A DNA stretch of 64,000 nt from Halomonas alkaliantarctica (GTDB lineage Bacteria; Pseudomonadota; Gammaproteobacteria; Pseudomonadales; Halomonadaceae), in NCBI RefSeq assembly GCF_029854215.1, contig NZ_CP122961.1, positions 3,224,001-3,288,000 on the forward strand, written 5' to 3'. Positions within the stretch are counted from its first letter, which is position 1, and every line of letters begins with the position of its first letter. The notes below the pieces were generated by a model. The model was not told where the DNA came from. It was given only the letters and a program-made list of their open reading frames with translations, and made no database searches. The translations under genes and the position numbers were made by a program. Below are positions 1 to 64,000 of the stretch, in pieces.

Positions 1-101
1 GTATCAATGCAGCATCCTACGTATATTACGCGCCATAATCCTTTTTAATAAAACAGCATCCAGGCATGATGGCGCTACTTAAATTCACGGGAGCAACCGT
101 T

Positions 102-1112
102 ATGAAAGCTGTCGCCTTTACCCAAAGCCTGCCCATCGATCACCCTGATGCGCTGCAAACTATCGAGCTACCCACCCCAACCCCGGAAGCCCACGATATT
201 CGCGTTGCGGTCAGCGCCATTTCCGTTAACCCCGTTGATGCCAAAGTGCGTAATAGCGCCCTACCAGAAACCGGTGAGCCGCGCGTATTGGGTTACGACG
301 CGGTGGGCATTGTAGATGCCGTTGGTAGCGCCGTTACGCGTTTTCAGCCAGGGGACCGGGTGTGGTATGCGGGCAATATTGCCCGTCAAGGCTCTAATGC
401 CGAGTTTCAGTTGGTCGATGAGCGTATCGCCAGCCTAGCACCGAAAAGCCTTTCTGACACGGAGGCCGCTGCGCTTCCGCTGACCGCGATTACAGCTTGG
501 GAGCTGCTGTTTGACCGGCTGGAGTTAGACATGCGCGACACTAAAGGCAAAAGCCTGTTAGTGATTGGCGCCGCGGGGGGAGTGGGCTCAATCCTGGTGC
601 AACTTGCTAAACAGCTCACCGATATTACCGTCATTGGTACGGCGTCTCGGCCCGAAAGCCAAGCCTGGGTCAAATCGCTTGGCGCCGACGCAGTGATTGA
701 TCACCACCAGCCACTTGATCAAGAACTTAAAGCGGCGGGCTTTGACGGGGTGGATATGGTGATCAGCCTTAACCAGACGGGCCACCACTTTGAGGCCATT
801 ATTGAAGCTCTCAAGCCCCAAGGGAAACTGGCTCTTATTGATGATCCGGAGCTGATCGATGTGCGTAAGCTCAAAATGAAAAGCCTGTCGCTGCATTGGG
901 AACTGATGTTTACCCGCCCGTTATTCACCACTGACGATCTCGCCAAGCAGCATGATCTACTCACAGAGGTAGCGGCCCTGGTCGATGATGGCCGACTAAA
1001 AACCACAGTAGGTGAGGTGTTAGGCCCTATCAATGCCGAGAACCTAAAACGCGCGCACGCACTTATCGAGAGCAACCGCACGATCGGCAAACTGGTCTTG
1101 GAAGGCTTTTAA
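102..1112 (+). CDS. zinc-type alcohol dehydrogenase-like / quinone oxidoreductase family protein
   Basis: A medium-chain dehydrogenase/reductase of 336 residues, close to the NAD(P)H:quinone oxidoreductase branch. The GroES-like half comes first, then a Rossmann half with the nucleotide-binding run GAAGGVGS near residue 165. The cysteine and histidine zinc ligands of classical alcohol dehydrogenases are absent, which fits a zinc-independent reductase acting on quinones or unsaturated carbonyls. I chose the ATG at 102 because GGAG lies about 9 bases upstream; an in-frame ATG at 66 has no ribosome site. It is convergent with the TetR gene downstream. The substrate cannot be told from sequence. 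Confidence 0.85.
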   Translation: MKAVAFTQSLPIDHPDALQTIELPTPTPEAHDIRVAVSAISVNPVDAKVRNSALPETGEPRVLGYDAVGIVDAVGSAVTRFQPGDRVWYAGNIARQGSNAEFQLVDERIASLAPKSLSDTEAAALPLTAITAWELLFDRLELDMRDTKGKSLLVIGAAGGVGSILVQLAKQLTDITVIGTASRPESQAWVKSLGADAVIDHHQPLDQELKAAGFDGVDMVISLNQTGHHFEAIIEALKPQGKLALIDDPELIDVRKLKMKSLSLHWELMFTRPLFTTDDLAKQHDLLTEVAALVDDGRLKTTVGEVLGPINAENLKRAHALIESNRTIGKLVLEGF

Positions 1113-1138
1113 TTCTAGGAAGGCTTTAACCGTATCGT

Positions 1139-1161
1139 CCATCGCCAAATTATGGCGATGG
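1139..1161. terminator. hairpin between convergent genes
   Basis: A perfect 9-bp stem (CCATCGCCA / TGGCGATGG) with a 5-base loop. The loop holds the stop codon of the minus-strand TetR gene. There is no T-tract on either side, so it may stop transcription weakly or protect 3' ends of the two convergent messages. Confidence 0.4.
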
Positions 1162-1743
1162 GCGGGCTAACACTTGCTGGAACAGAATCGTTTCAAATTG
1201 CTCCATGGGCTCGACAGATTTTAACGTCTTGGCGCGCAGAATAGCGCCTTCCCAGCCGGTAAGAATAAAGCTGGCAAGCGCTTCTGGCGACGTGTGGGTG
1301 GCAATATCTCCTCGCGATTGAGCATCTTGCAAGCAGCGAACAAAGCGCTGCTCCCAGCGCTGAAACACCAAGTTTAGCGCATCGCGGAAGGTATCACTCT
1401 GGCCTGAAAGCTCTTGACCAAGGTTGCCGATCAAACAGCCTGTGGCGTGGTCGCACTCATACATATGCTCACGGCCAGTTGCAAAGTAGCGTTTTAGGCG
1501 TTCAAGCGGCGGCGTGTCACTATCTTCTAGCAACGCCACCAGCGTTTCATCATAGGTGGTGGCAAAGCGCTCGATCACCGCCAGCCCGAAATCCTCTTTG
1601 CTGGAAAAGTAGTGATAAAAAGAGCCTTTAGGCACACCGCACGTTTTTAAAACGGCATTTATGCCCGTCGCATTGTAACCTTGCTGACTAATCAGCTGGG
1701 CGCCACTATCGATTAATTTGTCGCGCGTTGAGGTATTTTTCAT
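1150..1743 (-). CDS. TetR/AcrR family transcriptional regulator
   Basis: A one-component repressor of 197 residues, normal for the family. The N-terminal helix-turn-helix is clear (residues about 9-55, with GYNATGINAVLKTCGVPKG and FYHYFSSKEDF). The C-terminal ligand domain carries GCLIGNLGQEL, a pattern I associate with the NemR/AcuR branch, whose members sense electrophiles or acrylate-like compounds. The gene is divergent from the RND efflux operon at 1964 and convergent with the oxidoreductase at 102. A palindrome at 1754-1769 lies 11 bases upstream of its start, suggesting autoregulation and possibly control of the efflux operon. The ligand is unknown. Confidence 0.9.
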   Translation of the reverse strand: MKNTSTRDKLIDSGAQLISQQGYNATGINAVLKTCGVPKGSFYHYFSSKEDFGLAVIERFATTYDETLVALLEDSDTPPLERLKRYFATGREHMYECDHATGCLIGNLGQELSGQSDTFRDALNLVFQRWEQRFVRCLQDAQSRGDIATHTSPEALASFILTGWEGAILRAKTLKSVEPMEQFETILFQQVLARPSP

Positions 1744-1753
1744 ATGCCTAAAG

Positions 1754-1769
1754 TAGACCAGTCAGTCTA
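1754..1769. promoter_or_regulatory. candidate TetR/NemR-type operator
   Basis: TAGAC-N6-GTCTA dyad directly upstream of the TetR start codon. As I recall it, the E. coli NemR box is TAGACC-N4-GGTCTA, which has the same outer half-sites and the same total length. The location fits autorepression. Confidence 0.55.
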
Positions 1770-1785
1770 TTGCTTTCAAGTGAGA

Positions 1786-1841
1786 GAAAGCCAAGTGAAT
1801 GAAAGCCAATTTGTAAGAAAGCTAAGCTGCAAGAAAGCTAA
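1786..1841 (+). repeat. four phased GAAAGCYAA direct repeats
   Basis: GAAAGCCAA starts at 1786 and 1801, and GAAAGCTAA at 1817 and 1833, so four copies recur at 15-16 base steps in the gap between the TetR gene and the efflux operon. A 79-codon reading frame crosses the repeats, but it runs into the next gene and shows no protein-like features. The array may be a binding platform or a small tandem duplication. Confidence 0.6.
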
Positions 1842-1963
1842 GTTAAGTGGCAATTGCATGTTATTTGCACATTGCTTGACTAATGGCTGCTTAACAATGC
1901 GCGATGCTAGCATCATACGCTTATTTTTCTGGAATTTTCGCTCCCAATGGATGAAGTGCGGTA

Positions 1964-3178
1964 ATGACTCTTTCTCGCTATAGCGCTACGAAACAACAAG
2001 GCCGCATTCGCTTCGGTGCCATCTTTGCATTATTGATTCTTGTTACCACATTGGCGCTTGCCTGGTGGATTATTACCCAACCGCCTCGTATAGAGCGTAC
2101 CCCACCGCCAGAGCCTCTGCCTACTATGGTAGACGTCGTTACGGTGAACGCTAGCTCTCAGGCGCCTAATCTGTACGCTTTTGGGCGCGTTGAGGCGGAG
2201 CAGGAAACAATGCTGGCCAGCCGCGTGGCGGGCCAGTTGGAGCGTTTTGCCGAGGGCGTTGTGCCCGGCCAGGTGGTTGAGCAAGATACGGCTGTGGCCT
2301 TTATTGATCAAGCCGACTTAGCGCTGACGCTTGAAGATGCCCAAGCACAACTGGCCAATGCCCAGGCGCTGCTTGCTTTAGAGCAGGCAGAGCAGCAGCG
2401 CGCCCGCAGTGAGTACGAATCCTTTGGCCGCCAGCTTTCCGCCGAACGCCAAGCCCTGGTGTTGCGTGAGCCACAGCTGCGCCAAGCGCAAGCCGAGCTC
2501 ACCCAGGCACGTGTAGCGCGCGATCAGGCTGCATTAAATGTAGAGCGTGCCACTCTAAAAGCCCCCTGGCGAGCTATGGTGCAAGAGCGCTTGGTAGGCG
2601 CCGGCAGCCTGCTCAGCCAGGGTACAGAAGTAGTGCATTTGGTGGGCGTTGAGCAGTTTTGGGTGCGCGCCTCGCTACCCGGTGAATGGACGGAGTGGCT
2701 GGAAGCGGGCAGCAGCGTTACGTTAACCAGCCGCGGCTGGCCCGAAGGTGCGACACGCGAAGGGACTCTCGTCTCGATGCTACCCAGCCTTGAAGAGAAT
2801 GGCCTGCAGGCACAGCTGTTGATTGCGGTTAACGACCCGCTCGTCCTAGAGACCGACGGCCCTGCCCTGCGCCTGGGCGATGTGCTACGCGCCTCTTTTC
2901 AACCGGCTATTCAGGAGCAGCTTATCTCACTGCCTTCTGCGGCTCTTCGTCCAGGTGACGTAGCGTGGCGGGTAGATGAAGACAATCGCTTACGCCGGAC
3001 GTCGGTCACCCTGGCTTATCGCGGCGAAGATGACGCTTTGATTCGAAGCGGCTTGGAAACTGGCCAGCAGGTTGTTACTGCCGGCTTGGCCCAGCCAAGA
3101 GAGGGCCAATTAGTGCGTATCCGCCGCCCCAACGACACCCCGGCTCAAGCAGGAGATGAACCGGGAGATGAATCATGA
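1964..3178 (+). CDS. HlyD/MFP-family RND efflux periplasmic adaptor
   Basis: The membrane fusion protein of a tripartite efflux pump, linking the inner-membrane RND pump to an outer-membrane channel. The 404 residues show an uncleaved N-terminal membrane anchor (about 17-38), a proline-rich linker, a lipoyl half-motif (SRVAGQLERF), a long alpha-helical hairpin rich in Ala, Gln and Glu (about 115-190), then the second lipoyl half and beta-barrel. The stop overlaps the pump start by 4 bases (ATGA), so the two are translationally coupled. No outer-membrane factor is encoded nearby, so a shared TolC-like protein is presumably used. The start codon at 1964 has no strong ribosome site. Confidence 0.9.
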   Translation: MTLSRYSATKQQGRIRFGAIFALLILVTTLALAWWIITQPPRIERTPPPEPLPTMVDVVTVNASSQAPNLYAFGRVEAEQETMLASRVAGQLERFAEGVVPGQVVEQDTAVAFIDQADLALTLEDAQAQLANAQALLALEQAEQQRARSEYESFGRQLSAERQALVLREPQLRQAQAELTQARVARDQAALNVERATLKAPWRAMVQERLVGAGSLLSQGTEVVHLVGVEQFWVRASLPGEWTEWLEAGSSVTLTSRGWPEGATREGTLVSMLPSLEENGLQAQLLIAVNDPLVLETDGPALRLGDVLRASFQPAIQEQLISLPSAALRPGDVAWRVDEDNRLRRTSVTLAYRGEDDALIRSGLETGQQVVTAGLAQPREGQLVRIRRPNDTPAQAGDEPGDES

Positions 3179-6100
3179 AGGTGCCACGCGGCCCATTGGC
3201 TTGGATGGTGGATCACGGGGTAGCCCCCAATTTACTGATGGTGCTGTTTATCGTCGGCGGCCTAATGGCCTCGCTTGCGATTAAAAAGGAAGTGTTTCCT
3301 GAATTCGACATCGAAGTCGTGCAAGTCACTATCAGCTACCCTGGCGCCACGCCTGAGGATGTGGAGCAGAGCCTGCTGCTACCGATGGAAGCGGCGATTG
3401 CCGATGTAGAGGGCATCGACGAGCTGACCGCCACCGCCAGCGAAGGCATTGCCAGCGTCAACGCAACGCTGATTGATGGTGTGGATGTGATGCGCGCCTA
3501 TCAGGATATCCAGCAAGCGGTGAACGCCATCACAACCCTACCCAGCGCTGCCGACCCACCGCGCTTTACCCTCGCGGGGCGCTCCCGCAGTGTGTTGAGC
3601 CTGCAGGTTTACGGCGACGTCGGTCTGGAGGCGCTACACAACGCGGCAGAAGAGGTACGCGGTGTACTGCAAGCCACTTCCGGCATCTCCCGTGCTGAGC
3701 TATCCGGCAACCGCGAGCGAGAGATTCAAGTCCACTTGGACGAAGAGGGCATTGAGCGCTATGGCCTCGATCATCAGGAACTTGCCAGCCGCATTGCCGA
3801 AGAAGCGCTAGATCTCGCTAGTGGCCAGCTCACAACGCAAGAAGGTGAGTGGCTGATTCGCTATCAGGGGCGGCGTAACAGCGCCGAGGCCTTTGCCGAG
3901 CTGCCAATTCTGACCAGCACCCAAGGGGCGCCAATTACCCTAGGCGAGATCGCCAGGGTCAGCGATGGCTTTGCCGAAACTGACCGCGAGGAGTTTTATA
4001 ACGGCGAGCCCGGCCTCTCAGTGGACGTTTATCAGATTGGTGATCAAACCCCGACCAGTATCTCAGAAGCGGTCAATGGTGAGCTTGAGCACCTGCGCGC
4101 AGGTATGCCGGAAGGCGTCAGTCTGGCTATTTCCCGCGATAGCTCAGAAATTTACGAAGATCGTCTTAGCCTGCTGTTAAAAAACGCCTGGATGGGCCTA
4201 GCGCTGGTATTGGTGCTCATGGCGCTGTTTTTGGAAGCGCGGTTGGCATTCTGGGTCACCCTGGGCATCCCAACGGCGTTTCTGGGTGCCATGCTGTTTC
4301 TGCCCTGGATCGGCGTCTCGCTCAACATGATGTCGATGTTCGCCTTTATTATCGCCCTGGGGATCGTGGTAGATGACGCCATTATCGTGGGTGAGAATAT
4401 CTACAGCTACCGGGAAGAAGGTTACTCACTGCGCGATGCGGCGGTCAAAGGCGCCAGCGAAATTGCTACCCCGCTCACGTTTGCCATTCTGTCCAATATC
4501 GTCGCCTTCCTGCCGCTGCTATTTTTACCCGGCTTTTTGGGGCTAATTTTTGCCACCGTGCCAGTTGTAGTGGTAACCGTCTTTTTAATCTCCTGGCTGG
4601 AAGCCTTGGTGATTCTGCCTGCCCACTTGGCTCATAGTCGCAAGCCGCGCCAAACCCCGGCTTGGCAGCGCCCCCTTGAAGCGCTGCGCCAACGTCTTCA
4701 GGGTGGCCTACACCACTTCACTTATCGCCAGTTCGAACCGTTCCTGCAGCGCGCCCTCAATCAGCGCCTGCTGAGTATTTCAGTGGGCATCGCGATTCTG
4801 CTGATAGCGCTCTCCTGGGCGATGAGTGGGCGTTTGGGCTTTTCGCTGATGCCGCGGGTCGAATCGGATCAGGTACAGGCCACGGTTACGTTGCCCATTG
4901 GCAGCAACATCAGCGTTAGCCGCGAGCTTAGCCAACAATTGCTCGACGCCGCCGATGTTCTCAGCGAACGCGAAGAGACGCTAAGCTTCAGCAGCTCACG
5001 CAGCCGCCTGGACGGCGAAAGCCTGGAAGTGCGTTTGGATATTGCCAGCGAGAGTCTGGAAGCGTGGCCACCCTCGCGTATCGCCCGGGAGTGGCGTGAT
5101 CTCACGGGCGATCTGCTCGGCGCCCAGTCGGTGCGTTTTGAAGCCGATGTTGGTGGGCCCGGCAGCGGCGCGGCGCTAAGCCTGCGCCTTTCGCACCCGG
5201 ATACTCAGGTGCTGGAAGCCGCCGCCGAACGCTTGGCAGAAACATTGGGTGGCTACGGCCTCACGGATATCGATAGCGGCCTTGGCGACGGCAAACCGCA
5301 GTTAGAGATGCGCCTTTCTGCCGAGGGCCGCGCCTTGGGGCTAACGGGTAATAATCTGGCCCAAGCCCTGCGCGGGCCACTCCAGGGCGCCACCGCCCTT
5401 GAACAGTACGTAGGGCGTAGCGAAATCAGCGTTGAAGTACGTTTACCCAACGACAACCGCGACAGTTTGAATGAGCTCTACCGCATGCCGGTGCGCACAC
5501 CTGACGGGCTAAGTGTGCCGCTATCACGGGTGGCCGATATTACCATCAGCCAAGCCTCTAGCAGCCTTGAACGCATTAACGGGCGGCGGATTATTACTGT
5601 TACCGCTGACTCGGAAAGTGATCTGGCCATCAATCAAGTGCTCGCCACGCTCCAGGAAGAAGAGTTTCCCAATCTGGAAGCGACCTGGCCGGGGCTGGAA
5701 GTAAGCATGGGTGGCCGTCAGCAGGACACCGCTGACAACTTAGCCACGCTGAAAACCTCCATGTGGTTAATGATTGCCGCGCTCTATGCGTTGCTGGCGA
5801 TCCCGTTTAGAAGCTACCTACAGCCACTGCTGGTGCTGGCCGCGATCCCCTTTGGCATTGTGGGCGCCGTCGCTGGGCATATGATCATGGGCTTCGGGTT
5901 ATCCATCATTAGCCTGCTGGGTATGCTGGCGCTTTCAGGCGTGGTGATTAACGACGCCCTGGTGCTGATTGACTACGCCAACCGCAAACGCCGCGAGGGC
6001 ATGGCCGCCCGTGAAGCTATTGTGGCTGCAGCCACCCGCCGCTTACGGCCGATCATGATGACCACGCTGACGACCTTTCTAGGCCTGGCACCGATGATCC

Positions 6101-6297
6101 TGGAAACCTCGCGGCAAGCGCGCTTTATGATCCCCATGGCAATCTCCCTCGGCTTCGGTATGCTTTTCGCCACCGTGATACTGCTGATCCTGGTGCCCTG
6201 TCTCTATCTAGGCATGGAGAATGTTCGCGAGCGGCTCAGCGCGCCGCGCCAACCGGCACTAGATAAAAAGCCGAACCAAGAAGAAGGAGCCCACTGA
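3175..6297 (+). CDS. RND efflux transporter, HAE1-like inner-membrane pump
   Basis: A proton-driven exporter of 1040 residues, the full family length, with two repeats of six membrane segments and large periplasmic loops. The TM4 Asp pair of the proton relay is present (GIVVDDAIIVGENIYSY). In TM10 the lysine of AcrB is replaced: the segment reads SGVVINDALVLIDYANR, so Asn-Asp sits where AcrB has Lys-Asn. This marks it as a divergent HAE1-like branch. It overlaps the adaptor by 4 bases and the sensor kinase by 1 base (TGATG). The substrate is unknown; drugs, bile-salt-like compounds or metals are typical. Confidence 0.92.
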   Translation: MKVPRGPLAWMVDHGVAPNLLMVLFIVGGLMASLAIKKEVFPEFDIEVVQVTISYPGATPEDVEQSLLLPMEAAIADVEGIDELTATASEGIASVNATLIDGVDVMRAYQDIQQAVNAITTLPSAADPPRFTLAGRSRSVLSLQVYGDVGLEALHNAAEEVRGVLQATSGISRAELSGNREREIQVHLDEEGIERYGLDHQELASRIAEEALDLASGQLTTQEGEWLIRYQGRRNSAEAFAELPILTSTQGAPITLGEIARVSDGFAETDREEFYNGEPGLSVDVYQIGDQTPTSISEAVNGELEHLRAGMPEGVSLAISRDSSEIYEDRLSLLLKNAWMGLALVLVLMALFLEARLAFWVTLGIPTAFLGAMLFLPWIGVSLNMMSMFAFIIALGIVVDDAIIVGENIYSYREEGYSLRDAAVKGASEIATPLTFAILSNIVAFLPLLFLPGFLGLIFATVPVVVVTVFLISWLEALVILPAHLAHSRKPRQTPAWQRPLEALRQRLQGGLHHFTYRQFEPFLQRALNQRLLSISVGIAILLIALSWAMSGRLGFSLMPRVESDQVQATVTLPIGSNISVSRELSQQLLDAADVLSEREETLSFSSSRSRLDGESLEVRLDIASESLEAWPPSRIAREWRDLTGDLLGAQSVRFEADVGGPGSGAALSLRLSHPDTQVLEAAAERLAETLGGYGLTDIDSGLGDGKPQLEMRLSAEGRALGLTGNNLAQALRGPLQGATALEQYVGRSEISVEVRLPNDNRDSLNELYRMPVRTPDGLSVPLSRVADITISQASSSLERINGRRIITVTADSESDLAINQVLATLQEEEFPNLEATWPGLEVSMGGRQQDTADNLATLKTSMWLMIAALYALLAIPFRSYLQPLLVLAAIPFGIVGAVAGHMIMGFGLSIISLLGMLALSGVVINDALVLIDYANRKRREGMAAREAIVAAATRRLRPIMMTTLTTFLGLAPMILETSRQARFMIPMAISLGFGMLFATVILLILVPCLYLGMENVRERLSAPRQPALDKKPNQEEGAH

Positions 6298-7703
6298 TGG
6301 CCTTGCTCACAGCCATACGTCAATGGCGGCCCTCTCGGCTGGGGCTCAAGCTGTTCGTTATTATCCTCAGCGTCAATGTCGCGATCTCAGCCAGTATGTT
6401 TCTTGCCGTCTCGTACAGTATCGACCGCGGTTTTCTCGACTACCTCAACCAGGCCCAGGAGCGCCGTGCCACCCTGCTGGCCGATGGCCTCGTAACTCGC
6501 TGGGAAACCCAGCAGAGCTGGGAGTGGCTGGAGCAGTCACCGGAACGCTGGCCGTTCATTGTCCGCTTTGAGCTGGGTCAGGAGCACCGTGACCGCCCCT
6601 CTCCACTCGGTGAAGCGCGGGACTTCACCCTGCGCGCAGCGGATGACCGCTATGTAGTGCCGCCTCACGGCGGGCGCGAAAACTCGGGGAGTTGGCATTG
6701 GCTAACGCTACGTAGCGGCGATACCCATATCGGCTCGCTGGGTTTTCGGCCGCCCCGTGAAATGATGGAGCGCATGGAGAGCCGCTTCCTAGAGCGCCAG
6801 CAGCGTAATCTGGTGCTTATCGTGGTATCGCTCTGCGTTGCTTCGCTGCTCTTGGCGGGCGGGCTCTCCTGGTGGCTGGGGCGACGCACCCGAGCACTGG
6901 CGGGCGCTACGCTGCGGCTTACCGAGGGCGACTACCGCACCCGACTGCCTGAACGCGGCCGCGATGAGCTATCGCGCTTGGCACGCGACTTCAACGTATT
7001 GGCGGCAACCCTGGAAGCCAGCCGCGATGCCCGCGCTCGTTGGGTGTCTGACACCGCCCACGAACTGCGCACGCCGCTGGCGGTGCTGCGCGGCGAGATC
7101 GAAGCCATGCAGGATGGCATTCGTCCGTTGAACCAGGAGAACCTTAGCTCGCTTGCCCAGGAAGTAGGCCAGCTAGAGCGCTTAGTGGCAGATTTGCGCT
7201 TGCTATCGCAAAGCGACGCGGGCGCGTTGGATATTCAGTTAGCGCCGATGGATCTTAGCGACTGCCTTGCCAGCCGGCTGAACGACGCCGACCGCTGGTT
7301 AGTCGACAGCGGTTTAACGCTGACCAAGCAGATCGAGCCTGGCATTATGATTCGTGGTGATGCACAACGCCTTCGCCAATTGTGGAATAACCTGCTGGAT
7401 AACAGCTGCGCCTACACCCAACCGCCGGGTGAGCTGCGTGTTACGCTCACCGCACAGCAGGGGGTGGCAGTGGTCACCTGGGAAGATAGTACGCCGGGGG
7501 TGCCGGAGGGAGAGCTAGCACGCTTAACCGAGCGTTTGTATCGCGTGGAAGGATCGCGTAGCCGCGCTAGCGGCGGCAGCGGCTTGGGCCTCTCCATTGC
7601 CAGCGCCTTGGTCAATGCTCACGGCGCAACGCTGACGCCCTCTATCTCAACGCTAGATGGGCTACGCTGGACGCTGCGTTTCCCGCTGTTGGCTGCTGAT
7701 TAA
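6297..7703 (+). CDS. baeS: BaeS-like envelope stress sensor histidine kinase
   Basis: An inner-membrane sensor kinase of 468 residues. It has TM1 at about 18-40, a periplasmic sensor loop, TM2 at about 171-194, a HAMP domain, and HisKA with phosphoacceptor His255 in AHELRTPL. The ATPase domain carries the N-box WNNLLDNS and the unusual G-box EDSTPGVPE, followed by YRVEGSRSRASGGSGLGL, which closely follows E. coli BaeS. AAGGAG precedes the start, and the start overlaps the RND stop by one base. In E. coli, BaeSR induces RND pumps and the chaperone Spy on envelope damage. Here the kinase is part of the pump operon itself. Confidence 0.88.
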   Translation: MALLTAIRQWRPSRLGLKLFVIILSVNVAISASMFLAVSYSIDRGFLDYLNQAQERRATLLADGLVTRWETQQSWEWLEQSPERWPFIVRFELGQEHRDRPSPLGEARDFTLRAADDRYVVPPHGGRENSGSWHWLTLRSGDTHIGSLGFRPPREMMERMESRFLERQQRNLVLIVVSLCVASLLLAGGLSWWLGRRTRALAGATLRLTEGDYRTRLPERGRDELSRLARDFNVLAATLEASRDARARWVSDTAHELRTPLAVLRGEIEAMQDGIRPLNQENLSSLAQEVGQLERLVADLRLLSQSDAGALDIQLAPMDLSDCLASRLNDADRWLVDSGLTLTKQIEPGIMIRGDAQRLRQLWNNLLDNSCAYTQPPGELRVTLTAQQGVAVVTWEDSTPGVPEGELARLTERLYRVEGSRSRASGGSGLGLSIASALVNAHGATLTPSISTLDGLRWTLRFPLLAAD

Positions 7704-7727
7704 TATTTCCAGGATTAATATTTCAAG
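7698..7727 (+). repeat. 15-bp tandem duplication at the baeS stop
   Basis: Two adjacent 15-base units, GATTAATATTTCCAG then GATTAATATTTCAAG, with a single mismatch. The baeS stop codon (TAA at 7701-7703) lies inside the first unit. It looks like a recent tandem duplication; a role as a direct-repeat binding site upstream of baeR is possible. Confidence 0.6.
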
Positions 7728-7791
7728 AACTGATATGACAATAACCGTTAAGCCCTGCTTTCACATTCACTGTTAAGCGAGTCTACCTTAT

Positions 7792-8487
7792 ATGTCCCAT
7801 GCTGCCTCTTTACTGATTGTTGAGGATGAACCGAAGATTGCCCGCCTAATGGCGGACTACTTAACTACCCACGGTTTTGAGGTAACGACCCTGGGCCACG
7901 GTGATGAAGTAATGCCGTGGCTGGAACAGCACTCCCCTGCGTTGGTACTGCTCGATATCATGCTGCCGGGTAAAGATGGCCTCACCCTAAGCCGGGAAAT
8001 TCGCCAGCAATGGCCTGCCATTGCCATCATCATGGTGACTGCCAAGGTAGAAGAGGTCGACCGCTTGCTGGGACTTGAGCTAGGCGCCGATGACTATATC
8101 TGCAAGCCGTTTAGCCCCCGGGAAGTCGTCGCCCGCGTCAAAGCGGTACTACGTCGTAGCCAAGCGGCGACCGATGCCCCAGCCGAGGTGCAAAACGCAG
8201 CGGTGGTATTAAACGAAGATGGCTGGCAGGCGCTCGCCCACGGGCAGGATTTAGGCCTAACGGCAGTTGAGTTTCAGCTATTGCGGGTGATGATGCAGGC
8301 GCCGGGGCGCATTTTTAGCCGCGAGCAGCTAATGGATCATATGTACCGTGACAACCGCATCGTGTCAGAACGCACCGTGGACAGTCACATCAAAAAGCTG
8401 CGCAAGAAAATCCACGAAGCGCTGCCTGAACTGGAAATCATCCGTTCGGTATATGGCGTCGGCTATAAGTACCAGCCAGAGGGGTAA
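7792..8487 (+). CDS. baeR: BaeR-like OmpR-family response regulator
   Basis: A 231-residue response regulator with a receiver domain (acid pair Glu11/Asp12, phosphoacceptor Asp55, Lys in YICKPFSPREVV) and a C-terminal winged helix ending GVGYKYQPEG. The run VTAKVEEVDRLLGLELGADDYICKP is almost that of E. coli BaeR, so the assignment is firm. It follows baeS after 88 bases and is the presumed partner. The gap holds a 15-bp tandem repeat. Likely targets are the upstream efflux operon and perhaps the Spy-like gene at 10265; this is inference from the E. coli regulon. Confidence 0.9.
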   Translation: MSHAASLLIVEDEPKIARLMADYLTTHGFEVTTLGHGDEVMPWLEQHSPALVLLDIMLPGKDGLTLSREIRQQWPAIAIIMVTAKVEEVDRLLGLELGADDYICKPFSPREVVARVKAVLRRSQAATDAPAEVQNAAVVLNEDGWQALAHGQDLGLTAVEFQLLRVMMQAPGRIFSREQLMDHMYRDNRIVSERTVDSHIKKLRKKIHEALPELEIIRSVYGVGYKYQPEG

Positions 8488-8561
8488 GGCTGTTAGCTAG
8501 GCGAGATGCCCCTCATAAGCGTAAGCTAAAGTATTGTCTCAGACTGTCGATAGTACTATTA

Positions 8562-8619
8562 GCCTGCTTAGGACCTATTTCTCTAAGCAGGCCTGCGTAG
8601 TCGCTGTTGCGCCTGCTTA
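8562..8619 (+). promoter_or_regulatory. overlapping alternative hairpins upstream of the 8651 gene
   Basis: GCCTGCTTA occurs at 8562-8570 and again at 8611-8619, with its exact reverse complement TAAGCAGGC at 8584-8592 between them. The middle arm can pair with either outer arm (loops of 13 and 18 bases), giving two mutually exclusive 9-bp hairpins. There is no T-tract directly after the first hairpin. It could be a terminator for baeR, an attenuator for the next gene, or a palindromic binding site. Confidence 0.5.
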
Positions 8620-8650
8620 AAATAGCCCTTAACTCTATCGAGAGATTGCC

Positions 8651-9151
8651 ATGACCATCTCTTTACCTACCGGGATTGCCCCTTTAGACGCACATCCTTT
8701 ACGTAGTGAGCCGTCAAATGCCCAGCAAGTAACAACAACATCGGTCACTTCCAACGCCGCAACGACGGATTCCAATACCAGCATTCATTTGGATCTTTCG
8801 CCCGTGGCTAGAGGCATAGCCTCAGCTTCAGAAAAAGCTGGTAACACACAGGAAGCGAAGAACACCAAAATCGATGAAAGCGATCTCCCACAGGAGATCA
8901 AAGAGTTACTAAAGCGAGTTGCTGAATATAGAGAAAAATTAAGGGAGAAAGAGCAGGAACTGGAAGAGGTTATGCGCGACCAGTCCCTAAACGATGAACA
9001 ACGCCAAGCAAAACTCGACGCCCTGCAACAGGAAATCAGTAGCCTCAATAATTCACTTCAGGAGGCTATGAGCCAACTAAGCAAACTCGTCACTCAGATG
9101 GATATTGATGATGGCGCTGTTGTCGGAATGATGTCATTGGCCATGTCTTGA
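8651..9151 (+). CDS. hypothetical coiled-coil protein
   Basis: A 166-residue protein I cannot place in a family. The N-terminal half is low complexity, rich in Ser, Thr, Asn and Ala, with a short motif IHLDLSPVARGIAS. Residues about 78-150 form a strongly charged heptad-like coiled coil (many Glu, Lys, Leu and Gln), and the C-terminus is a short Met/Gly/Ala-rich tail. There is no signal peptide or membrane segment, so it is probably cytoplasmic or exported by a non-Sec route. It follows the alternative hairpins at 8562-8619 and is convergent with the esterase gene 13 bases away. The codon pattern looks coding throughout. Confidence 0.75.
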   Translation: MTISLPTGIAPLDAHPLRSEPSNAQQVTTTSVTSNAATTDSNTSIHLDLSPVARGIASASEKAGNTQEAKNTKIDESDLPQEIKELLKRVAEYREKLREKEQELEEVMRDQSLNDEQRQAKLDALQQEISSLNNSLQEAMSQLSKLVTQMDIDDGAVVGMMSLAMS

Positions 9152-9164
9152 TGACGCATAGGCG

Positions 9165-10115
9165 TTAAGGATTGACCTGCCGATTGAGAAACGCAATGCC
9201 CGCATCTATGGCGCCGCCACGCAGCAGGAAGCTAGTAATATGGCCACGCCACCGCTGCAGGTATAGCTCACTCTCGATATTGTTGTCCTGCAGGGCTTGA
9301 TAGAAGTCCGTGGCATGATCCACCGGCACCAGTTGATCCCACTTGCCGTGGAACAGAAAAAACGGCGGCGCCTTCGGGGTAATTTGCCGCGCGGGTGAGG
9401 CTAGGCGATATGCTTCGTTTTCTTCAGCGCGGGTACCGCCGATAAAGTCGACAACCAAACGCCCGTCATCAAATTTGAGCAAATCACTGGGTAGCCCTCC
9501 AGCCAATACCGCGGCTAAACGGCTCTGCTCGCCGCCGTAGGGCTCGGCCAGCGGCCCTTCTGCTCCCGCCACTGCCAATAAACTGACTAGATGCGCACCG
9601 GATGAGAACCCAACACCGACAATGCGGTTGGTATCCACTTGCCACTCGTCGGCATTAGCGTGAATCCAGGCCATCGCCTGTTGCAAATCATGCAGCTGGC
9701 TAGGGAAGCGATATTCAGGCGCAAAACGGTACTCAATATTCACCGCTACGTAGCCCTGACCCGCTAACTGTTCAGCAATGCCCTGCATATCTTCCGGCGT
9801 GCGATTACGCCAACCGCCGCCATGCACGACTAGGGCAGCGGGTCGCAAAGCGTCGCCCGGCTCGTCAGGTAGATAAACGTTAGCTATTAACGCCTGAGGC
9901 CACTCGTCGGGCGTATAGACGCTTGGTGCCAAGCGCGTAAAAGGCTGGGGTTCACGCAGCGTACTGCTTTCAATAGCGGGCTCGCCTTGGCTAATGTGTT
10001 GGGAAGCGCTACAGCCACTCAGCATTAAGGCAATGGCCCCCAGGCCGGTAACTCGGCGTAGAGTGGTAAACGCGCAACACTGCTGCCACACGCGAAGTTG
10101 CTCGGTTCGCGGCAT
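9165..10115 (-). CDS. alpha/beta-hydrolase lipoprotein (esterase/carboxylesterase-like)
   Basis: A 316-residue alpha/beta hydrolase of the BD-FAE/kynurenine-formamidase-like type. The signal peptide ends in a lipobox (LMLSGC), so it should be a lipid-anchored envelope enzyme. Visible catalytic features are the oxyanion run VVHGGGWRN, the nucleophile elbow GFSSG, an acid in HGKWDQLVP, and a late histidine in RWRGHITSF. It should hydrolyse esters or amides; the natural substrate is unknown. AAGGAG precedes the start. It stands alone between the coiled-coil gene and the Spy-like gene, and is divergent from the latter. Confidence 0.85.
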   Translation of the reverse strand: MPRTEQLRVWQQCCAFTTLRRVTGLGAIALMLSGCSASQHISQGEPAIESSTLREPQPFTRLAPSVYTPDEWPQALIANVYLPDEPGDALRPAALVVHGGGWRNRTPEDMQGIAEQLAGQGYVAVNIEYRFAPEYRFPSQLHDLQQAMAWIHANADEWQVDTNRIVGVGFSSGAHLVSLLAVAGAEGPLAEPYGGEQSRLAAVLAGGLPSDLLKFDDGRLVVDFIGGTRAEENEAYRLASPARQITPKAPPFFLFHGKWDQLVPVDHATDFYQALQDNNIESELYLQRWRGHITSFLLRGGAIDAGIAFLNRQVNP

Positions 10116-10264
10116 TCTGCTTCTCCTTGATGATTAGGTGACCCCTCACCTACCGACTACGACCTGCAACAAGCCGATAAGATCATGATTGTTGCACACT
10201 ATCTGCAAACGGTTTGCACGCCACCTAGCGATACTGTCATCGTCAACTCACCAGGAGAGAACTT

Positions 10265-10675
10265 ATGGACGTTTCAAGTGCTAGGAAAATGTCAATTCGC
10301 CACCTGTTTGCCCCTGCCCTGCTGGCTATCGCCCTTGCGCCATTAGCGTTTACCGCTCAGGCGTATAGCCACGGAGACCATGAAGGCCAAGGCCCTGATC
10401 GCGAACGTATGGAAGAACGCATGGAGGAGCGTCGCCAAGAAGTATACGAGCGCGCCGATATCTCCGCAGATAAGCAGGCTCAGCTCAATGAAGTACACGC
10501 CGAGCATCGCGACGCCATGCAAACACTGCGTGATGAGCACCACGAGCGAGTAGCTGGGATTCTCACAGAAGAAGAACAGGAAGCGCTGCGCAATGCCATG
10601 CTAGAAGCCCATGAAGAGTATCGTGGCAAACGCGGCTACCACAATAATAGTGATGAAAATACCGATAGCGAATAA
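10265..10675 (+). CDS. Spy/CpxP-like periplasmic protein
   Basis: A 136-residue secreted protein with a Sec signal peptide (hydrophobic core about 14-30, likely cleavage after AQA). The mature part is very rich in Glu, His and Arg and nearly all helical. Two degenerate LTxxQ-like segments are visible: ADISADKQAQL and ILTEEEQEAL. Spy/CpxP proteins are stress-induced periplasmic chaperones or metal sensors, and Spy is a BaeR target in E. coli; a baeSR pair lies 2 kb upstream. AGGAG precedes the start. The histidine clusters (SHGDHEG, EHHE) might bind metal. It is monocistronic and ends at the terminator at 10704. Confidence 0.7.
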   Translation: MDVSSARKMSIRHLFAPALLAIALAPLAFTAQAYSHGDHEGQGPDRERMEERMEERRQEVYERADISADKQAQLNEVHAEHRDAMQTLRDEHHERVAGILTEEEQEALRNAMLEAHEEYRGKRGYHNNSDENTDSE

Positions 10676-10703
10676 ACGCAGGCAATACGTCAAACCTAGA
10701 TTC

Positions 10704-10728
10704 AATGCCCGGTTTTCCGGGCATTTTT
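10704..10728 (+). terminator. rho-independent terminator
   Basis: Perfect 9-bp stem AATGCCCGG / CCGGGCATT with loop TTTT, followed by a T-run. It ends the Spy-like gene. Confidence 0.9.
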
Positions 10729-10819
10729 GCGTCTGCACGTTCATCCGTACATTAATAACGCCATACTAATTCAACATACATGAGGGGAGGTTAACTTGAA
10801 GGGGGACGCTCAATCGCGT

Positions 10820-10850
10820 ATTTTATTTGAACGTTCATTCAAAATAAAAT
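10820..10850. promoter_or_regulatory. candidate BetI operator upstream of betT
   Basis: A dyad with core TGAACGTTCA (10828-10837) inside a larger near-palindrome whose arms are ATTTTATTTGAA and TTCAAAATAAAAT. The core matches what I remember of BetI boxes, and BetI represses betT in E. coli. It lies 37-67 bases upstream of the betT start. Confidence 0.55.
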
Positions 10851-10886
10851 CTTGTCTTCATCTTTCAACAACAGGAGTCCGCCTGC

Positions 10887-12935
10887 ATGGCGAAAGACAA
10901 CCCCATCCTCCCCTCCCGCGACCGTCTCAATCCCGTGGTTTTCCACGGTAGTGTGGCGGGTATCGTTATCTTTCTTGTGCTCACCATGCTGTTCACCGAA
11001 CAGGCAGGCGCTTTTTTTGATGCCGGGCTCGCCTGGGTAAGCAAAACCTTTGGCTGGTATTACATGCTGGCCATTGTTGCCTACTTGGTATTCGTGATCG
11101 CTATTGGTATGTCACGCTTTGGCAGCATCCGCCTGGGTCCCGATCACTCTCGGCCCGAGTTTTCGCTACTCTCCTGGTCGGCCATGCTGTTTGCCGCGGG
11201 TATCGGTATCGACCTGCTGTTCTTCAGCGTTGCCGAGCCAGTTGCCCACTATTTGGCACCACCGGATTTAACCCCGGAAAGCCAGGAAGCGATGCGTAAC
11301 GCCGTCGTTCAAACCTATCTGCACTGGGGGCTCTCTGGCTGGGGGCTGTACGTGTTGATGGGTATGGCGCTGGCCTACTTTAGCTATCGTCACCGTTTGC
11401 CGCTGGCAATCCGAAGCGCGCTATACCCGATTCTGGGCAAGCGTATCCACGGCCCCATTGGTAACGCGGTGGACATTACTGCGGTGATTTCCACCGTGTT
11501 CGGCATAGCTACTAGCCTGGGTATTGGGGTGATGCAGCTCAACTATGGTCTCACCTATATGTTTGGCGTGCCGGAAACGCTCACGGTGCAGGTGATTTTG
11601 ATTGTACTGGTGGTTGTATTAGCGACGATTTCTGTGGTGACCGGCGTTGAGAAAGGTATTCGCCGCCTATCAGAGTTCAACATGCTACTGGCATTGGCGC
11701 TGATGCTGTTTGTCCTCTTTTCAGGTGACACCCTGGTACTGCTGGATAAAGTGGTCAATAACGCCGGCGATTACTTCTCGGGCTTTGTCGGTGCCAGCTT
11801 TGACACCTACGCCTTTGCCGATGAAGGTGCTCAAGAGTGGAAGATGTGGTGGACGATCTTCTTCTGGGGCTGGTGGATTGCCTGGACGCCGTTCGTCGGT
11901 CTTTTCCTGGCGCGTATTTCCCGCGGCCGCACCATTCGTGAATTTGTCGCAGGCGCCTTGTTTATTCCGCTGGCCTTTATGATGGTGTGGATGTCGGTAT
12001 TTGGTAACAGCGGTATTGAATTGGTCGCTAATCAAGGCGTTGTGGAGCTAGGCGAGCAGGCGCTCAACACCCCGCAAACCACGCTTTACACGCTGCTAGA
12101 GTACTACCCTTACGTTGGCCTTACCGCGGCGGTTGTCACCGTATTGGGTATTGTGTTCTTTATTACCTCAGCGGATTCCGGTGCACTGGTACTGGCCAAC
12201 TTTACCTCTATTTTGAGCGATGTGAACCATGATGCGCCGGTGAAGCTACGTATCTTCTGGTCGGTAATGATCGGTTTGATCACCATTGCCCTACTGATGG
12301 CCGGTGGCTTAAATGCACTGCAGAGTGCCGTGGTCATCACTGCACTGCCCTTCTCGCTGGTTATTTTCGCGGTCATGATAGGCATGTATAAAGCGCTGAA
12401 AATGGAAGGCAGCAAGGCCGATGCGCGCCGCATGATTGCCGGTAGCGCCCCAGGTGGCGACTGGAAGGAGCGTTTGGATCGCGCCCTGGACACCTCTAAC
12501 CGTGCGGGTGCCGCTGCGACGATTGAGCACTCTATTCGCCCAGCGATGACCCAGTTTGCCCAGGAGCTTGAAAGCCGTGGCCAAACCGCCAATGTGACCG
12601 AAGAACACGTTGAAGGTGAAACGCTAGCCAACCTGACGCTACAAGTCGATTTCGGTGAAGCCACCAGCTTTGTCTATCAGGTATGCCCGCACCGCATGCG
12701 TACACCAAGCTTCATCCCCGCCGATGATGATTTCTACGTGCGTTTGGATGTCTACCTGGCGGAAGGTGGACAAGATAAAGATCTTAACGGCTATACCCGT
12801 GGTCAGGTGATTGGTGACCTGGTAGCCGAGTATGAACGCCATCTACACTTCCTCACCTTGGCCGGTCAACAGATGGGCCATGTGCAGGCAATGCCTGGCA
12901 CTATCGGCGAACCGCCGGAAGATTCCCAAATGTAA
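10887..12935 (+). CDS. betT: BCCT-family choline transporter BetT
   Basis: A 682-residue betaine/carnitine/choline carrier with twelve membrane segments and a long cytoplasmic C-terminal domain. The family signature is clear in TM8 (WTIFFWGWWIAWTPFVGLFLARISRGRT). The C-terminal part (GGQDKDLNGYTRGQVIGDLVAEYERHLHFL) follows the E. coli BetT tail, which is needed for osmotic activation, so choline uptake for glycine betaine synthesis is the likely role. AGGAG precedes the start and a strong terminator follows. No betIBA genes lie in the window, although a BetI-like operator does, so control would be by BetI encoded elsewhere. Confidence 0.88.
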   Translation: MAKDNPILPSRDRLNPVVFHGSVAGIVIFLVLTMLFTEQAGAFFDAGLAWVSKTFGWYYMLAIVAYLVFVIAIGMSRFGSIRLGPDHSRPEFSLLSWSAMLFAAGIGIDLLFFSVAEPVAHYLAPPDLTPESQEAMRNAVVQTYLHWGLSGWGLYVLMGMALAYFSYRHRLPLAIRSALYPILGKRIHGPIGNAVDITAVISTVFGIATSLGIGVMQLNYGLTYMFGVPETLTVQVILIVLVVVLATISVVTGVEKGIRRLSEFNMLLALALMLFVLFSGDTLVLLDKVVNNAGDYFSGFVGASFDTYAFADEGAQEWKMWWTIFFWGWWIAWTPFVGLFLARISRGRTIREFVAGALFIPLAFMMVWMSVFGNSGIELVANQGVVELGEQALNTPQTTLYTLLEYYPYVGLTAAVVTVLGIVFFITSADSGALVLANFTSILSDVNHDAPVKLRIFWSVMIGLITIALLMAGGLNALQSAVVITALPFSLVIFAVMIGMYKALKMEGSKADARRMIAGSAPGGDWKERLDRALDTSNRAGAAATIEHSIRPAMTQFAQELESRGQTANVTEEHVEGETLANLTLQVDFGEATSFVYQVCPHRMRTPSFIPADDDFYVRLDVYLAEGGQDKDLNGYTRGQVIGDLVAEYERHLHFLTLAGQQMGHVQAMPGTIGEPPEDSQM

Positions 12936-12962
12936 CGGCGTTAGTGTTTAACCCAAAAGACG

Positions 12963-12989
12963 AATCCCGGCCTGCGCGCCGGGATTTTT
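12963..12989 (+). terminator. rho-independent terminator of betT
   Basis: 9-bp stem AATCCCGGC / GCCGGGATT, loop CTGCGC, followed by a T-run. Confidence 0.9.
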
Positions 12990-13086
12990 ATGCGCAAACG
13001 CCCTCGCGACTAACGCCTTGTTGTGCAAATTTCAGTGTAGGCGTAGCGTAATGGCTTGTTTTCTCTATTTTTAGGAGGCTGGCTCC

Positions 13087-14814
13087 ATGTCCCGTGACCA
13101 TCAATCTTCGGGATACGTTTTCCCGATGCCTGGGAGTGCGTTAGTCAACGCCTGGCGTGAAGGGTATACGTTGGCCAAATTAAAGCGCGATGTGATGGCC
13201 GGGCTAACGATTGGCGTGGTGGCTGTACCGCTTTCCATGGCGCTGGCAATCGCCACCGGCGTGCCGCCGCAGCACGGGCTTTATACTGCTATTGTGGCGG
13301 GCGCGGTAATCGCCTTAACCGGCGGCTCACGGTTTAACATCTCCGGCCCTACCGCCGCCTTTGTGGTCATCCTTTTTCCTATTGTGGCCAATCACGGTCT
13401 GGGTGGGCTGCTCATTGCTACCTTTATGGCAGGCGCTATTTTGGTCGCGCTGGGGATTTCGCGGCTGGGCAGCCTGATTCAGTACGTGCCCTACCCGGTC
13501 ATTCTCGGCTTTACGGCGGGCATTGGTGTGGTGATTGCACTATTACAGTTGCCAGACTTTCTGGGTTTATCTGGGGTAGAACTTGGCGATAGCACCCTAA
13601 AAAACCTCATGCTGATTGGTCAGTCTTTGTCTACTCTTTCACCAGCAGAGATCAGTGTCGGGCTTATCACCCTGGTAACGCTGTTAATCTGGCCACGACT
13701 GAATACGCCTGTACCTGCCCCGCTGGTTGGTTTGACTGTGGGTACCCTGGCCGCTGCGCTGCTGCTATTGGGCGGTGTCGAGGTCGACACCATCGCGTCA
13801 CGGTTTAACTGGGAGTTTCAAGGCGAAAGCGGCAGTGGCATTCCTCCCTTTGCGCCTAGTTTTAACGCACCGTGGCATTTCTCTGGCGCAGATGGCACCC
13901 CACTTGAGATCAACTTTGCGCTGATTCAGGATCTACTCGGGCCAGCGCTGGCAATTGCGCTTCTGGCGGCGATTGAATCGTTGCTGTGTGCCGTGGTGGC
14001 AGATGGCCTGACCCGCACCCGCCATAACCCCAACGCTGAGTTGGTTGGCCAGGGGCTGGGCAATATGGTGGTGCCCTTCTTCGGCGGCATTACCGCTACG
14101 GCGGCCCTTGCCCGCACCGCGACCAATATCAAAAGCGGGGCTTTTTCACCTGTCGCTGCGGTGGTTCATTCAGTTGTGGTACTACTTGCAGTGGTCGTGC
14201 TGGCAGGAGTACTGGGATATGTACCCATGGCAGCTCTGGCCGCCCTGCTCTTTATCATCGCCTGGAACATGAGCGAGGCGCGCCACTTTGTGCATACGCT
14301 GAAAAGCGCCCCCGCCAGCGATGTTTGGGTGCTGGTGATCTGCTTCGCACTCACGGTTGTGTTCGACATGGTCATCGCCGTGGCGGTGGGTATTGGCCTA
14401 GCCGCCGCGCTGTTTATTCGTCGTATGGCACAGCTGACGCATACTCAACGCCTAGCCTCACCCGACAGCGGCGAACACTTCCCGCCGGAAGTGGCACTTT
14501 ATAAAATCAGTGGCCCGCTGTTTTTTGGCGCGGCAGAAAAGGCCATTGCCACACTTAGAGTGATTGATCACAGCGTACGGGTTGTCGTCCTGGATATGCG
14601 TGATGTGCCCAGCCTGGATACCACCGCCATGGTGGCGCTGGATACGTTGCGTCACGAGCTGCGAGAGCAAGACGTCGGGCTGATGTTTGTGGGGCTACCG
14701 CCGCGCATGGCGCTAAAAATAAAGCGCGCGGGCATTCAACGCGTAGCGGGCAAGTTAGCGGTAGTGAGCAACCTTGCCCACGCTGAGCGTATGGCGCGCC
14801 GTTGGCTGAGTTGA
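13087..14814 (+). CDS. SulP-family inorganic anion transporter with STAS domain
   Basis: A 575-residue SulP/SLC26-type carrier. The membrane domain (about residues 30-430) begins with DVMAGLTIGVVAVPLSMALAIATGV, the usual SulP opening. A cytoplasmic STAS domain follows (about 455-565: PLFFGAAEKAIATL, then LDMRDVPSLDTTAMVAL). Substrates in the family include sulfate, bicarbonate and dicarboxylates; it resembles the DauA (YchM) group as much as sulfate carriers, so I leave the ion open. AGGAGG precedes the start. It is a single-gene unit, convergent with adhP. Confidence 0.88.
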   Translation: MSRDHQSSGYVFPMPGSALVNAWREGYTLAKLKRDVMAGLTIGVVAVPLSMALAIATGVPPQHGLYTAIVAGAVIALTGGSRFNISGPTAAFVVILFPIVANHGLGGLLIATFMAGAILVALGISRLGSLIQYVPYPVILGFTAGIGVVIALLQLPDFLGLSGVELGDSTLKNLMLIGQSLSTLSPAEISVGLITLVTLLIWPRLNTPVPAPLVGLTVGTLAAALLLLGGVEVDTIASRFNWEFQGESGSGIPPFAPSFNAPWHFSGADGTPLEINFALIQDLLGPALAIALLAAIESLLCAVVADGLTRTRHNPNAELVGQGLGNMVVPFFGGITATAALARTATNIKSGAFSPVAAVVHSVVVLLAVVVLAGVLGYVPMAALAALLFIIAWNMSEARHFVHTLKSAPASDVWVLVICFALTVVFDMVIAVAVGIGLAAALFIRRMAQLTHTQRLASPDSGEHFPPEVALYKISGPLFFGAAEKAIATLRVIDHSVRVVVLDMRDVPSLDTTAMVALDTLRHELREQDVGLMFVGLPPRMALKIKRAGIQRVAGKLAVVSNLAHAERMARRWLS

Positions 14815-14877
14815 CTGGTTTAGCCGAATCGAGCGAGGAGAGGATTAAATAGCGGCTGTGCAGTGACATTTCGACAT

Positions 14878-14902
14878 TAAAAAGGGGGAGTTTTATCCCC
14901 CT
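14878..14902 (-). terminator. terminator of the exaC-adhP unit
   Basis: 7-bp stem AGGGGGA / TCCCCCT with loop GTTTTA. Read on the minus strand it is followed by a T-run, so it ends adhP. Confidence 0.85.
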
Positions 14903-14926
14903 GGTGTGACACCCACTAGTTGGCTG

Positions 14927-15955
14927 TTAGCTCGCCATGTCCAACACGATGCGGCCTTCGATCTTGCCATCGATCATGCGCTGGAAAACGTCGTTGATAT
15001 TATCCAGCGTATCAGTCGCTACCGTGGCCTTAACCTTGCCTTCGGCAGCGAAGTCCAGCGCTTCCTGCAGGTCACTGCGCGTGCCAACGATAGAGCCGCG
15101 TATGGTAATACCGTTGAGCACCGTGCTAAAGATTGGCAGCGGGAAGTCACCGGGTGGTAGGCCATTAAGCACCAGTGTGCCGCCACGGCGTAGCATATTC
15201 TGCGCTTGATCAAACGCCTTCGGCGAGACCGCTGTCACCAAGGCACCGTGAGCGCCACCAATGGTTTTCTTCAAGTAGTCCGCTGGGTCGGTCTTCATGG
15301 CGTTAACGGTTACCGTTGCGCCTAAACGCTCGGCCAGGGCTAGCTTACCGTCATCGATATCAACAGCCGCCACGTTCAGGCCCATGGCCTTGGCGTACTG
15401 CACCGCCATATGACCCAGGCCACCTATGCCCGAAATCACCACCCACTGCCCGGGGCGGGTATCGGTCATTTTCAAGCCTTTATAAACCGTTACCCCTGCA
15501 CAAAGCACCGGGGCTATTTCGATGAAATCAACGGCATCCGGCAAGCGCCCGACATAGCCTGCATCAGCTAAGGTGTAGTCCGCGAACCCACCGTTAACGC
15601 TGTAGCCGGTATTCTGCTGGGACTCGCAAAGCGTCTCCCAACCGCCTAAACAGTGCTCACAGTAGCCGCAGGCCGAGTAAAGCCAGGGCACACCAATACG
15701 ATCACCCTCTTTGACATGGGAGACACCTTCACCCACCGCCACGATATGGCCAACGCCTTCGTGCCCAGGAATAAATGGCGGTGAGGGTTTTACCGGCCAA
15801 TCACCGTGGGCAGCATGTAAATCGGTATGGCAAACCCCAGAGGCCGCCACTTTCATCAATACTTCGCCCTGCTTAGGGCGAGGTACGTCGACTTCTTCGA
15901 TAACCAACGGCTGGCCAAACTCACGAACGACCGCCGCGCGCATTGTGCTATCCAT
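14927..15955 (-). CDS. adhP: zinc-dependent alcohol dehydrogenase AdhP
   Basis: An NAD-dependent alcohol dehydrogenase of 342 residues that interconverts ethanol-like alcohols and aldehydes. Catalytic zinc ligands are in [15 protein letters not shown] (Cys42) and GHEGVG (His65, Glu66). The structural zinc site is Cys96, 99, 102 and 110, and the Rossmann motif is [18 protein letters not shown] place the start at 15955 because TAGGAG lies 7 bases upstream; 11 extra upstream codons lack a ribosome site. It lies 120 bases downstream of exaC with a hairpin between, and the pair would carry alcohol to acid through the aldehyde. Confidence 0.92.
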
Positions 15956-16038
15956 GATGTAACTCCTAACAGTTTTCGATACGGCCATTTAAGAACGGCT
16001 CTTGTCGGTAGAGTCAGCGTCAGGGGGGCCTGACAATC

Positions 16039-16060
16039 CCGCCCGGCTGATGCCGGGCGG
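16039..16060. other. strong intercistronic hairpin between exaC and adhP
   Basis: Perfect 9-bp GC-rich stem CCGCCCGGC / GCCGGGCGG with loop TGAT, just after the exaC stop on the minus strand. No T-tract follows, so it is more likely an mRNA-stabilising or partial-termination structure than a full terminator. Confidence 0.6.
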
Positions 16061-16075
16061 TGTGACTAAAGCAGG

Positions 16076-17596
16076 TTAGAAGAAACCCAGCGGATTGATG
16101 TCGTAGCTGACCAGCAGGTTTTTGGTTTGCTGGTAGTGTTCGAGCGCGACTTTGTGGGTTTCACGGCCAACGCCGGACTTCTTATAGCCACCAAACGCCG
16201 CGTGGGCGGGGTACTGGTGGTAGCAGTTGGTCCATACACGCCCGGCTTGAATGCCACGGCCCATGCGGAAGGCGACGTTGATATCACGGCTCCACACACC
16301 TGCGCCCAAACCAAACTCGGTGTCGTTGGCAATCGCCAGTGCTTCCTCTTCATCCTTGAAGGTAGTGACTGCCACCACCGGGCCAAAGATTTCTTCCTGG
16401 AAGACACGCATCTGGTTGTTACCCTTCAGCAGCGTGGGCTGTATGTAGTAACCATCGTTGATGCTGTCGTCCATGGTCTCTTTATTGCCGCCAGTGAGGA
16501 ACTCCGCACCTTCATCCCGGGCGATATCCATGTACGACATGATCTTATCGAACTGCTCTTGGGAAGCCTGGGCACCCACCTGAACATCGGTATCCAGCGG
16601 GTTACCACGCTTGATGGTTTGGGTGCGCTCGATCACCTTGGCCATGAATTGGTCGTACATGCTCTCTTGAATAAGCGCGCGAGAGGGACAGGTACACACT
16701 TCGCCTTGGTTAAAGAACGCCAGCACCAAGCCTTCGACCGCTTTATCAATAAAGGTCGGTTCAGCGTTCATGATGTCGGCGAAGTAGATGTTGGGGGACT
16801 TGCCGCCTAGCTCTACGGTGGAGGGGATAATATTTTCCGCCGCGCATTTCAGAATATGCGAGCCCACGGGGGTAGAGCCGGTAAAGGCGATTTTGGCAAT
16901 GCGCTTGCTGCTCGCCAGCGCTTGCCCTGCTTCGGCACCAAAGCCGTTGACAATATTGAGCACGCCAGGTGGCAGCAGATCACCAATCACTTCCATCACT
17001 TTCAAAATCGACGCAGGGGTTTGTTCCGCAGGCTTCAAGACCACGCAGTTACCGGCCGCCAGTGCAGGCGCCAGCTTCCAGGCGGCCATAAGGATCGGGA
17101 AGTTCCAGGGGATAATCTGTCCCACCACGCCCAGCGGTTCGTGGAAGTGATAAGAGACGGTGTTGGCGTCGATATCTGCCGCGGTGCCTTCCTGGGAACG
17201 CAAGCAGCCCGCAAAGTAGCGGAAATGGTCAACGGCTAGTGGAATATCGGCGTTCAGGGTTTCGCGTACGGCTTTGCCGTTATCCCAGGTTTCAGCGACA
17301 GCAAGGGCTTCAAGGTTTTGCTCAATGCGGTCGGCAATTTTCAGCAGAATATTGCTACGCTCTTGAACGGAGGTTTTCCCCCAGGCAGGTGCCGCTTTGT
17401 GGGCCGCATCTAGTGCTTTATCGATATCTTCTGCCGTTGAGCGAGGGATTTCACAGAAGACGTGACCATTCACGGGACTAATATTATCGAAGTATTGGCC
17501 TTTCACCGGGGCAACGAATTCGCCGCCGATATAGTTGCCGTAACGTTTTTCAAATGACACCACAGAACCGGTATCACCAGGGTTGGCGTAGATCAT
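16076..17596 (-). CDS. exaC: NAD-dependent aldehyde dehydrogenase, ExaC/AldB type
   Basis: A 506-residue aldehyde dehydrogenase converting acetaldehyde and related aldehydes to acids. The catalytic cysteine is Cys301 in [15 protein letters not shown] and the general base is Glu262 in VELGGKSPN; the cofactor site shows [13 protein letters not shown] and FTGSTPVG. Length and the [23 protein letters not shown] segment match ExaC, the acetaldehyde dehydrogenase of the Pseudomonas ethanol system. CAGGAG precedes the start. adhP lies downstream in the same direction, and the LuxR-type regulator at 17712 is divergent from it, as expected for a regulator of this unit. Confidence 0.93.
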
Positions 17597-17711
17597 TGTA
17601 TTGCTCCTGAGTATTATGATTATTTAGGTGCATTGACAGTGTTGTTCACTAAAGCAAATGGCGATATAGCCCGATGGCAGGATTAGCCCTCATCCCTTGG
17701 TAGGAGACGCC

Positions 17712-18389
17712 ATGTATTCCCTGTTGGTAGCGGATGACCATCCGCTGTTCCGCGACGCACTACAAACCGTGATTAGCGGGGGCCTGGCAGGCAGCCAGCT
17801 ATTGGAAGCGGAGAGCCTCGCTGATGCGATGACGCTGATTGAAGCGCACACAGAGTTAGATCTACTGCTGTTGGATTTAAGCCTGCCGGATGCCGAGGGG
17901 CTAGAAGGGCTGACCAAACTGCGGGAGACATTCCCCTGGTTGCCGGTGGCAATTGTGTCTGCGCATCAAGAGCGCCAGCTGGTACTCGATGCCATTACCC
18001 TGGGCGCGGTGGGTTATATTCCCAAATCCACCCCCCGGGAAAGGCTGCTGGCCGCGTTAACGCAGATTCTTGAAGGCCAGCTTTATTTGCCGCCCGATGT
18101 CATGCGTCGCCCTGCACCGCGCGCCTCTTCGTCGCCGTCGGTGACCACCACTTCATCAACCAGTGAGCGATTGGCGCGTTTGACCGATAAGCAGCTCGAG
18201 GTGCTGGCTTGTATGACAACAGGTATGTCGAACAAGCATATTGCCCGGGAGATGTTAATTGCCGAAACCACCGTTAAGACCCATGTTTCGGCGATTTTGC
18301 GCAAACTGAATGCCACTAGCCGAGTTCACGCGATTGTTATCGCTGGTGAAGAGGATCTGAGTTTTTACCGGGCTAACCGCACTCGTTAG
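17712..18389 (+). CDS. NarL/LuxR-family response regulator (ErbR/AgmR-like)
   Basis: A 225-residue response regulator. The receiver domain has Asp8/Asp9, phosphoacceptor Asp55 (LLLLDLSLPDAEGL) and a late Lys in GYIPKSTP. A low-complexity Ser/Thr linker (about 130-150) leads to a LuxR helix-turn-helix (LTDKQLEVLACMTTGMSNKHIAREM then TTVKTHVSAILRKL). The start at 17712 has TAGGAG upstream. It is divergent from exaC and convergent (10-base gap) with the kinase operon on the other strand. By analogy with ErbR/AgmR and the ErcS' kinase of the Pseudomonas ethanol system, it probably controls exaC-adhP. That role is inference. Confidence 0.88.
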   Translation: MYSLLVADDHPLFRDALQTVISGGLAGSQLLEAESLADAMTLIEAHTELDLLLLDLSLPDAEGLEGLTKLRETFPWLPVAIVSAHQERQLVLDAITLGAVGYIPKSTPRERLLAALTQILEGQLYLPPDVMRRPAPRASSSPSVTTTSSTSERLARLTDKQLEVLACMTTGMSNKHIAREMLIAETTVKTHVSAILRKLNATSRVHAIVIAGEEDLSFYRANRTR

Positions 18390-18399
18390 GCGGCACCCA

Positions 18400-19776
18400 T
18401 TAGGCTTTATTGAGCAGCGTGGCCAGCAGCATGCGCAGCCGCAGGGGCTTTAGGGGTTTGAGCAAGCAGTGCATGCCCGCTTCGCGGGTTGCGCGCTTAA
18501 TCTCCGCCTCGTGATTGGCTGTAATCACCACCGCTGCCAAGCCTGGATAACGGTGCTGCAGTCGCGCGGCCAGATCGATACCGGTTTCACGGTGGTCGCC
18601 CAAGTGGTAATCCACCAACAGCACCCCTGGGCGCTCACCGTCACTGGCGGCCTCCAATGCACTCACCGTGGAGGCGGCGCGCACTCGGCATCCCCAACTG
18701 CCCAGCAGCGCCTGCATGCCTTCAATAATTGCCAAGTCATCATCAATCACCCAAATGACACAGCCGCTTAACGGGTCCGCTGCAACGTCAGGCAGCGGAG
18801 TGAAACGAGTGCTCGTCACTGCAGGGGGCGCGACCGTTGCATAAGGCACGGTGATCGAAAATAGCGCACCCACGCCAGGGCGAGAGGTGAGTGAGATCGG
18901 CTGTCCCAGCATGGCGCTAATCCGGTCAACGATGGCTAGCCCCAACCCCAAGCCTCGGCTGTGGGCACCCCTTGATTGGTTAGCGCGGCGAAACTCCAAA
19001 AAGATCGCTTCCCGCTGTTGCTCGGGAATACCAGGGCCAGTATCGCCCACTATAATTTCCAGACCATTCTGCCGCCGCCGACAGCCCAGCAGTACTCGCC
19101 CTTGCTCGGTATAACGCACAGCATTGCTTAAAAAGTTGCGGACCACCCGCGCCAGCAGCGCCAGATCCGATTCGACCACCGCACTGGAGGGCACGTAGTG
19201 CAGTGCCAGACCCCGCACCCCCGCCACTTGGCGGTACTCTTCGGCTAGCACATCCAATAACGTACTGACCGCGAACGGCGCTTTATCGGCGTGGAGTACG
19301 CCAGCATCCAAGCGCGAGATATCCACCAGCGTTCCTATCAAGCCTTCGACATCCTTCAGCGAGCGGCCAATATGGCCGACCAGGGCTTGTGAGGCGTCAG
19401 GAAGCGAGTGGGTTTCTAACGCACTGGCAAACAGCCGAGCGGCGTTGAGTGGCTGAAGTAGGTCGTGGCTGACCGCCGCCAGAAATTTCGTTTTGGATAG
19501 GTTGGCCGCTTCGGCTTCGGCTTTCGCGGCCAGTAAGCGCGTATTGACTTGGCTTAGTTCGTCTAAGGTACGGTGCAGCGCGTCGGTGCGTTCACGCACC
19601 TGTTCGGCAAGTAACACTGAGCGCTCAAACGCTGCATAGGGCGCAGGATCAATGTCACCCCCGGTTTCCACCCGCTCCATGAGCGCTTGGCATACTTTAC
19701 GCAGGCGACGGTTCTCTTCCCGCAGCGCCGCGATATCCGCCGTGTCAGTGTTCGTGGTTAGCTGGAAGAGACCCAA
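18400..19776 (-). CDS. hybrid sensor histidine kinase, NahK/ErcS'-like
   Basis: A 458-residue soluble hybrid kinase with no membrane segment. An N-terminal coiled coil (about 15-95) leads to HisKA with His104 in AVSHDLLQPLNAARLF, the DLLQPL variant typical of NahK/ErcS' kinases. An ATPase domain follows (FLSNAVRYTEQGR, VGDTGPGIP, GLGLGLAIV), then a C-terminal receiver (VIDDDLAIIEGM, LLVDYHLGD, LLKPLKPLRL). It lacks a PAS domain, so input probably comes from a partner. Its start lies 32 bases inside the FIST gene, so the two are tightly coupled; the FIST protein is the obvious candidate sensor. Confidence 0.9.
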   Translation of the reverse strand: MGLFQLTTNTDTADIAALREENRRLRKVCQALMERVETGGDIDPAPYAAFERSVLLAEQVRERTDALHRTLDELSQVNTRLLAAKAEAEAANLSKTKFLAAVSHDLLQPLNAARLFASALETHSLPDASQALVGHIGRSLKDVEGLIGTLVDISRLDAGVLHADKAPFAVSTLLDVLAEEYRQVAGVRGLALHYVPSSAVVESDLALLARVVRNFLSNAVRYTEQGRVLLGCRRRQNGLEIIVGDTGPGIPEQQREAIFLEFRRANQSRGAHSRGLGLGLAIVDRISAMLGQPISLTSRPGVGALFSITVPYATVAPPAVTSTRFTPLPDVAADPLSGCVIWVIDDDLAIIEGMQALLGSWGCRVRAASTVSALEAASDGERPGVLLVDYHLGDHRETGIDLAARLQHRYPGLAAVVITANHEAEIKRATREAGMHCLLKPLKPLRLRMLLATLLNKA

Positions 19777-20911
19777 ATGCCACCCCCGTAAACGTCTGAT
19801 TCACATGCATGCCGTGATGCTGTTCGCCATACGTATTGAAACCCACCACGCCAGCTTGACGCAGCAGCTGCGACGCCGGCTCCAGCTGTTGTAACGCCTC
19901 GAGCTCCATGCGGCGCAGAAAACAGTCGCAGCCAATAATCATACTAGGCGCCTCAAGCCTTCCGCTCACGCCAGCAAGCATTACTTTGAGATCATCCAGT
20001 AGCGGTGTTGGCTGCATGGCGGTCAGCACAATGCCGTTTTCCACCGCGCAGTAAAAGCTCAAGCTACTGTCGCTATTAACACGCTGAATAGAGCGCACAT
20101 AGTGCTGCCCGCCGATGCGTACGGCTAATGGATGACGGGCAAAAACGCCAGCGTTGAGCTGCGCAGACGCAACGCCTACCAGCTCGGCATACACCTGGGC
20201 GGCGGGCAAACCATTGATTTCAATCACTCGCCGCTGTTCGCGGTCCGCCTCGGTCACCACAAGCTTGTGGGCCAATGGCATTAAGTGGTGGGTTGAAAAC
20301 ACTTCAAAAGGCAGCCGGGTGTTGATCATCACCACCACCGCCGCGCGGGTATGAAAGCGCCCAGCGGTATACACATGGGTATGGCTAAGGTGATTATCGT
20401 CGCCAGCCGAGCCGCCAAAACTGGGAATACGTCCTAGCGCGGCATCCAAGGTAGCGAGCACCTGCTCTTCGCGGCTGGATAGGCCATCCAACAAGGTCAG
20501 CGCAAAGCTGTGCTCGTTGATCGGTGCGATGGATTGTTGGCGGCAACGCTCCAATAGCGTATCGACCAGCGGCTGAGCGTTGGCCAGTTCAAAATGATCC
20601 AGATCATCGATCAGCGCCGTTTCAATGGCAAACAGGCGGCGATCAAACCCAATCGCCACAATAGAGCCGCGGTCGTAGCCTTCAGGGGTTATTTCACCCG
20701 CCGTCGTACAGCCACTTAGCGGCGTGGTGGGGAAGCTACTTTCCAACGCGTCTGCAAGTGCGGCTAAATCATACTCCGCGCTGCAGAAGAACAGCACGAA
20801 CCCCAAGTGTTCGTGCTGTAACACGTCGGCTAACTCCGCCGCTGCCCGGCAAGCATTAGTCTGCTGACTGGCCGCAGTGAGAATAGCCTGCTCAACCTGA
20901 TAAGTGTTCAC
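19745..20911 (-). CDS. FIST-domain signal sensor protein
   Basis: A 388-residue cytoplasmic protein with the FIST N and C domains. Recognisable segments are SGCTTAGEITPEGYDRGSIVAIGF near the N-terminus, SFGGSAGDD in the middle, and a C-terminal half ending VVGFNTYGEQHHGMHVNQTFTGVAFG. FIST proteins are thought to bind small ligands such as amino acids and to feed kinases. It overlaps the hybrid kinase upstream by 20 bases and the NahK-like kinase downstream by 32 bases, so the three proteins are made together and probably act in one pathway. Confidence 0.88.
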   Translation of the reverse strand: MNTYQVEQAILTAASQQTNACRAAAELADVLQHEHLGFVLFFCSAEYDLAALADALESSFPTTPLSGCTTAGEITPEGYDRGSIVAIGFDRRLFAIETALIDDLDHFELANAQPLVDTLLERCRQQSIAPINEHSFALTLLDGLSSREEQVLATLDAALGRIPSFGGSAGDDNHLSHTHVYTAGRFHTRAAVVVMINTRLPFEVFSTHHLMPLAHKLVVTEADREQRRVIEINGLPAAQVYAELVGVASAQLNAGVFARHPLAVRIGGQHYVRSIQRVNSDSSLSFYCAVENGIVLTAMQPTPLLDDLKVMLAGVSGRLEAPSMIIGCDCFLRRMELEALQQLEPASQLLRQAGVVGFNTYGEQHHGMHVNQTFTGVAFGSLPANHEH

Positions 20912-23156
20912 GGCTCCACCTCTCTAGCGCGGAATGCGTATGCGCCGCCGCAAGCCTTAATGTGCTGAACGCTTCATCAAGCTGCTTGGCTGTGGCGCGT
21001 TGCGTTTCGGCTAAGATCTCAAGCTGCTTCGCTAATTCGGCAAGCCGCTCGGCCCCCATACTCAATGATTCGCCACGCAGTTGATGGGCAAGCCGCACGA
21101 CCTGCTGTGTCCGCTCTGACGTTAGGGGGGTAGCGGCCAAGCAAGCAGTCAACTGGGCGGAGTAATCGCTTACCTGCTGATGGTATAGCATGATCAGTTG
21201 CGCCATGCTCGCCTCCCCTAGCATCGTTTTCAGCATGCTAAGTGTGTCGCTGTTAAGCAGTGATTGCTCCTCGGTGAACGGGGGAGAAACCGCTAGTGCC
21301 TGTGCCCTTAAAGGTGGCGAGTCAGTGGTCGTAGAAAGCTGCGGTGCCAAGTGCTGGGCCAGAACGTTAGTCAACGCTGAGAGCGACAACGGTTTGGTGA
21401 TGTAATCATCCATACCCGCCGCCAGGCAGCGTTGACGGTCATCTTCAGCGCCACCAGCCGTCATGGCAATAATCGGCACACTGGCCAGCCAGCCACCCTG
21501 TTCGCGCAAACGCTGGGTGACCGTCAGGCCATCGATGTCGGGCAACTGAATATCCATAAAGATCAGATGCACCTGTTGGGATTGGGCCATGGGCAAGGCA
21601 TCACGGCCGTTCTCGGCCCAGATGACCTCGCAACCCAAGCGCGCCAATAAGCCCCTCGCAACTTTGCGATTAACGGCATTATCCTCCACCAATAGAAGTG
21701 TTGTGCCGGTAAAATCGCGGTTGGGGGATGACGGTAGTGGTCTGGCTCCAGGGTCAGCAGCGACCAAGGGCAATTCGCACCAGAAGGTGCTGCCTTGGCC
21801 TAACTGGCTTTTTACCCCTAACCGCCCCTGCATGGCTTCGCTTAACCGTTTGCAAATTGCCAGCCCTAGACCTGTACCACCAAACCGACGCGCCACCGAC
21901 GCATCGGCCTGTTGAAAAGGCTCAAATAGACGCTGCTGCTGCTGTTCGCTTAGACCACAACCCGTATCACTGACTTCAAACAGTAACTGCTCCACCGTTG
22001 AAGAAACTCGTACGCTGACGTCACCGTAATCGGTGAATTTAATCGCATTGGCAATAAGGTTAAGCAGAATTTGCCGCAGCCGACCTGCATCCACAAGCAC
22101 CCAGGTCGGTACCAGTACGTCGACATTAACCGATAGCGTCAACCCTTTCATTTTTGCTCGGGGCGCAAATAGCACGACCACACTATCAACCAGCGGTTTG
22201 AGTTCCGTGGGCGATGTTTCAAGGGTTAAGTGCCCTGCTTCGATTTTTGAGAAATCGAGAATTTCATTGATCATCGCCAGCAATTGGTTGGCGCTGTCGT
22301 GGATTGTATAAGCGTAATCTTTTACCTGAGCGGGGCTTGCGGATTCGCGCAGCAGCTCACTCATGCCGATAACACCGTTCAGTGGCGTGCGAATTTCATG
22401 ACTGACCATGGCTAAAAAGTCTGACTTTGCTTGATTCGCCGCCTGAGCCTGTTTGGCGGTGACTTCTAGCTGTCGGCCAAGCTGCTCCTGATTCCGCCTT
22501 ATCGCCGTGCTCTCGCGCATTTCACGCACCAAAAAAGCAATCACTAAAAAAGCCGCTAAGCTCATACCCACAATCAGTGTCATGAGCAGCTTGTAGAGTA
22601 GGCTAAGCTGAGCACGCTCTTCCGTCGCCGATTCGGCTAAGTAGCCGTTAATAGCAATAACCAAACGTTCCGTTAGCCGCGTTAGTGCCTGTAGCTCATC
22701 TTCCAGCGCTGCTACCGGCAGTTGATCCACCACGGCGTAGGGCTCAAATAAGATATCGAGCACATCAAGCTGCTTCTGGATTTGGCCTAGTAGCTCGCGG
22801 GCGGCATCGATCTGTTGCATGAGGTTGCTGACTTCGCCGTCGTTAAGCAGCGTTATGCGGCTATAGAGCAACTCAAAGCGAAGATTTAGCTCCTCATGTG
22901 CCCGAGGTGATAACGGCTCCCGAGTCACTGCCAGCAAATGGTTGAGTAGCTGTACCGCATCGCGATCCAGCTTATACACAACCCAAGCGGTATCTTCCCG
23001 CAGGCTTTGAGTGAGATTTTCCTGCCGCCAAGCGGCCAAGGTGGCAACAACCAGCGCCGCAGCAAACAGTAACACCGCAACAATGGCAACGAGCTTAAAA
23101 CGACGAGGATAACGCAGTAGGCTTGATGGCTGCGCACTACGAGCGCTAGAGAACAT
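20892..23156 (-). CDS. membrane hybrid histidine kinase with receiver and HPt domains
   Basis: A 754-residue tripartite kinase. TM1 (about 20-42) and TM2 (about 190-212) bracket a helical periplasmic sensor of about 150 residues. After them come a short coiled coil, HisKA with His near residue 253 (MVSHEIRTPLNGVIGMSELL), an ATPase domain (NLIANAIKFTDYGD, VSDTGCGLSEQQ, GTGLGLAICKRL), a receiver (LLLVEDNAVNRKVARGLL, FMDIQLPDIDG, ITKPLSLSAL), and a C-terminal HPt domain with the histidine in LAHQLRGESLSMGAERL. It overlaps the SUOX-like gene upstream by 11 bases and the FIST gene downstream by 20 bases. The signal is unknown. Confidence 0.9.
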   Translation of the reverse strand: MFSSARSAQPSSLLRYPRRFKLVAIVAVLLFAAALVVATLAAWRQENLTQSLREDTAWVVYKLDRDAVQLLNHLLAVTREPLSPRAHEELNLRFELLYSRITLLNDGEVSNLMQQIDAARELLGQIQKQLDVLDILFEPYAVVDQLPVAALEDELQALTRLTERLVIAINGYLAESATEERAQLSLLYKLLMTLIVGMSLAAFLVIAFLVREMRESTAIRRNQEQLGRQLEVTAKQAQAANQAKSDFLAMVSHEIRTPLNGVIGMSELLRESASPAQVKDYAYTIHDSANQLLAMINEILDFSKIEAGHLTLETSPTELKPLVDSVVVLFAPRAKMKGLTLSVNVDVLVPTWVLVDAGRLRQILLNLIANAIKFTDYGDVSVRVSSTVEQLLFEVSDTGCGLSEQQQQRLFEPFQQADASVARRFGGTGLGLAICKRLSEAMQGRLGVKSQLGQGSTFWCELPLVAADPGARPLPSSPNRDFTGTTLLLVEDNAVNRKVARGLLARLGCEVIWAENGRDALPMAQSQQVHLIFMDIQLPDIDGLTVTQRLREQGGWLASVPIIAMTAGGAEDDRQRCLAAGMDDYITKPLSLSALTNVLAQHLAPQLSTTTDSPPLRAQALAVSPPFTEEQSLLNSDTLSMLKTMLGEASMAQLIMLYHQQVSDYSAQLTACLAATPLTSERTQQVVRLAHQLRGESLSMGAERLAELAKQLEILAETQRATAKQLDEAFSTLRLAAAHTHSALERWSREHLSG

Positions 23157-23658
23157 TAATATGCATAACCTGCCATACCGCTCTAAAGCGTATTTTCTCG
23201 CTTAGCAGCGTTTCATCTTGATCAAAGGGATAGAGCACCCACAAAGGGCCATATTCGCGAATGGGTATCGCCTCACCATTCTTTTCCATGGCTAAGATGA
23301 CATCGTGATCTTTAAAGTCACTGGCCGGAATTTCGGCTTCGTAGCCGTTCAGCGCTGAGACGTGAACCACATCATACTCAGAGCTTAATAGCGCCAGCAA
23401 ATCACGCATTAATGGGCCGCTATAATGGCTGCTGCCCTCGGTCCACGGCGTGCTGGTATCAAACTCATGCTGCGGTAAAGCCGCTAACATGGCACGGTCA
23501 AATTGAGCATCACTCCCAACATTCGTATGGTCAATATTACCGCTAACGGTCAGAATAACGGGACCGTCGGGCATGTTAAGTTCATCGGCTGATTCAGCAA
23601 GCCCCGCCAGGGGAGTGCTGAACATCAACACGACCCACCCCATCAACAACGCTTTCAC
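23146..23658 (-). CDS. periplasmic molybdopterin-oxidoreductase-fold protein lacking the Mo-ligand cysteine
   Basis: A small secreted protein (about 170 residues) resembling the SUOX-type molybdopterin-binding fold alone. The signal peptide is MKALLMGWVVLMFSTPLAGLAESA. Later segments such as GPLMRDLLALL, VHVSALNGYEAEIPASDF and YGPLWVLYPFDQD match the fold. No cysteine occurs anywhere, so it cannot ligate molybdenum in the usual way and is likely a binding or sensor protein. I prefer the GTG start at 23658 (GAGGTG upstream); a GTG at 23682 is also in frame. It is first in the four-gene signalling operon, overlapping the kinase by 11 bases. Confidence 0.75.
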   Translation of the reverse strand: MKALLMGWVVLMFSTPLAGLAESADELNMPDGPVILTVSGNIDHTNVGSDAQFDRAMLAALPQHEFDTSTPWTEGSSHYSGPLMRDLLALLSSEYDVVHVSALNGYEAEIPASDFKDHDVILAMEKNGEAIPIREYGPLWVLYPFDQDETLLSEKIRFRAVWQVMHINVL

Positions 23659-23808
23659 AGTAAACACCTCACGCAAGATCACTCGCCGGCTACAGCACCC
23701 AGGAGCAACAAAAGAAGACAGCGTAAAGGTTACGCCATCTCCTTGAGCAGGTCAGGGCAAATACTGTTTTTTTCGTCACTGAAGCGTTATTAACTGTTCA
23801 CACTGGCG

Positions 23809-24627
23809 TTACGATTTGATTTTCTCGAAGGGTTCAAAGCGCACCAAATCTTCATAGGCGTGCCAGCTGGCATGTCCTAGCACAGGCAAAATAAGAGCGA
23901 GGCCAATATAAAACGTCATGACGCCGACCAGAACACACAGGGTAAGAATTACCGCCCATAACAGCATCACGCGGAAATTACGTGCTACACAGCGTACACT
24001 GGCTTCAATCCCCTCCATAAAGGTTAGGTCTTGATCCATTAGTGTAGGAATCGCTACAACGCTGATAGCGAAGGCGCCAAAGGCAAGAATGCCGCCCGCC
24101 ACAGTACCCACCGCCAGCATACCCAAGCCTTCTGAGGTAGTCAGCAGCGCAGTGTAGAGCGAAGCGGGGCTGGGCACTTCAAAACCGAAAAATAGCGCAA
24201 ACAGCAGCGTGGCTAAACGGATCCAAGCGAGGAAGAAGATCATCATCATGACGCCCATCATCGCTAACTGGCCAGCATGGGGCTTCCAACTGCCGAACGC
24301 ATCACCCAGGTTAGGCACTTGGCCGCGCTCCAGCGCCCGGCTGATACCATAGGAGCCTACTGCCACTAGCGGGCCAATAAACATAAACCCGGCAATCATG
24401 GGCAGCAACCAGTACCAGTACCCCATCGTGAACGCACCTAGGGTAATAGCAATACTCAAACCCACCCAAAACATGCCATAAGAGAGGCTCACTACGGTCG
24501 CCCGGCGAAAATCCTCTACGCCTGCAGCCAGCCACGCCCTGGGTCGATCCAATCCAACCTTATTAATAGTAATTTTAACGCTGGGCTGATCCGCATGGTG
24601 ATTTGTTTTTGTTGTAGCCGCATTCAT
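23809..24627 (-). CDS. DUF2189 family integral membrane protein
   Basis: A 272-residue inner-membrane protein with about six hydrophobic segments from residue 50 on. The N-terminal cytoplasmic part has the family hallmark of an Arg/Asp-rich stretch before TM1 (LDRPRAWLAAGVEDFRRA). The central GPLVAVGSYGISRALERGQ and the C-terminal GHASWHAYEDLVRFE fit DUF2189. Its function is unknown. AGGAG lies upstream of the start. It is a single gene, preceded by palindromes in an AT-rich leader (24656-24716). Confidence 0.82.
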   Translation of the reverse strand: MNAATTKTNHHADQPSVKITINKVGLDRPRAWLAAGVEDFRRATVVSLSYGMFWVGLSIAITLGAFTMGYWYWLLPMIAGFMFIGPLVAVGSYGISRALERGQVPNLGDAFGSWKPHAGQLAMMGVMMMIFFLAWIRLATLLFALFFGFEVPSPASLYTALLTTSEGLGMLAVGTVAGGILAFGAFAISVVAIPTLMDQDLTFMEGIEASVRCVARNFRVMLLWAVILTLCVLVGVMTFYIGLALILPVLGHASWHAYEDLVRFEPFEKIKS

Positions 24628-24893
24628 GGCATCACTCCTGTTGTTCCTGATATAGATCCTGGATTCAGGATTTACCTCTAACGCATCAACACTCGTTACC
24701 CATTAATATATTAATGCCAATTTAATGGCTTAATATTATTTGTTAATACCCTTTTAATGTAGCTGACCTGAAGAGCCGAGGCTTTGACTGAAAGGTTATG
24801 CGTACAAAAAATCCACGAGAAGACCTTAAAGCGCCAATTAAATTGCTGCGTTAGCAAGAGTAGATATAGTCAAAACGCACTATGAGCAGCCAT
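24628..24893. promoter_or_regulatory. AT-rich intergenic region with two perfect palindromes
   Basis: No gene is seen here. ATCCTG-GATT-CAGGAT (24656-24671) lies 29 bases before the DUF2189 start, and CATTAATATATTAATG (24701-24716) is a perfect 16-base palindrome within a run of TTAAT repeats. These are candidate operators or a leader hairpin for the DUF2189 gene. The rest shows nothing recognisable. Confidence 0.45.
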
Positions 24894-24922
24894 AAAAAAC
24901 TCCAGGCAACTGCCTGGAGTTT
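24894..24922 (-). terminator. terminator of the TRAP-UspA operon
   Basis: 12-bp stem AAACTCCAGGCA / TGCCTGGAGTTT with a 2-base apex. On the minus strand it runs into a T-tract just downstream of the UspA gene. Confidence 0.88.
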
Positions 24923-24950
24923 GATTTTTCCTTACATATGCCCTGAACAT

Positions 24951-25379
24951 CTAGCGCACAATCATCACCGACATTTTGGCATGGTGCACAACGTGCTCTG
25001 CATTGGGCCCGAGCACATAGTCGACAAACTTACGCTTATTGTGTGAGGCCATGACGATGAGATCCACGTCCAGTTTCTTACCCGCTTTGATAATGGCCTC
25101 CCAAGGTGAACCATCCACAATGACGCTTTGCGCATGAATGTCGTCGGGTACATTTGTTTTGATGAACTCGTGAAGCGCATCACCGACCGCTGCATGCGCT
25201 TTTTTGGCGAAGTCCTTAGGGAAGTAGGAGCCCACCATGGGCATGCGATAGTCTGGCAGTACCGTGACCACATGGAGCGAGGCGCCGAAAGTTCGACATA
25301 GCGTCAGGGCGGTGGGCAGCGCCTTGGACCAGGAAGACTCCTCGTTAAGGTCCACCGGCAACATGATCTTGCTATACAT
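24951..25379 (-). CDS. UspA universal stress protein (TRAP-associated, TeaD-like)
   Basis: A single-domain UspA-fold protein of 142 residues (start KIMLPVDL, end VDLIVMASHNKRKFVDYVLGPNAEHVVHHAKMSVMIVR). The second Gly of the usual ATP loop G-x2-G-x9-G(S/T) is not present in standard form. It directly follows a TRAP permease gene (11-base gap), the arrangement of TeaD, which modulates the ectoine TRAP transporter TeaABC in Halomonas elongata. A regulatory role on the neighbouring transporter is inferred. The start at 25379 has AAGGAG 7 bases upstream. Confidence 0.87.
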   Translation of the reverse strand: MYSKIMLPVDLNEESSWSKALPTALTLCRTFGASLHVVTVLPDYRMPMVGSYFPKDFAKKAHAAVGDALHEFIKTNVPDDIHAQSVIVDGSPWEAIIKAGKKLDVDLIVMASHNKRKFVDYVLGPNAEHVVHHAKMSVMIVR

Positions 25380-25390
25380 GGCACTCTCCT

Positions 25391-27985
25391 TCATGCGGTG
25401 GCAGTGGCTGAGGTGTTATCACGACGTCGACGCTGCATCAAAACAATCAACCCGAAGAGCAAGAAGGCCGGGATCCACATTAGCTCCTTGGTCCAGCGGT
25501 CGACGGGGGCCAACACCTCGATGATTTCTTGATCGAAGTCGAAACCGAGCTCTGCCGCTTGACTGCCGTAGGTCACCATATCAACGGTTGCCGTGCCATC
25601 CTCAATAAAGAGCTCCATGCCCAGGTTATCGAGTCGCTCCTGGCCTGTTTCTCCTTCAGGTACCGGCAGGGTCATATAAGTGGTCATGGGATCGCCATAA
25701 TCATCCAGACCGGCAATCTGCAAGCGCAGAGTGGAATCTTCGTCCACATTGCCTAACGCTTCGACGAATTGCGCGGGCGGAATGGACTCGTAGGGATCAT
25801 GAATCATATCCATCCAGAAACCGGGACGGAACAGCGTGAACGCAATCAGCAGCAGCACGATGGACTCATACCAGCGGTTGCGGGTAATCATAAAGCCCTG
25901 GGTCGCGGCGGCGAAGATCAACATGGCGATGGTCGACACCACAAAGATCAGTACCCCCTGGAGGAAGGTCACATCGATGAGGAGCAGATCAGTATTGAAG
26001 ATGAACAGGAACGGTAGCGCCGCGGTACGAAGGCTGTAATAGAACGCCTGGAAGCCGGTTCGAATGGGATCACCACCTGATACGGCTGCCGCCGCAAAGG
26101 ATGCCAGCCCCACCGGCGGGGTAACGTCGGCCATGATACCGAAGTAGAACACGAACAGGTGTACCGCAATCAATGGCACCAGCAAGCCATTTTCAGCACC
26201 CAAGTTGACGATGACCGGTGCCAATAGTGCCGACACGACGATGTAGTTTGCTGTCGTAGGTAAACCCATGCCGAGAATCAAACTAAGCACTGCGGTAAGC
26301 AGCAAGATGAGCATCAAGTTGCCCATGGCAAGCGTTTCCACCACCTCGGCCAGCACCAAGCCTACCCCGGTCTGGGATACGGCACCGACGATAATACCAG
26401 CGGTGGCCGTGGCAATACCGATACCGATCATGTTGCGGGCACCAGTGACCAGGCCATCCCAAAGATCCATAGCGCCTTCACGCAGATCCGCCTTCATATC
26501 GCTGCGTCCGCGAAAGATTGACGTGATAGGGCGCTGGGTAAGAATAATGAAAATCATGAAAACAGTGGCCCAGAAAGCCGACAGTCCTGGCGACAAACGT
26601 TCCACCATCAGACACCAAACCAGCACGATGACGGGCAGGATATACTGCAAGCCCACCAACACCGTGGGTTTGGTTTGCGGCAGCGAATAGATCGGTTCAT
26701 TAGGATCATCGAGTTCAAGCTCGGGGTAACCTGACGCCAGCTTGAGCAGTGCAACATAAATGACCGTTAGCCCTACGCCTACTACCCAGGGTGTTGCCTC
26801 GCCCAACACCGGCTTGAGCCAGCCAAGACCGTAATAGACCGCCAACGCGGTCACCATCATGAGTAGCAGCCCACCCAGGAAACCGATCACTTTATTGACC
26901 AGTGGCTTAGGAGGATTGCTGCTCTTGAGCCCCTTCATATTGGCCTTGAGGGCCTCAAGGTGAACAATGTAGACCAGCGCGATATACGAAATCAGCGCGG
27001 GCAGGAAGGCATGCTTAATCACCTCGACATAAGAGATACCCACATACTCAACCATCAAAAAAGCGGCAGCCCCCATTACAGGAGGCATAATCTGTCCATT
27101 AACCGATGACGCCACTTCGACAGCACCCGCCTTTTCCGCGGAAAATCCAACGCGTTTCATCATCGGCACCGTAAAGGTACCGGTGGTTACGACATTGGCA
27201 ATTGAGGAGCCGGAAATCAGGCCGGTCATGGCCGACGCGACCACGGCGGCTTTTGCTGGTCCACCGCGATAGTGACCCAGTAGCGAAAACGCCACTTTGA
27301 TAAAATAATTACCAGCACCCGCTTTATCGAGCAGGGCACCGAACAACACAAACAGGAACACAAAGCTGGTCGATACCCCGAGAGCGATACCGAACACACC
27401 CTGTGTGGTCAACCACTGGTGATTAATCAAGCCAAAGAGGCTCACCCCACCATGGGAAAGAATACCCGGCATCCAAGGGCCAGCTAGGCTATAGAGAAGA
27501 AAAATAGACGCCACAATCATTAGCGGCGGGCCAAGCGCTCGACGCGTCGCCTCAAGTAGCAGCAGTATACCGGCGATGCCTATGATGACGTCCTGCAGTA
27601 TCGGTGCGCCGGGGCGCTGGGATAACTGCTCGTAAAACATAAACATGTAAGCGCCACAAAAGGCCGCTGCAGATGCAAGGACCCAATCCTGAATCGGAAT
27701 ACGGTCGCGCGGCGAGCGCTTGAGCGCCGGATAGGCCATATACGCTAGAAAAAGCGCAAAGGCCAAGTGAATAGAACGGGATTCGGTGGCACTAAATACA
27801 CCAAACCCTAGAATGAAGGGCACTGGCGATGCTATCCATAATTGAAAAAGAGACCACACAGCCGCAATGCTTACCAAGAGTTTCCCGGGCATGCCGGCTG
27901 GCTTGCGGGCTCCCGTATCGCTGGAGGCGACCATATCCTCCAAGTCTACTCCGGCTCCCGAAGGCCTATTTTGATCATCTGTCAT
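25391..27985 (-). CDS. TRAP transporter fused permease (4TM/12TM, TAXI type) with DUF3394 tail
   Basis: An 864-residue fused DctQ-DctM permease. The N-terminal part (about 30-200) gives the small-subunit-like membrane segments. The large domain carries GLISGSSIANVVTTGTFTVPMMKRVGFSAEKAGAVEVASSVNGQIMPPVMGAAAFLMVEY, the TRAP signature. A C-terminal extension (about 690-864) ending in a membrane segment looks like DUF3394. Fused permeases work with TAXI binding proteins, and one is encoded 137 bases upstream. The substrate is unknown; TAXI systems often take 2-oxoglutarate, glutamate or related acids. UspA follows. Confidence 0.9.
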   Translation of the reverse strand: MTDDQNRPSGAGVDLEDMVASSDTGARKPAGMPGKLLVSIAAVWSLFQLWIASPVPFILGFGVFSATESRSIHLAFALFLAYMAYPALKRSPRDRIPIQDWVLASAAAFCGAYMFMFYEQLSQRPGAPILQDVIIGIAGILLLLEATRRALGPPLMIVASIFLLYSLAGPWMPGILSHGGVSLFGLINHQWLTTQGVFGIALGVSTSFVFLFVLFGALLDKAGAGNYFIKVAFSLLGHYRGGPAKAAVVASAMTGLISGSSIANVVTTGTFTVPMMKRVGFSAEKAGAVEVASSVNGQIMPPVMGAAAFLMVEYVGISYVEVIKHAFLPALISYIALVYIVHLEALKANMKGLKSSNPPKPLVNKVIGFLGGLLLMMVTALAVYYGLGWLKPVLGEATPWVVGVGLTVIYVALLKLASGYPELELDDPNEPIYSLPQTKPTVLVGLQYILPVIVLVWCLMVERLSPGLSAFWATVFMIFIILTQRPITSIFRGRSDMKADLREGAMDLWDGLVTGARNMIGIGIATATAGIIVGAVSQTGVGLVLAEVVETLAMGNLMLILLLTAVLSLILGMGLPTTANYIVVSALLAPVIVNLGAENGLLVPLIAVHLFVFYFGIMADVTPPVGLASFAAAAVSGGDPIRTGFQAFYYSLRTAALPFLFIFNTDLLLIDVTFLQGVLIFVVSTIAMLIFAAATQGFMITRNRWYESIVLLLIAFTLFRPGFWMDMIHDPYESIPPAQFVEALGNVDEDSTLRLQIAGLDDYGDPMTTYMTLPVPEGETGQERLDNLGMELFIEDGTATVDMVTYGSQAAELGFDFDQEIIEVLAPVDRWTKELMWIPAFLLFGLIVLMQRRRRDNTSATATA

Positions 27986-28056
27986 CTGCCTGCCCCGCTC
28001 CGAGTCGATTGACTCATCATTGCCATATCGAAATGCCCTATTAACATTCTAAACCA

Positions 28057-28089
28057 AAATGCGCGGCACCCTGGGGTAACCGCGCATTT
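28057..28089 (-). other. intercistronic hairpin between TAXI binding protein and permease genes
   Basis: Ten-bp stem AAATGCGCGG / CCGCGCATTT, with an inner ACCC/GGGT stem. It lies just after the binding protein gene on the minus strand, with only a short T-tract. Such hairpins often allow partial termination, so more binding protein than permease is made. Confidence 0.65.
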
Positions 28090-28122
28090 CTTACTAAGGC
28101 AGTAACACCTTAGGCTTCTGGA

Positions 28123-29103
28123 TTACTCGATCCAGCCTTGTTCACGGTAGTAACGCGCCGCACCTTCATGCAACGGTGCGGAAAGCCCTTGAGTCACCAT
28201 CTCTTCCGGCACAAGGTTCTCGAAGGCAGGATGCAAACGCTTGAAACGATCAAAGTTGTCAAAAACCGCCTTAACGGTCTGATAGATAACTTCTTCGTCA
28301 GCTTCAGCAGTGGTGACAAAGGTCGCCGCCACCCCGAAGGTTTCGACATCTTCGTCATTGCCGCGATACAAACCGCCTGGGATTACCGAGGAGGAGTAGT
28401 AGGGGTATTCATCGACGATACCTTGAATGTCTTCGTCGTTCAGCGGTATCAGACGAGCATCAACGGTGGTGGTCGCTTCCTGAATGGAGCCATTAGGGTG
28501 ACCTACCACATAAACCATGGCATCGACGTTATTATCGGCCAATGCCGCCGCTTGCTCGGCAGCATCCAGCTGAGATGCCAGAGAGAATGTATCTTCAGTC
28601 CAGCCCTTGGCGTCCATCACCACTTCCATGGTGTTGCGCTGGCCGGAGCCGGGATTACCAATGTTGACGCGCTTGCCTTCCAAATCATCGAGAGTCTCGA
28701 TGCCTGAATCAGCACGCGCTAGCAGGGTCAGGGGCTCACCATGAACGCGGAATACAGCCCGCAGCTCTTCATAGGGTTCGCCTTCGAAATTTCCCGTGCC
28801 GTTGTAAGCTTGATACTGGACATCGGATTGCGCGACACCCATGTCCAATTCGCCGGATTTAATGCCATTGATGTTGGCGACAGAACCACCGGTGGAAGGT
28901 GCATTACACTTAATATCTGCGTCTTCGAGGCGATTAACCAAGCGGCAGATCGACTGACCCACGACGTAGTAGACGCCGGTTTGGCCACCGGTGCCGATGG
29001 TGATGAATTGCTCGTCACCCTGTGCCATTGCCGGTGATCCAAAAGCAGTGGCGGCAAGTAGCGCACCCGAGAAGGCAGTAGTGGAAAATACATGGCGTTT
29101 CAT
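28123..29103 (-). CDS. TAXI-family TRAP transporter solute-binding protein
   Basis: A periplasmic binding protein of 326 residues. The signal peptide is MKRHVFSTTAFSGALLAATAFGSPAMA. Family features follow: FITIGTGGQTGVYYVVGQSICRLVN, STGGSVANINGIKSGELDMGVAQSDVQYQAYNG, and the C-terminal HPAFENLVPEEMVTQGLSAPLHEGAARYYREQGW. It delivers substrate to the fused permease downstream. The ATG at 29103 has GAGGTG 5 bases upstream; the GTG two codons earlier overlaps that ribosome site and is unlikely. Promoter-region palindromes at 29123-29155 may control the operon. Confidence 0.92.
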   Translation of the reverse strand: MKRHVFSTTAFSGALLAATAFGSPAMAQGDEQFITIGTGGQTGVYYVVGQSICRLVNRLEDADIKCNAPSTGGSVANINGIKSGELDMGVAQSDVQYQAYNGTGNFEGEPYEELRAVFRVHGEPLTLLARADSGIETLDDLEGKRVNIGNPGSGQRNTMEVVMDAKGWTEDTFSLASQLDAAEQAAALADNNVDAMVYVVGHPNGSIQEATTTVDARLIPLNDEDIQGIVDEYPYYSSSVIPGGLYRGNDEDVETFGVAATFVTTAEADEEVIYQTVKAVFDNFDRFKRLHPAFENLVPEEMVTQGLSAPLHEGAARYYREQGWIE

Positions 29104-29426
29104 GAACACACCTCTTTATATTGATGTTATGAGCGTATTTGATGTTACAAACATCGTGCGTTTTGGTCTCACCTAATGAACCGTTCCCTCAGGTGGACTC
29201 GCTCCAAAACGTTTTCGAGACATTCTGTTTTTAAGACAAACGGTTACAGGCGAGCCATAGCTGCCTGCTAACACTACTTTAGCGAAAAAAACCTAATTAG
29301 CGAAATGTAATACGCTAAATAATGAATTTCGCTGTCGTCTAATACTCAGTGTAGCGGTCTTCATCGTTTAGGGAGCGTTAACTGCTATACCGCTTTTGCA
29401 TAGGGTAACCAAAAGGGTAAGCAAAA
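29104..29426. promoter_or_regulatory. TRAP-TAXI promoter region with repeated motifs
   Basis: No gene is seen here. Near the binding protein start, GATGTTA occurs at 29123 and 29141, the second copy within a perfect dyad GATGTT-ACA-AACATC (29141-29155). Farther up, TTAGCGAAA occurs at 29279-29287 and 29297-29305, with the inverted copy TTTCGCT at 29327-29333. Both sets are candidate regulator sites. Confidence 0.45.
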
Positions 29427-30734
29427 TTAATCAACGTTATAGCCCAAAACGCGCGGCAGCCATAACGCGATAGCGGGGAAGATTGCCACCAGTGCTAGCG
29501 CACAGCCCATCGCAACGACAAATAGCAGCGCCCAGCCGAGGGTCTGTTCCAAGCGAATTTTGGCCACTTCGGTTGTCACCATCAAATTCACCGCTACCGG
29601 CGGGGTAAACTGACCAATGGCAATGTTCATCGCCAATAGAATCCCAAACCACACCGGGTTCCATTCAAAGTGCTGCATTACGGGGATCAAGATCGGCATC
29701 ATGATTAGATAAATCGAGATCGCATCCAAAAGCATCCCTGCGACCAGCACGGCCAGCATCACTAGGATTAGCAGCAGCACGCCATTATCGGTCAGGCTAA
29801 TAATCCATTCAGCCAAGTGGCGGAAGGTGCCCAACATGGTACCCGCCCAGGCAAAAATACCTGCCAGAGCGATAATCAGCATCACCACGCCGGAGATAAT
29901 CGCCGCCTCACCCAATAGCTCCCATAAATCGCGCAGTGACAGCTCGCGGGTTAAAAAGAGCCCCACAATCGCACCATAAGCCACCGCCACCACGGCCGCT
30001 TCGGTGGGCGTAAACAGGCCCGAACGCAAACCGCCCAATATCAGCACCGGGGCGAACAGCGCCGGTATCGCCTGTCTAAAGGTGGTGCGTACACTTAGTC
30101 GCTCTGCCCCCTCTTTAGGGGTACCGCCCTCCCAACCGTAGCGTTTGGAAACGATCATAGCGGGAGCCAGTAGCGCCAGCCCTGCCAAAATACCGGGAAA
30201 TAAGCCTGCCGCGAAAAGTGCGCGTAAATCGACGCCCGGCACCACAATTGAGTAAAGAATCAGCGCCACTGAAGGGGGTATGAGTATTGCCGTCGAGGCA
30301 GAGGCGGCAATCAACGTGGCGGAAAACGGCTTGGGATAGCCCGCTTTGGTCATGCTGGGCAGCATGACCATCGCTACCGCCGCTGCATCGGCAGGGCCTG
30401 AGCCGCTCATACCGCCCATAATCATACATACCAGCACTGCCACCAACGCCAAGCCACCGTGGCGCGGGCCAATTAACGCCTGGGCAAAACGCACCAAGCG
30501 CAACGCCACACCCGAGCGCTCGAAAATAAGCCCGGTTAAGATAAATAGCGGAATCGCAATCAAGGGGTACTTGGCAATGCTGTTATAAGTGTTGGTACCC
30601 ATCGTCGCGAGCATATCCGGCGACAAACCCAGCACGATGCCGACGGCTCCGGAGAGCGCCAGCGAGAACGCTACCGGCACTCCCGCTATCAGCAAGCCTG
30701 CAAAGGCCAGAATCATCCACACATCAGGGCTCAT
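29427..30734 (-). CDS. TRAP transporter large permease (DctM)
   Basis: A 435-residue, twelve-segment sodium-driven carrier subunit. TRAP features include RLVRFAQALIGPRHGGLALVAVLVCMIMGGMSGSGPADAAAVAMVMLPSM and GQFTPPVAVNLMVTTEVAK. It overlaps the small permease gene by 11 bases, with GGGAGG before its start. It forms a classical three-part TRAP system with the two genes upstream. The substrate cannot be told from the sequence; C4-dicarboxylates and other organic acids are typical. Confidence 0.93.
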   Translation of the reverse strand: MSPDVWMILAFAGLLIAGVPVAFSLALSGAVGIVLGLSPDMLATMGTNTYNSIAKYPLIAIPLFILTGLIFERSGVALRLVRFAQALIGPRHGGLALVAVLVCMIMGGMSGSGPADAAAVAMVMLPSMTKAGYPKPFSATLIAASASTAILIPPSVALILYSIVVPGVDLRALFAAGLFPGILAGLALLAPAMIVSKRYGWEGGTPKEGAERLSVRTTFRQAIPALFAPVLILGGLRSGLFTPTEAAVVAVAYGAIVGLFLTRELSLRDLWELLGEAAIISGVVMLIIALAGIFAWAGTMLGTFRHLAEWIISLTDNGVLLLILVMLAVLVAGMLLDAISIYLIMMPILIPVMQHFEWNPVWFGILLAMNIAIGQFTPPVAVNLMVTTEVAKIRLEQTLGWALLFVVAMGCALALVAIFPAIALWLPRVLGYNVD

Positions 30735-31203
30735 CGGTGAGCCTCCCAGTTAAACGGTCAGCGGTTTGCTGAAACAAGCGCCATAACATGGCCGCAGAAA
30801 GCACGGGTAACCAGACTAAATACCACCATTGGGGCAGGCCAAGTCCTGGAGACAGCGACTCCCATTGATACTCTTGCCAGGCTAACTTGCCGCCGTACCA
30901 GGTAATCAAGCCAAGTACGGTGACACCGCATAGCGCTTGAAAAAGTATCAGTGCGCGGCGGTACTTGAGCGGCAATGCCCGTTCCAGAAAGCCAATACGA
31001 ATATGCCGGTTACGCCGCAGAGCCACCGAGGCACCCGCAAAAGTCAGCACCACCAGCAGAAATACGGAAAACTCTTCGGTGAACGAAAATGAGCCGCCGG
31101 TTAAATAGCGGGTAATAACATTGCCCAAACTAATCAACGAGATAATGATTAATGCCAGCGCGCCCAGCCAGCGTTCTGGGCGCGCATCAGGAAAGCCTTT
31201 CAT
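30724..31203 (-). CDS. TRAP transporter small permease (DctQ)
   Basis: A 159-residue membrane protein with four predicted membrane segments, the normal DctQ layout. The family-typical FTEEFSVFLLVVLTFAGASVALRRNRHIRIGFLERALP is present. It lies 61 bases after the binding protein gene, with a hairpin between, and overlaps the large permease gene by 11 bases. Confidence 0.9.
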   Translation of the reverse strand: MKGFPDARPERWLGALALIIISLISLGNVITRYLTGGSFSFTEEFSVFLLVVLTFAGASVALRRNRHIRIGFLERALPLKYRRALILFQALCGVTVLGLITWYGGKLAWQEYQWESLSPGLGLPQWWYLVWLPVLSAAMLWRLFQQTADRLTGRLTDEP

Positions 31204-31217
31204 GGCAGCCTCACAGC

Positions 31218-31245
31218 AAAAAAATCCCAGCCATAAAGGCCGGGA
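31218..31245 (-). terminator. attenuator-like hairpin between dctP- and dctQ-type genes
   Basis: Stem TCCCxGCC / GGCxGGGA with one mismatch and loop ATAAA; on the minus strand it is followed by seven T residues. It would let most transcripts stop after the binding protein gene, with read-through into the permease genes. Confidence 0.7.
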
Positions 31246-31264
31246 GTTTGAACATCAAAGATAA

Positions 31265-32275
31265 TTAGCGCGCGTCGATATCGGCTTGTGCGGCCTCTAC
31301 CACCTCTTCACCAATCCGCGGCGCCCATTTTTCGTAAACAGACTGGGTGGCATCAACAAAGACTTGGTACTGCTCATCAGTTAATTCAGTCACGGTCACA
31401 CCGCGCTCTTGAATCGCCGCAAGACGCTCGGCCTCATCTTCACGGGTCATGGCGATTTCCCACTCACCGGCTTCTACAGCGGTTTCGCGCAGCAGGGTTT
31501 GCTGCTCTTCGCTCAATGTTTGCCATACCTGCTGATTGACGGCAAAAATCAGCGGGTCATTCATGTAGTTCCAGAGTGTTAGATGCTCCTGGCCGACTTG
31601 ATCGATGCGCGCGACGTCAAACACAGAGAGCGGGTTCTCCTGGCCATCAACGGCGCCGGTGGTCAGCGCAGGCTGAGCGTCGGTCCAGCTCATTTGAGTG
31701 GGGTCAGCGCCTAATGCTGAGAAGGTATCCTGGAACAGCGGCGAACCCACAACACGGATTTTAAGGCCGTCCAAGTCATCTGGCTGGCTAATCGGTCCAC
31801 GAGAATTGGAAACCTGGCGGAATCCGTTTTCACCCCAGGCCAGCGGGATAACGCCGCGAGATTCGATTGCTTCAAAGACCAACTCTCCTGCCTCACCACC
31901 GGTGACCGCATCAACGGCGGCTTCATCGGGAATAAAAAACGGTAAAGAGAACAGATTGAGCTCCGGCACCTGGGGCGACCAGTTGATGGTGGAACCCACA
32001 GCGGCATCGATCAACCCAGAGCGCATCGCAGAAAACTCACGGGTTTGATCGCCGGAAACCAGTTGTGAATTGGGGTAAACACGCAGCGTTAACTCACCAT
32101 CGCTGCGTTCTTCCACTAATTCTGCCCACTTCTCCGCTGCCTGCCCCCACGGGAAAGCATCAGACAAAACGGTGGAAACCGAGAGTTCGCGAGCTTGAGC
32201 AGAAAGGGAGGCAGAGAGCAGTGCTGCCCCGGCCAAGCCGGCAGTTAAACGAGCCATTGAGCGTGTCAGCGTCAT
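31265..32275 (-). CDS. TRAP transporter solute-binding protein (DctP family)
   Basis: A periplasmic binding protein of 336 residues with a signal peptide (cleavage likely after LSAQA). DctP features are KWAELVEERSDGELTLRVYPNSQLVSGDQTREFSAMRSGLIDAAV and DLDGLKIRVVGSPLFQDTFSALGADPTQMSWTDAQPALTTGAVDGQENPL. The arginine of IRVVGS normally binds the substrate carboxylate, so an organic acid is likely. AAGGAT precedes the start. It is first in the TRAP operon and divergent from the EamA gene. Confidence 0.93.
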   Translation of the reverse strand: MTLTRSMARLTAGLAGAALLSASLSAQARELSVSTVLSDAFPWGQAAEKWAELVEERSDGELTLRVYPNSQLVSGDQTREFSAMRSGLIDAAVGSTINWSPQVPELNLFSLPFFIPDEAAVDAVTGGEAGELVFEAIESRGVIPLAWGENGFRQVSNSRGPISQPDDLDGLKIRVVGSPLFQDTFSALGADPTQMSWTDAQPALTTGAVDGQENPLSVFDVARIDQVGQEHLTLWNYMNDPLIFAVNQQVWQTLSEEQQTLLRETAVEAGEWEIAMTREDEAERLAAIQERGVTVTELTDEQYQVFVDATQSVYEKWAPRIGEEVVEAAQADIDAR

Positions 32276-32555
32276 GGTAGATCCTTTTTAGCTATTTTTA
32301 TGAAGTGCGCAGATAGCAGTCGTGAAGCTTTTCGATAAAGCCCCACTTATTGTATGCACTTAACGCACGAAAGAAAGACACCTAAGGTCGGCATGACTAA
32401 CTCTCTTCTGAATCTCACTGAGTCTTGGCCATAAATTTCTTGGCCGTGCGTTTGGAGAGCGTCCATCATCGAATAACCCCGTCCTGCAGCCACTCAGAGC
32501 ACTGTTATTTTTGCCTTCACCCAAGCTGGTACAATAGCCCTCTTTTCATTTAAAC

Positions 32556-33422
32556 ATGGACATCAACGTGCCAATACGCGACCTGCTGCTCGGCCTCTTT
32601 GTTATCGTCATATGGGCGCTAAACATCATTGTTATCAAGGTCGGTGTAGCAGAGCTACCGCCGCTATTAATGATGACCCTACGTTTTACGCTGGTCGCTG
32701 TGCTGTTGGTGCCCTTCTACCCGGTGGCGCGGGCGCAACTGCCGTTTTTGCTTCTGTTATCCATCACCTTCGGCAGCCTACACTTCGCTCTATTGTTCAT
32801 TGGTTTAGAGCATGCAGAAGCGGGTACCGGCGCGCTCTTGGTGCAAATGGGAACGCCCTTTGCCACATTGTTAGCAGTGATATTTCTAAAAGAGAAGCTG
32901 GGCCCCAAACGTATTGTCGGGCTGCTGCTCTCTTTTGCGGGGGTAGTCGTGCTGGCCGGTGGGCCAACACTGCCCTCTCCGTTACCACTGGCAATTCTGT
33001 TGTGCAGTGCCATGGGCTGGGCGGTGTCGCAGCTGTTGATCAAGCGTGGCCCGCCCATTGCGCCGATGGCGCTGGCAGGCTGGGTGGCACTGTTTGCGGT
33101 GCCACAGGTAGCGCTGGGTTCATGGCTATTTGAGAGCGGTCAGTGGCAGGCGATACAGCAAGCAACCTGGTTAGGCTGGGGGGCGATGATTTACACCGCC
33201 GTAATGTCATCGATCGTCGCTTACGGGATTTGGTACGCCCTTTTGCGCCGTCACCCGGTTAATCGCGTGGTACCCATGACGCTACTCGTACCGGTACTAG
33301 CAGTCGGCCTAGGCGCACTGTTAATGGGCGACAGCTTAGGCGTGCATAAGCTGGTAGGCGGTGGCTTAGTGATCGCAGGTATTGCCCTGATTGTGATCAG
33401 ATTTCGCCGTCGCAATCGATAA
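32556..33422 (+). CDS. EamA/DMT-family transporter
   Basis: A 288-residue carrier with ten membrane segments in two EamA repeats (first about 8-138, second about 150-283). Motifs such as FGSLHFALLFIGLEHAEAGTGALLVQMGTPFATLLAVIFLKEKLGPKRIVGLLLSFAGVVVLAGG are typical of amino-acid or metabolite exporters of the drug/metabolite superfamily. No ribosome site precedes the ATG; a GTG at 32568 is an alternative. The last codons and stop lie inside a short sequence shared with the DUF192 gene (33409-33446), so its C-terminus may have been reshaped by that rearrangement. Confidence 0.87.
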   Translation: MDINVPIRDLLLGLFVIVIWALNIIVIKVGVAELPPLLMMTLRFTLVAVLLVPFYPVARAQLPFLLLLSITFGSLHFALLFIGLEHAEAGTGALLVQMGTPFATLLAVIFLKEKLGPKRIVGLLLSFAGVVVLAGGPTLPSPLPLAILLCSAMGWAVSQLLIKRGPPIAPMALAGWVALFAVPQVALGSWLFESGQWQAIQQATWLGWGAMIYTAVMSSIVAYGIWYALLRRHPVNRVVPMTLLVPVLAVGLGALLMGDSLGVHKLVGGGLVIAGIALIVIRFRRRNR

Positions 33423-33446
33423 ACGCAATATAGAGGGGAATCAGCG
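33409..33446. repeat. DUF192-derived repeat, copy 1 (fragment)
   Basis: 38 bases matching 34489-34526 at 34 of 38 positions, across the EamA stop codon. On the minus strand it reads LIPLYIAFIDCDG, against LIPLDIAFIDSDG in the intact DUF192 gene, so it appears to be a decayed fragment of a DUF192 coding region. Confidence 0.75.
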
Positions 33447-33539
33447 AAGCGGCATCGGCAGCAGCGCCGTCATCGAAACGTCACATATTCGCACGGGCCA
33501 ATCAGTTAGGCTGTACCGTTATCAAGCTGGGAGTTCCCT

Positions 33540-34274
33540 ATGCAGATGCTGGCGCTTTACAGTATCAAGGGTGGAGTGGGCAAGACCGCCTCCGCCGTCA
33601 ATCTCGCCGCCGAAGCGGCCCGCGATGGCAGTCGAGTATTGCTCTGGGATCTCGATCCGCAGGCCGCTACCACCTTCTACCTGCGCAGCAAACCCAAAGT
33701 GCGTGGTGGCGTCGACAAACTGGTCAAGGGCAAGGCTGATCTTGATCGGGCGATCCGCGAGACCGACATCGAGGGGCTCGACCTGCTGCCTGCGGCACTG
33801 GGATCGCGCGACCTTGAAGCGTCAATGGAAACCCGCAAGCCCAGTAGGCTGCGCAAGATCCTCAAGCCGGTGATGGCCAGTTACGACTTAGTGATACTCG
33901 ACTGCCCGCCAAGCCTGTCCGCACTCTCCGAGCAGATCTTCTCCAGCGTCGATGCCCTGCTGGTGCCGGTGGTGCCGACGACTCTGTCATTGCGCACCCT
34001 CGAACAACTAGACGGTCATCTCGACGCGGTCGAACAGGCCTGCCCGATCTGGCCTTTCGTAACCCTCGCCGACCGCCGCAAGACCCTACACCGCGAGGTG
34101 ATGGAGAGTCTTAGCGAACGCTGGCCGAGGCGCCTGTCGACGGCCGTGCCTAACGCCAGTGCGATCGAGCGCATGGGTATTGAGCGCGCTCCGGTCGGGC
34201 ATTTCGCCCGCAGCAGTCCGGGTGGTCGCGCCTATGCCGCGCTATGGCGAGAGATCTCGCAGCGTATGCAATGA
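33540..34274 (+). CDS. orphan ParA/MinD-family ATPase
   Basis: A 244-residue deviant Walker ATPase. The P-loop is SIKGGVGKTASAVNLA near the N-terminus, the second acidic motif is LLWDLDPQAATTFYLR, and the Walker B is LVILDCPPSLSALSEQ. No ParB gene, parS-like repeat or flagellar/chemotaxis partner lies nearby, so it is an orphan that may position some other cargo. It looks somewhat more GC-rich than its neighbours, and it is bracketed by the two DUF192-like copies 1,080 bases apart. It is convergent with the DUF192 gene 19 bases downstream. Confidence 0.88.
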   Translation: MQMLALYSIKGGVGKTASAVNLAAEAARDGSRVLLWDLDPQAATTFYLRSKPKVRGGVDKLVKGKADLDRAIRETDIEGLDLLPAALGSRDLEASMETRKPSRLRKILKPVMASYDLVILDCPPSLSALSEQIFSSVDALLVPVVPTTLSLRTLEQLDGHLDAVEQACPIWPFVTLADRRKTLHREVMESLSERWPRRLSTAVPNASAIERMGIERAPVGHFARSSPGGRAYAALWREISQRMQ

Positions 34275-34293
34275 CCGTCTGCATCAACCCGGC

Positions 34294-34827
34294 TTAATCT
34301 GCGGGTTGGCAAAAGCCGGCTTCGGCGGGAATGGAAACGCAGTCGCCTACTTTGATACCACGCTCGGCAAAATAGCCACCGTTGACCTCTAGCGCCGAAT
34401 GGTAAGCCGCACCCGCCGGATAAGAGGGGCAGTCACTTGGCGACGAGGATTCACAGGGCGGCATGGTATTAATCGCCACGATCCGCCCGTCGCTATCGAT
34501 AAAAGCAATATCGAGAGGAATCAGCGTGCGATACATCCAAAAAGCATTGTTAGCGGACTGCTCGCTCTCAAAGCGGAACAGCATGCCGCGCGCTTCAGGC
34601 AAGTTCTCACGCCCCATTAATCCCCGCTGGCGCTGAGAAACCGTTTCGGCCACTTCCACCTCTAAACGATGTGGACCACCCTCGCTGTGAATAGCCAGCG
34701 CCAGCGTCTGCATCTCTTTCGCCGCCGCCTGCCCCCAGGCAAACGAGCTGATTAGCGACATCGGCAGCAGTGCCGCCAGCGGTAACAGTAACGACGCTTT
34801 GAGCAGCGTGCGACGCGTTGGATCCAT
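34294..34827 (-). CDS. DUF192 family exported protein with Tat-like signal
   Basis: A 177-residue exported protein. The N-terminus TRRTLLKASLLLPLAALLPMSLISSFAWG has a twin-arginine pair followed by a hydrophobic run, suggesting Tat export. The DUF192 core is unmistakable: ETVSQRQRGLMGRENLPEARGMLFRFE, FWMYRTLIPLDIAFIDSDGRIVAI and a late NGGYFAERGIKVGD. Its function is not established. It follows modC by 2 bases and is last in the pyk-modABC unit. A segment at 34489-34526 is duplicated at the EamA end. Confidence 0.88.
   Translation of the reverse strand: MDPTRRTLLKASLLLPLAALLPMSLISSFAWGQAAAKEMQTLALAIHSEGGPHRLEVEVAETVSQRQRGLMGRENLPEARGMLFRFESEQSANNAFWMYRTLIPLDIAFIDSDGRIVAINTMPPCESSSPSDCPSYPAGAAYHSALEVNGGYFAERGIKVGDCVSIPAEAGFCQPAD
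34489..34526. repeat. DUF192-derived repeat, copy 2 (in intact gene)
   Basis: The counterpart of 33409-33446, inside the DUF192 reading frame. The two copies are direct repeats with the ParA gene between them. Confidence 0.75.
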
Positions 34828-34829
34828 GC

Positions 34830-35978
34830 TTACTTCCTTTTGTCATGCGCATCTGCGCGAACTCGGTGGCCTGGCATCAGGTGAATGCCTGCCGCCAGCA
34901 ACGAAACGTTCACCATTGCACCGCGGGTTAACTGGTTACGCCGCGCGGCATGGGTGGCAATATCGAAACGTAACATATCGCCATGATTGGCGCGCAGTGA
35001 AACTGACGTAATGCCACCAAGCACCACCAACTCTTCAACCGAGGCAGCAAGCGGGTTCTCCCGCTCGCCTTGCGAAGGCCGGTCACGGCGGTGAAGCACA
35101 ATATCTGATGGTGGCAGATACCAGGCCACCTTTTCTCCCAGTGGCAGATTGGCGAGCCCTTCGACGACTTCCAAGTAAGTTCCCCCCCACTGCAGCCGCC
35201 GCTGCCCCTCTACCTCTACAACGGTGCCTTCAAACAGATTATGCCTGTCTAACAGGCGAGCAATCAGGGGCGATGTAGGGTGTCTAAACAGCGCCCCGGG
35301 AGCGGCTTGCTGCAAGCTTGCACCGTTATGCAGCACGCAGATTTGGTCGGCAAGTGCGGCAGCTTCCTCCAGATCGTGAGTCACCAGTACAATGGGAATC
35401 TGTATCTGTTCGCGTAGCAGCGCCAGCTCGCGCTGTAACCGCCGCCGAGTCACTTGATCCACCGCCGAAAACGGCTCATCGAGTAACAGTACTTTGGGGT
35501 CGCGGGCCAACGCTCGGGCCAGCGCTACGCGCTGGCGCTGGCCACCTGAAAGCGCATGAGGATAGCGCTTGCCCAACCCGTCTAGACGCACCTTGGCCAG
35601 CCACTGCTCGGCCTGTTCATGGCGCTGCGGTTGGGGCAAGTGGCGCAGTGGGAGTTGAATATTTTGCGAGGCGGTTAAGTGGGGGAACAGGGCGTAATCC
35701 TGAAACACCATGCCAACTTGCCTACGCTGGGGCGGAAGTGAATGCTTACGTTCAGCATCAAACCAAACGTCGCCAGCGCATTCCACACGCCCACTTTGAG
35801 GGCGATAGAGCCCGGCAATGGTGCGCAGCAGCGTGGTTTTTCCGCTGCCAGACGGCCCTACCAGCGCCAGCAGTTCGCCGGGTTGGCAGATAAACTCGGC
35901 GGCCAGCGGAATCGGCCCCGTTTGGTGGACCGCTACGCTTAGTCCTTCGATCGGCCCGCCGATGCGTGATTCAGCCAC
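34830..35978 (-). CDS. modC: molybdate ABC transporter ATP-binding protein
   Basis: A 382-residue ABC ATPase driving molybdate import. It shows the Walker A GPSGSGKTT, Q-loop VFQDYALFP, signature LSGGQRQRVALARALA, Walker B VLLLDEPFSAVD, H-loop THD, and C-terminal molybdate-binding (TOBE-like) regions, including LAASVEELVVLGGITSVSLRANHGD. The start is a GTG overlapping modB by 8 bases. It works with modB and modA upstream. The lineage-typical ModE regulator is not in the window. Confidence 0.92.
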   Translation of the reverse strand: MAESRIGGPIEGLSVAVHQTGPIPLAAEFICQPGELLALVGPSGSGKTTLLRTIAGLYRPQSGRVECAGDVWFDAERKHSLPPQRRQVGMVFQDYALFPHLTASQNIQLPLRHLPQPQRHEQAEQWLAKVRLDGLGKRYPHALSGGQRQRVALARALARDPKVLLLDEPFSAVDQVTRRRLQRELALLREQIQIPIVLVTHDLEEAAALADQICVLHNGASLQQAAPGALFRHPTSPLIARLLDRHNLFEGTVVEVEGQRRLQWGGTYLEVVEGLANLPLGEKVAWYLPPSDIVLHRRDRPSQGERENPLAASVEELVVLGGITSVSLRANHGDMLRFDIATHAARRNQLTRGAMVNVSLLAAGIHLMPGHRVRADAHDKRK

Positions 35979-36639
35979 GTGCCCACCGCCTGCGCCCGGC
36001 TAGCCCATAGACGAGCCCCAAGGTAATAAACGACACCAGCAGCAGCAGCGCCGACATCTGCGCAGCGCCCTGCTCATCGAAGGCTTGGACGCGATCATAG
36101 ATAGCAATCGCGAGGGTGCGGGTTTCGCCATCGATAGCGCCCCCCACCATCAAGATCACACCAAATTCGCCCAGCGTATGGGCAAAGGTGAGCGCTCCCG
36201 CCGACATAATCCCAGGCCACACCAAGGGCAGCTCGATGCGCAGCAGCGTTTGCCAGGGGCTCAACCCGCTGCACCAGGCCGCTTCCCTCAGGTTGTGGGG
36301 CACGTGCTCAAAGGCGCGCTGAATAGGCTGAACGGCAAATGGCAGGTTGGCAATAAGCGAGGCCAGCAATATACCCGTGAACGTGAAGTTCAGCCCGCCG
36401 CCGGTCAGGTTCGCCCAAAGCGCCCCCACCGGTGCATCACGGCCAAAGCTCATCAACAGATAAAAGCCCAGTACGGTAGGCGGCAATACCAGCGGCAGCG
36501 CAACGAATGCCTCGCATAGGCCTTTACCCCGGAAACGCGCGTAGGCCAGGGCACGGCCTAGCCAAATAGCAAAGGGGATAAGAATCAAGCAGGTGAACCC
36601 AGCGAGGCGAAGCGAGACTGAAAGCGCCGACCAATCCAT
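35971..36639 (-). CDS. modB: molybdate ABC transporter permease
   Basis: A 222-residue inner-membrane permease with about five membrane segments and the EAA-type loop REAAWCSGLSPWQTLLRIELPLVWPGI that contacts ModC. The opening DWSALSVSLRLAGFTCLILIPFAIWLGRALAYARFRGKGLCEAFVALPLVLPPTVLGFYLL is ModB-like. It lies 13 bases after modA and overlaps modC by 8 bases. Confidence 0.93.
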   Translation of the reverse strand: MDWSALSVSLRLAGFTCLILIPFAIWLGRALAYARFRGKGLCEAFVALPLVLPPTVLGFYLLMSFGRDAPVGALWANLTGGGLNFTFTGILLASLIANLPFAVQPIQRAFEHVPHNLREAAWCSGLSPWQTLLRIELPLVWPGIMSAGALTFAHTLGEFGVILMVGGAIDGETRTLAIAIYDRVQAFDEQGAAQMSALLLLVSFITLGLVYGLAGRRRWARG

Positions 36640-36652
36640 TAAGAGTCATCCA

Positions 36653-37438
36653 TTATTCGACGCTAAAGCCGTAGGTGCGCAAAATGGATTGGCCCTCTTC
36701 CTCTTGCAGCCACTGATAGAAGGCAGTGGCGACATCTCCAGCCTGGTTCGTCAACACCATGCGTTGTCGAAGCGGGTTATGCCAAGCTTCGGGGATAAGT
36801 ACGTACTCACTTCGCTCATTCAAACCGGGGGCCAGTGCCAAGGAGTAAGCCACCAGACCACCACGCGCATCGTCGGAAAGCGCAAACTGCGTAGCTTGGG
36901 AGACATTTTCGCCCAGCACGCGCAGCGATTCTGTTTGCTCCCACAGCCCGGCGTGCTCAAGCGTCTGCTGCGCCGCTACGCCGTAAGGCGCGTGCTCTGG
37001 GTTCGCCAGGGCGATTCGTTCAGTGGTACCGCTCTCTTGTGCTTCAAGTGCAGCGGCGACTCCAGCAAGCGGCGCATCGTCACTGGGTAAATCACCGCGC
37101 CCCGCTTGCTGCATCCACACTAATCGGCCAATGGCGTAGTTCACGCCCTCGTCCTGGGTGTGCCCCTCTTCATAGAGCGCTTGAACGTAGCGTTCGTCAG
37201 CAGAAAGATAGAGTTCAAAGGGCGCGCCCTGGGCAATTTGGCGGCGGAAGTTGCCGGATGAACCAAAGTTCAAGCGCAGATCGTGGCCGGTTTCCTGCTG
37301 AAACTGCTCGGCGGCCTCGGTCAGCGCAAACTGCAAATCAGAAGCGGCGGCGACGATAGGCGCCGCCGCTATGGCGGGGGCGCTTGTTAATAGCAAGCAG
37401 GCGAGCAGCAGCCCATGCGCTAATTTAGCTTTTAGCAT
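36653..37438 (-). CDS. modA: molybdate-binding periplasmic protein
   Basis: The oxyanion-binding component of the Mod transporter, about 261 residues, with a signal peptide ending near SAPAIAAA. The binding-site motifs are [17 protein letters not shown] and [30 protein letters not shown], with a later [16 protein letters not shown] choose the ATG at 37438 over a TTG at 37450. Either way it overlaps the pyk 3' end (14 bases from the ATG), so molybdate uptake and pyruvate kinase share a transcript or at least a junction. Confidence 0.92.
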
Positions 37439-38900
37439 GCTCGTCAGCAATCTCCATAACCTTCATGGTATTGGTGCCGCCGTGAGCATTCATGTGATCA
37501 CCGCGGGTTAGGATCACGTGATCACCGGGCTTGGAGATACCGGTCTTCACCAGCAGTTCCAGCGCACGGTCATTCAGCTCTGTAGCGCTCATTTCGGAGG
37601 TATCGAACGGCAGCGAAACCACACCGCGATAAAGTGCCATGCGGCGCTGGGCGATAGGGTTATGCGCCAAGCCCACAATCGGCAGGCCGGAACGAATGCG
37701 CGACGCGATCAGCGGCGTATAGCCCGACGAGGTCATGCAGGCAATGGCAGTGACGCCGGTCATGTGGTTGGCTGCGTACATGGCGGAGAGCGCAATGGTC
37801 TCGTCAGGGCGGGTAAAGCCTTCATGAATTCGGTGACCGGACTCCTGGGCGGTCTTTTCCCGTTCAGCTCCCAGGCAAACACGTGACATGGCTTCTACGG
37901 TTTCCAGCGGGTAGTCGCCCGCCGCGGTTTCCGCCGAGAGCATGACCGCATCGCTGCCATCCAATACAGCGTTAGCGACGTCAAAGACTTCGGCACGGGT
38001 AGGTAGCGGTGCCGAAATCATGCTTTCCATCATCTGCGTGGCAGTAATGACGGCACGGTTGAGCGAGCGGGCGCGCTTGATCATGCGCTTTTGCACACCA
38101 ACCAGCTTGGCATCGCCAATTTCTACGCCGAGATCGCCCCGCGCTACCATGACCGCTTCAGACGCTTCGATAATGCCATCCAGGGTAGCGTCATCAGCAA
38201 CCGCTTCTGCGCGTTCGACCTTGGCGACCAGGCCAATCTCCTTACCCGCCTCGCCCAGTAAACGGCGTGCTTCGAGCATGTCTTCCGCATGACGGGGGAA
38301 GGAAATGGCCAGGTAGTCGACGCCAATTTCAACAGCGGTTTTCAGGTCTTCCTTATCTTTCTCGGTCAATGCTGGAGCGGAGAGCCCGCCGCCCTGCTTG
38401 TTGATGCCCTTATGGTTGGAGAGCTTGCCACCCACGACCACCGTGGTATGCACCTGTTGGCCTTCAACGCGGGCCACGTCAAGCACCAAGCGCCCATCGT
38501 CTAACAGCAGGCGGTCACCGGCGGTGACGTCCTGCGACAAGGTTTTGTAGTCGCAGCCTACTTGATGTATATCGCCCGCATCGCCATCGAGCGCCATATC
38601 GAGAATAAACGGCTGGCCCTCTTTGAGTACTACGGCACCATCCCTAAACCGCGCAATACGAATTTTCGGACCTTGCAGATCGCCCAGAACCGCTACGCTG
38701 CGACCTAGCGTGGCGGCGATTTCACGTACCTCGGTTAACCGGCGGCGGTGATCATCTGCGGTACCATGGGAGAAATTAAGACGCACCACATCCACACCCG
38801 CCTTGAGCATGGCTTCCAACATGCCCTTCCGGTCGCTGGCAGGCCCAAGAGTGGCGACAATTTTGGTACGACGGATCGAGGAGAAGTGCAGTGCGTTCAT
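37425..38900 (-). CDS. pyk: pyruvate kinase
   Basis: A 491-residue glycolytic enzyme that converts phosphoenolpyruvate and ADP to pyruvate and ATP. It has the N-terminal [26 protein letters not shown], and the catalytic block with Lys, Glu and Asp ([25 protein letters not shown]). Further matches are [31 protein letters not shown], and a C-terminal regulatory domain ending [16 protein letters not shown]. The length fits PykA-type enzymes. The ribosome site is weak. It heads the unit that continues into modABC, an unusual neighbour pairing. Confidence 0.95.
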
Positions 38901-39018
38901 TATGTTCCAACCATGCGAATTAACGTGTAGTGACTCGTTAGAGTGACCTTATTTCATCACCCTAGCTTATCAGTTTAACGCGTGCGATATGACAGCAGTG
39001 CAACACATCAAGCGCGGA

Positions 39019-39507
39019 TTACTTCAACGTCACCGTGATCGCCAAGGGAAACTCATCGCAGTTATTGCCATCACCGCCCCGATCCACCACTAAAAACTCG
39101 CCTTCACGCTCCAGCACCGACTGAATAGCATGCCATGTACCCGCGCGGTAGTTCACACCTTGGCGGCCATCGGTAACAAAGGCGCGCACATCGTCAGGGT
39201 TGATGTGCTCACCAGGCGGCGCCACCACCACAATAAAACGCTCCTGATGAAGCGGCATAAAGGCCTGACTGCCCTGGGGGTGACGCTCCAGGAACGTTAG
39301 CTCCAGCGGCAGTGTAATCGGCTGGCTCACGAAGATATTAATCAGCGTATGGGCGTTTTCACCCAAGGTTTCTACCTTGGCCAGATCATGGTGACGCTGG
39401 GTGCGCCCGGCGTTAATGGGAAACGACTTCGATGTACGTGCATCCATCACATCGCCAAAAGGAGCGAAGGCTTCAGCCGTTAGCGGCTCGGCTTTTAGTT
39501 CTAGCAT
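39019..39507 (-). CDS. allA: ureidoglycolate lyase
   Basis: A 162-residue cupin-fold enzyme that splits ureidoglycolate into glyoxylate and urea, the last step of allantoin breakdown. Family runs are EAFAPFGDVMDARTSKSFPINAGRTQRHHDLAKVE, LTFLERHPQGSQAFMPL, and RAGTWHAIQSVLEREGEFLVVDRGGDGNNCDEF. It lies downstream of allE on the minus strand, separated by the structured 93-base element. Two upstream genes, allE and (farther off) puuE, supply its pathway. Confidence 0.95.
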   Translation of the reverse strand: MLELKAEPLTAEAFAPFGDVMDARTSKSFPINAGRTQRHHDLAKVETLGENAHTLINIFVSQPITLPLELTFLERHPQGSQAFMPLHQERFIVVVAPPGEHINPDDVRAFVTDGRQGVNYRAGTWHAIQSVLEREGEFLVVDRGGDGNNCDEFPLAITVTLK

Positions 39508-39547
39508 AGAGTTATCCTTGAAAGCTGCCCTTGAGATATATCTCAGT

Positions 39548-39640
39548 CGAGGGCAGGCCTACGAGGAGGCGCTGTGAACCCATCCTTGGGCGCTACCTAT
39601 GCCATCCATGGCATAGGACCTCCTCTTCGGCCTGCCCTCG
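39548..39640. repeat. structured palindromic element (three-way junction) between allE and allA
   Basis: A 93-base imperfect palindrome. The outer stem is CGAGGGCAGGCC (39548-39559) with GGCCTGCCCTCG (39629-39640), continued by GAGGAGG (39563-39569) with CCTCCTC (39619-39625). Inside are CCCA-TCCT-TGGG and a 10-bp hairpin CCTATGCCAT / ATGGCATAGG. I recall similar palindromes scattered in other Halomonas genomes but cannot check this. Probably a REP/MITE-like extragenic repeat. Confidence 0.7.
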
Positions 39641-39646
39641 CCTTTC

Positions 39647-40492
39647 TTATCGTGCACTTAGGCGAAGAGAGGCATGGCGATTAACATCTTTATACAACAG
39701 GTACCGGAACGGCCCAGGGCCAGCGGCGTAGCAGGCCTGGGGGCAGAAGGCGCGTAGCCACATGAAGTCCCCGGCTTCTACCTCTACCCAATTTTGATTC
39801 AGGTGATAAACAGCTTTGCCTTCAAGCACGTAGAGACCGTGCTCCATGACATGAGTTTCATCGAAAGGAATCACGCCGCCGGGCTGAAAGGTCACGATAT
39901 TGACGTGCATATCGTGGCGGACGTCCGCAGGGTCGACAAAACGCGTAGTGGCCCAGCGCCCTTCTGTGCCCGGCATTTCGATAGGCGCAATATCCTGCTC
40001 GTTGGTCACAAACGCCTTTGGCACCTCGAGTCCTTCCACAAACTCATACGCCTTGCGTACCCAGTGGAAACGCACCGGCGCGTTTGATTCGTTGCGCACC
40101 TGCCACGAACTGCCAGGGGGAATAAACGCATAGCCGCCGGGCTGCATAGTGTGGCGCTCGCCTGACAAAGTAAGCGTTAACTCACCCTCCACAATAAACA
40201 GCACGCCTTCCGCCTGGGGGTCTGGCTCAGGCTTGTCACTGCCACCCTGGGGCTGGACTTCCATAATGTACTGGGAGAACGTCTCGGCAAACCCCGACAG
40301 TGGCCGCGCCAGCACCCACAGCCGAGTGCCTTCCCAAAACGGCAGATTGCTGGTGACGATATCGCGCATCACACCTTTGGGAATCAGCGCGTACGCTTCA
40401 GTGAATACAGCACGGTCAGCGGTAATTTGGGTTTGCGGTGGGTGTCCACCGGTGGGGGCATAGTAGTTAGCCGAGCGACTATTGGTTGGCAT
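39647..40492 (-). CDS. allE: (S)-ureidoglycine aminohydrolase
   Basis: A 281-residue bicupin that hydrolyses (S)-ureidoglycine to ureidoglycolate and ammonia. The two cupin cores are visible: SDKPEPDPQAEGVLFIVEGELTLTL and GGVIPFDETHVMEHGLYVLEGKAVYHLNQNWVEVEAGDFMWLRAFCPQACYA. The latter holds the metal ligands Glu, His, His and Gln. GGGAG precedes the start. A perfect TTGTATACAA operator lies 70 bases upstream (40562-40571). The enzyme that makes its substrate, AllC, is not in the window. Confidence 0.95.
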   Translation of the reverse strand: MPTNSRSANYYAPTGGHPPQTQITADRAVFTEAYALIPKGVMRDIVTSNLPFWEGTRLWVLARPLSGFAETFSQYIMEVQPQGGSDKPEPDPQAEGVLFIVEGELTLTLSGERHTMQPGGYAFIPPGSSWQVRNESNAPVRFHWVRKAYEFVEGLEVPKAFVTNEQDIAPIEMPGTEGRWATTRFVDPADVRHDMHVNIVTFQPGGVIPFDETHVMEHGLYVLEGKAVYHLNQNWVEVEAGDFMWLRAFCPQACYAAGPGPFRYLLYKDVNRHASLRLSAR

Positions 40493-40561
40493 TATTTCTC
40501 CCTTTTAGTTAAGCGTAGCGTGTTGGTCGGCTGTCTTTACCACAGCTCTATGTATTCACTC

Positions 40562-40571
40562 TTGTATACAA
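40562..40571. promoter_or_regulatory. purine-regulon operator 1 (TTGTATACAA), allE promoter
   Basis: Perfect 10-base palindrome upstream of allE, identical to the sites at 45735, 45928 and 55328. It fits the GntR/FCD half-site pattern TNGT...ACNA. The regulator encoded at 52289 is the likely ligand. Confidence 0.75.
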
Positions 40572-40601
40572 TATTACGCTAGGCTTTGTCGTCTAAAAAG
40601 A

Positions 40602-41330
40602 CTAGAGCACGGCAGAAATAAACTGTTTCAACTCGGGCGTTTGTGGGTTGCTGAATAGTTCGCTGGGAACGCCCTCTTCATGGATGCGCCCCTGGTGCAT
40701 AAACACCACGCGGTCGGCCACATCACGGGCAAAACTCATTTCGTGGGTGACCAAAATCAGCGTCATGCCCTCTGCCGCCAACGCTTCTAATACGCGCAGC
40801 ACCTCCCCAACCAACTCTGGGTCAAGGGCAGACGTCACCTCATCGCAGAGCATCACTTTAGGGCGCATGGCCAATGCCCGAGCGATGGCGACCCGCTGCT
40901 GCTGCCCACCGGACAGCTGCGCCGGATAGGCATCGTATTTGTCCGAGAGGCCGACTTTCTCAAGCACTTCGCGGGCAATTTTATCAACGTCAGCCTTCTC
41001 TTCACCACGCACTACCAGCGGCGCCAAACAGACGTTTTCACCCACGGTTTTATGGGGAAACAGGTTAAAGCTTTGGAATACCATGCCGACGTTTTCACTC
41101 AGCTCTTTGGGCGACATCGACGCCGCATCGAGCTGCTTATCGGCAATGGTGATCTCGCCGCTGTCGTGTTTTTCCAGCTGATTCAGGCAGCGCAGCAGGG
41201 TACTTTTACCCGAGCCACTGCGGCCAATAATCGCCACCACTTCGCCTTCCGCAACCGACAGGCTGATACCTTTAAGCACTTCCAGGTCGCCAAAGGCTTT
41301 ATGAACGTTATTAACGTAAACCAGCGTCAT
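40602..41330 (-). CDS. polar amino acid-type ABC transporter ATP-binding protein
   Basis: A 242-residue ABC ATPase of the GlnQ type. Walker A is IGRSGSGKSTLLRCLN, Q-loop VFQSFNLFPHKT, signature LSGGQQQRVAIARALA, Walker B VMLCDEVTSALDPELV, and H-loop THEMSFARDVADRV. The start at 41330 (MTLVYVNNVHKAFG) matches the family; 26 upstream codons are not family-like and lie inside the permease gene. It overlaps the permease gene upstream by 20 bases. It is last in the four-gene unit (binding protein, two permeases, ATPase) that sits between allE and the RpiR gene. Confidence 0.93.
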   Translation of the reverse strand: MTLVYVNNVHKAFGDLEVLKGISLSVAEGEVVAIIGRSGSGKSTLLRCLNQLEKHDSGEITIADKQLDAASMSPKELSENVGMVFQSFNLFPHKTVGENVCLAPLVVRGEEKADVDKIAREVLEKVGLSDKYDAYPAQLSGGQQQRVAIARALAMRPKVMLCDEVTSALDPELVGEVLRVLEALAAEGMTLILVTHEMSFARDVADRVVFMHQGRIHEEGVPSELFSNPQTPELKQFISAVL

Positions 41331-41967
41331 AGAGCTTTTTCTCCAGATAGCGCGCATAGCAGGAAAGTGGGTAGCACAGCGCGAAGTAAAGCAGAGCCAC
41401 AAGGGCAAAGATGGTGAAGGGTTCGAAGGTGGCGTTATTGAGCATGGTGCCCGCCTTGGTCAGCTCGACAAAGCCAATGATGGAGGCCAACGCCGTGCCT
41501 TTGATGACCTGTACCGAGAAACCTACCGTAGGCGGAATCGAAAGCCGCAGCGCCTGAGGCAGAATGACATGGCGCATGGTCTGGAAGTAGTTCATGCCCA
41601 GCACCCTCGATGCGTGCCACTGCCCTTTGGCCACCGCCTCTAAACAACCGCGCCAGATGTCACATAGGAAAGCACTGGTGAACAGCGTCAGTGCGATGGA
41701 AGCCGCCAGCCAGGCAGAGATCGGATGGCCCATGGCGGCAGCGCCAAAGAAGATCAAGAACAGCTGCATCAACAGCGGCGTGCCCTGGAACAAGTCAACA
41801 TAAAGTGACGTTAAGCGCTGCAGCCAGCGATTGCTGGAGAGACGCATAAAAGTCAGTAACAGCCCCACCGTCGCACCGCCTGCAAAGGCAATCAGTGAAA
41901 GAACAATGGTCCAGCGGGCTGCCAGCAGCAGGTTGCGCAGAATGTCCCAAAAGGTGAACTCAATCAT
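41311..41967 (-). CDS. polar amino acid-type ABC transporter permease
   Basis: A 218-residue HisM/GlnP-type permease with an EAA-like loop (EAVAKGQWHASRVLGMNYFQTMRHVILPQALRLSIPPTVGFSVQVIKGTALASIIGFVELTKAG). Five membrane segments are expected. It starts within the ATGA overlap with the other permease gene. Together the two permeases form the heterodimeric channel. Confidence 0.92.
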   Translation of the reverse strand: MIEFTFWDILRNLLLAARWTIVLSLIAFAGGATVGLLLTFMRLSSNRWLQRLTSLYVDLFQGTPLLMQLFLIFFGAAAMGHPISAWLAASIALTLFTSAFLCDIWRGCLEAVAKGQWHASRVLGMNYFQTMRHVILPQALRLSIPPTVGFSVQVIKGTALASIIGFVELTKAGTMLNNATFEPFTIFALVALLYFALCYPLSCYARYLEKKLYDAGLR

Positions 41968-42641
41968 CGTTGTTCTCCTTGCTGATAGGCGAATACGCGC
42001 TTGCCCACCAGCATAAAGCTACGCCGCATGCCGAAGGCGAGGAGCAAATAGACCAGCGTGATCAGCAGGTAGACTTCAAAGCTGCGAAAGTTGCGGGACT
42101 GGATAAAGTTAGCGGCGTAGGTCAGATCAAAAACCGAAATCTGCGACACCACCGCAGAACCCAGCATCACAATGATCGACTGACTAATGAGCGCGGGGTA
42201 AACGCGCGCAAAGGCAGGCACCAACACGACATGGCGAAAGCTTTGCAACGTGGTCATGCCCAATGCCCGCCCGGCTTCCAACTGCCCCTTGGCCGTGGCG
42301 CTAATCCCAGCGCGTAGAATCTCGGCGCTGTAAGCGGCCAGGTTGAGCGTCATGGCAATGAACGCCGCAGTGATGGCATCAATTTTGATGCCGAGCCCCG
42401 GTAGCCCGAAGAAGATAAAGAACAGTTGCACGATGAAGGGTGTGTTGCGGGTTACCTCGACGTAGCCGCCTAGCCCCCAGCGCACCCATGGCTGCGCATT
42501 CACGCGTAAATATGCTACCGCCACTGCCAGCGACAATCCCGTTAAGGTTGTCATCACGGTCAAAATGACCGTGGTGGTAAATCCTTTGAGAAGCTCACTG
42601 ACGTAGGGCAACAGGGTGAGAAAATCGAGTGTTGGCCCCAT
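41964..42641 (-). CDS. polar amino acid-type ABC transporter permease
   Basis: A 225-residue partner permease, again with the loop AGISATAKGQLEAGRALGMTTLQSFRHVVLVPAFARVYPALISQSIIVMLGSAVVSQISVFDLTY. It overlaps the next permease by 4 bases and lies 8 bases after the binding protein gene. The substrate is unknown; the location suggests a ureide or related nitrogen compound, which is inference only. Confidence 0.92.
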   Translation of the reverse strand: MGPTLDFLTLLPYVSELLKGFTTTVILTVMTTLTGLSLAVAVAYLRVNAQPWVRWGLGGYVEVTRNTPFIVQLFFIFFGLPGLGIKIDAITAAFIAMTLNLAAYSAEILRAGISATAKGQLEAGRALGMTTLQSFRHVVLVPAFARVYPALISQSIIVMLGSAVVSQISVFDLTYAANFIQSRNFRSFEVYLLITLVYLLLAFGMRRSFMLVGKRVFAYQQGEQR

Positions 42642-42649
42642 GTCGACCC

Positions 42650-43504
42650 TCAGCTACCGAAGTTTTCAGGCAGGTCGGCACTGAACCAGCGCTGGGACAT
42701 TTCATTCAAGGTGCCATCTTCCAGGCCCTGGGCAATCAAGCGATTCACTTCTTCCATTAACGCTGGCTCGTTTTTATTCATACCTACATAGCAGGGTGAA
42801 TCTTTGAGCTGGTAAACCAATGAGGGCGCACGGTCGCTGTTTCGCTCGGCGATTTCGGCGGCGACGACGTTACCGGTGGCGACGTAATCGACCTGGCCGG
42901 AAAGAAAGGCCGAAATGGTGGTGGCGTTGTCTTCAAAGCGCTGCACTGTCGTGGAGTCCGGGGCAATATTGGAAAGCTCCATATCTTCCACGGCACCGCG
43001 GGTTACCCCGATGGTTTTATCGGCCAAGCCTTCTGGACCTTCCACGCTTTCATCCGCATTGGCGCTGAACACCCCTAGGAAGAACGGCGCGTAGGCATCA
43101 GAAAAATCAATCGCCGCTTCGCGCTCAGGATTTTTACCCAGGCTGGAGATCACCAGATCCGCCTGACCGGTCTGCAAATAGGGAATACGGTTAGCGCTGG
43201 TGACGGGGATAATTTCCAGCTCCACGCCCATTTCATCAGCGAGGTATTGGGCCATATCAATATCGTAGCCGCGGGGCTGCAGGTCGGTGCCTACCGAGCC
43301 AAACGGTGGAAAATCTTGCGGGACAGCTACCCGGATGGTGCCGCGTGATTCGATATCCTCTAGCGCATCCGCCTGAACGTTTGGGCTAGCGGCAATAGCA
43401 CCGAGGGCAACGACAGCACTCAGCCCTGCGGCTAAAACACCGGACTGTAGTCGTTTGAATTGGTTAGAGAAAGAGTGATTGAGGCGTCGCGATAGCGATT
43501 TCAT
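42650..43504 (-). CDS. ABC transporter substrate-binding protein (polar amino acid type)
   Basis: A 284-residue periplasmic binding protein of the SBP_bac_3 family. It has a long signal region (cleavage after NVQA), then GTIRVAVPQDFPPFGSVGTDLQPRGYDIDMAQYLADEMGVELEIIPVTSANRIPYLQTGQADLVISSLGKNPEREAAIDFSDAYAPFF, the classic fold. TAGGAG precedes the start. It is first in the transporter operon. The upstream gap holds a GAAAC-TTTC-GTTTC dyad that may bind the RpiR-type regulator encoded next. Confidence 0.92.
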   Translation of the reverse strand: MKSLSRRLNHSFSNQFKRLQSGVLAAGLSAVVALGAIAASPNVQADALEDIESRGTIRVAVPQDFPPFGSVGTDLQPRGYDIDMAQYLADEMGVELEIIPVTSANRIPYLQTGQADLVISSLGKNPEREAAIDFSDAYAPFFLGVFSANADESVEGPEGLADKTIGVTRGAVEDMELSNIAPDSTTVQRFEDNATTISAFLSGQVDYVATGNVVAAEIAERNSDRAPSLVYQLKDSPCYVGMNKNEPALMEEVNRLIAQGLEDGTLNEMSQRWFSADLPENFGS

Positions 43505-43813
43505 GGTGTTCTCCTAACAAGGGCGTGTTGTTCAGTGAATAGCCGTAATGCAATGAGCAAGGGATGCAGAGCGAGTGAAAGCTTTGTTGCATAAAGCCTT
43601 ATAAAGAAACTTTCGTTTCACCCATCCAACTAGCTGCAACAGCGATACCAAAATTGATGAACGTTTTTCAGAACAGCCGCTTAGCGGACGCACGAAGGCA
43701 CAACGTAGCGATTGCCGCGTTAAGAGGAAGGTAAAAAAAGAAGAGAGATGCAATGTGTTGGTGCAGTTTTTATCCCTCAACGGGACAGAATGCACCATGA
43801 AAGGAGGTCTAGC
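43505..43813. promoter_or_regulatory. ABC operon promoter region with RpiR-like dyad
   Basis: No gene is seen here. GAAAC-TTTC-GTTTC at 43606-43619 is a clean inverted repeat about 100 bases upstream of the binding protein gene; a second AAAGCTTT palindrome lies at 43578-43585. They are candidate sites for the RpiR-family protein at 43814. Nothing else recognisable. Confidence 0.45.
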
Positions 43814-44689
43814 TTATTGAGCGCTCCAATCTACGCTCATGGTCGGCGCTTCCAACTCACTAAGCTCAGCGTAAACATCGCTGATGGCGCTGATGCGCTC
43901 TCGACCTTCTGCAAGGCGCCGATGCAATAAGCCGTTGGCAATCAGGCAGATCAGGCTATTGGCAGCGGCGTAGCTATCAAACGCCGAGAGGCTTTCCAGC
44001 GGCGTTTCAAAAAACCACGTTACCTGTGAGGCGAAACTTACCGCGGTGGGGTCAGCCAGTAAGGCCACTTTGGCAGGTGAGCGCTCAAGTGCATCAATTA
44101 GCGAGGCAAAGGCCGCAGGGCGGCGGCGAAAGCCAAACAGGACCACCACATCCTGCTCGGTGAGATCGACAATCTCTTCCGCTAACGACTGGTTTGGATG
44201 AGGCACCACCCGCACCTGGGTGCGCGCCTGAATCAACTGCTGGCGAAAATGCAGCGCTAAAGGGTAGCTGTTACGAAAACCGATCACGACCACATGACGT
44301 GCGCTATCCAGCCGCTCTACCAGTGCCGCAAATTGATCCGCCGCAATGCCGTTTAAGCAGCGCTGCAGATTATCCTGCTCTCGCTGCAAATGGCGCTGAA
44401 ACGGCGCGCCAGCCTCTTCCTGCATGGCGTCGGCGTCGATAACCAAAGGCACGCCCAGGTTCCGCAGTTGGCGGGCGTGATCTTTAACGGTGCGGTAGCT
44501 TTCAAACCCCAAGCGCTTGAACAAGCGGCTGACCGTCGATTTGGATACCCCGGTCAAGCGCGCCAAATCAGCGGCGCTGTACACCGCTAGATCATCAAAG
44601 TGATCGAGGATAAAGCTCGCCACCCGCTGCTCCTGGGCAGTTAGCGCGTCAAACTGGGCGGTAATCCGCTGTCCGATATGCGGCGTCAT
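43814..44689 (-). CDS. RpiR/MurR-family transcriptional regulator
   Basis: A 291-residue regulator with an N-terminal HTH_6 domain (LTAQEQRVASFILDHFDDLAVYSAADLARLTGVSKSTVSRLFKRLGFESYRTVKDHAR) and a C-terminal SIS domain (about 125-255). RpiR proteins sense phosphosugars or related metabolites. It follows puuE by 22 bases and precedes the ABC transporter operon, so it may control either the transporter or the purine genes; other RpiR members are known from purine and ureide loci. The ligand is unknown. Confidence 0.88.
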   Translation of the reverse strand: MTPHIGQRITAQFDALTAQEQRVASFILDHFDDLAVYSAADLARLTGVSKSTVSRLFKRLGFESYRTVKDHARQLRNLGVPLVIDADAMQEEAGAPFQRHLQREQDNLQRCLNGIAADQFAALVERLDSARHVVVIGFRNSYPLALHFRQQLIQARTQVRVVPHPNQSLAEEIVDLTEQDVVVLFGFRRRPAAFASLIDALERSPAKVALLADPTAVSFASQVTWFFETPLESLSAFDSYAAANSLICLIANGLLHRRLAEGRERISAISDVYAELSELEAPTMSVDWSAQ

Positions 44690-44711
44690 AGCATCCTATT
44701 AAGCGACTTGA

Positions 44712-45650
44712 TTAGCGCGTTGGCGCCGGGTGGTGTTCCGCCCAGTGACGGGCAATATCAACCCGCCGGGCCACCCAAACGCGGTCGTGGGTTTCGATAT
44801 AATCCAAAAAGCGTTGCAGGGCGCGAAAACGTCCGGGGCGACCCAGCAAACGGCAGTGCATGCCTATTGAGAGCATTTTGGGCGCCTCCTCCCCTTCTGC
44901 GTAAAGTACATCAAAGGCATCGCGCAGGTAGGTAAAGAAGTGGTCCGCGGTGTTGAAACCTTGCGGCGCGGCAAAGCGCATATCGTTGCTGTCCAGGGTG
45001 TAGGGCACAATCAAGTGGTTGTGGTCACCGCCTTGACTATCCGTCACCTGGGTCCAGAAAGGCAAGTCATCGCCGTAGTAGTCGCTATCGTAAAGGAAGC
45101 CGCCTTCGTCCAGCACTAAGCGCCGGGTATTAGGGCTATCGCGACCGGTGTACCAGCCTTGGGGTTTTTCGCCGTAGAGGCGCTGAAAAATTTCCATGGC
45201 CTGCTGCAGATGCTCCCGCTCAATGTGCTCGGGCACTTCCTGGTAATGAATCCAGCGGTAGCCGTGGCAGGCAATCTCGTGGCCCAGCTCTTTAAAGGCC
45301 ATCGCCACATCGGGATTGCGCTCCAGCGCCATGGCAACGCCAAACACCGTGAGCGGTAAATCACGCTTTTCAAACTCGCGCAGAATACGCCACACCCCAG
45401 CGCGAGAGCCATACTCGTAGATCGACTCCATGCTCAAATGGCGATCAGGATAAGCCGGGGCGCCGATAATTTCCGATAGGAACTGCTCGGAGCCTGAGTC
45501 GCCGTGCAACACGCAGTTCTCGCCGCCCTCTTCGTAGTTGAGCACAAACTGAACGGCAATTTTCGCTTTATTGGGCCAGTTGGCGTGAGGCGGATTGCGG
45601 CCGTAACCGATCAAATCACGGGGGTAATGCACCTTGGATGAGGACGACAT
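44712..45650 (-). CDS. puuE: allantoinase, cofactor-independent (PuuE)
   Basis: A 312-residue polysaccharide-deacetylase-fold enzyme that opens allantoin to allantoate without a metal. Family segments include YPRDLIGYGRNPPHANWPNKAKIAVQFVLNYEEGGENCVLHGD, SMESIYEYGSRAGVWRILREFEKRDLP, GHEIACHGYRWIHYQ and GWYTGRDSPNTRRLVLDEGGFLYDSDYYGDDLPFW. AAGGAG precedes the start. Operator 2 (45735-45744) lies 85 bases upstream. It is divergent from the racemase gene. Confidence 0.95.
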   Translation of the reverse strand: MSSSSKVHYPRDLIGYGRNPPHANWPNKAKIAVQFVLNYEEGGENCVLHGDSGSEQFLSEIIGAPAYPDRHLSMESIYEYGSRAGVWRILREFEKRDLPLTVFGVAMALERNPDVAMAFKELGHEIACHGYRWIHYQEVPEHIEREHLQQAMEIFQRLYGEKPQGWYTGRDSPNTRRLVLDEGGFLYDSDYYGDDLPFWTQVTDSQGGDHNHLIVPYTLDSNDMRFAAPQGFNTADHFFTYLRDAFDVLYAEGEEAPKMLSIGMHCRLLGRPGRFRALQRFLDYIETHDRVWVARRVDIARHWAEHHPAPTR

Positions 45651-45734
45651 TGTTATCTCCTTCGGTCATATTCCTGGCCAGCACGGGTTAGCCTCTACTG
45701 CATTGAGCACCGCACCCGTTCGGCAGCTAATTAT

Positions 45735-45744
45735 TTGTATACAA
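45735..45744. promoter_or_regulatory. purine-regulon operator 2 (TTGTATACAA), puuE promoter
   Basis: Perfect palindrome, extended to TTTGTATACAAA, 85 bases upstream of puuE. Confidence 0.75.
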
Positions 45745-45927
45745 AATAGCGGCATTAATAGCGTACCGCAACGCAGCCAGCCGCTAATCCTCTGACACCA
45801 ATACTCTTTCTCACTGGTAGAACTGTTAAGCCATTGAATCCTGAACGATTGGTCAAACGTTTCGCCTATCACTTTGGTCGTGTATTCGTAGCTAGGCCCT
45901 TGCGTCTCGTTAGAAACCGCCCTATTT

Positions 45928-45937
45928 TTGTATACAA
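45928..45937. promoter_or_regulatory. purine-regulon operator 3 (TTGTATACAA), racemase promoter
   Basis: Perfect palindrome ending 35 bases before the racemase GTG start; the racemase frame remains open back into it, but that extension is not coding. Confidence 0.75.
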
Positions 45938-45972
45938 GAAAAGTTATATTGTTTACATGCGGATTATTTAAC

Positions 45973-46728
45973 GTGCATATACGAATTATTAACCCCAACA
46001 CCACGGCCTCGATGACCGCTGCTATTCATCAGGCAGCACAGCAGCATGCAGGCCCTGGCACCACGGTGAGCGCTTCACAGCCGGATGCGGGGCCGGTTTC
46101 AATCGAAAGCCATTTCGACGAAGTGATTAGTGCGGTAGGGGTGGCCGAAGAAGTCCTGAAGGGCGAGCGCGAAGGCGGCATCGATGCCTATATAGTGGCT
46201 TGTTTCGGTGACCCCGGTTTGCTCGCCGCGCGGGAGTTAACCAGCGCGCCGGTCATCGGCATCGCTGAAGCGGCCTTTCATCTCGCCACACTGGTAAGCA
46301 CCCGCTTTTCCATCGTCACGACTCTGGGCCGCACCGGCATTATCGCCGAGCACCTGCTTCAACAGTATGGCTTTAGCCACCACTGCCGTCGTATACGCGC
46401 CGCGGAAATCCCGGTATTGGATCTGGAGCATCACCCTGACGCGGCGTTCAAACGCATTGTGGAAGAGTGCTGCCACGCGAGGGATGAAGACGGCATTGGC
46501 GCCATCGTTTTAGGCTGCGGAGGAATGGCCAACTTGACCCAGCAGATCAGCCGCGAAGTCGGCCTGCCGGTAGTAGAAGGTGTCACCGCTGCGCTGAAAC
46601 TGGCGGAATCACTGGTGAGTTTGGGGCTGCATACCAGCAAATATGGCGATCTTGCCTACCCACGCCCCAAAGCCTTCACCGGTAAGTTTTCTGAACTATC
46701 AGATCTTGCGCTACCGTTTAAGTCGTAA
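45973..46728 (+). CDS. Asp/Glu/hydantoin racemase family protein, likely allantoin racemase
   Basis: A 251-residue racemase with the two catalytic cysteines of the family: Cys77 (VACFGDPGL) and Cys182 (VLGCGGMANLT). The start MHIRIINPNTTASM at the GTG 45973 is typical; upstream codons lie within the operator. In a urate pathway a hydantoin racemase is usually allantoin racemase (HpxA), converting R- to S-allantoin for PuuE. That assignment is inferred from context. It is divergent from puuE and followed after 153 bases by the permease genes. Confidence 0.87.
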   Translation: MHIRIINPNTTASMTAAIHQAAQQHAGPGTTVSASQPDAGPVSIESHFDEVISAVGVAEEVLKGEREGGIDAYIVACFGDPGLLAARELTSAPVIGIAEAAFHLATLVSTRFSIVTTLGRTGIIAEHLLQQYGFSHHCRRIRAAEIPVLDLEHHPDAAFKRIVEECCHARDEDGIGAIVLGCGGMANLTQQISREVGLPVVEGVTAALKLAESLVSLGLHTSKYGDLAYPRPKAFTGKFSELSDLALPFKS

Positions 46729-46827
46729 CAGTTCCAAAAATAATAGTGATTAAACAACATCTAATAATAATAGCTTAAATAGAATTTAAAAAAGTACGTC
46801 CATTAGCACGCCACGCCGCAAGCGTTT

Positions 46828-46844
46828 CCCGATACCTAATCGGG
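46828..46844 (+). other. hairpin between racemase and NCS1 genes
   Basis: 6-bp stem CCCGAT / ATCGGG with a 5-base loop and no T-tract. Possibly a leader structure of the first permease gene. Confidence 0.35.
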
Positions 46845-46881
46845 GATTAATAAAAACCGATAATCTTGCGAGGACGACATC

Positions 46882-48240
46882 ATGAGCGCTTCACCCTCGG
46901 CTCTTGCGTCAGAAGAACGATCCGATGCTGGATCAAAAGCACTCGGGGCAGAAAGCCTGGCCCCTCAACAGACCCGGATTATGGGGCGCGGCTCCTACTT
47001 TCTGGCCTGGTTTGGCGGCTGCGTTTCCATCGGCACCTTTGCCATGGGCTCAAGCGTGGTCGGCACCCTGAACCTGTTACAAGCCACCCTGGCGATTGCC
47101 ATCGGCTGCTTTGTGATCGGGATTGCCCTGGCCATTAACGGGGCTGCGGGTTACAAATACGGCATTCCGTTTATGGTGCAGGCGCGCAGTGCCTTTGGCT
47201 TTACGGGCACGCGCTTACCGGGCCTAGTGCGCGCGGTTCCGGCGGTAGTGTGGTACGGCTTTCAAAGCTGGATTGGCGCCGGGGCACTCAATATGGTCTC
47301 GGCGACCCTGTTCGGTTTCGACAACCTTATCTTCTACTTTATTACCTTTCAGTTTCTGCAAATCGGCCTGTCGGTGATGGGTTTCCAGGGCATCAAGTGG
47401 TTAGAGAATATCGGCAGTGCCTTTATCCTCGCCTCGCTGGTGTATATGTTTTACGCCACGGTGCAGCGCTATGGCGATGAGCTTTCCGCCAGCTTGCTGA
47501 CCATGGAAGGCTCCTGGGGAATGCCGTTCTGGGGCGCGACCATGCTGTTCCTGGGCATTTACAGCACCATGATGCTCAACGTCAGTGACTACTCCCGCGA
47601 GCATAAAAAGGGCACCGCCCAGAGCCTGCTGACCACCATCTACGCCATGTCGATTCTGCCCTGCACGCTGTTTATGGGCTTGATCGGTTACATGGTCTCG
47701 CAAGCTACCGGCACCGCCGACCCTATCCAGGTGTTCGCCAACGCCGTCGACAACACCCCGCTGTTAATGACCACCCTGCTGTTCATCGCCTTCGCCCAGG
47801 TCACCACCAACGTACTCAACAACGTGGTACCACCGACCTACGTGCTAATGGACGTATTCAAGATCAAGTTCTCGGTCGCCACGGTTATCGTTGGCTTGCT
47901 GGCCTTCGCCACCTTCCCCTGGAAACTGGTGCAGCCCGGCTCTGCAGCAGGCCTACAGCTGTTTGTGCAAACTTATTCCGCCTTTTTAGGCCCCATCTTC
48001 GCCATTCTGGTGGTGGATTATTACGTCATTCGCCGCCGCACGCTGGATATCGACAAGCTCTATGACGCCAACGGCCCCTACCAGGGCGTGAACTTAGCCG
48101 CGTTCATCGCTACCGCGATTGGCATTGTGGCGGCGCTCTCTTTCTCGGCGATCTCGTGGTACGCCAGCCTGATCCCCGCCGGTGTTACCTACTACCTACT
48201 CATGAAGTACTGGGCTCCCTGCCAGCGCTTTAGTCAGTAA
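46882..48240 (+). CDS. NCS1-family purine/pyrimidine-related permease
   Basis: A 452-residue NCS1 carrier with twelve predicted membrane segments. Typical features are GRGSYFLAWFGGCVSIGTFAMGSSV in TM1, GYKYGIPFMVQARSAFGFTGTRLPGLVRAVPAVVWYGFQSWIGAGAL, and a late GPIFAILVVDYYVIRRR. It would import allantoin, hydantoin or a nucleobase by sodium or proton symport; the context points to allantoin or uric-acid-related substrates. GAGGA precedes the start. A second NCS1 gene follows after 29 bases. Confidence 0.9.
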   Translation: MSASPSALASEERSDAGSKALGAESLAPQQTRIMGRGSYFLAWFGGCVSIGTFAMGSSVVGTLNLLQATLAIAIGCFVIGIALAINGAAGYKYGIPFMVQARSAFGFTGTRLPGLVRAVPAVVWYGFQSWIGAGALNMVSATLFGFDNLIFYFITFQFLQIGLSVMGFQGIKWLENIGSAFILASLVYMFYATVQRYGDELSASLLTMEGSWGMPFWGATMLFLGIYSTMMLNVSDYSREHKKGTAQSLLTTIYAMSILPCTLFMGLIGYMVSQATGTADPIQVFANAVDNTPLLMTTLLFIAFAQVTTNVLNNVVPPTYVLMDVFKIKFSVATVIVGLLAFATFPWKLVQPGSAAGLQLFVQTYSAFLGPIFAILVVDYYVIRRRTLDIDKLYDANGPYQGVNLAAFIATAIGIVAALSFSAISWYASLIPAGVTYYLLMKYWAPCQRFSQ

Positions 48241-48269
48241 CTCCATTTGCCTACCGAAGAGCGAATAAG

Positions 48270-49739
48270 ATGAAAGAGAGCAAAGACATGAGTGACCTGG
48301 ATATTAAGCACATTGATCCCACGCTGTATAACGAGGATCTCGCGCCGCTTAAACCCCAGGATCGTAACTGGGGCGCGTTTGAAATATTTAACGTTTGGTC
48401 TAACGATATCCAGAGCCTGTTTGGTTACACCCTGGCGGCTTCACTGTTTTTAACCTACGGCCTGAACGGCTGGGCGGTGATGGCGGCGATTATTCTGGCC
48501 GGTGTGATCGTGATGTTCCTGGTCAACCTCACCGGTAAGCCCAGCGTTAAATACGGCATTCCTTTTCCCGTCATGGTACGCGCCAGCATGGGCGTACGCG
48601 GCGCGAACCTACCCGCGATGCTGCGCGCCATCGTGGGGATTTTCTGGTACGGCGTGCAGACCTATTTCGCCTCCACCGCCGTCACCCTGCTGATTACGGC
48701 CTTTTTTGGCGCAGGCAATGGCAGCACCTTCCTGGGACTCTCCGGCGTGGCGTGGGTGTCATTTGTGATTGTGTGGCTGTTTCAGATCGCGATCTTCTGG
48801 CAAGGCATTGAGCGTATTAAGCACTTCCTTAACTGGGCGGGCCCGCTGGTCTACGTGGTGATGTTGGTGCTGATGGTTATTGTTTGGTATCAGGCGGGCA
48901 GTGAGCTAATCCCCGCCATTGGCACCATCTTCAGCGGTGGCACTGACACCAGCGGTAGTTCTATCGCGGCCTTTATGGCGATTGTGGGCACCATGGTGGC
49001 GTACTTCGCGGCGGTGGTGATCAACTTCGGCGATTTCTCCCGTTTTGTAAAAACCGAGCGCCAGATGAAGCTAGGCAACCTGCTGGGCTTGCCACTCAAC
49101 GTGGCGTTCTTCTCGTTTATCGCGCTGATTATTACTGCCGGTACGCTGGTGCTGTTTGGCGAGGCACTGACCAATCCCGCCGATATCGTTGAGCGTGTGG
49201 ATTCACTGCCCCTGACGATTATCGCCGCACTGACCTTCTTTGCCGCCACGGTGGGCATCAACCTAGTCGCCAACTTCATTCCCCCCGCCTATGACCTGGC
49301 CAACCTGTTTCCCAGCAAAATCAGCTTTAAGATGGGCGGTCTAATTACCGCGGTCATCGCGTTCTTTGTCGGCGCGCTATGGCTTTCGGTCATCAGCCAG
49401 ATTGGCGTTCCCGGCTTTGTGAATGCGCTAGGCGCCGTGGTCGCGCCCTTCTACGGCATTATCGTGGTCGACTACTACCTGATTAAGCGCCAGCACCTGA
49501 ACATGCAGGAGCTATTCTCATCAGCACCCGGCAGCGCCTACTACTACGTCAACGGTTGGAACACTCGCGCTCTTATCGCCTTTGGTGTGGCGGCGATGTT
49601 CTCGCTCTCTACCGTATTAGTACCCGCACTTTCAGCCCTTGGCGGCTACGGCTGGTTGATCGGTGCAGGCTTGGGTGGGCTGTTCTACTACGGTTTGATG
49701 CGGCAGTTTAAGGCTGCGCCTGTGTATGCTGAGCAGTAA
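48270..49739 (+). CDS. NCS1-family permease (second copy)
   Basis: A 489-residue NCS1 carrier distinct from its neighbour. Features: NEDLAPLKPQDRNWGAFEIFNVWSNDIQSLFGYTLAASL at the start, VKYGIPFPVMVRASMGVRGANLPAMLRAIVGIFWYGVQTYFASTAV, and VVAPFYGIIVVDYYLIKRQHLN near the end. The usual start is at 48270; the ATG at 48288 is also possible. Closest likely roles are allantoin or cytosine/hydantoin uptake. It ends at a strong terminator, and the AT-rich island begins directly after. Confidence 0.9.
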   Translation: MKESKDMSDLDIKHIDPTLYNEDLAPLKPQDRNWGAFEIFNVWSNDIQSLFGYTLAASLFLTYGLNGWAVMAAIILAGVIVMFLVNLTGKPSVKYGIPFPVMVRASMGVRGANLPAMLRAIVGIFWYGVQTYFASTAVTLLITAFFGAGNGSTFLGLSGVAWVSFVIVWLFQIAIFWQGIERIKHFLNWAGPLVYVVMLVLMVIVWYQAGSELIPAIGTIFSGGTDTSGSSIAAFMAIVGTMVAYFAAVVINFGDFSRFVKTERQMKLGNLLGLPLNVAFFSFIALIITAGTLVLFGEALTNPADIVERVDSLPLTIIAALTFFAATVGINLVANFIPPAYDLANLFPSKISFKMGGLITAVIAFFVGALWLSVISQIGVPGFVNALGAVVAPFYGIIVVDYYLIKRQHLNMQELFSSAPGSAYYYVNGWNTRALIAFGVAAMFSLSTVLVPALSALGGYGWLIGAGLGGLFYYGLMRQFKAAPVYAEQ

Positions 49740-49776
49740 ACAAGCAGGTCGTAACTAGCTGATTAGAAACTCATAC

Positions 49777-49810
49777 AAGCGCCATCGGTTTTACCGATGG
49801 CGCTTTTTTT
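49777..49810 (+). terminator. strong rho-independent terminator
   Basis: 13-bp stem AAGCGCCATCGGT / ACCGATGGCGCTT with loop TTT, then a long T-run. It ends the permease unit. Confidence 0.93.
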
Positions 49811-50191
49811 AGGTCGCGGGCTGGCGTGGCCAGTTAGAAACTGCCTGCATGCTCCCATAGCCCTACCAAGCAGCATATTTTTCGGAATCAAAACTCAGCG
49901 AAATGAGATATTTTCGATCTGTAGTGCGCGTTTTTCTGGTAGGCTCAAGAGATCGTGTGCTTATTTTTTCTGAAAGGCATTTGATTAGAACATTCAAAAA
50001 CAACATGGTTATATAAAGGTTATATGTGTTTATGCGCAAGTTAAAAAAGTGACCTGGAATGTTTATACGCATGCGCAATTTTCTGGCGGCCCTTAGTGAG
50101 ATAGAGTGATTTTTTTATTTCATATTAGACACTTGAGAATTTATGGTGCATTTTTGGTTTCCAAGAAAACGCTCATGCGTATTAATAAATT
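49811..50191. other. AT-rich non-coding stretch left of the cassette
   Basis: About 380 bases of AT-rich sequence with no convincing gene; the one longer frame here (49863-50078, minus) has an unlikely composition. It contains a direct repeat GGTTATAT at 50007-50014 and 50018-50025 (11-base step). No integrase or attI site was recognised. Confidence 0.5.
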
Positions 50192-50192
50192 G

Positions 50193-51038
50193 TTAGCACT
50201 CAATTAGTTACGGTGAATAATTTGCAACCAAAATCGCACACGCTCTTCCATTTCACAAAAAACTTGGATTTTTTGAAAGATATCCTAGTAGAAGGATTTT
50301 GGCCTAGGTACTGCCTTGAGGACTCTAAATGGTACGCGAATTCTGGAATGAATTATTACATAGCTTACCCAATGGTTTGCTTTTGTGATATTCCGCTATC
50401 TAGGGTTGATGAGCATGTGTCATTCTATGGTAACTACGGTATTGGTGTAACAAAGGAGTGGGCTCAAATAAATGGTTTGTCGCCTGTTATCTATCTTAGA
50501 GAAAACAGTTCTCCGCATCAGGCCTTGAAGAAATTATTTAGCAAAAACAACGAGATAGCGTTTTATAACAACTCCAATACGGATATAAATACACTTCTGG
50601 CAAATATTAAGCCTACTGAAGGAGTAATGAGAATTGGCTCGGAATTGGTTAATAAAGAATTCTATCAGGAAAATGAGTGGCGGTATTCTGTAACTGGTAA
50701 CCACTCGGCTTCGAATATCAGGCCATGGATTTCCGAAACAGAATTTGTGGATGAAAGCAGTTTGAATGCTGAAAACGCTAGAACAAAAGAACAGGCCAGC
50801 CTAAAAATATTGCCTTCTGATATTAAGTATTTGTTCGTCAATACAGACTCAGACATTCCTTTGTTAGTTAACTTTATTCAAAATGAGATGGATAAGTATC
50901 CCAGCAAGGATATCAAAATCCTATTATCTAGAATAACTTCTTTAGAAACTATTAGTCGGGATTTATAAAGTGCTAACAAGTCAATTAACTTCGCGCTTTC
51001 AGCGCCGGACGCAGCAAAGCTGGCCAGTTATTGAGGCG
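50193..51038 (+). mobile_element. candidate integron gene cassette carrying an AbiGi-family gene
   Basis: The element starts with TTAGCAC after a G (core GTTAGCAC at 50192-50199) and ends at the G of GTTAGAGC (51038). One gene fills it, starting 20 bases in, and a folded attC-like site begins 1 base after its stop. The inverse core GTGCTAAC (50970-50977) is the perfect complement of the 5' core, as expected when a circular cassette carries both halves of one attC. No integron integrase is visible. Length 846 bases. Confidence 0.72.
50213..50968 (+). CDS. AbiGi-family abortive infection protein
   Basis: A 251-residue cytoplasmic protein. The segments HTLFHFTKNLDFLKDILVEGFWPRYCLED, IAYPMVCFCDIPLSRVDEHVSFYGNYGIGVTKEWA and GLSPVIYLRENS match the AbiGi family, described as the antitoxin-like half of the lactococcal AbiG phage-exclusion pair. 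No AbiGii partner is present, so it may act alone or be a cargo gene. The start is a GTG without a strong ribosome site, and the gene is clearly AT-rich relative to its neighbours. It fills the cassette from 50193 to 51038. Confidence 0.8.
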   Translation: MNNLQPKSHTLFHFTKNLDFLKDILVEGFWPRYCLEDSKWYANSGMNYYIAYPMVCFCDIPLSRVDEHVSFYGNYGIGVTKEWAQINGLSPVIYLRENSSPHQALKKLFSKNNEIAFYNNSNTDINTLLANIKPTEGVMRIGSELVNKEFYQENEWRYSVTGNHSASNIRPWISETEFVDESSLNAENARTKEQASLKILPSDIKYLFVNTDSDIPLLVNFIQNEMDKYPSKDIKILLSRITSLETISRDL

Positions 51039-51045
51039 TTAGAGC
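50970..51045 (+). other. attC-like recombination site
   Basis: Inverse core GTGCTAAC (50970-50977), spacer AAG, then TCAAT-T-AACT (50981-50990) pairing with AGTTATTGA (51026-51034) over 9 bp with one unpaired T, as with the extrahelical bases of attC. The 3' part is spacer GGC then core GTTAGAGC (51038-51045). The inner variable region has two small hairpins (GCGC/GCGC and CAGC/GCTG). CTAAC pairs with GTTAG at the outer end. About 75 bases in all, within the normal attC range. Confidence 0.7.
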
Positions 51046-51060
51046 CAAATAGGTGATTCT

Positions 51061-51537
51061 ATAGCCGTCTACTTCATCATTGAAAACGAAGATTTTCTTA
51101 ACCAAAGGATCAAGATCGGTTTCAGTAAAACGCCCGGGGAGCGTATTCGAGCCCTACAAACCGGTAATTCCAGAAGGCTTGCTTTGATGGGCTGGATCGA
51201 GGTAAGTGATGATAAAGTATATGAAGAAATGCTCCATCAGAAGTACGCCGGTGCACGTGCTCTGAATGAATGGTTCGAAATCAATGATGAGGTTGTTCTT
51301 GAAGAGCTGAAAAATGCTGGCCCAAGTGGCTATATAGCCCTTCAAAAAAATATCGGCGAATTCTTAGGCCGTGATCGTGACGGTATCCCAGAATTTGTTC
51401 CGCCTTGGGAATGGGGTGATGCTGATGCCTCGGAATTCTGTCCACAATGCGGCTGTGCTTGTGGGCTGCAGTACAATGAAAATTATGGCGTTGAATGCTG
51501 CTTAAAGTGCGGAATCATTGAGTCAAACTATGAGTAG
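51061..51537 (+). pseudogene. Mug113/T5orf172-like (GIY-YIG fold) gene with lost start codon
   Basis: The frame from 51061 reads I-A-V-Y-F-I-I-E-N, followed by IKIGFSKTPGERIRALQTGNSRRL and a C-terminal zinc-ribbon pattern EFCPQCGCACGL then ECCLKCGIIE. The family normally begins M-x-V-Y-F-I, but here the first codon is ATA (51061-51063), with a plausible ribosome site AGGTG just upstream at about 51051-51055. No ATG, GTG or TTG occurs upstream before a stop at 51040. The first normal start is ATG 51187, past the conserved core. I read this as an inactivated gene; a rare ATA start is the alternative. Confidence 0.6.
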
Positions 51538-51649
51538 CAAAATTGACGCCAAAAACGGCGCAATTTACCTCAAACGTAAGAGCATCATTGATTCAGTGGC
51601 GGAAGGAGTATGATAATGTCACACCTCTCTCATGTTAAGAGTATCAGCC

Positions 51650-51904
51650 ATGAGCATGCACCGGAAAACCATCACGCTGACTGAACAGCAAAACGGCTGG
51701 GTGAAAGCCCAGATTGAAAGCGGCCACTTTGGCAACGATAGTGAATACATCCGCGATCTCATCCGAAGGGATCAGCAGGCCAAACAACGTCTTGCCATAC
51801 TGAGGGAAGCCCTCGTTGAGGGTGAGTCAAGCGGGAACCCGAACCCCCTGGATATATCGGCTATCAAGGCGGCTGGCCGTAAGCGGATCAAGGCGGTTGA
51901 TTAG
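51650..51904 (+). CDS. ParD-like type II antitoxin
   Basis: A roughly 85-residue antitoxin of the ParD/CC2985 type: MSMHRKTITLTEQQNGWVKAQIESGHFGNDSEYIRDLIRRDQQAKQRLAILREAL, with a ribbon-helix-helix DNA-binding N-terminus and a disordered C-terminal toxin-wrapping tail. The likely start is ATG 51650 or 51656. Neither has a ribosome site; AAGGAG lies farther up before a 24-codon frame (51610-51684). It overlaps parE by one base. Confidence 0.87.
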   Translation: MSMHRKTITLTEQQNGWVKAQIESGHFGNDSEYIRDLIRRDQQAKQRLAILREALVEGESSGNPNPLDISAIKAAGRKRIKAVD

Positions 51905-52200
51905 TGCTTGAATTGAATGTCACGCCAAAGGCGGAATCAGATCTCATCGGAATTTGGGTATATACCTGTGAGGAATGGGGCGTTGATCAGGCGGATAATT
52001 ACCTGGATCGCCTTGAGACCGGCACGAAACGGCTGATTGATCATCCATCACTTGGCGCGAACTACGACCATGTTTTTTCTGGTTATCGCAGATTACAGGT
52101 CGAGCAACACGCTGTTTTTTATCAACTGCATGACTCGAAAGTGCTCGTTGTTCGTGTGCTTCACGAGGATATGGATGCACCGGAAAGGCTTCTGGAGTAG
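51904..52200 (+). CDS. ParE-like type II toxin
   Basis: A 98-residue RelE/ParE-superfamily toxin starting with GTG: LNVTPKAESDLIGIWVYTCEEWGVDQADNYLDRLETGTKRLIDHPSLGANYDHVFSGYRRLQVEQHAVFYQLHDSKVLVVRVLHEDMDAPERL, with the typical basic patches and the C-terminal RVLHEDMD segment. ParE toxins of this kind poison DNA gyrase. It starts on the last base of the antitoxin stop codon, so the pair is coupled. Convergent with the GntR gene. Confidence 0.88.
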   Translation: MLELNVTPKAESDLIGIWVYTCEEWGVDQADNYLDRLETGTKRLIDHPSLGANYDHVFSGYRRLQVEQHAVFYQLHDSKVLVVRVLHEDMDAPERLLE

Positions 52201-52255
52201 GGGGAGCTATATTTTCGGCGCGGCTTCAAGGTCTCCATCAAGCCCCGTGCCGTTG

Positions 52256-52279
52256 CCGCCCAACAAGCTGCAGCTTGAG
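52256..52279. other. palindrome with a possible decayed attC half
   Basis: CAAGCTGCAGCTTG (52264-52277) is a perfect 14-base palindrome preceded by GCCCAAC (52256-52262), which fits an integron inverse core. No matching downstream GTT core follows, so it could be a deleted attC remnant or simply a hairpin between the convergent parE and GntR genes. Confidence 0.35.
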
Positions 52280-52288
52280 CCATCAACC

Positions 52289-53023
52289 TCACCCCCCAAA
52301 TATCTGCTGCAAATCCGGAACATTCTCTTCCTCTTCAACCATCGATAGCGACGCTTCGATGGCTTTTAGGTGGCGGCTCATAAACGCTTTGGCGCGATCG
52401 CCGTTGCCTGTTTCCAGGTAACCGATCAGGTCGTCGTGGTCGTGGGATTCACAGCCTAAGTGGCCGCGATGGCCATAGACGGCGAGTATCAGCGATGAGC
52501 GCGAGCAGAGCCGCTCGACAAACTCGGCCAGGGTGGCGTTGCCTGATAGTTGCGCTAAGCGCACATGGAAGTCTGCCGATAGCCGAATAGCCACGCTCTG
52601 CTGGCCACTTCGCAGGGCTTGGCGCTCCTGGCGGGCCATTTCACGCAGTTCTGCCGCTTCTTTTTCGCCCATGCGCCGCGCCACATCGGGCATCAGTCCG
52701 CACTCGATTAACTGGCGGGCATCGAAGACGTCTTTGGCTTCATCGGCGGTGGGCCGGGTGACGCTGGCGCCACGGCGTGGTGTTAGCGTGACTAACTGCT
52801 CCAGGGCCAAGCGCTGGAGGATTTTCCGAATACCGGTGCGGCTAATGCCGAATACGTCCGCTAGCGCATCTTCGCGCAGCCGTGCGCCGGGCTTTAAGCG
52901 CTGCTCGACAATGGCATCGCTTACGGAGCGATAGATGGCCTCGTGGCGCTCATCGCCCTCTTTGCTATTTTTAGCTTCTTTAGCAGGAGCGCGCCGCTTT
53001 TCCGGCGCCTGCGCATCACTCAT
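52289..53023 (-). CDS. GntR-family (FCD) regulator, likely of purine catabolism
   Basis: A 244-residue regulator. After a charged, disordered N-terminus (about 1-30) comes the winged helix (SVSDAIVEQRLKPGARLREDALADVFGISRTGIRKILQRLALEQLVTLTPRRGASV) and the all-helical FCD ligand domain (FHVRLAQLSGNATLAEFVERL). It is last in the uraH-puuD-GntR unit, following puuD by 18 bases. The five TTGTATACAA-type sites nearby fit the GntR/FCD half-site pattern, so I infer that it is their regulator. The effector is unknown; urate or allantoin are likely. Confidence 0.88.
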   Translation of the reverse strand: MSDAQAPEKRRAPAKEAKNSKEGDERHEAIYRSVSDAIVEQRLKPGARLREDALADVFGISRTGIRKILQRLALEQLVTLTPRRGASVTRPTADEAKDVFDARQLIECGLMPDVARRMGEKEAAELREMARQERQALRSGQQSVAIRLSADFHVRLAQLSGNATLAEFVERLCSRSSLILAVYGHRGHLGCESHDHDDLIGYLETGNGDRAKAFMSRHLKAIEASLSMVEEEENVPDLQQIFGG

Positions 53024-53041
53024 AGCTAGCCTCTCTGATGA

Positions 53042-54244
53042 TTACTCCCAAGCGGCAATGATATCGCGCTCTTCATCGCTCATGTTGGTCATATTGCCTA
53101 ACGGCATGTAGCGGCTGGCCACGACCTGCTGAATCTGTGTTTTCTGGCCTAGAATTTCATCCCAGCTATTGAAACCAATCCCGGCGGGCGGTGCTGAAAA
53201 ACCGGCATGCTCTGGGTTGCGAGCGTGGCACTGAACACAGTGCTGCTCAATTAATCCGGTGATTTGCGCCTGGTCTGGTGGCCCTTCCGCGCCTTCATTA
53301 CTACCCGGCGACGAAGCACTCGGTGCGGCCACCCAAAACGCTAGCAGAATAAGCCCTACCCCAAAGGCGGGATAGGCGGGCTGGGTTTTGCCTGCATGCA
53401 TCAACACAAAGAATTGACGGATTAAAGCACCGGCAAAGATAAACAGCACCATCACCACCCAGGCAAGCTCGTGGGAGTAAATAAATGAGTAGTGATTACT
53501 CACCATCAACAACACGACAGGTAGCGTGAAGTAGGTGTTATGTACCGAGCGCTGCTTGCCGCGTTTGCCATCCAGCGGATTGGGCGCATCGCCTGCTTTC
53601 ATGGCTTTTACCATTCGGCGCTGGCCGGGGATAATCCAGAAGAAGACGTTGGCTGACATCGCCGTCGCCATGACGGCGCCCGTGAGCAGGAAGGCGGCAC
53701 GGCCGGTAAACATTTGCGTGCTCAGGTAGGCAACGACCACCATCATCACGGCAACCGCGACGCTGAGAAGGCCATCACGATCCATATTGGGGCTAATGCG
53801 CTTACACAGCTCGTTATAAACCACCCAACCACCGAGCAGGAATGCCAGTGCCAGCACGTTGGCCTGCCAGCCGGTCATGTTGGCGGCCCACTCCCAGGGA
53901 CTATTGGGATTTACCAAGTAGAAACCCGGATTGACCATGTAGAGAATCACAAACAGCGCAAAGCCAGAAAGCCAGGTGGTATAGGCTTTCCAGAATGACC
54001 AGTGCAGATCGTTGGGTAATTTGGCAGGTGCCGTGGCGTACTTCTGGTTGTGGTAAAAACCTCCGCCATGCACCGACCACATTTCACCAAACACGCCCTT
54101 CTCGCGATCCTCTGAAGCCTTCGGAGCGCGCAGGCTGTTATCCAGCATTACAAAATAGATCGACTCACCGATCCAGGCGATAGCCGCAATCACATGCAGC
54201 CAGCGCAGCAGCAAATTAACAAAATCGATTAGGTACGCCTGCAT
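53042..54244 (-). CDS. puuD: urate hydroxylase PuuD (membrane urate oxidase with cytochrome c domain)
   Basis: A 400-residue membrane urate oxidase. About eight membrane segments (first AYLIDFVNLLLRWLHVIAAIAWIGESIYFVMLD) carry the urate site with conserved histidines such as SVHGGGFYHNQKY. A C-terminal c-type cytochrome domain has the haem motif CVQCH (336-340) and an axial Met in YMPLGNMTNMS. It oxidises urate to 5-hydroxyisourate and passes electrons to the respiratory chain. It lies between uraH and the GntR gene on the minus strand. Confidence 0.95.
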   Translation of the reverse strand: MQAYLIDFVNLLLRWLHVIAAIAWIGESIYFVMLDNSLRAPKASEDREKGVFGEMWSVHGGGFYHNQKYATAPAKLPNDLHWSFWKAYTTWLSGFALFVILYMVNPGFYLVNPNSPWEWAANMTGWQANVLALAFLLGGWVVYNELCKRISPNMDRDGLLSVAVAVMMVVVAYLSTQMFTGRAAFLLTGAVMATAMSANVFFWIIPGQRRMVKAMKAGDAPNPLDGKRGKQRSVHNTYFTLPVVLLMVSNHYSFIYSHELAWVVMVLFIFAGALIRQFFVLMHAGKTQPAYPAFGVGLILLAFWVAAPSASSPGSNEGAEGPPDQAQITGLIEQHCVQCHARNPEHAGFSAPPAGIGFNSWDEILGQKTQIQQVVASRYMPLGNMTNMSDEERDIIAAWE

Positions 54245-54259
54245 AACGGAAGTCCCCTA

Positions 54260-54613
54260 TCAGCTACCGCGGTAAGTTGAGTAGCCATAGGGCGAGAGGA
54301 GTAGTGGCACATGGTAGTGCTGGCTGGCATCGGCGACGCCAAAGCGCAGCGGAATAACGTCTAAAAAGCGTGGCTCTGCAGCTTCAACGCCTTGGGCACG
54401 CAGGTAGTCACCAGCATGGAACACCAGTTCGTACTCGCCTGGCGTGAGTGCATCACCTTCTAAAATAGGCGCATCGCAGCGTCCATCATTATTGGTTACC
54501 ACAGTACTTAAATGCTGGCGCTCACTGCCTGCAAGGCGAAACACTTCAATGCTAATTCCCTTACCGGGCTGGCCTTTGGCGGTATCCAGTACATGGGTGG
54601 TTAAACGCCCCAT
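54260..54613 (-). CDS. uraH: hydroxyisourate hydrolase
   Basis: A 117-residue transthyretin-like enzyme that opens 5-hydroxyisourate to OHCU. The start [27 protein letters not shown] and the C-terminal signature [19 protein letters not shown], with its YRGS tail, are diagnostic. The ATG at 54613 has AAGGAG upstream; earlier codons lack one. It is first in uraH-puuD-GntR, and operator 4 lies 71 bases upstream. Confidence 0.95.
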
Positions 54614-54683
54614 AGCCACTCCTTGTTGATTATTGATAACGTTGCTTGACCTATTGGTCAAAGAGTACCGTTACTGCTATTTA

Positions 54684-54693
54684 TTGTATACAG
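54684..54693. promoter_or_regulatory. purine-regulon operator 4 (TTGTATACAG), uraH/uraD divergent promoter
   Basis: One mismatch from the consensus TTGTATACAA. It is centred between uraH and uraD, so one site may control both directions. Confidence 0.65.
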
Positions 54694-54756
54694 TAATTCC
54701 ATTCCAGCACATTTGAGCAATAGTCGCTTTACTATTATCCGTTTAGGAGAGTGCCA

Positions 54757-55296
54757 ATGCCTACAGCTCACCCGTTACTGCTTTCCCCCGCACCTAGCAA
54801 GTGCAGCCTTGAAATGCTTATCCATCACTATGGCGATGTTTATGAACATTCGCCCTGGGTGGCCGAAGCCGCTTGGCAGCAAGGCCTTACTGAAGCCCAT
54901 GATAATCCCGACGCGCTAGCCGAGCTTATGGGGCTTATGTTGCAGCAGGCAAGTAGCGACCAGCAAATTAAGGTGATTCAGGCGCACCCTGACCTGGCAG
55001 GCAAAGCCGCTATGGCAGGTGAATTAACCCAAGATTCAACTAGCGAACAAGCAGGCGCCGGGCTAGATCAGTGCAGCCCTGAGGAATTTGCGCGCTTTGA
55101 GACGCTTAACGCGGCGTATAAGGAGAAGTTTGGTTTTCCGTTTGTCATTGCCGTTAAAGGGCTGGATCGGCATGCCATATTAGCCGCCTTTGAGGAGCGC
55201 CTGAACAACGATGCGGCCACTGAACGGCAAACGGCCATTGAGCAGATTATTCGTATTGCACACATTCGCTTAATTGACCGGGCGACCAAATCCTAG
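54757..55296 (+). CDS. uraD: OHCU decarboxylase
   Basis: A 179-residue all-helical enzyme that decarboxylates OHCU to S-allantoin. The catalytic His77 lies in VIQAHPDLAGKAAMAGEL, and GLDQCSPEEFARFETLNAAYKEKFGFPFVIAVKG is typical. TTAGGAGA precedes the ATG at 54757; a GTG at 54751 is too close to it. Divergent from uraH. Confidence 0.95.
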   Translation: MPTAHPLLLSPAPSKCSLEMLIHHYGDVYEHSPWVAEAAWQQGLTEAHDNPDALAELMGLMLQQASSDQQIKVIQAHPDLAGKAAMAGELTQDSTSEQAGAGLDQCSPEEFARFETLNAAYKEKFGFPFVIAVKGLDRHAILAAFEERLNNDAATERQTAIEQIIRIAHIRLIDRATKS

Positions 55297-55327
55297 CTTT
55301 AAAAAGCGCAGTCCTAAAAGTTACCTT

Positions 55328-55337
55328 TTGTATACAA
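55328..55337. promoter_or_regulatory. purine-regulon operator 5 (TTGTATACAA), between convergent genes
   Basis: A perfect copy of the palindrome downstream of uraD and downstream of the phasin gene. It lies beside the phasin terminator and shares its A-run with the terminator T-tract. With no start codon nearby it is an orphan site. Confidence 0.5.
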
Positions 55338-55364
55338 AAATGCCGAACCCTTTGGGCACGGCAT
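55336..55364 (-). terminator. phasin terminator
   Basis: Stem ATGCCG-CCC / GGG-CGGCAT, followed on the minus strand by a T-run that also forms part of operator 5. Confidence 0.75.
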
Positions 55365-55388
55365 CTTAAAGCGGTGGTTCGGGTTAGA

Positions 55389-55745
55389 TCACTGCTTGGC
55401 AGTCTCTACCGCTTTCTTAGACGTTTCTTCTGCCATTTTTTGGCTGTCTTGAGCAAAGCTTTGGCCGATGGAAGACACTTTTTCAGTGTCGCCCTTCACT
55501 CTCTCCATAAATTCGCCAGCCGTTTTCTGCTGGCTCTCCATGGCCTTTTTGAAGCTTTCTGAGTCTTTTACATCAAGCCAGGTGCGCGCTTGCGAAATCG
55601 CCATATCCGAGTAGGCACGGGCGGCATCCAACTGAGCACTAACTAGCTGATCATAATAATCAAGCGCTGTCAGCGTGTAGAAACGCATCGGTGAAATGAA
55701 AACGGACTCAAACTGTTGCGTTTTTTTATCGGTAGTTTTATTCAT
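55389..55745 (-). CDS. phasin family protein
   Basis: A 118-residue helical protein with the phasin signature (PMRFYTLTALDYYDQLVSAQLDAARAYSDMAISQARTWLDVKDSESFKKAMESQQKTAGEFMERVKGDTEKV). Phasins coat polyhydroxyalkanoate granules, so PHA storage is implied in this organism. GGAGG precedes the start. There are no PHA synthase genes in the window. Confidence 0.88.
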   Translation of the reverse strand: MNKTTDKKTQQFESVFISPMRFYTLTALDYYDQLVSAQLDAARAYSDMAISQARTWLDVKDSESFKKAMESQQKTAGEFMERVKGDTEKVSSIGQSFAQDSQKMAEETSKKAVETAKQ

Positions 55746-55926
55746 CTTAGTACCTCCAAGAGTGAGCTAGCACATAAACGCGCCTTGATTAGGCGGTTCT
55801 AAGCCAGGCTGTTTGCCTCTGCTATTACTAAAGCTAGCAGTGCTTTTTGTGCAGCGCAATATGATTTTTCCTCATGCTGCACATGCTCACTCACAGGTAG
55901 CTAGAAAGGCTGACAGTAGCCTGCTA

Positions 55927-56616
55927 CTAGCGGTTACCGAACAAATGCTTACGTGCCTGTTCGTCCATTTCTACACCCGCCTGAGGATTAACATCTTCGA
56001 CCAATGCATAAGCTCTTCGTACGGCTGGACGGGCTTTGATCATCTCAAACCAGCGCTCTAGATCAGGAAATTCTTCTAACGTTTGACGTTGCTTTTCCCA
56101 GGGAACTATCCAGGGATAGATCGCCATATCGGCAATCGAATAGTCGTCGCCACCGACATAAGTGTGGTGCGCCAGACGCTGGTCTAACACGCTGTAAAGC
56201 CGATTTGTTTCACGCACGTAGCGCTCAATGGCGTACTCCATCTTTTGCGGCGCATAGTGGCAGAAGTGGTGGTTTTGGCCTGCCATTGGGCCTAAACCAC
56301 CCATTTGCCAATGCAGCCACTGCAACACGATATAGCGTTCGCGGCCTGCGGAAGGCAGGAAGAGGCCACTCTTATCGGCCAAGTACTCCAGAATCGCGCC
56401 CGACTCGAACATTGACAGCGGCTGACCGCCATCCTGCGGGGAGTGATCGACAATGGCCGGGATACGGTTATTGGGGGCAATAGAGAGAAATTCAGGATCA
56501 AACTGCTCGCCCAGGCCAATGTTAACCGGCTTCACCCGGTACGCCAGATTGGCTTCTTCAAGCATAATGGAGATTTTATGGCCGTTAGGGGTTGTCCAGT
56601 AATACAGGTCAATCAT
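55927..56616 (-). CDS. GST-family disulfide reductase, YfcG/YghU-like
   Basis: A 229-residue glutathione S-transferase-fold protein. The N-terminal thioredoxin-like half has the YfcG-type active-site segment TTPNGHKISIMLEEANL and NNRIPAIVD, and the helical C-terminus includes YSIADMAIYPWIVPWEKQ. YfcG-type proteins reduce disulfides using glutathione. The start at 56616 has AAGGAG 6 bases upstream; the ATG at 56622 abuts it. Confidence 0.88.
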   Translation of the reverse strand: MIDLYYWTTPNGHKISIMLEEANLAYRVKPVNIGLGEQFDPEFLSIAPNNRIPAIVDHSPQDGGQPLSMFESGAILEYLADKSGLFLPSAGRERYIVLQWLHWQMGGLGPMAGQNHHFCHYAPQKMEYAIERYVRETNRLYSVLDQRLAHHTYVGGDDYSIADMAIYPWIVPWEKQRQTLEEFPDLERWFEMIKARPAVRRAYALVEDVNPQAGVEMDEQARKHLFGNR

Positions 56617-56731
56617 TGCCATCTCCTTGATGAAAACATTGATTCACTCGCGATGAGCCTATCAAGCTTCCAAAATGCATCAGGCGGTACATCAGTGTAC
56701 CGCCATAGTTAGATCTATCGCGCAGCGGGCG

Positions 56732-57430
56732 TTATATATCGCGTACGGTCAGGGCATTGCTGGCAGCCCCGTCGTGTACGCTGAGCATGCGTTTAAACCA
56801 CTCATCCACTGGGTCGCCAGGCTCTACTACTGCCTGGGTCGATACGACGTGAGCCCACATCATACTGCCAAACAGCAGGTAATCTGACCCGCTGGGGGAA
56901 TCGCCGTCTAAAAAGCGGCTGTCTCGCAGCAAATCACGCACCGGTGCCAGCACCTGTTTAAGCTGCTGCTTACCCTGCTCAGGCTGGTGGAACTCTTCCA
57001 GCGTGCAGCCAAACCGCGCCTCACGGGTTTCACGGAAATAGCCTTGGTCGTCTGGGTGTACTGCCGCGAATAAATCCATGGCAATAATGCGGAACAACGC
57101 CGGATTGACGCTGCGCTCAACGAAGTATTTGAACAGTAATACCCGCTGATAGCTTACACCCTCGCCCAACACGGGTGCCTCGGGATACGCCTTATCCAGG
57201 TAGCGCATGATCTCGAAACTGTCGGTAACGACCTGGTCGCCGTCGCACAGCACTGGCACTTTGTCGTAGTCGGCAAACGCCAGCGCCTCCTTATCGAGGA
57301 ACCGCCATGCCACGGTGGTGAATTCCAGCCCTTTATGGGCAAGCGCCATCCGCACGCGCCAGCAGTAAGGTGAAAAGCGTAGCCGTTCGTCACGGCCGCA
57401 AAGATCGTAAAGAGTCATTGCCACTGCCAT
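56732..57430 (-). CDS. glutathione S-transferase family protein
   Basis: A 232-residue GST: thioredoxin-like domain RFSPYCWRVRMALAHKGLEF with VPVLCDGDQVVTDSFEIMRYLDKAYP, then a helical domain. It resembles the beta-etherase/maleylacetoacetate-isomerase branch (GST_N_3 type). The start could be 57430 or an ATG four codons later; GGAGG stands 2 bases before the first and 14 before the second. The substrate is unknown. Confidence 0.87.
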   Translation of the reverse strand: MAVAMTLYDLCGRDERLRFSPYCWRVRMALAHKGLEFTTVAWRFLDKEALAFADYDKVPVLCDGDQVVTDSFEIMRYLDKAYPEAPVLGEGVSYQRVLLFKYFVERSVNPALFRIIAMDLFAAVHPDDQGYFRETREARFGCTLEEFHQPEQGKQQLKQVLAPVRDLLRDSRFLDGDSPSGSDYLLFGSMMWAHVVSTQAVVEPGDPVDEWFKRMLSVHDGAASNALTVRDI

Positions 57431-57794
57431 AACCTCCGTGTGGTTGATCGTAGTAAGCCTTCAGCTGATAACAATGAGCGTTAGTCAGCGACGACGCAAC
57501 TAGCCAGTTCTGTGCTGATCCTTTTGCTGGCAACTGTACTGTCTATTAGTCTAATAACCCAGCGCTTTCAGGTCTGCCCTGATGAACATAAAAATCCTTT
57601 AAAAACATCAACATAAGGAAATAAAAGCTATATAAAAACAACTATCAAACAAGCTTTTAAGTGGTAAGACCAATTTTCCAATGTAGTCATACTGTTAGCC
57701 TAAACGTATCTTTCACCTACACCCGACTGGCACCACAACAGCCAGACGGTTATTGCGGAGCATACCAAATCAATAACAAGGGGCAGTTCCTTCC
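57431..57794. promoter_or_regulatory. lactate permease promoter region with LldR/GntR-type dyad
   Basis: No gene is seen in this 364-base gap. TGGT-AAG-ACCA at 57662-57672 is a clean dyad of the TNGT-N3-ACNA type bound by LldR/PdhR-like GntR regulators, in an AT-rich stretch about 120 bases before the permease. The LldR gene itself is not in the window. Confidence 0.5.
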
Positions 57795-59486
57795 ATGAAC
57801 GAAACGATTCTTGCACTTCTGGCCTTTCTGCCGCTGTTGCTGGCCGGTATTTTGCTCATAGGGTTTAAAATACCAGCCAAGATAGCGATGCCTATTGTTT
57901 TCCTGACCGCTGCCATTATTGGCTTAACCGCTTGGGATATGTCCTTTAGCCGCGTAGCGGCATCGACTATTCAAGGCCTGATTCAAACAGCGGGTCTCCT
58001 ATGGATCATCTTTGGCGCCATACTGCTGCTTAATACGCTTAAGCACTCCGGCGGTATTACTGCTATCCGTAATGGTTTTTCAGGCATTAGCCCTGACCGC
58101 CGTGTACAGGCGTTGATTGTTGCCTGGCTGTTCGGCTGTTTTATCGAAGGGGCCTCAGGCTTCGGTACGCCCGCCGCGGTAGCTGCACCACTGATGGTTG
58201 CTCTCGGCTTCCCGGCGCTTGCGGCGGTGGTCGTGGGTATGATGATTCAATCAACACCGGTCTCGTTTGGTGCAGTGGGTACGCCCATTGTGGTCGGGGT
58301 CGGTAGCGGCTTGGATCGTATAGGTATTAGCGCCGAACTCGACTCAGTAGGCTCTAGCTGGGACGTCTTCTTCCAGCTAATTACCAGCGAAGTGGCGATT
58401 ACTCACGGTATCGTGGGCATTTTAATGCCGCTGATTCTGGTCACTGTGATGGTGCGCTTCTTCGGTGCCAACCGCTCCTGGAAAGAGGGGCTGTCGATTA
58501 CCCCCTTCGCCATCTTTACCGGTATCTGCTTCGTAGTGCCTTACATGCTGGTAGGCGTGCTGCTGGGTCCTGAATTCCCTTCAATGATCGGTGCCATGGT
58601 GGGCTTGGCAATTGTAGTACCTGCAGCCAAACGTGGCTTCCTGTTGCCAAAAGATACCTGGGACTTCCCCGAGTCCTCTTCTTGGCCTGACGAGTGGATC
58701 GGTAACCTACAGATCAAGCTGGATGACGTTATAGGCAAAGCGCCGATGTCCACCTTCAAAGGCTGGGTTCCCTACGTGCTGCTGGCACTGTTTTTGGTGG
58801 CCTCACGCACCATCGACCCACTGCGCAACGCACTAACTTCGATCAACCTCAGCTGGAGCAATATCCTTGGCGAAGCGGGCGTAAGCGGTGGCGTTCAGCC
58901 GCTCTACTTACCGGGTGGGATCATTGTTGCCGTGGTCATCATTACCTACTTCCTTCACCGTATGAACCCGCAAAAGATCAGCGCAGCGGTGTCTGAATCA
59001 ACCAAAACAATATTTGGTGCCGGCTTCGTGTTGATCTTTACCGTGCCGATGGTGCGTATCTTGATCAACTCGGGCGTTAACGGCGCAGATCTTGTCTCGA
59101 TGCCGGTGATGATGGCCCAGGCGGTAGCCAGTAGCGTAGGCGGCATTTACCCCTTCTTTGCCCCAGCGGTAGGGGCGCTGGGCGCCTTTATTGCAGGTTC
59201 CAATACGGTATCTAATCTAATGCTGGCGGAATTCCAGTTTAGTGTTGCTGAAACCCTGGGCCTCTCTACGGCCATGATGGTAGCGCTGCAGGCAGTCGGT
59301 GCGGCGGCGGGCAACATGATCGCGATTCACAACGTGGTCGCGGCGTCAGCAACGGTCGGTCTGTTAGGCCGTGAAGGCGCCACGCTGCGTAAGACGATTC
59401 TCCCTACGCTGTACTACCTCATCTTTGCCGGTACCATCGCGTTGATTGCGTTCTACGTGATTGGCGTGACGGATCCGTTAATGTGA
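57795..59486 (+). CDS. lldP: L-lactate permease (LctP/LldP family)
   Basis: A 563-residue symporter of lactate and possibly glycolate. Family features are [63 protein letters not shown], a later [24 protein letters not shown], and 12-14 hydrophobic segments. AAGGGG precedes the start. It is followed by a strong hairpin and convergent with the carbonic anhydrase gene. The FAD/Fe-S dehydrogenase nearby may use the same substrate class. Confidence 0.92.
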
Positions 59487-59525
59487 CCATGAAGTAACAG
59501 TTGCTGTAATAACGACGCTAGAAAC

Positions 59526-59557
59526 GCAAGCCCCCAGGCCTTGACCTGGGGGCTTGC
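59526..59557 (+). terminator. terminator between lldP and the carbonic anhydrase gene
   Basis: A 13-bp stem GCAAGCCCCCAGG / CCTGGGGGCTTGC with loop CCTTGA; the T-run is short (TATTT). It may serve both convergent genes. Confidence 0.78.
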
Positions 59558-59582
59558 TATTTAGCACAGCAGGTTCTACGCG

Positions 59583-60107
59583 TTAATCGATACGCTTTAG
59601 CTGCTGACTATGGAGTTTGCCGCGTTCAACATAGCTTTGAGCGTTCTTCTTGAGCCCCGCCACGACTTCTGCGGTAAGCTCGCGCACGACCTTGGCAGGC
59701 GAGCCAACGATTAACGAGTTAGCCGGAAACACCGCGCCCTCCTTAATAAAGGCTCCGGCACCTACCAGGCTGTTCTCGCCAATCACCGCGCCATTTAACA
59801 CCACGGCTTGAATGCCGATTAAGCAGCCGTCACCGATCGTGCAGCCATGTAGCATCGCTTGGTGCCCCACCGTTACGCCGTTACCTACCTTGAGCGGAAA
59901 GCCTGGGTCAGCGTGCAGTACGGCGCCATCCTGGATATTGCTCTCTTCGCCTACTTCAAGATGGTCGGTATCACCGCGCAACACGGCTTGATACCAAACG
60001 CTTGAGCGCGCCTTTAACGTAACCTGGCCGATAACATCCGCCGTTTGCGCAATGTAAACATCGTCATCAACCTTGGGGCGATGCTCGCCGTATTGATAAA
60101 GTGCCAC
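59583..60107 (-). CDS. gamma carbonic anhydrase family protein
   Basis: A 174-residue left-handed beta-helix protein made of hexapeptide repeats (YIAQTADVIGQVTLKARSSVWYQAVLRGD and onward). The three zinc ligands are present: His65 (AVLHADPG), His82 (VTVGHQAMLHG) and His87. It may be an active carbonic anhydrase or a YrdA/PaaY-type relative with another activity. The start is a GTG with AGGAG upstream. It lies 27 bases downstream of the dehydrogenase gene and is probably in the same unit. Confidence 0.9.
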   Translation of the reverse strand: MALYQYGEHRPKVDDDVYIAQTADVIGQVTLKARSSVWYQAVLRGDTDHLEVGEESNIQDGAVLHADPGFPLKVGNGVTVGHQAMLHGCTIGDGCLIGIQAVVLNGAVIGENSLVGAGAFIKEGAVFPANSLIVGSPAKVVRELTAEVVAGLKKNAQSYVERGKLHSQQLKRID

Positions 60108-60134
60108 GTTAATCTCCTGATTTGTTATGAGTAT

Positions 60135-63100
60135 TCAGGCTAGCGCTTGTTCCAGTAATCGAGCAACGTGAATCGCTTGGCGCCCGCTGCCATCGTGAAT
60201 CTGGTGGCGGCAGCTGGTGCCATCGGCAATCAACACGGCGTTGCTATCTGCTTTTCGAATCGCCGGTAAAAGCGAGAGTTCTGCCATTTTTAGCGAGGCG
60301 TCGTAGTGCTCCGCTTCGTAGCCAAAGCTACCCGCCATGCCGCAACAGGAGGATTCGATAGTCTCGATGGTGAGGTTCGGAATCCAGCCCAGCACCTGCT
60401 CAACGGGGCGCAGCGCATCGAAAGCTTTTTGATGGCAGTGGCCGTGCAGCATCGCCCGCTCGTAGCTTAGCGGCTTAAGCTCGAGCGGGAGCTGATTCTC
60501 GGCACGCGCCTTGACCAGAAACTCCTCAAACAGATAGGCCGATGCCGACAACGCTTTCGCCTCTTCGCCAAAGCCGTACTGTAGGAATTCATCGCGCATG
60601 CTAAGCAAACAAGAGGGCTCGAGACCCACAACCGCCACCCCGCGCTCTACAAACGGCATCAAGTGTTCAAGCGTACGCTTGGCCTCCGCCTTGGCTTTAT
60701 CAAACTGACCGGAAGAGAGGTAAGTACGCCCGCAGCAAAGCGGCCTCTGTCCTTTGGTCACATTGAGGTGTACACGGTAGCCCGCTGCTTCCAGCACCCG
60801 CTTGGCGGCTTTGGCGTTATCGCCTTCCATATAGTTATTGAAGGTATCCACAAACAGCAGCACTTCCCGCTCCGAGGAGACAGGCTGCCGAGACGCTTCG
60901 GGACTGGCGAGGAAGTTACCGTTAAACACCGGCAGCGAGCGCTGGGGCGCCAGCTTTAACGCCTGCTTGATCTGTTTAGCCAGAAACGGCACCCGTTCGA
61001 CGCCATTCACCAGGGCAGAAAACTTACTGGCCCAGGGCGCATAGCGCGGCATCTCACCCACCATGCGGTCACGTAACGAGAGGCCATTAACGCGGGCACG
61101 AGCAGTACGGGCTTCTATCTTGAACTTCGCCATATCGACGCCGGTCGGGCAATCCCGCTTGCATCCCTTACACGACACACAGAGATCCAGCGCTTCTTTT
61201 ACGTCGTCGCTGGCAAGCCCTTCATCGCCCAACTGCCCGGAGAGCACCAAGCGCAGCGTGTTGGCGCGGCCGCGGGTCAGGTGCTGCTCATCTTTAGTGA
61301 CCCGGAAACTCGGACACATGGTGCCTGCGTCAAACTTGCGGCAGTGGCCGTTGTTGTTGCACATCTCCACCGCCATGGCCAAGCCATGGGTCGCATCGCC
61401 GCCGGTACCCGGTGCTGTTTGCTCGCCGGTGAGCGGGTCGCGCTTCACATTCCAGGCGGACCAATCGAATACCGGGGTAAGCGGGATCGTGGTGTAAGAC
61501 TTGGGAAAACGAAAATAGCGCTCGTCGTCCATTTTGGGGGTATCGACGATTTTGCCGGGGTTGAACAGGTTGTCAGGGTCAAACAGCTGCTTAATGTCGC
61601 GGAAGGCATTGTTGACCGTTTCGCCAAACTGCCACGCCACCCACTCACCACGGCAAATACCGTCGCCATGTTCACCGGAGTAAGCACCTTTGTATTCGCG
61701 CACCAACGCGGAGGCCAGCTCGGCAATTTCACGCATTTTCTCTGCGCCGTCCCGGCGCATATCGAGAATCGGCCTTACGTGTAACGTGCCGACACCGGCG
61801 TGGGCGTACCAAGTACCCTCGGTGCCGTAACGGTTAAATACTTCGGTGAGTTTTTCGGTGTACTCGGCCAGATGTTCGAGCGGCACCGCGCAATCTTCAA
61901 TAAAAGAGACCGGCTTACCGTCGCCCTTCATGCTCATCATGATGTTGAGCCCAGCTTTACGCACGTTCCAAAGCGCTTTCTGCTCGGCAGCCTCGGGCAT
62001 ATCTACCACGCTGCCCGGCAAACCTAAATCGCCCATCAATTCATTAAGCCCACGCAGCGCATCAAGCTGTGCGGCGTGGTCCTGACCGGCAAACTCCACC
62101 AGCAAAATGGCTTCCGGCTTGCCAATCAGCGCCTTCTCAATGACCGGACGGAACGCTGGGTTCTCCAGCGACAGCTCAATCATGGTGCGGTCCACCAGCT
62201 CCACCGCCGTGGGGCCAAGCTTGACGATATGCTGGGTGAAATCCATCGCCTGATAAAAGGTCGGGAAATTCACTACGCCCAGCACCTTCTGCTCGGGCAG
62301 CGGTGAAAGCCTGAGCTTAATACGCTGGCTGACCCCGAGCGTGCCTTCCGAGCCCACCAGCAAGTGGGCCAGGTTGTCGCGCCCATCCGGGTCGTAGGGC
62401 ATCGGGTTCTGGCAATCGAACAGATCAAGATTGTAACCACCCACCCGACGCAGCACCTTGGGGAAGTGATCGCGAATTTCCGGGCCCACACGTTCTGCAA
62501 TTGCCCTCACCTGCTGGGCAAGACGCTGCTCCCGCGAGCCTTCCGCGAAGCGGTCGACGAAACCAAAACTCGCCGCGCTGCCGTCAGCCAATAGCGCGTC
62601 CACACCCAGCACGTTGTGCACCATATTGCCGTAGTAGATCGACCGCGACCCGCAGGAGTTATTGCCCGCCATACCACCAATGGTGCACTGGGCGCTGGTG
62701 GAAACATCCACCGGATACCAGAGCCCATGGGGTTTGAGCCAAGCGTTGAGGTGATCCAGCACAATGCCTGGCTCGACGACTACGGTGCGCGCCTCGGCGT
62801 CAAACTCAATCACCTGATTGAGCCAACGGGTAGTGTCGATGACCAGCGCTTCGCCGACGGTTTGCCCACACTGGCTGGTGCCCGCGCCCCGGGCCAAAAT
62901 CGGCACCTTGGCATCACGGGCAATATCCAGGGCAATTTTCAGGTCTTCCTGATGGCGTGGGATAACCACGCCTACTGGCGTCACCTGATAAATAGAAGCG
63001 TCGGTTGAATAACGCCCCCGAGTGGCCCGGTCAAACAGCACCTCCCCGGCCATCTCTCGGGATAAACGCCCGGCTAGTTCGCCGAGCGGTTTAATCTTGG

Positions 63101-63137
63101 CATCGCGGGACGGCTGTTGGTTTGTCAGAGACGTCAT
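60135..63137 (-). CDS. FAD/Fe-S 2-hydroxyacid dehydrogenase (D-lactate dehydrogenase-like)
   Basis: A 1000-residue flavo-iron-sulfur enzyme. The N-terminal FAD (PCMH) domain shows ILARGAGTSQCGQTVGEALVIDTTRWLNQVIE and PVDVSTSAQCTIGGMAGNNSCGS. An FAD oxidase C-terminal domain follows (KGAYSGEHGDGICRGEWVAWQFG), then a ferredoxin-type segment with cysteines in LCVSCKGCKRDCPTGVDMAKF, and two CCG-type domains (RPLCCGRTYLSSGQFDKAK and SCCGMAGSFGYEAEHYDAS). It fits the Dld-II/D-2-hydroxyacid dehydrogenase group acting on D-lactate, glycolate or D-2-hydroxyglutarate. The substrate is inferred from the lactate permease nearby. It lies 18 bases downstream of the aminotransferase gene. Confidence 0.88.
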   Translation of the reverse strand: MTSLTNQQPSRDAKIKPLGELAGRLSREMAGEVLFDRATRGRYSTDASIYQVTPVGVVIPRHQEDLKIALDIARDAKVPILARGAGTSQCGQTVGEALVIDTTRWLNQVIEFDAEARTVVVEPGIVLDHLNAWLKPHGLWYPVDVSTSAQCTIGGMAGNNSCGSRSIYYGNMVHNVLGVDALLADGSAASFGFVDRFAEGSREQRLAQQVRAIAERVGPEIRDHFPKVLRRVGGYNLDLFDCQNPMPYDPDGRDNLAHLLVGSEGTLGVSQRIKLRLSPLPEQKVLGVVNFPTFYQAMDFTQHIVKLGPTAVELVDRTMIELSLENPAFRPVIEKALIGKPEAILLVEFAGQDHAAQLDALRGLNELMGDLGLPGSVVDMPEAAEQKALWNVRKAGLNIMMSMKGDGKPVSFIEDCAVPLEHLAEYTEKLTEVFNRYGTEGTWYAHAGVGTLHVRPILDMRRDGAEKMREIAELASALVREYKGAYSGEHGDGICRGEWVAWQFGETVNNAFRDIKQLFDPDNLFNPGKIVDTPKMDDERYFRFPKSYTTIPLTPVFDWSAWNVKRDPLTGEQTAPGTGGDATHGLAMAVEMCNNNGHCRKFDAGTMCPSFRVTKDEQHLTRGRANTLRLVLSGQLGDEGLASDDVKEALDLCVSCKGCKRDCPTGVDMAKFKIEARTARARVNGLSLRDRMVGEMPRYAPWASKFSALVNGVERVPFLAKQIKQALKLAPQRSLPVFNGNFLASPEASRQPVSSEREVLLFVDTFNNYMEGDNAKAAKRVLEAAGYRVHLNVTKGQRPLCCGRTYLSSGQFDKAKAEAKRTLEHLMPFVERGVAVVGLEPSCLLSMRDEFLQYGFGEEAKALSASAYLFEEFLVKARAENQLPLELKPLSYERAMLHGHCHQKAFDALRPVEQVLGWIPNLTIETIESSCCGMAGSFGYEAEHYDASLKMAELSLLPAIRKADSNAVLIADGTSCRHQIHDGSGRQAIHVARLLEQALA

Positions 63138-63155
63138 GTGGCTCTCCCCCGTCGT

Positions 63156-64000
63156 TTAGCGCTTGCCTGCGTTAAGCGGGTTGGCTGCAAAGTAGTCCAA
63201 AGCAGCCGTTACGCCACTGCCTTTAAGGTTAACGCCCGACAGCTTCATACCCGCTTCACAGCCGCCTAGCGTGGCAATCAGCGTTAAATCGTTGCAGTCG
63301 CCCAAATGGCCGATTCGGAACATCTTGCCTTTGGCCTTGCCTAGCCCCATTCCCAGTGAAAGGTCAAAACGCTCATAGATAATCTTGCGCACCGCATCTG
63401 CATCGACGCCTTCCGGCATTACCACGCCGGTCAGCACCGGCGAATAAACCGACGGATCATGACACTGAATTTCAAGCCCCCATGCCTCTACCGCCGCGCG
63501 CACGCCAACGGCCCAGCGTTGATGGCGTGCCAGCACGTTGTCCATGCCCTCATCCAACAGCATATCCAGTGCTTCATTCAGGCCATATAGCAGGTTGGTG
63601 CTGGGCGTGTAGGGCCAGTAGCCGTTCTTGTTAGCTTCGAGAATTTCGTCCCAGGCCCAGAAACTTTTGGGTAGTTTCGCCTGTTTGCTGACTTCGATGG
63701 CTTTAGGTGAAAGCGCGTTAAAACTGATGCCCGGCGGCAGCATCAGGCCTTTCTGCGAGCCGGAGACGGTGACATCAACGCCCCACTCATCATGGCGGTA
63801 GTCAGCGCTGGCCAACCCAGAAATGGTATCGACAATCAGCAGTGCCGGGTGGCCCGCCGCGTCGATGGCTTTACGCACCGCGGCAATATCGCTGGTCACG
63901 CCGGTCGAGGTTTCGTTATGCACCACGCAGACCGCTTTAAGCTCGTGCTGGGCGTCCTCTTTCAGGCGTGCTTCGATCATGTCGGCCTGCACGCCGTGGC
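63156..64000 (-). CDS. serine/alanine-glyoxylate aminotransferase, 5' end beyond the window
   Basis: The C-terminal three quarters of a class V aminotransferase, cut by the window edge. The PLP lysine is in VDVTVSGSQKGLMLPPG and the aspartate/His region in LIVDTISGLASADYRHDEWGVD. Later matches include YWPYTPSTNLLYGLNEALD and FRIGHLGDCNDLTLIATLGGCEAG. It fits serine-glyoxylate or alanine-glyoxylate transaminase, which removes glyoxylate, the end product of the ureide pathway encoded in this window. It is transcribed toward the dehydrogenase gene, probably as one operon. Confidence 0.9.
   Translation of the reverse strand, partial: HGVQADMIEARLKEDAQHELKAVCVVHNETSTGVTSDIAAVRKAIDAAGHPALLIVDTISGLASADYRHDEWGVDVTVSGSQKGLMLPPGISFNALSPKAIEVSKQAKLPKSFWAWDEILEANKNGYWPYTPSTNLLYGLNEALDMLLDEGMDNVLARHQRWAVGVRAAVEAWGLEIQCHDPSVYSPVLTGVVMPEGVDADAVRKIIYERFDLSLGMGLGKAKGKMFRIGHLGDCNDLTLIATLGGCEAGMKLSGVNLKGSGVTAALDYFAANPLNAGKR

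Follow-up and report, generated by a model that had tools for sequence, protein, structure and literature searches.

The window, that is, the whole 64-kb stretch of DNA analysed here (positions 3224001–3288000 of a complete 4.23-Mb chromosome), includes a cassette carrying an AbiGi-family gene that appears to be inserted at the GTTA core of an attI without an integrase, long-standing at this locus in Vreelandella (Halomonas sensu lato), and to have been loaded in trans by an integrase encoded elsewhere, as in a distributed integron; we give this reading a probability of roughly 70 %. In the textbook picture, an integron has a single integrase and a single attI, and IntI recombines the folded bottom strand of an attC with a double-stranded attI between G and TTA. 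Under the proposed arrangement, an integrase encoded elsewhere would fold the bottom strand of the cassette attC and join it to the double-stranded attI core, and one integrase would supply, or would have supplied, several dispersed attI docking sites. For the genus as a whole, we lean slightly towards the view that two attI families occupy many chromosomal loci in Vreelandella, have been inherited in place over species divergence and are loaded in trans by one integrase.

All of the sequence features named between 50193 and 51045 in a preliminary description of this DNA were present base for base, and its claim of a lone integron-type AbiGi cassette was borne out by matches to an attC model, Pfam and PADLOC. 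The integrated cassette (50193–51038, forward strand, as are all features below unless stated) is 846 bp long and has a G+C content of 0.38, compared to 0.55 for the window. It starts in a 5′ core, GTTAGCAC (50192–50199), with the expected recombination point at G|TTAGCAC, the same place where other sequences begin behind the core in relatives. The cassette gene stops with TAA at 50966–50968, and the attC (50970–51045) follows, with an inverse core GTGCTAAC (50970–50977), spacers AAG and GGC, a 9-bp inner stem, TCAAT(T)AACT/AGTTATTGA, with a single extrahelical T, and a core GTTAGAGC (51038–51045). Hence, the 3′ end has the paired R and L boxes and the extrahelical base of an integron cassette. 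In a closed cassette circle an inverse core complementary to the cassette's own start is expected, as is established for integrons, and here GTGCTAAC does complement GTTAGCAC at 8/8 bases, as had been described. Neither core follows the consensus GTTRRRY given in PMC10127599, as GTTAGCA and GTTAGAG retain GTTA and deviate at the last positions. The sequences behind the attI at this locus in relatives begin with GTTA or GTTG, and the bases that follow are varied.

A search with an attC model, which had been proposed as a check, was made using R1, a covariance model based on 16 attC that lie in integrase-linked arrays of relatives, the attC in the window being left out. With filters off, R1 matched 50971–51044 at 25.5 bits (E=2.1e-4 over 64 kb), and this site ranked first, the next best of the nine matches listed scoring 13.9 bits. 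It was again the top site of the window in a heuristic attC scan (14.9 vs 13.4), and has a near twin in an integrase-linked array of another genome (L106:9759–9851). Used as a DNA query in its own genome, the attC gave a next best match, after itself, of E=0.33. Folding energy is weak evidence for the attC, being unexceptional (z −1.43; 16/200 shuffles fold equally well). Rfam gave no match in the window at the gathering threshold, and a promoter scan of 49720–51100 found two promoter-like matches against 4.0 expected in shuffles, and hence does not point to a cassette promoter.

The cassette gene (50213–50968) starts with GTG and encodes 251 aa. It belongs to the AbiGi family, scoring 103.8 bits with Pfam PF10899 (gathering cut-off 22.4) and matching PADLOC AbiGi at E=3e-52; 1049 of 1462 candidates are homologues at E≤1e-3, and eight distant loci (33–48 %) lie in viral contigs. 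A search for a relative with a solved structure produced none that was convincing, with one match at E=0.71. In the AbiG abortive-infection system, AbiGi acts with AbiGii against phage. The protein encoded in the window is 29.6 % identical to the plasmid AbiGI of Lactococcus and resembles lactococcal AbiG at the family level (PF10899, PADLOC AbiGi), but differs in that AbiGi is carried alone, in an attC-ended cassette; we infer that it protects against phage. The preliminary description had considered a phage-defence gene in a cassette inside a purine catabolism cluster unusual; a defence gene in a cassette is in itself not unusual, judging by the literature matches. The possibility that the gene is always present at this locus by descent was rejected, as PF10899 was found in only 4/82 genus genomes, and AbiGi genes without an attC structure, also envisaged earlier, were not seen among these genomes; each of the four is followed by an attC match no more than about 300 bp from the matched domain, and in L294 and L296 an attI of a second type, described below, lies upstream.

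In front of the cassette, and unremarked in the preliminary description, lies an orphan attI-like region (49881–50195) that ends in the core GTTA. It was found by nhmmer using a profile of only six intI-linked attI regions (L009, L103, L112, L115, L122 and L120, the last of which stops at a contig end) with E=5.2e-32, covering 313 positions (model 13–325 of 325), whereas the best match in 20 block-shuffled windows had E=5.5. The intI-linked attI of the same genome (L009:14127–14440) aligns pairwise with 49880–50215 of the window. The region is, hence, homologous to the attI that lies between intI and the first cassette. A left-edge motif, TGCGCGTTTTTCTGG, is at 49925–49939, and several unlinked sites start to resemble each other at or near it, these left boundaries being approximate as the HMM mixed orphan and linked seeds. 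An inner inverted copy of the core-adjacent motif (50062–50096, reverse strand) was detected through opposite-strand matches to R2, a sequence profile of the attI end built from 13 sites, and through a weak match (E=0.019) to the intI-linked profile. The 13 sites include that of the window, so that its R2 matches follow from how the profile was made, and the independent test of the attI is the intI-linked profile.

Directly behind the attC core is a GIY-YIG-type gene (MUG113/T5orf172; 51039–51537) that matches PADLOC PDC-S57 at E=1.6e-5. It has no ATG, GTG or TTG near the expected start and no attC was found after it, and this segment is perhaps a damaged second cassette. A ParD/ParE toxin-antitoxin pair follows (51632–52200), and the block from 51575 to 52267, or most of it, is common to three relatives at the same locus (L083, L086 and L089).

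An integrase-less attI was found after the same putative permease gene, a label that comes from reading the protein sequence, in 12 genus genomes that have a common upstream flank among the attI sites collected. The named best matches of the permease are mostly from Vreelandella and Halomonas species. In the ten genomes aligned, the distance from the permease stop to the attI core is 314–456 bp, too short to hold an intI, which is about 950 bp long; in the window, this interval includes a terminator-like hairpin. The core is intact at 11 of the 12 sites (GTTA, or GTTG in L099) and degenerate in L208. Behind the 11 intact cores there are ten different sequences, L098 and L100 having the same one, and a downstream attC match at eight; none was found behind the core at L090, L095 and L204. 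An empty site joining 50192 to 51039, for which a comparison with sister strains had been proposed, was not found, and relatives carry other sequences behind the core. The sequences show attI homology, an attC, and differing sequences behind the same core where there is no room for an integrase. As no intI is present in any genome measured, yet the sequences behind the core differ, an integrase from another locus is the simplest account. Differential, lineage-specific loss from one large ancestral array, leaving different first cassettes, would be a weaker alternative.

The genomes G027 (L098) and G075 (L100) match at 99.9 % over the kilobase directly behind the core and differ by a single 743-bp cassette. 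Both breakpoints lie within a GCGTTA common to the two, in keeping with G|TTA. At E≤1e-25, no intI match was found in G027, and G075 has one broken piece. As neither has an intact intI, the difference between these near-identical genomes calls for an integrase that was present earlier or was brought in, or for homologous exchange.

The preliminary description noted no integrase in the window, and indeed the genome's eight TIGR02249 matches all lie outside it; there is no intI adjacent to the attI to make up a complete integron. A search for an integrase elsewhere in the genome, also proposed, had a mixed outcome in that one is present and it is split in two frames. It is the sole integron integrase of the genome (C1:2359471–2360408), lies ~0.9 Mb from the window and has its own attI, forming a sedentary chromosomal integron at C1:2359126–2360408 with cassettes on the far side of the attI and one attC detected by R1. 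The reading frame (L009:14439–15418) is divided by a frameshift or a sequencing error. If this is a frameshift, the integrase of this strain is probably inactive, and so the site in the window may now be frozen in this strain. In the genus, intI above the family cut-off was found in only 19/82 genomes. The intI search was repeated without the query L044, which is not an integrase, and its match in L187 (100 %) and a match in L182 (33 %, downstream, another recombinase) were disregarded.

R2 matched 34/82 genus genomes at E≤1e-4, and 38/275 genomes of the family representing 3/24 genera, the four outside the genus scoring only 24–28 bits. In all, 78 sites of this first type were collected, eight by an intI or an intI fragment and 70 orphan. 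Five of the 70 (L208–L212) have E between 1e-4 and 1e-3, and L101, which is absent from the genus matches of R2, was added separately. The 70 are not independent, as 12 are at one locus, and L178, L179 and L180, from three genomes classed as different species, have an orphan attI followed by 7 kb of identical DNA. The upstream flanks of the 78 sites, some of which are cut by contig ends, form ten clusters of at least two and 21 singletons, and the cluster formed by the eight intI-linked sites is held together by intI itself filling the flank and is not proof of one chromosomal locus. The intI-linked profile found 67/70 orphan loci at E≤1e-3, missing L203, L211 and L212 and matching L101 and L209 weakly (E about 1e-4).

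An attC on the same strand within 2 kb downstream was found at 43 of the 65 eligible orphan sites, and upstream at 3/67. These counts draw on two lists of R1 matches, one at E≤0.1 and the other only at about E≤0.03, and leave out three same-strand downstream matches (L086:2440–2500, L083:7004–7086 and L089:4140–4203) and a palindrome (L083:6482–6548) that scored 15.9 and 15.0 bits on the two strands and amounts to one wrong-strand match. For the intI-linked loci, only part of the attC matches were counted, and L115 and L120 were outside the R1 scan. No intI was detected upstream of the attI in the 70 orphan loci at E≤1e-3, the span searched being about 2 kb for most and 1–249 bp for three at contig ends. 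Some members of one locus cluster (cluster B) retain about eight intI codons, and intI fragments lie beside the attI in L153 and L170. L190, L191 and L193 have a nearly identical attI-like site (around 2001–2075) that lies behind attC sites, with attC upstream and none found downstream, as if this attI were carried inside an array. An orphan attI-like site is also found in the same genome as the window (L101:3445–5562; C1 about 3946440–3948560), followed by a SIR2-like gene, an attC and an Mrr-type endonuclease gene, a possible second defence locus of the same design.

Cassettes are common to unlinked sites and joined at the core. The cassette behind the attI in L209 recurs in L165 directly after an attC match; that behind the orphan attI in L172 is found in L115, 360 bases behind an intI-linked attI; and that behind the orphan attI in L156 is found in L083, at the locus studied here, after a palindromic attC-like stretch, the likeness in all three pairs starting from GTTA. 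L158, an orphan, and L170, next to an intI fragment, share a cassette directly behind the attI with likeness up to the attC, the L170 core being other than GTTA. One cassette is present at both attI types (L317 and L156, 88.5 % over 540 bp), and the second-type site L341 has the L156 cassette later in its array.

Copies of the attI that belongs to the other integrase type of the genus (G049, L106) are dispersed as well. A profile of this attI, R3, matched 74/82 genomes (E≤1e-4) and gave as many as 14 matches per genome, counts that include second-strand matches of the same hairpin. From the 150-odd matches listed, 40 sites were picked by hand, omitting those by intI matches, and the share without intI is thus biased; 30/40 had no intI match at E≤1e-5. 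The other ten (L311, L313, L317, L319, L320, L324, L336, L339, L340 and L341) match the first 57–97 intI residues and nothing beyond, never including a C-terminal part, as if loss of intI had proceeded from its far end or only the beginning had ever been copied, and an eleventh, L342, has a weak match (E=8e-5). An attC within 2 kb was found downstream at 28/38 and upstream at 0/40. The genome that includes the window has ten R3 matches at six places, with cores of GTTA at 688541 and 1759243, ATTA at 2460889, and degenerate or absent cores at three. In the stretches scanned, three of the six (688541, weak at 18.5 bits, 1759243 and 2460889) have a downstream attC. With three first-type places, this strain has nine attI-like places, five of them with an intact GTTA core.

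An 18-bp inverted repeat lies just before the core of the second-type attI (L106:1147–1246 and 16 further sequences, alignment A6). Pairing is kept through two-sided changes at 6/18 pairs, with 90 % of cells paired, and the covariation score is 0.194 compared to 0.121 in shuffles (0/500), while the number of further pair types was not above that in shuffles (243/500). The retained pairing suggests that a hairpin is part of the second-type attI.

From the established chemistry and the absence of intI here, we infer that the recombinase is IntI acting in trans, and the junctions at G|TTA fit the established IntI signature. If instead each orphan attI is what remains of a complete integron that once had an intI in cis, since deleted, no action in trans would be involved. 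Some of the orphan sites are decayed integrons rather than copies of attI alone, because they retain pieces of intI; 10/40 second-type sites keep the first 57–97 residues, members of cluster B have about eight codons, and L153 and L170 have fragments. That 63/82 genus genomes have no intI above the cut-off also speaks for decay. Decay with no action in trans is nevertheless doubtful, as in the 12 genomes with the common flank and the gap of 314–456 bp (ten measured) intI would have been lost before divergence, yet the sequences behind the core differ. The one-cassette difference between the near-identical G027 and G075, and the 70 first-type orphan loci with no upstream intI match at E≤1e-3, also argue against it.

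It could also be proposed that the attI-like units are a family of small, non-autonomous mobile elements, bounded by inverted motifs and carrying an integron docking core by coincidence, which a transposase dispersed and IntI loaded afterwards. The left boundary at or near TGCGCGTTTTTCTGG that recurs in several unlinked sites, the inverted motif copy near the core and the many unlinked locations are consistent with this, but the left homology is longer at many sites and intI codons are kept at some, and the proposal accounts for the spread and not for the cassettes; we consider it distinctly unlikely. Much less probable still is that a stray cassette was inserted off target, in an attG-like manner, at a chance site of the chromosome. 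Such insertion has been described in other bacteria (PMC10127599 and PMC12444791), but here the target extends over 315 bp as an attI homologue rather than being a short degenerate core, and it is conserved at the same place in genomes without the AbiGi cassette. The preliminary description, correct about a lone AbiGi cassette and the lack of intI in the window, had favoured a CALIN type or an off-target insertion, and this part did not stand; both plain readings fail, since the insertion point of the cassette is the core of a full-length attI homologue (E=5e-32) that is also conserved at the same locus in other genomes. A plain CALIN was rejected given the single attC in the window and the attI in front, and an attG insertion given that an attG is neither attI nor attC and the target here is attI-like.

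The site in the window resembles several known arrangements. It is like a sedentary chromosomal integron in its attI sequence, its GTTA core and its attC-ended cassettes in one orientation, but differs in that its attI has no intI and is found by itself after a putative permease gene, and in that further attI copies are found elsewhere in the genome. CALINs, including those of Xanthomonas, likewise have cassettes at conserved positions of the chromosome and no intI next to them. In PMC12444791, at least two attC without intI are needed to call a CALIN, those of Xanthomonas are at seven conserved loci and CALINs are mobilisable in trans by a functional IntI; the window differs in having one attC only and an attI in front. 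The insertions into attG, i.e. sites that are neither attC nor attI, reported there are also away from an integron but are spread over many loci, whereas the target here is a full attI homologue. Secondary sites that are attI-like have been described (PMC10127599), and delta-attI-type cassettes of mobile integrons have attI sites within unusual cassettes of an array (PMC12901181). The latter are alike in having an attI sequence away from its usual single place, and differ in that the attI in the window is a stand-alone chromosomal docking site. Among the matches listed, which also cover PMC9892861 and PMC7923331, no report of dispersed integrase-less attI sites was found in the open-access literature. 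According to PMC9024848, IntegronFinder detects no attI outside class 1, and attI of the kind described here would therefore be overlooked.

Many inherited, integrase-free attI that draw on a common pool of cassettes would amount to a layout different from one integrase with one attI, namely reserved insertion places throughout the genome with no local integrase. If this is true, cassettes, including those with defence genes, would land in many genomic contexts rather than in one array, and unrecognised attI sites could account for the CALINs that other genera have at conserved loci. Dispersed attI would be a concrete and testable source of the cassette loci lacking an integrase that are recorded as CALINs by annotation tools, and orthologous sites with different cassettes, together with pairs such as G027 and G075, make the action of an integrase in trans directly testable.
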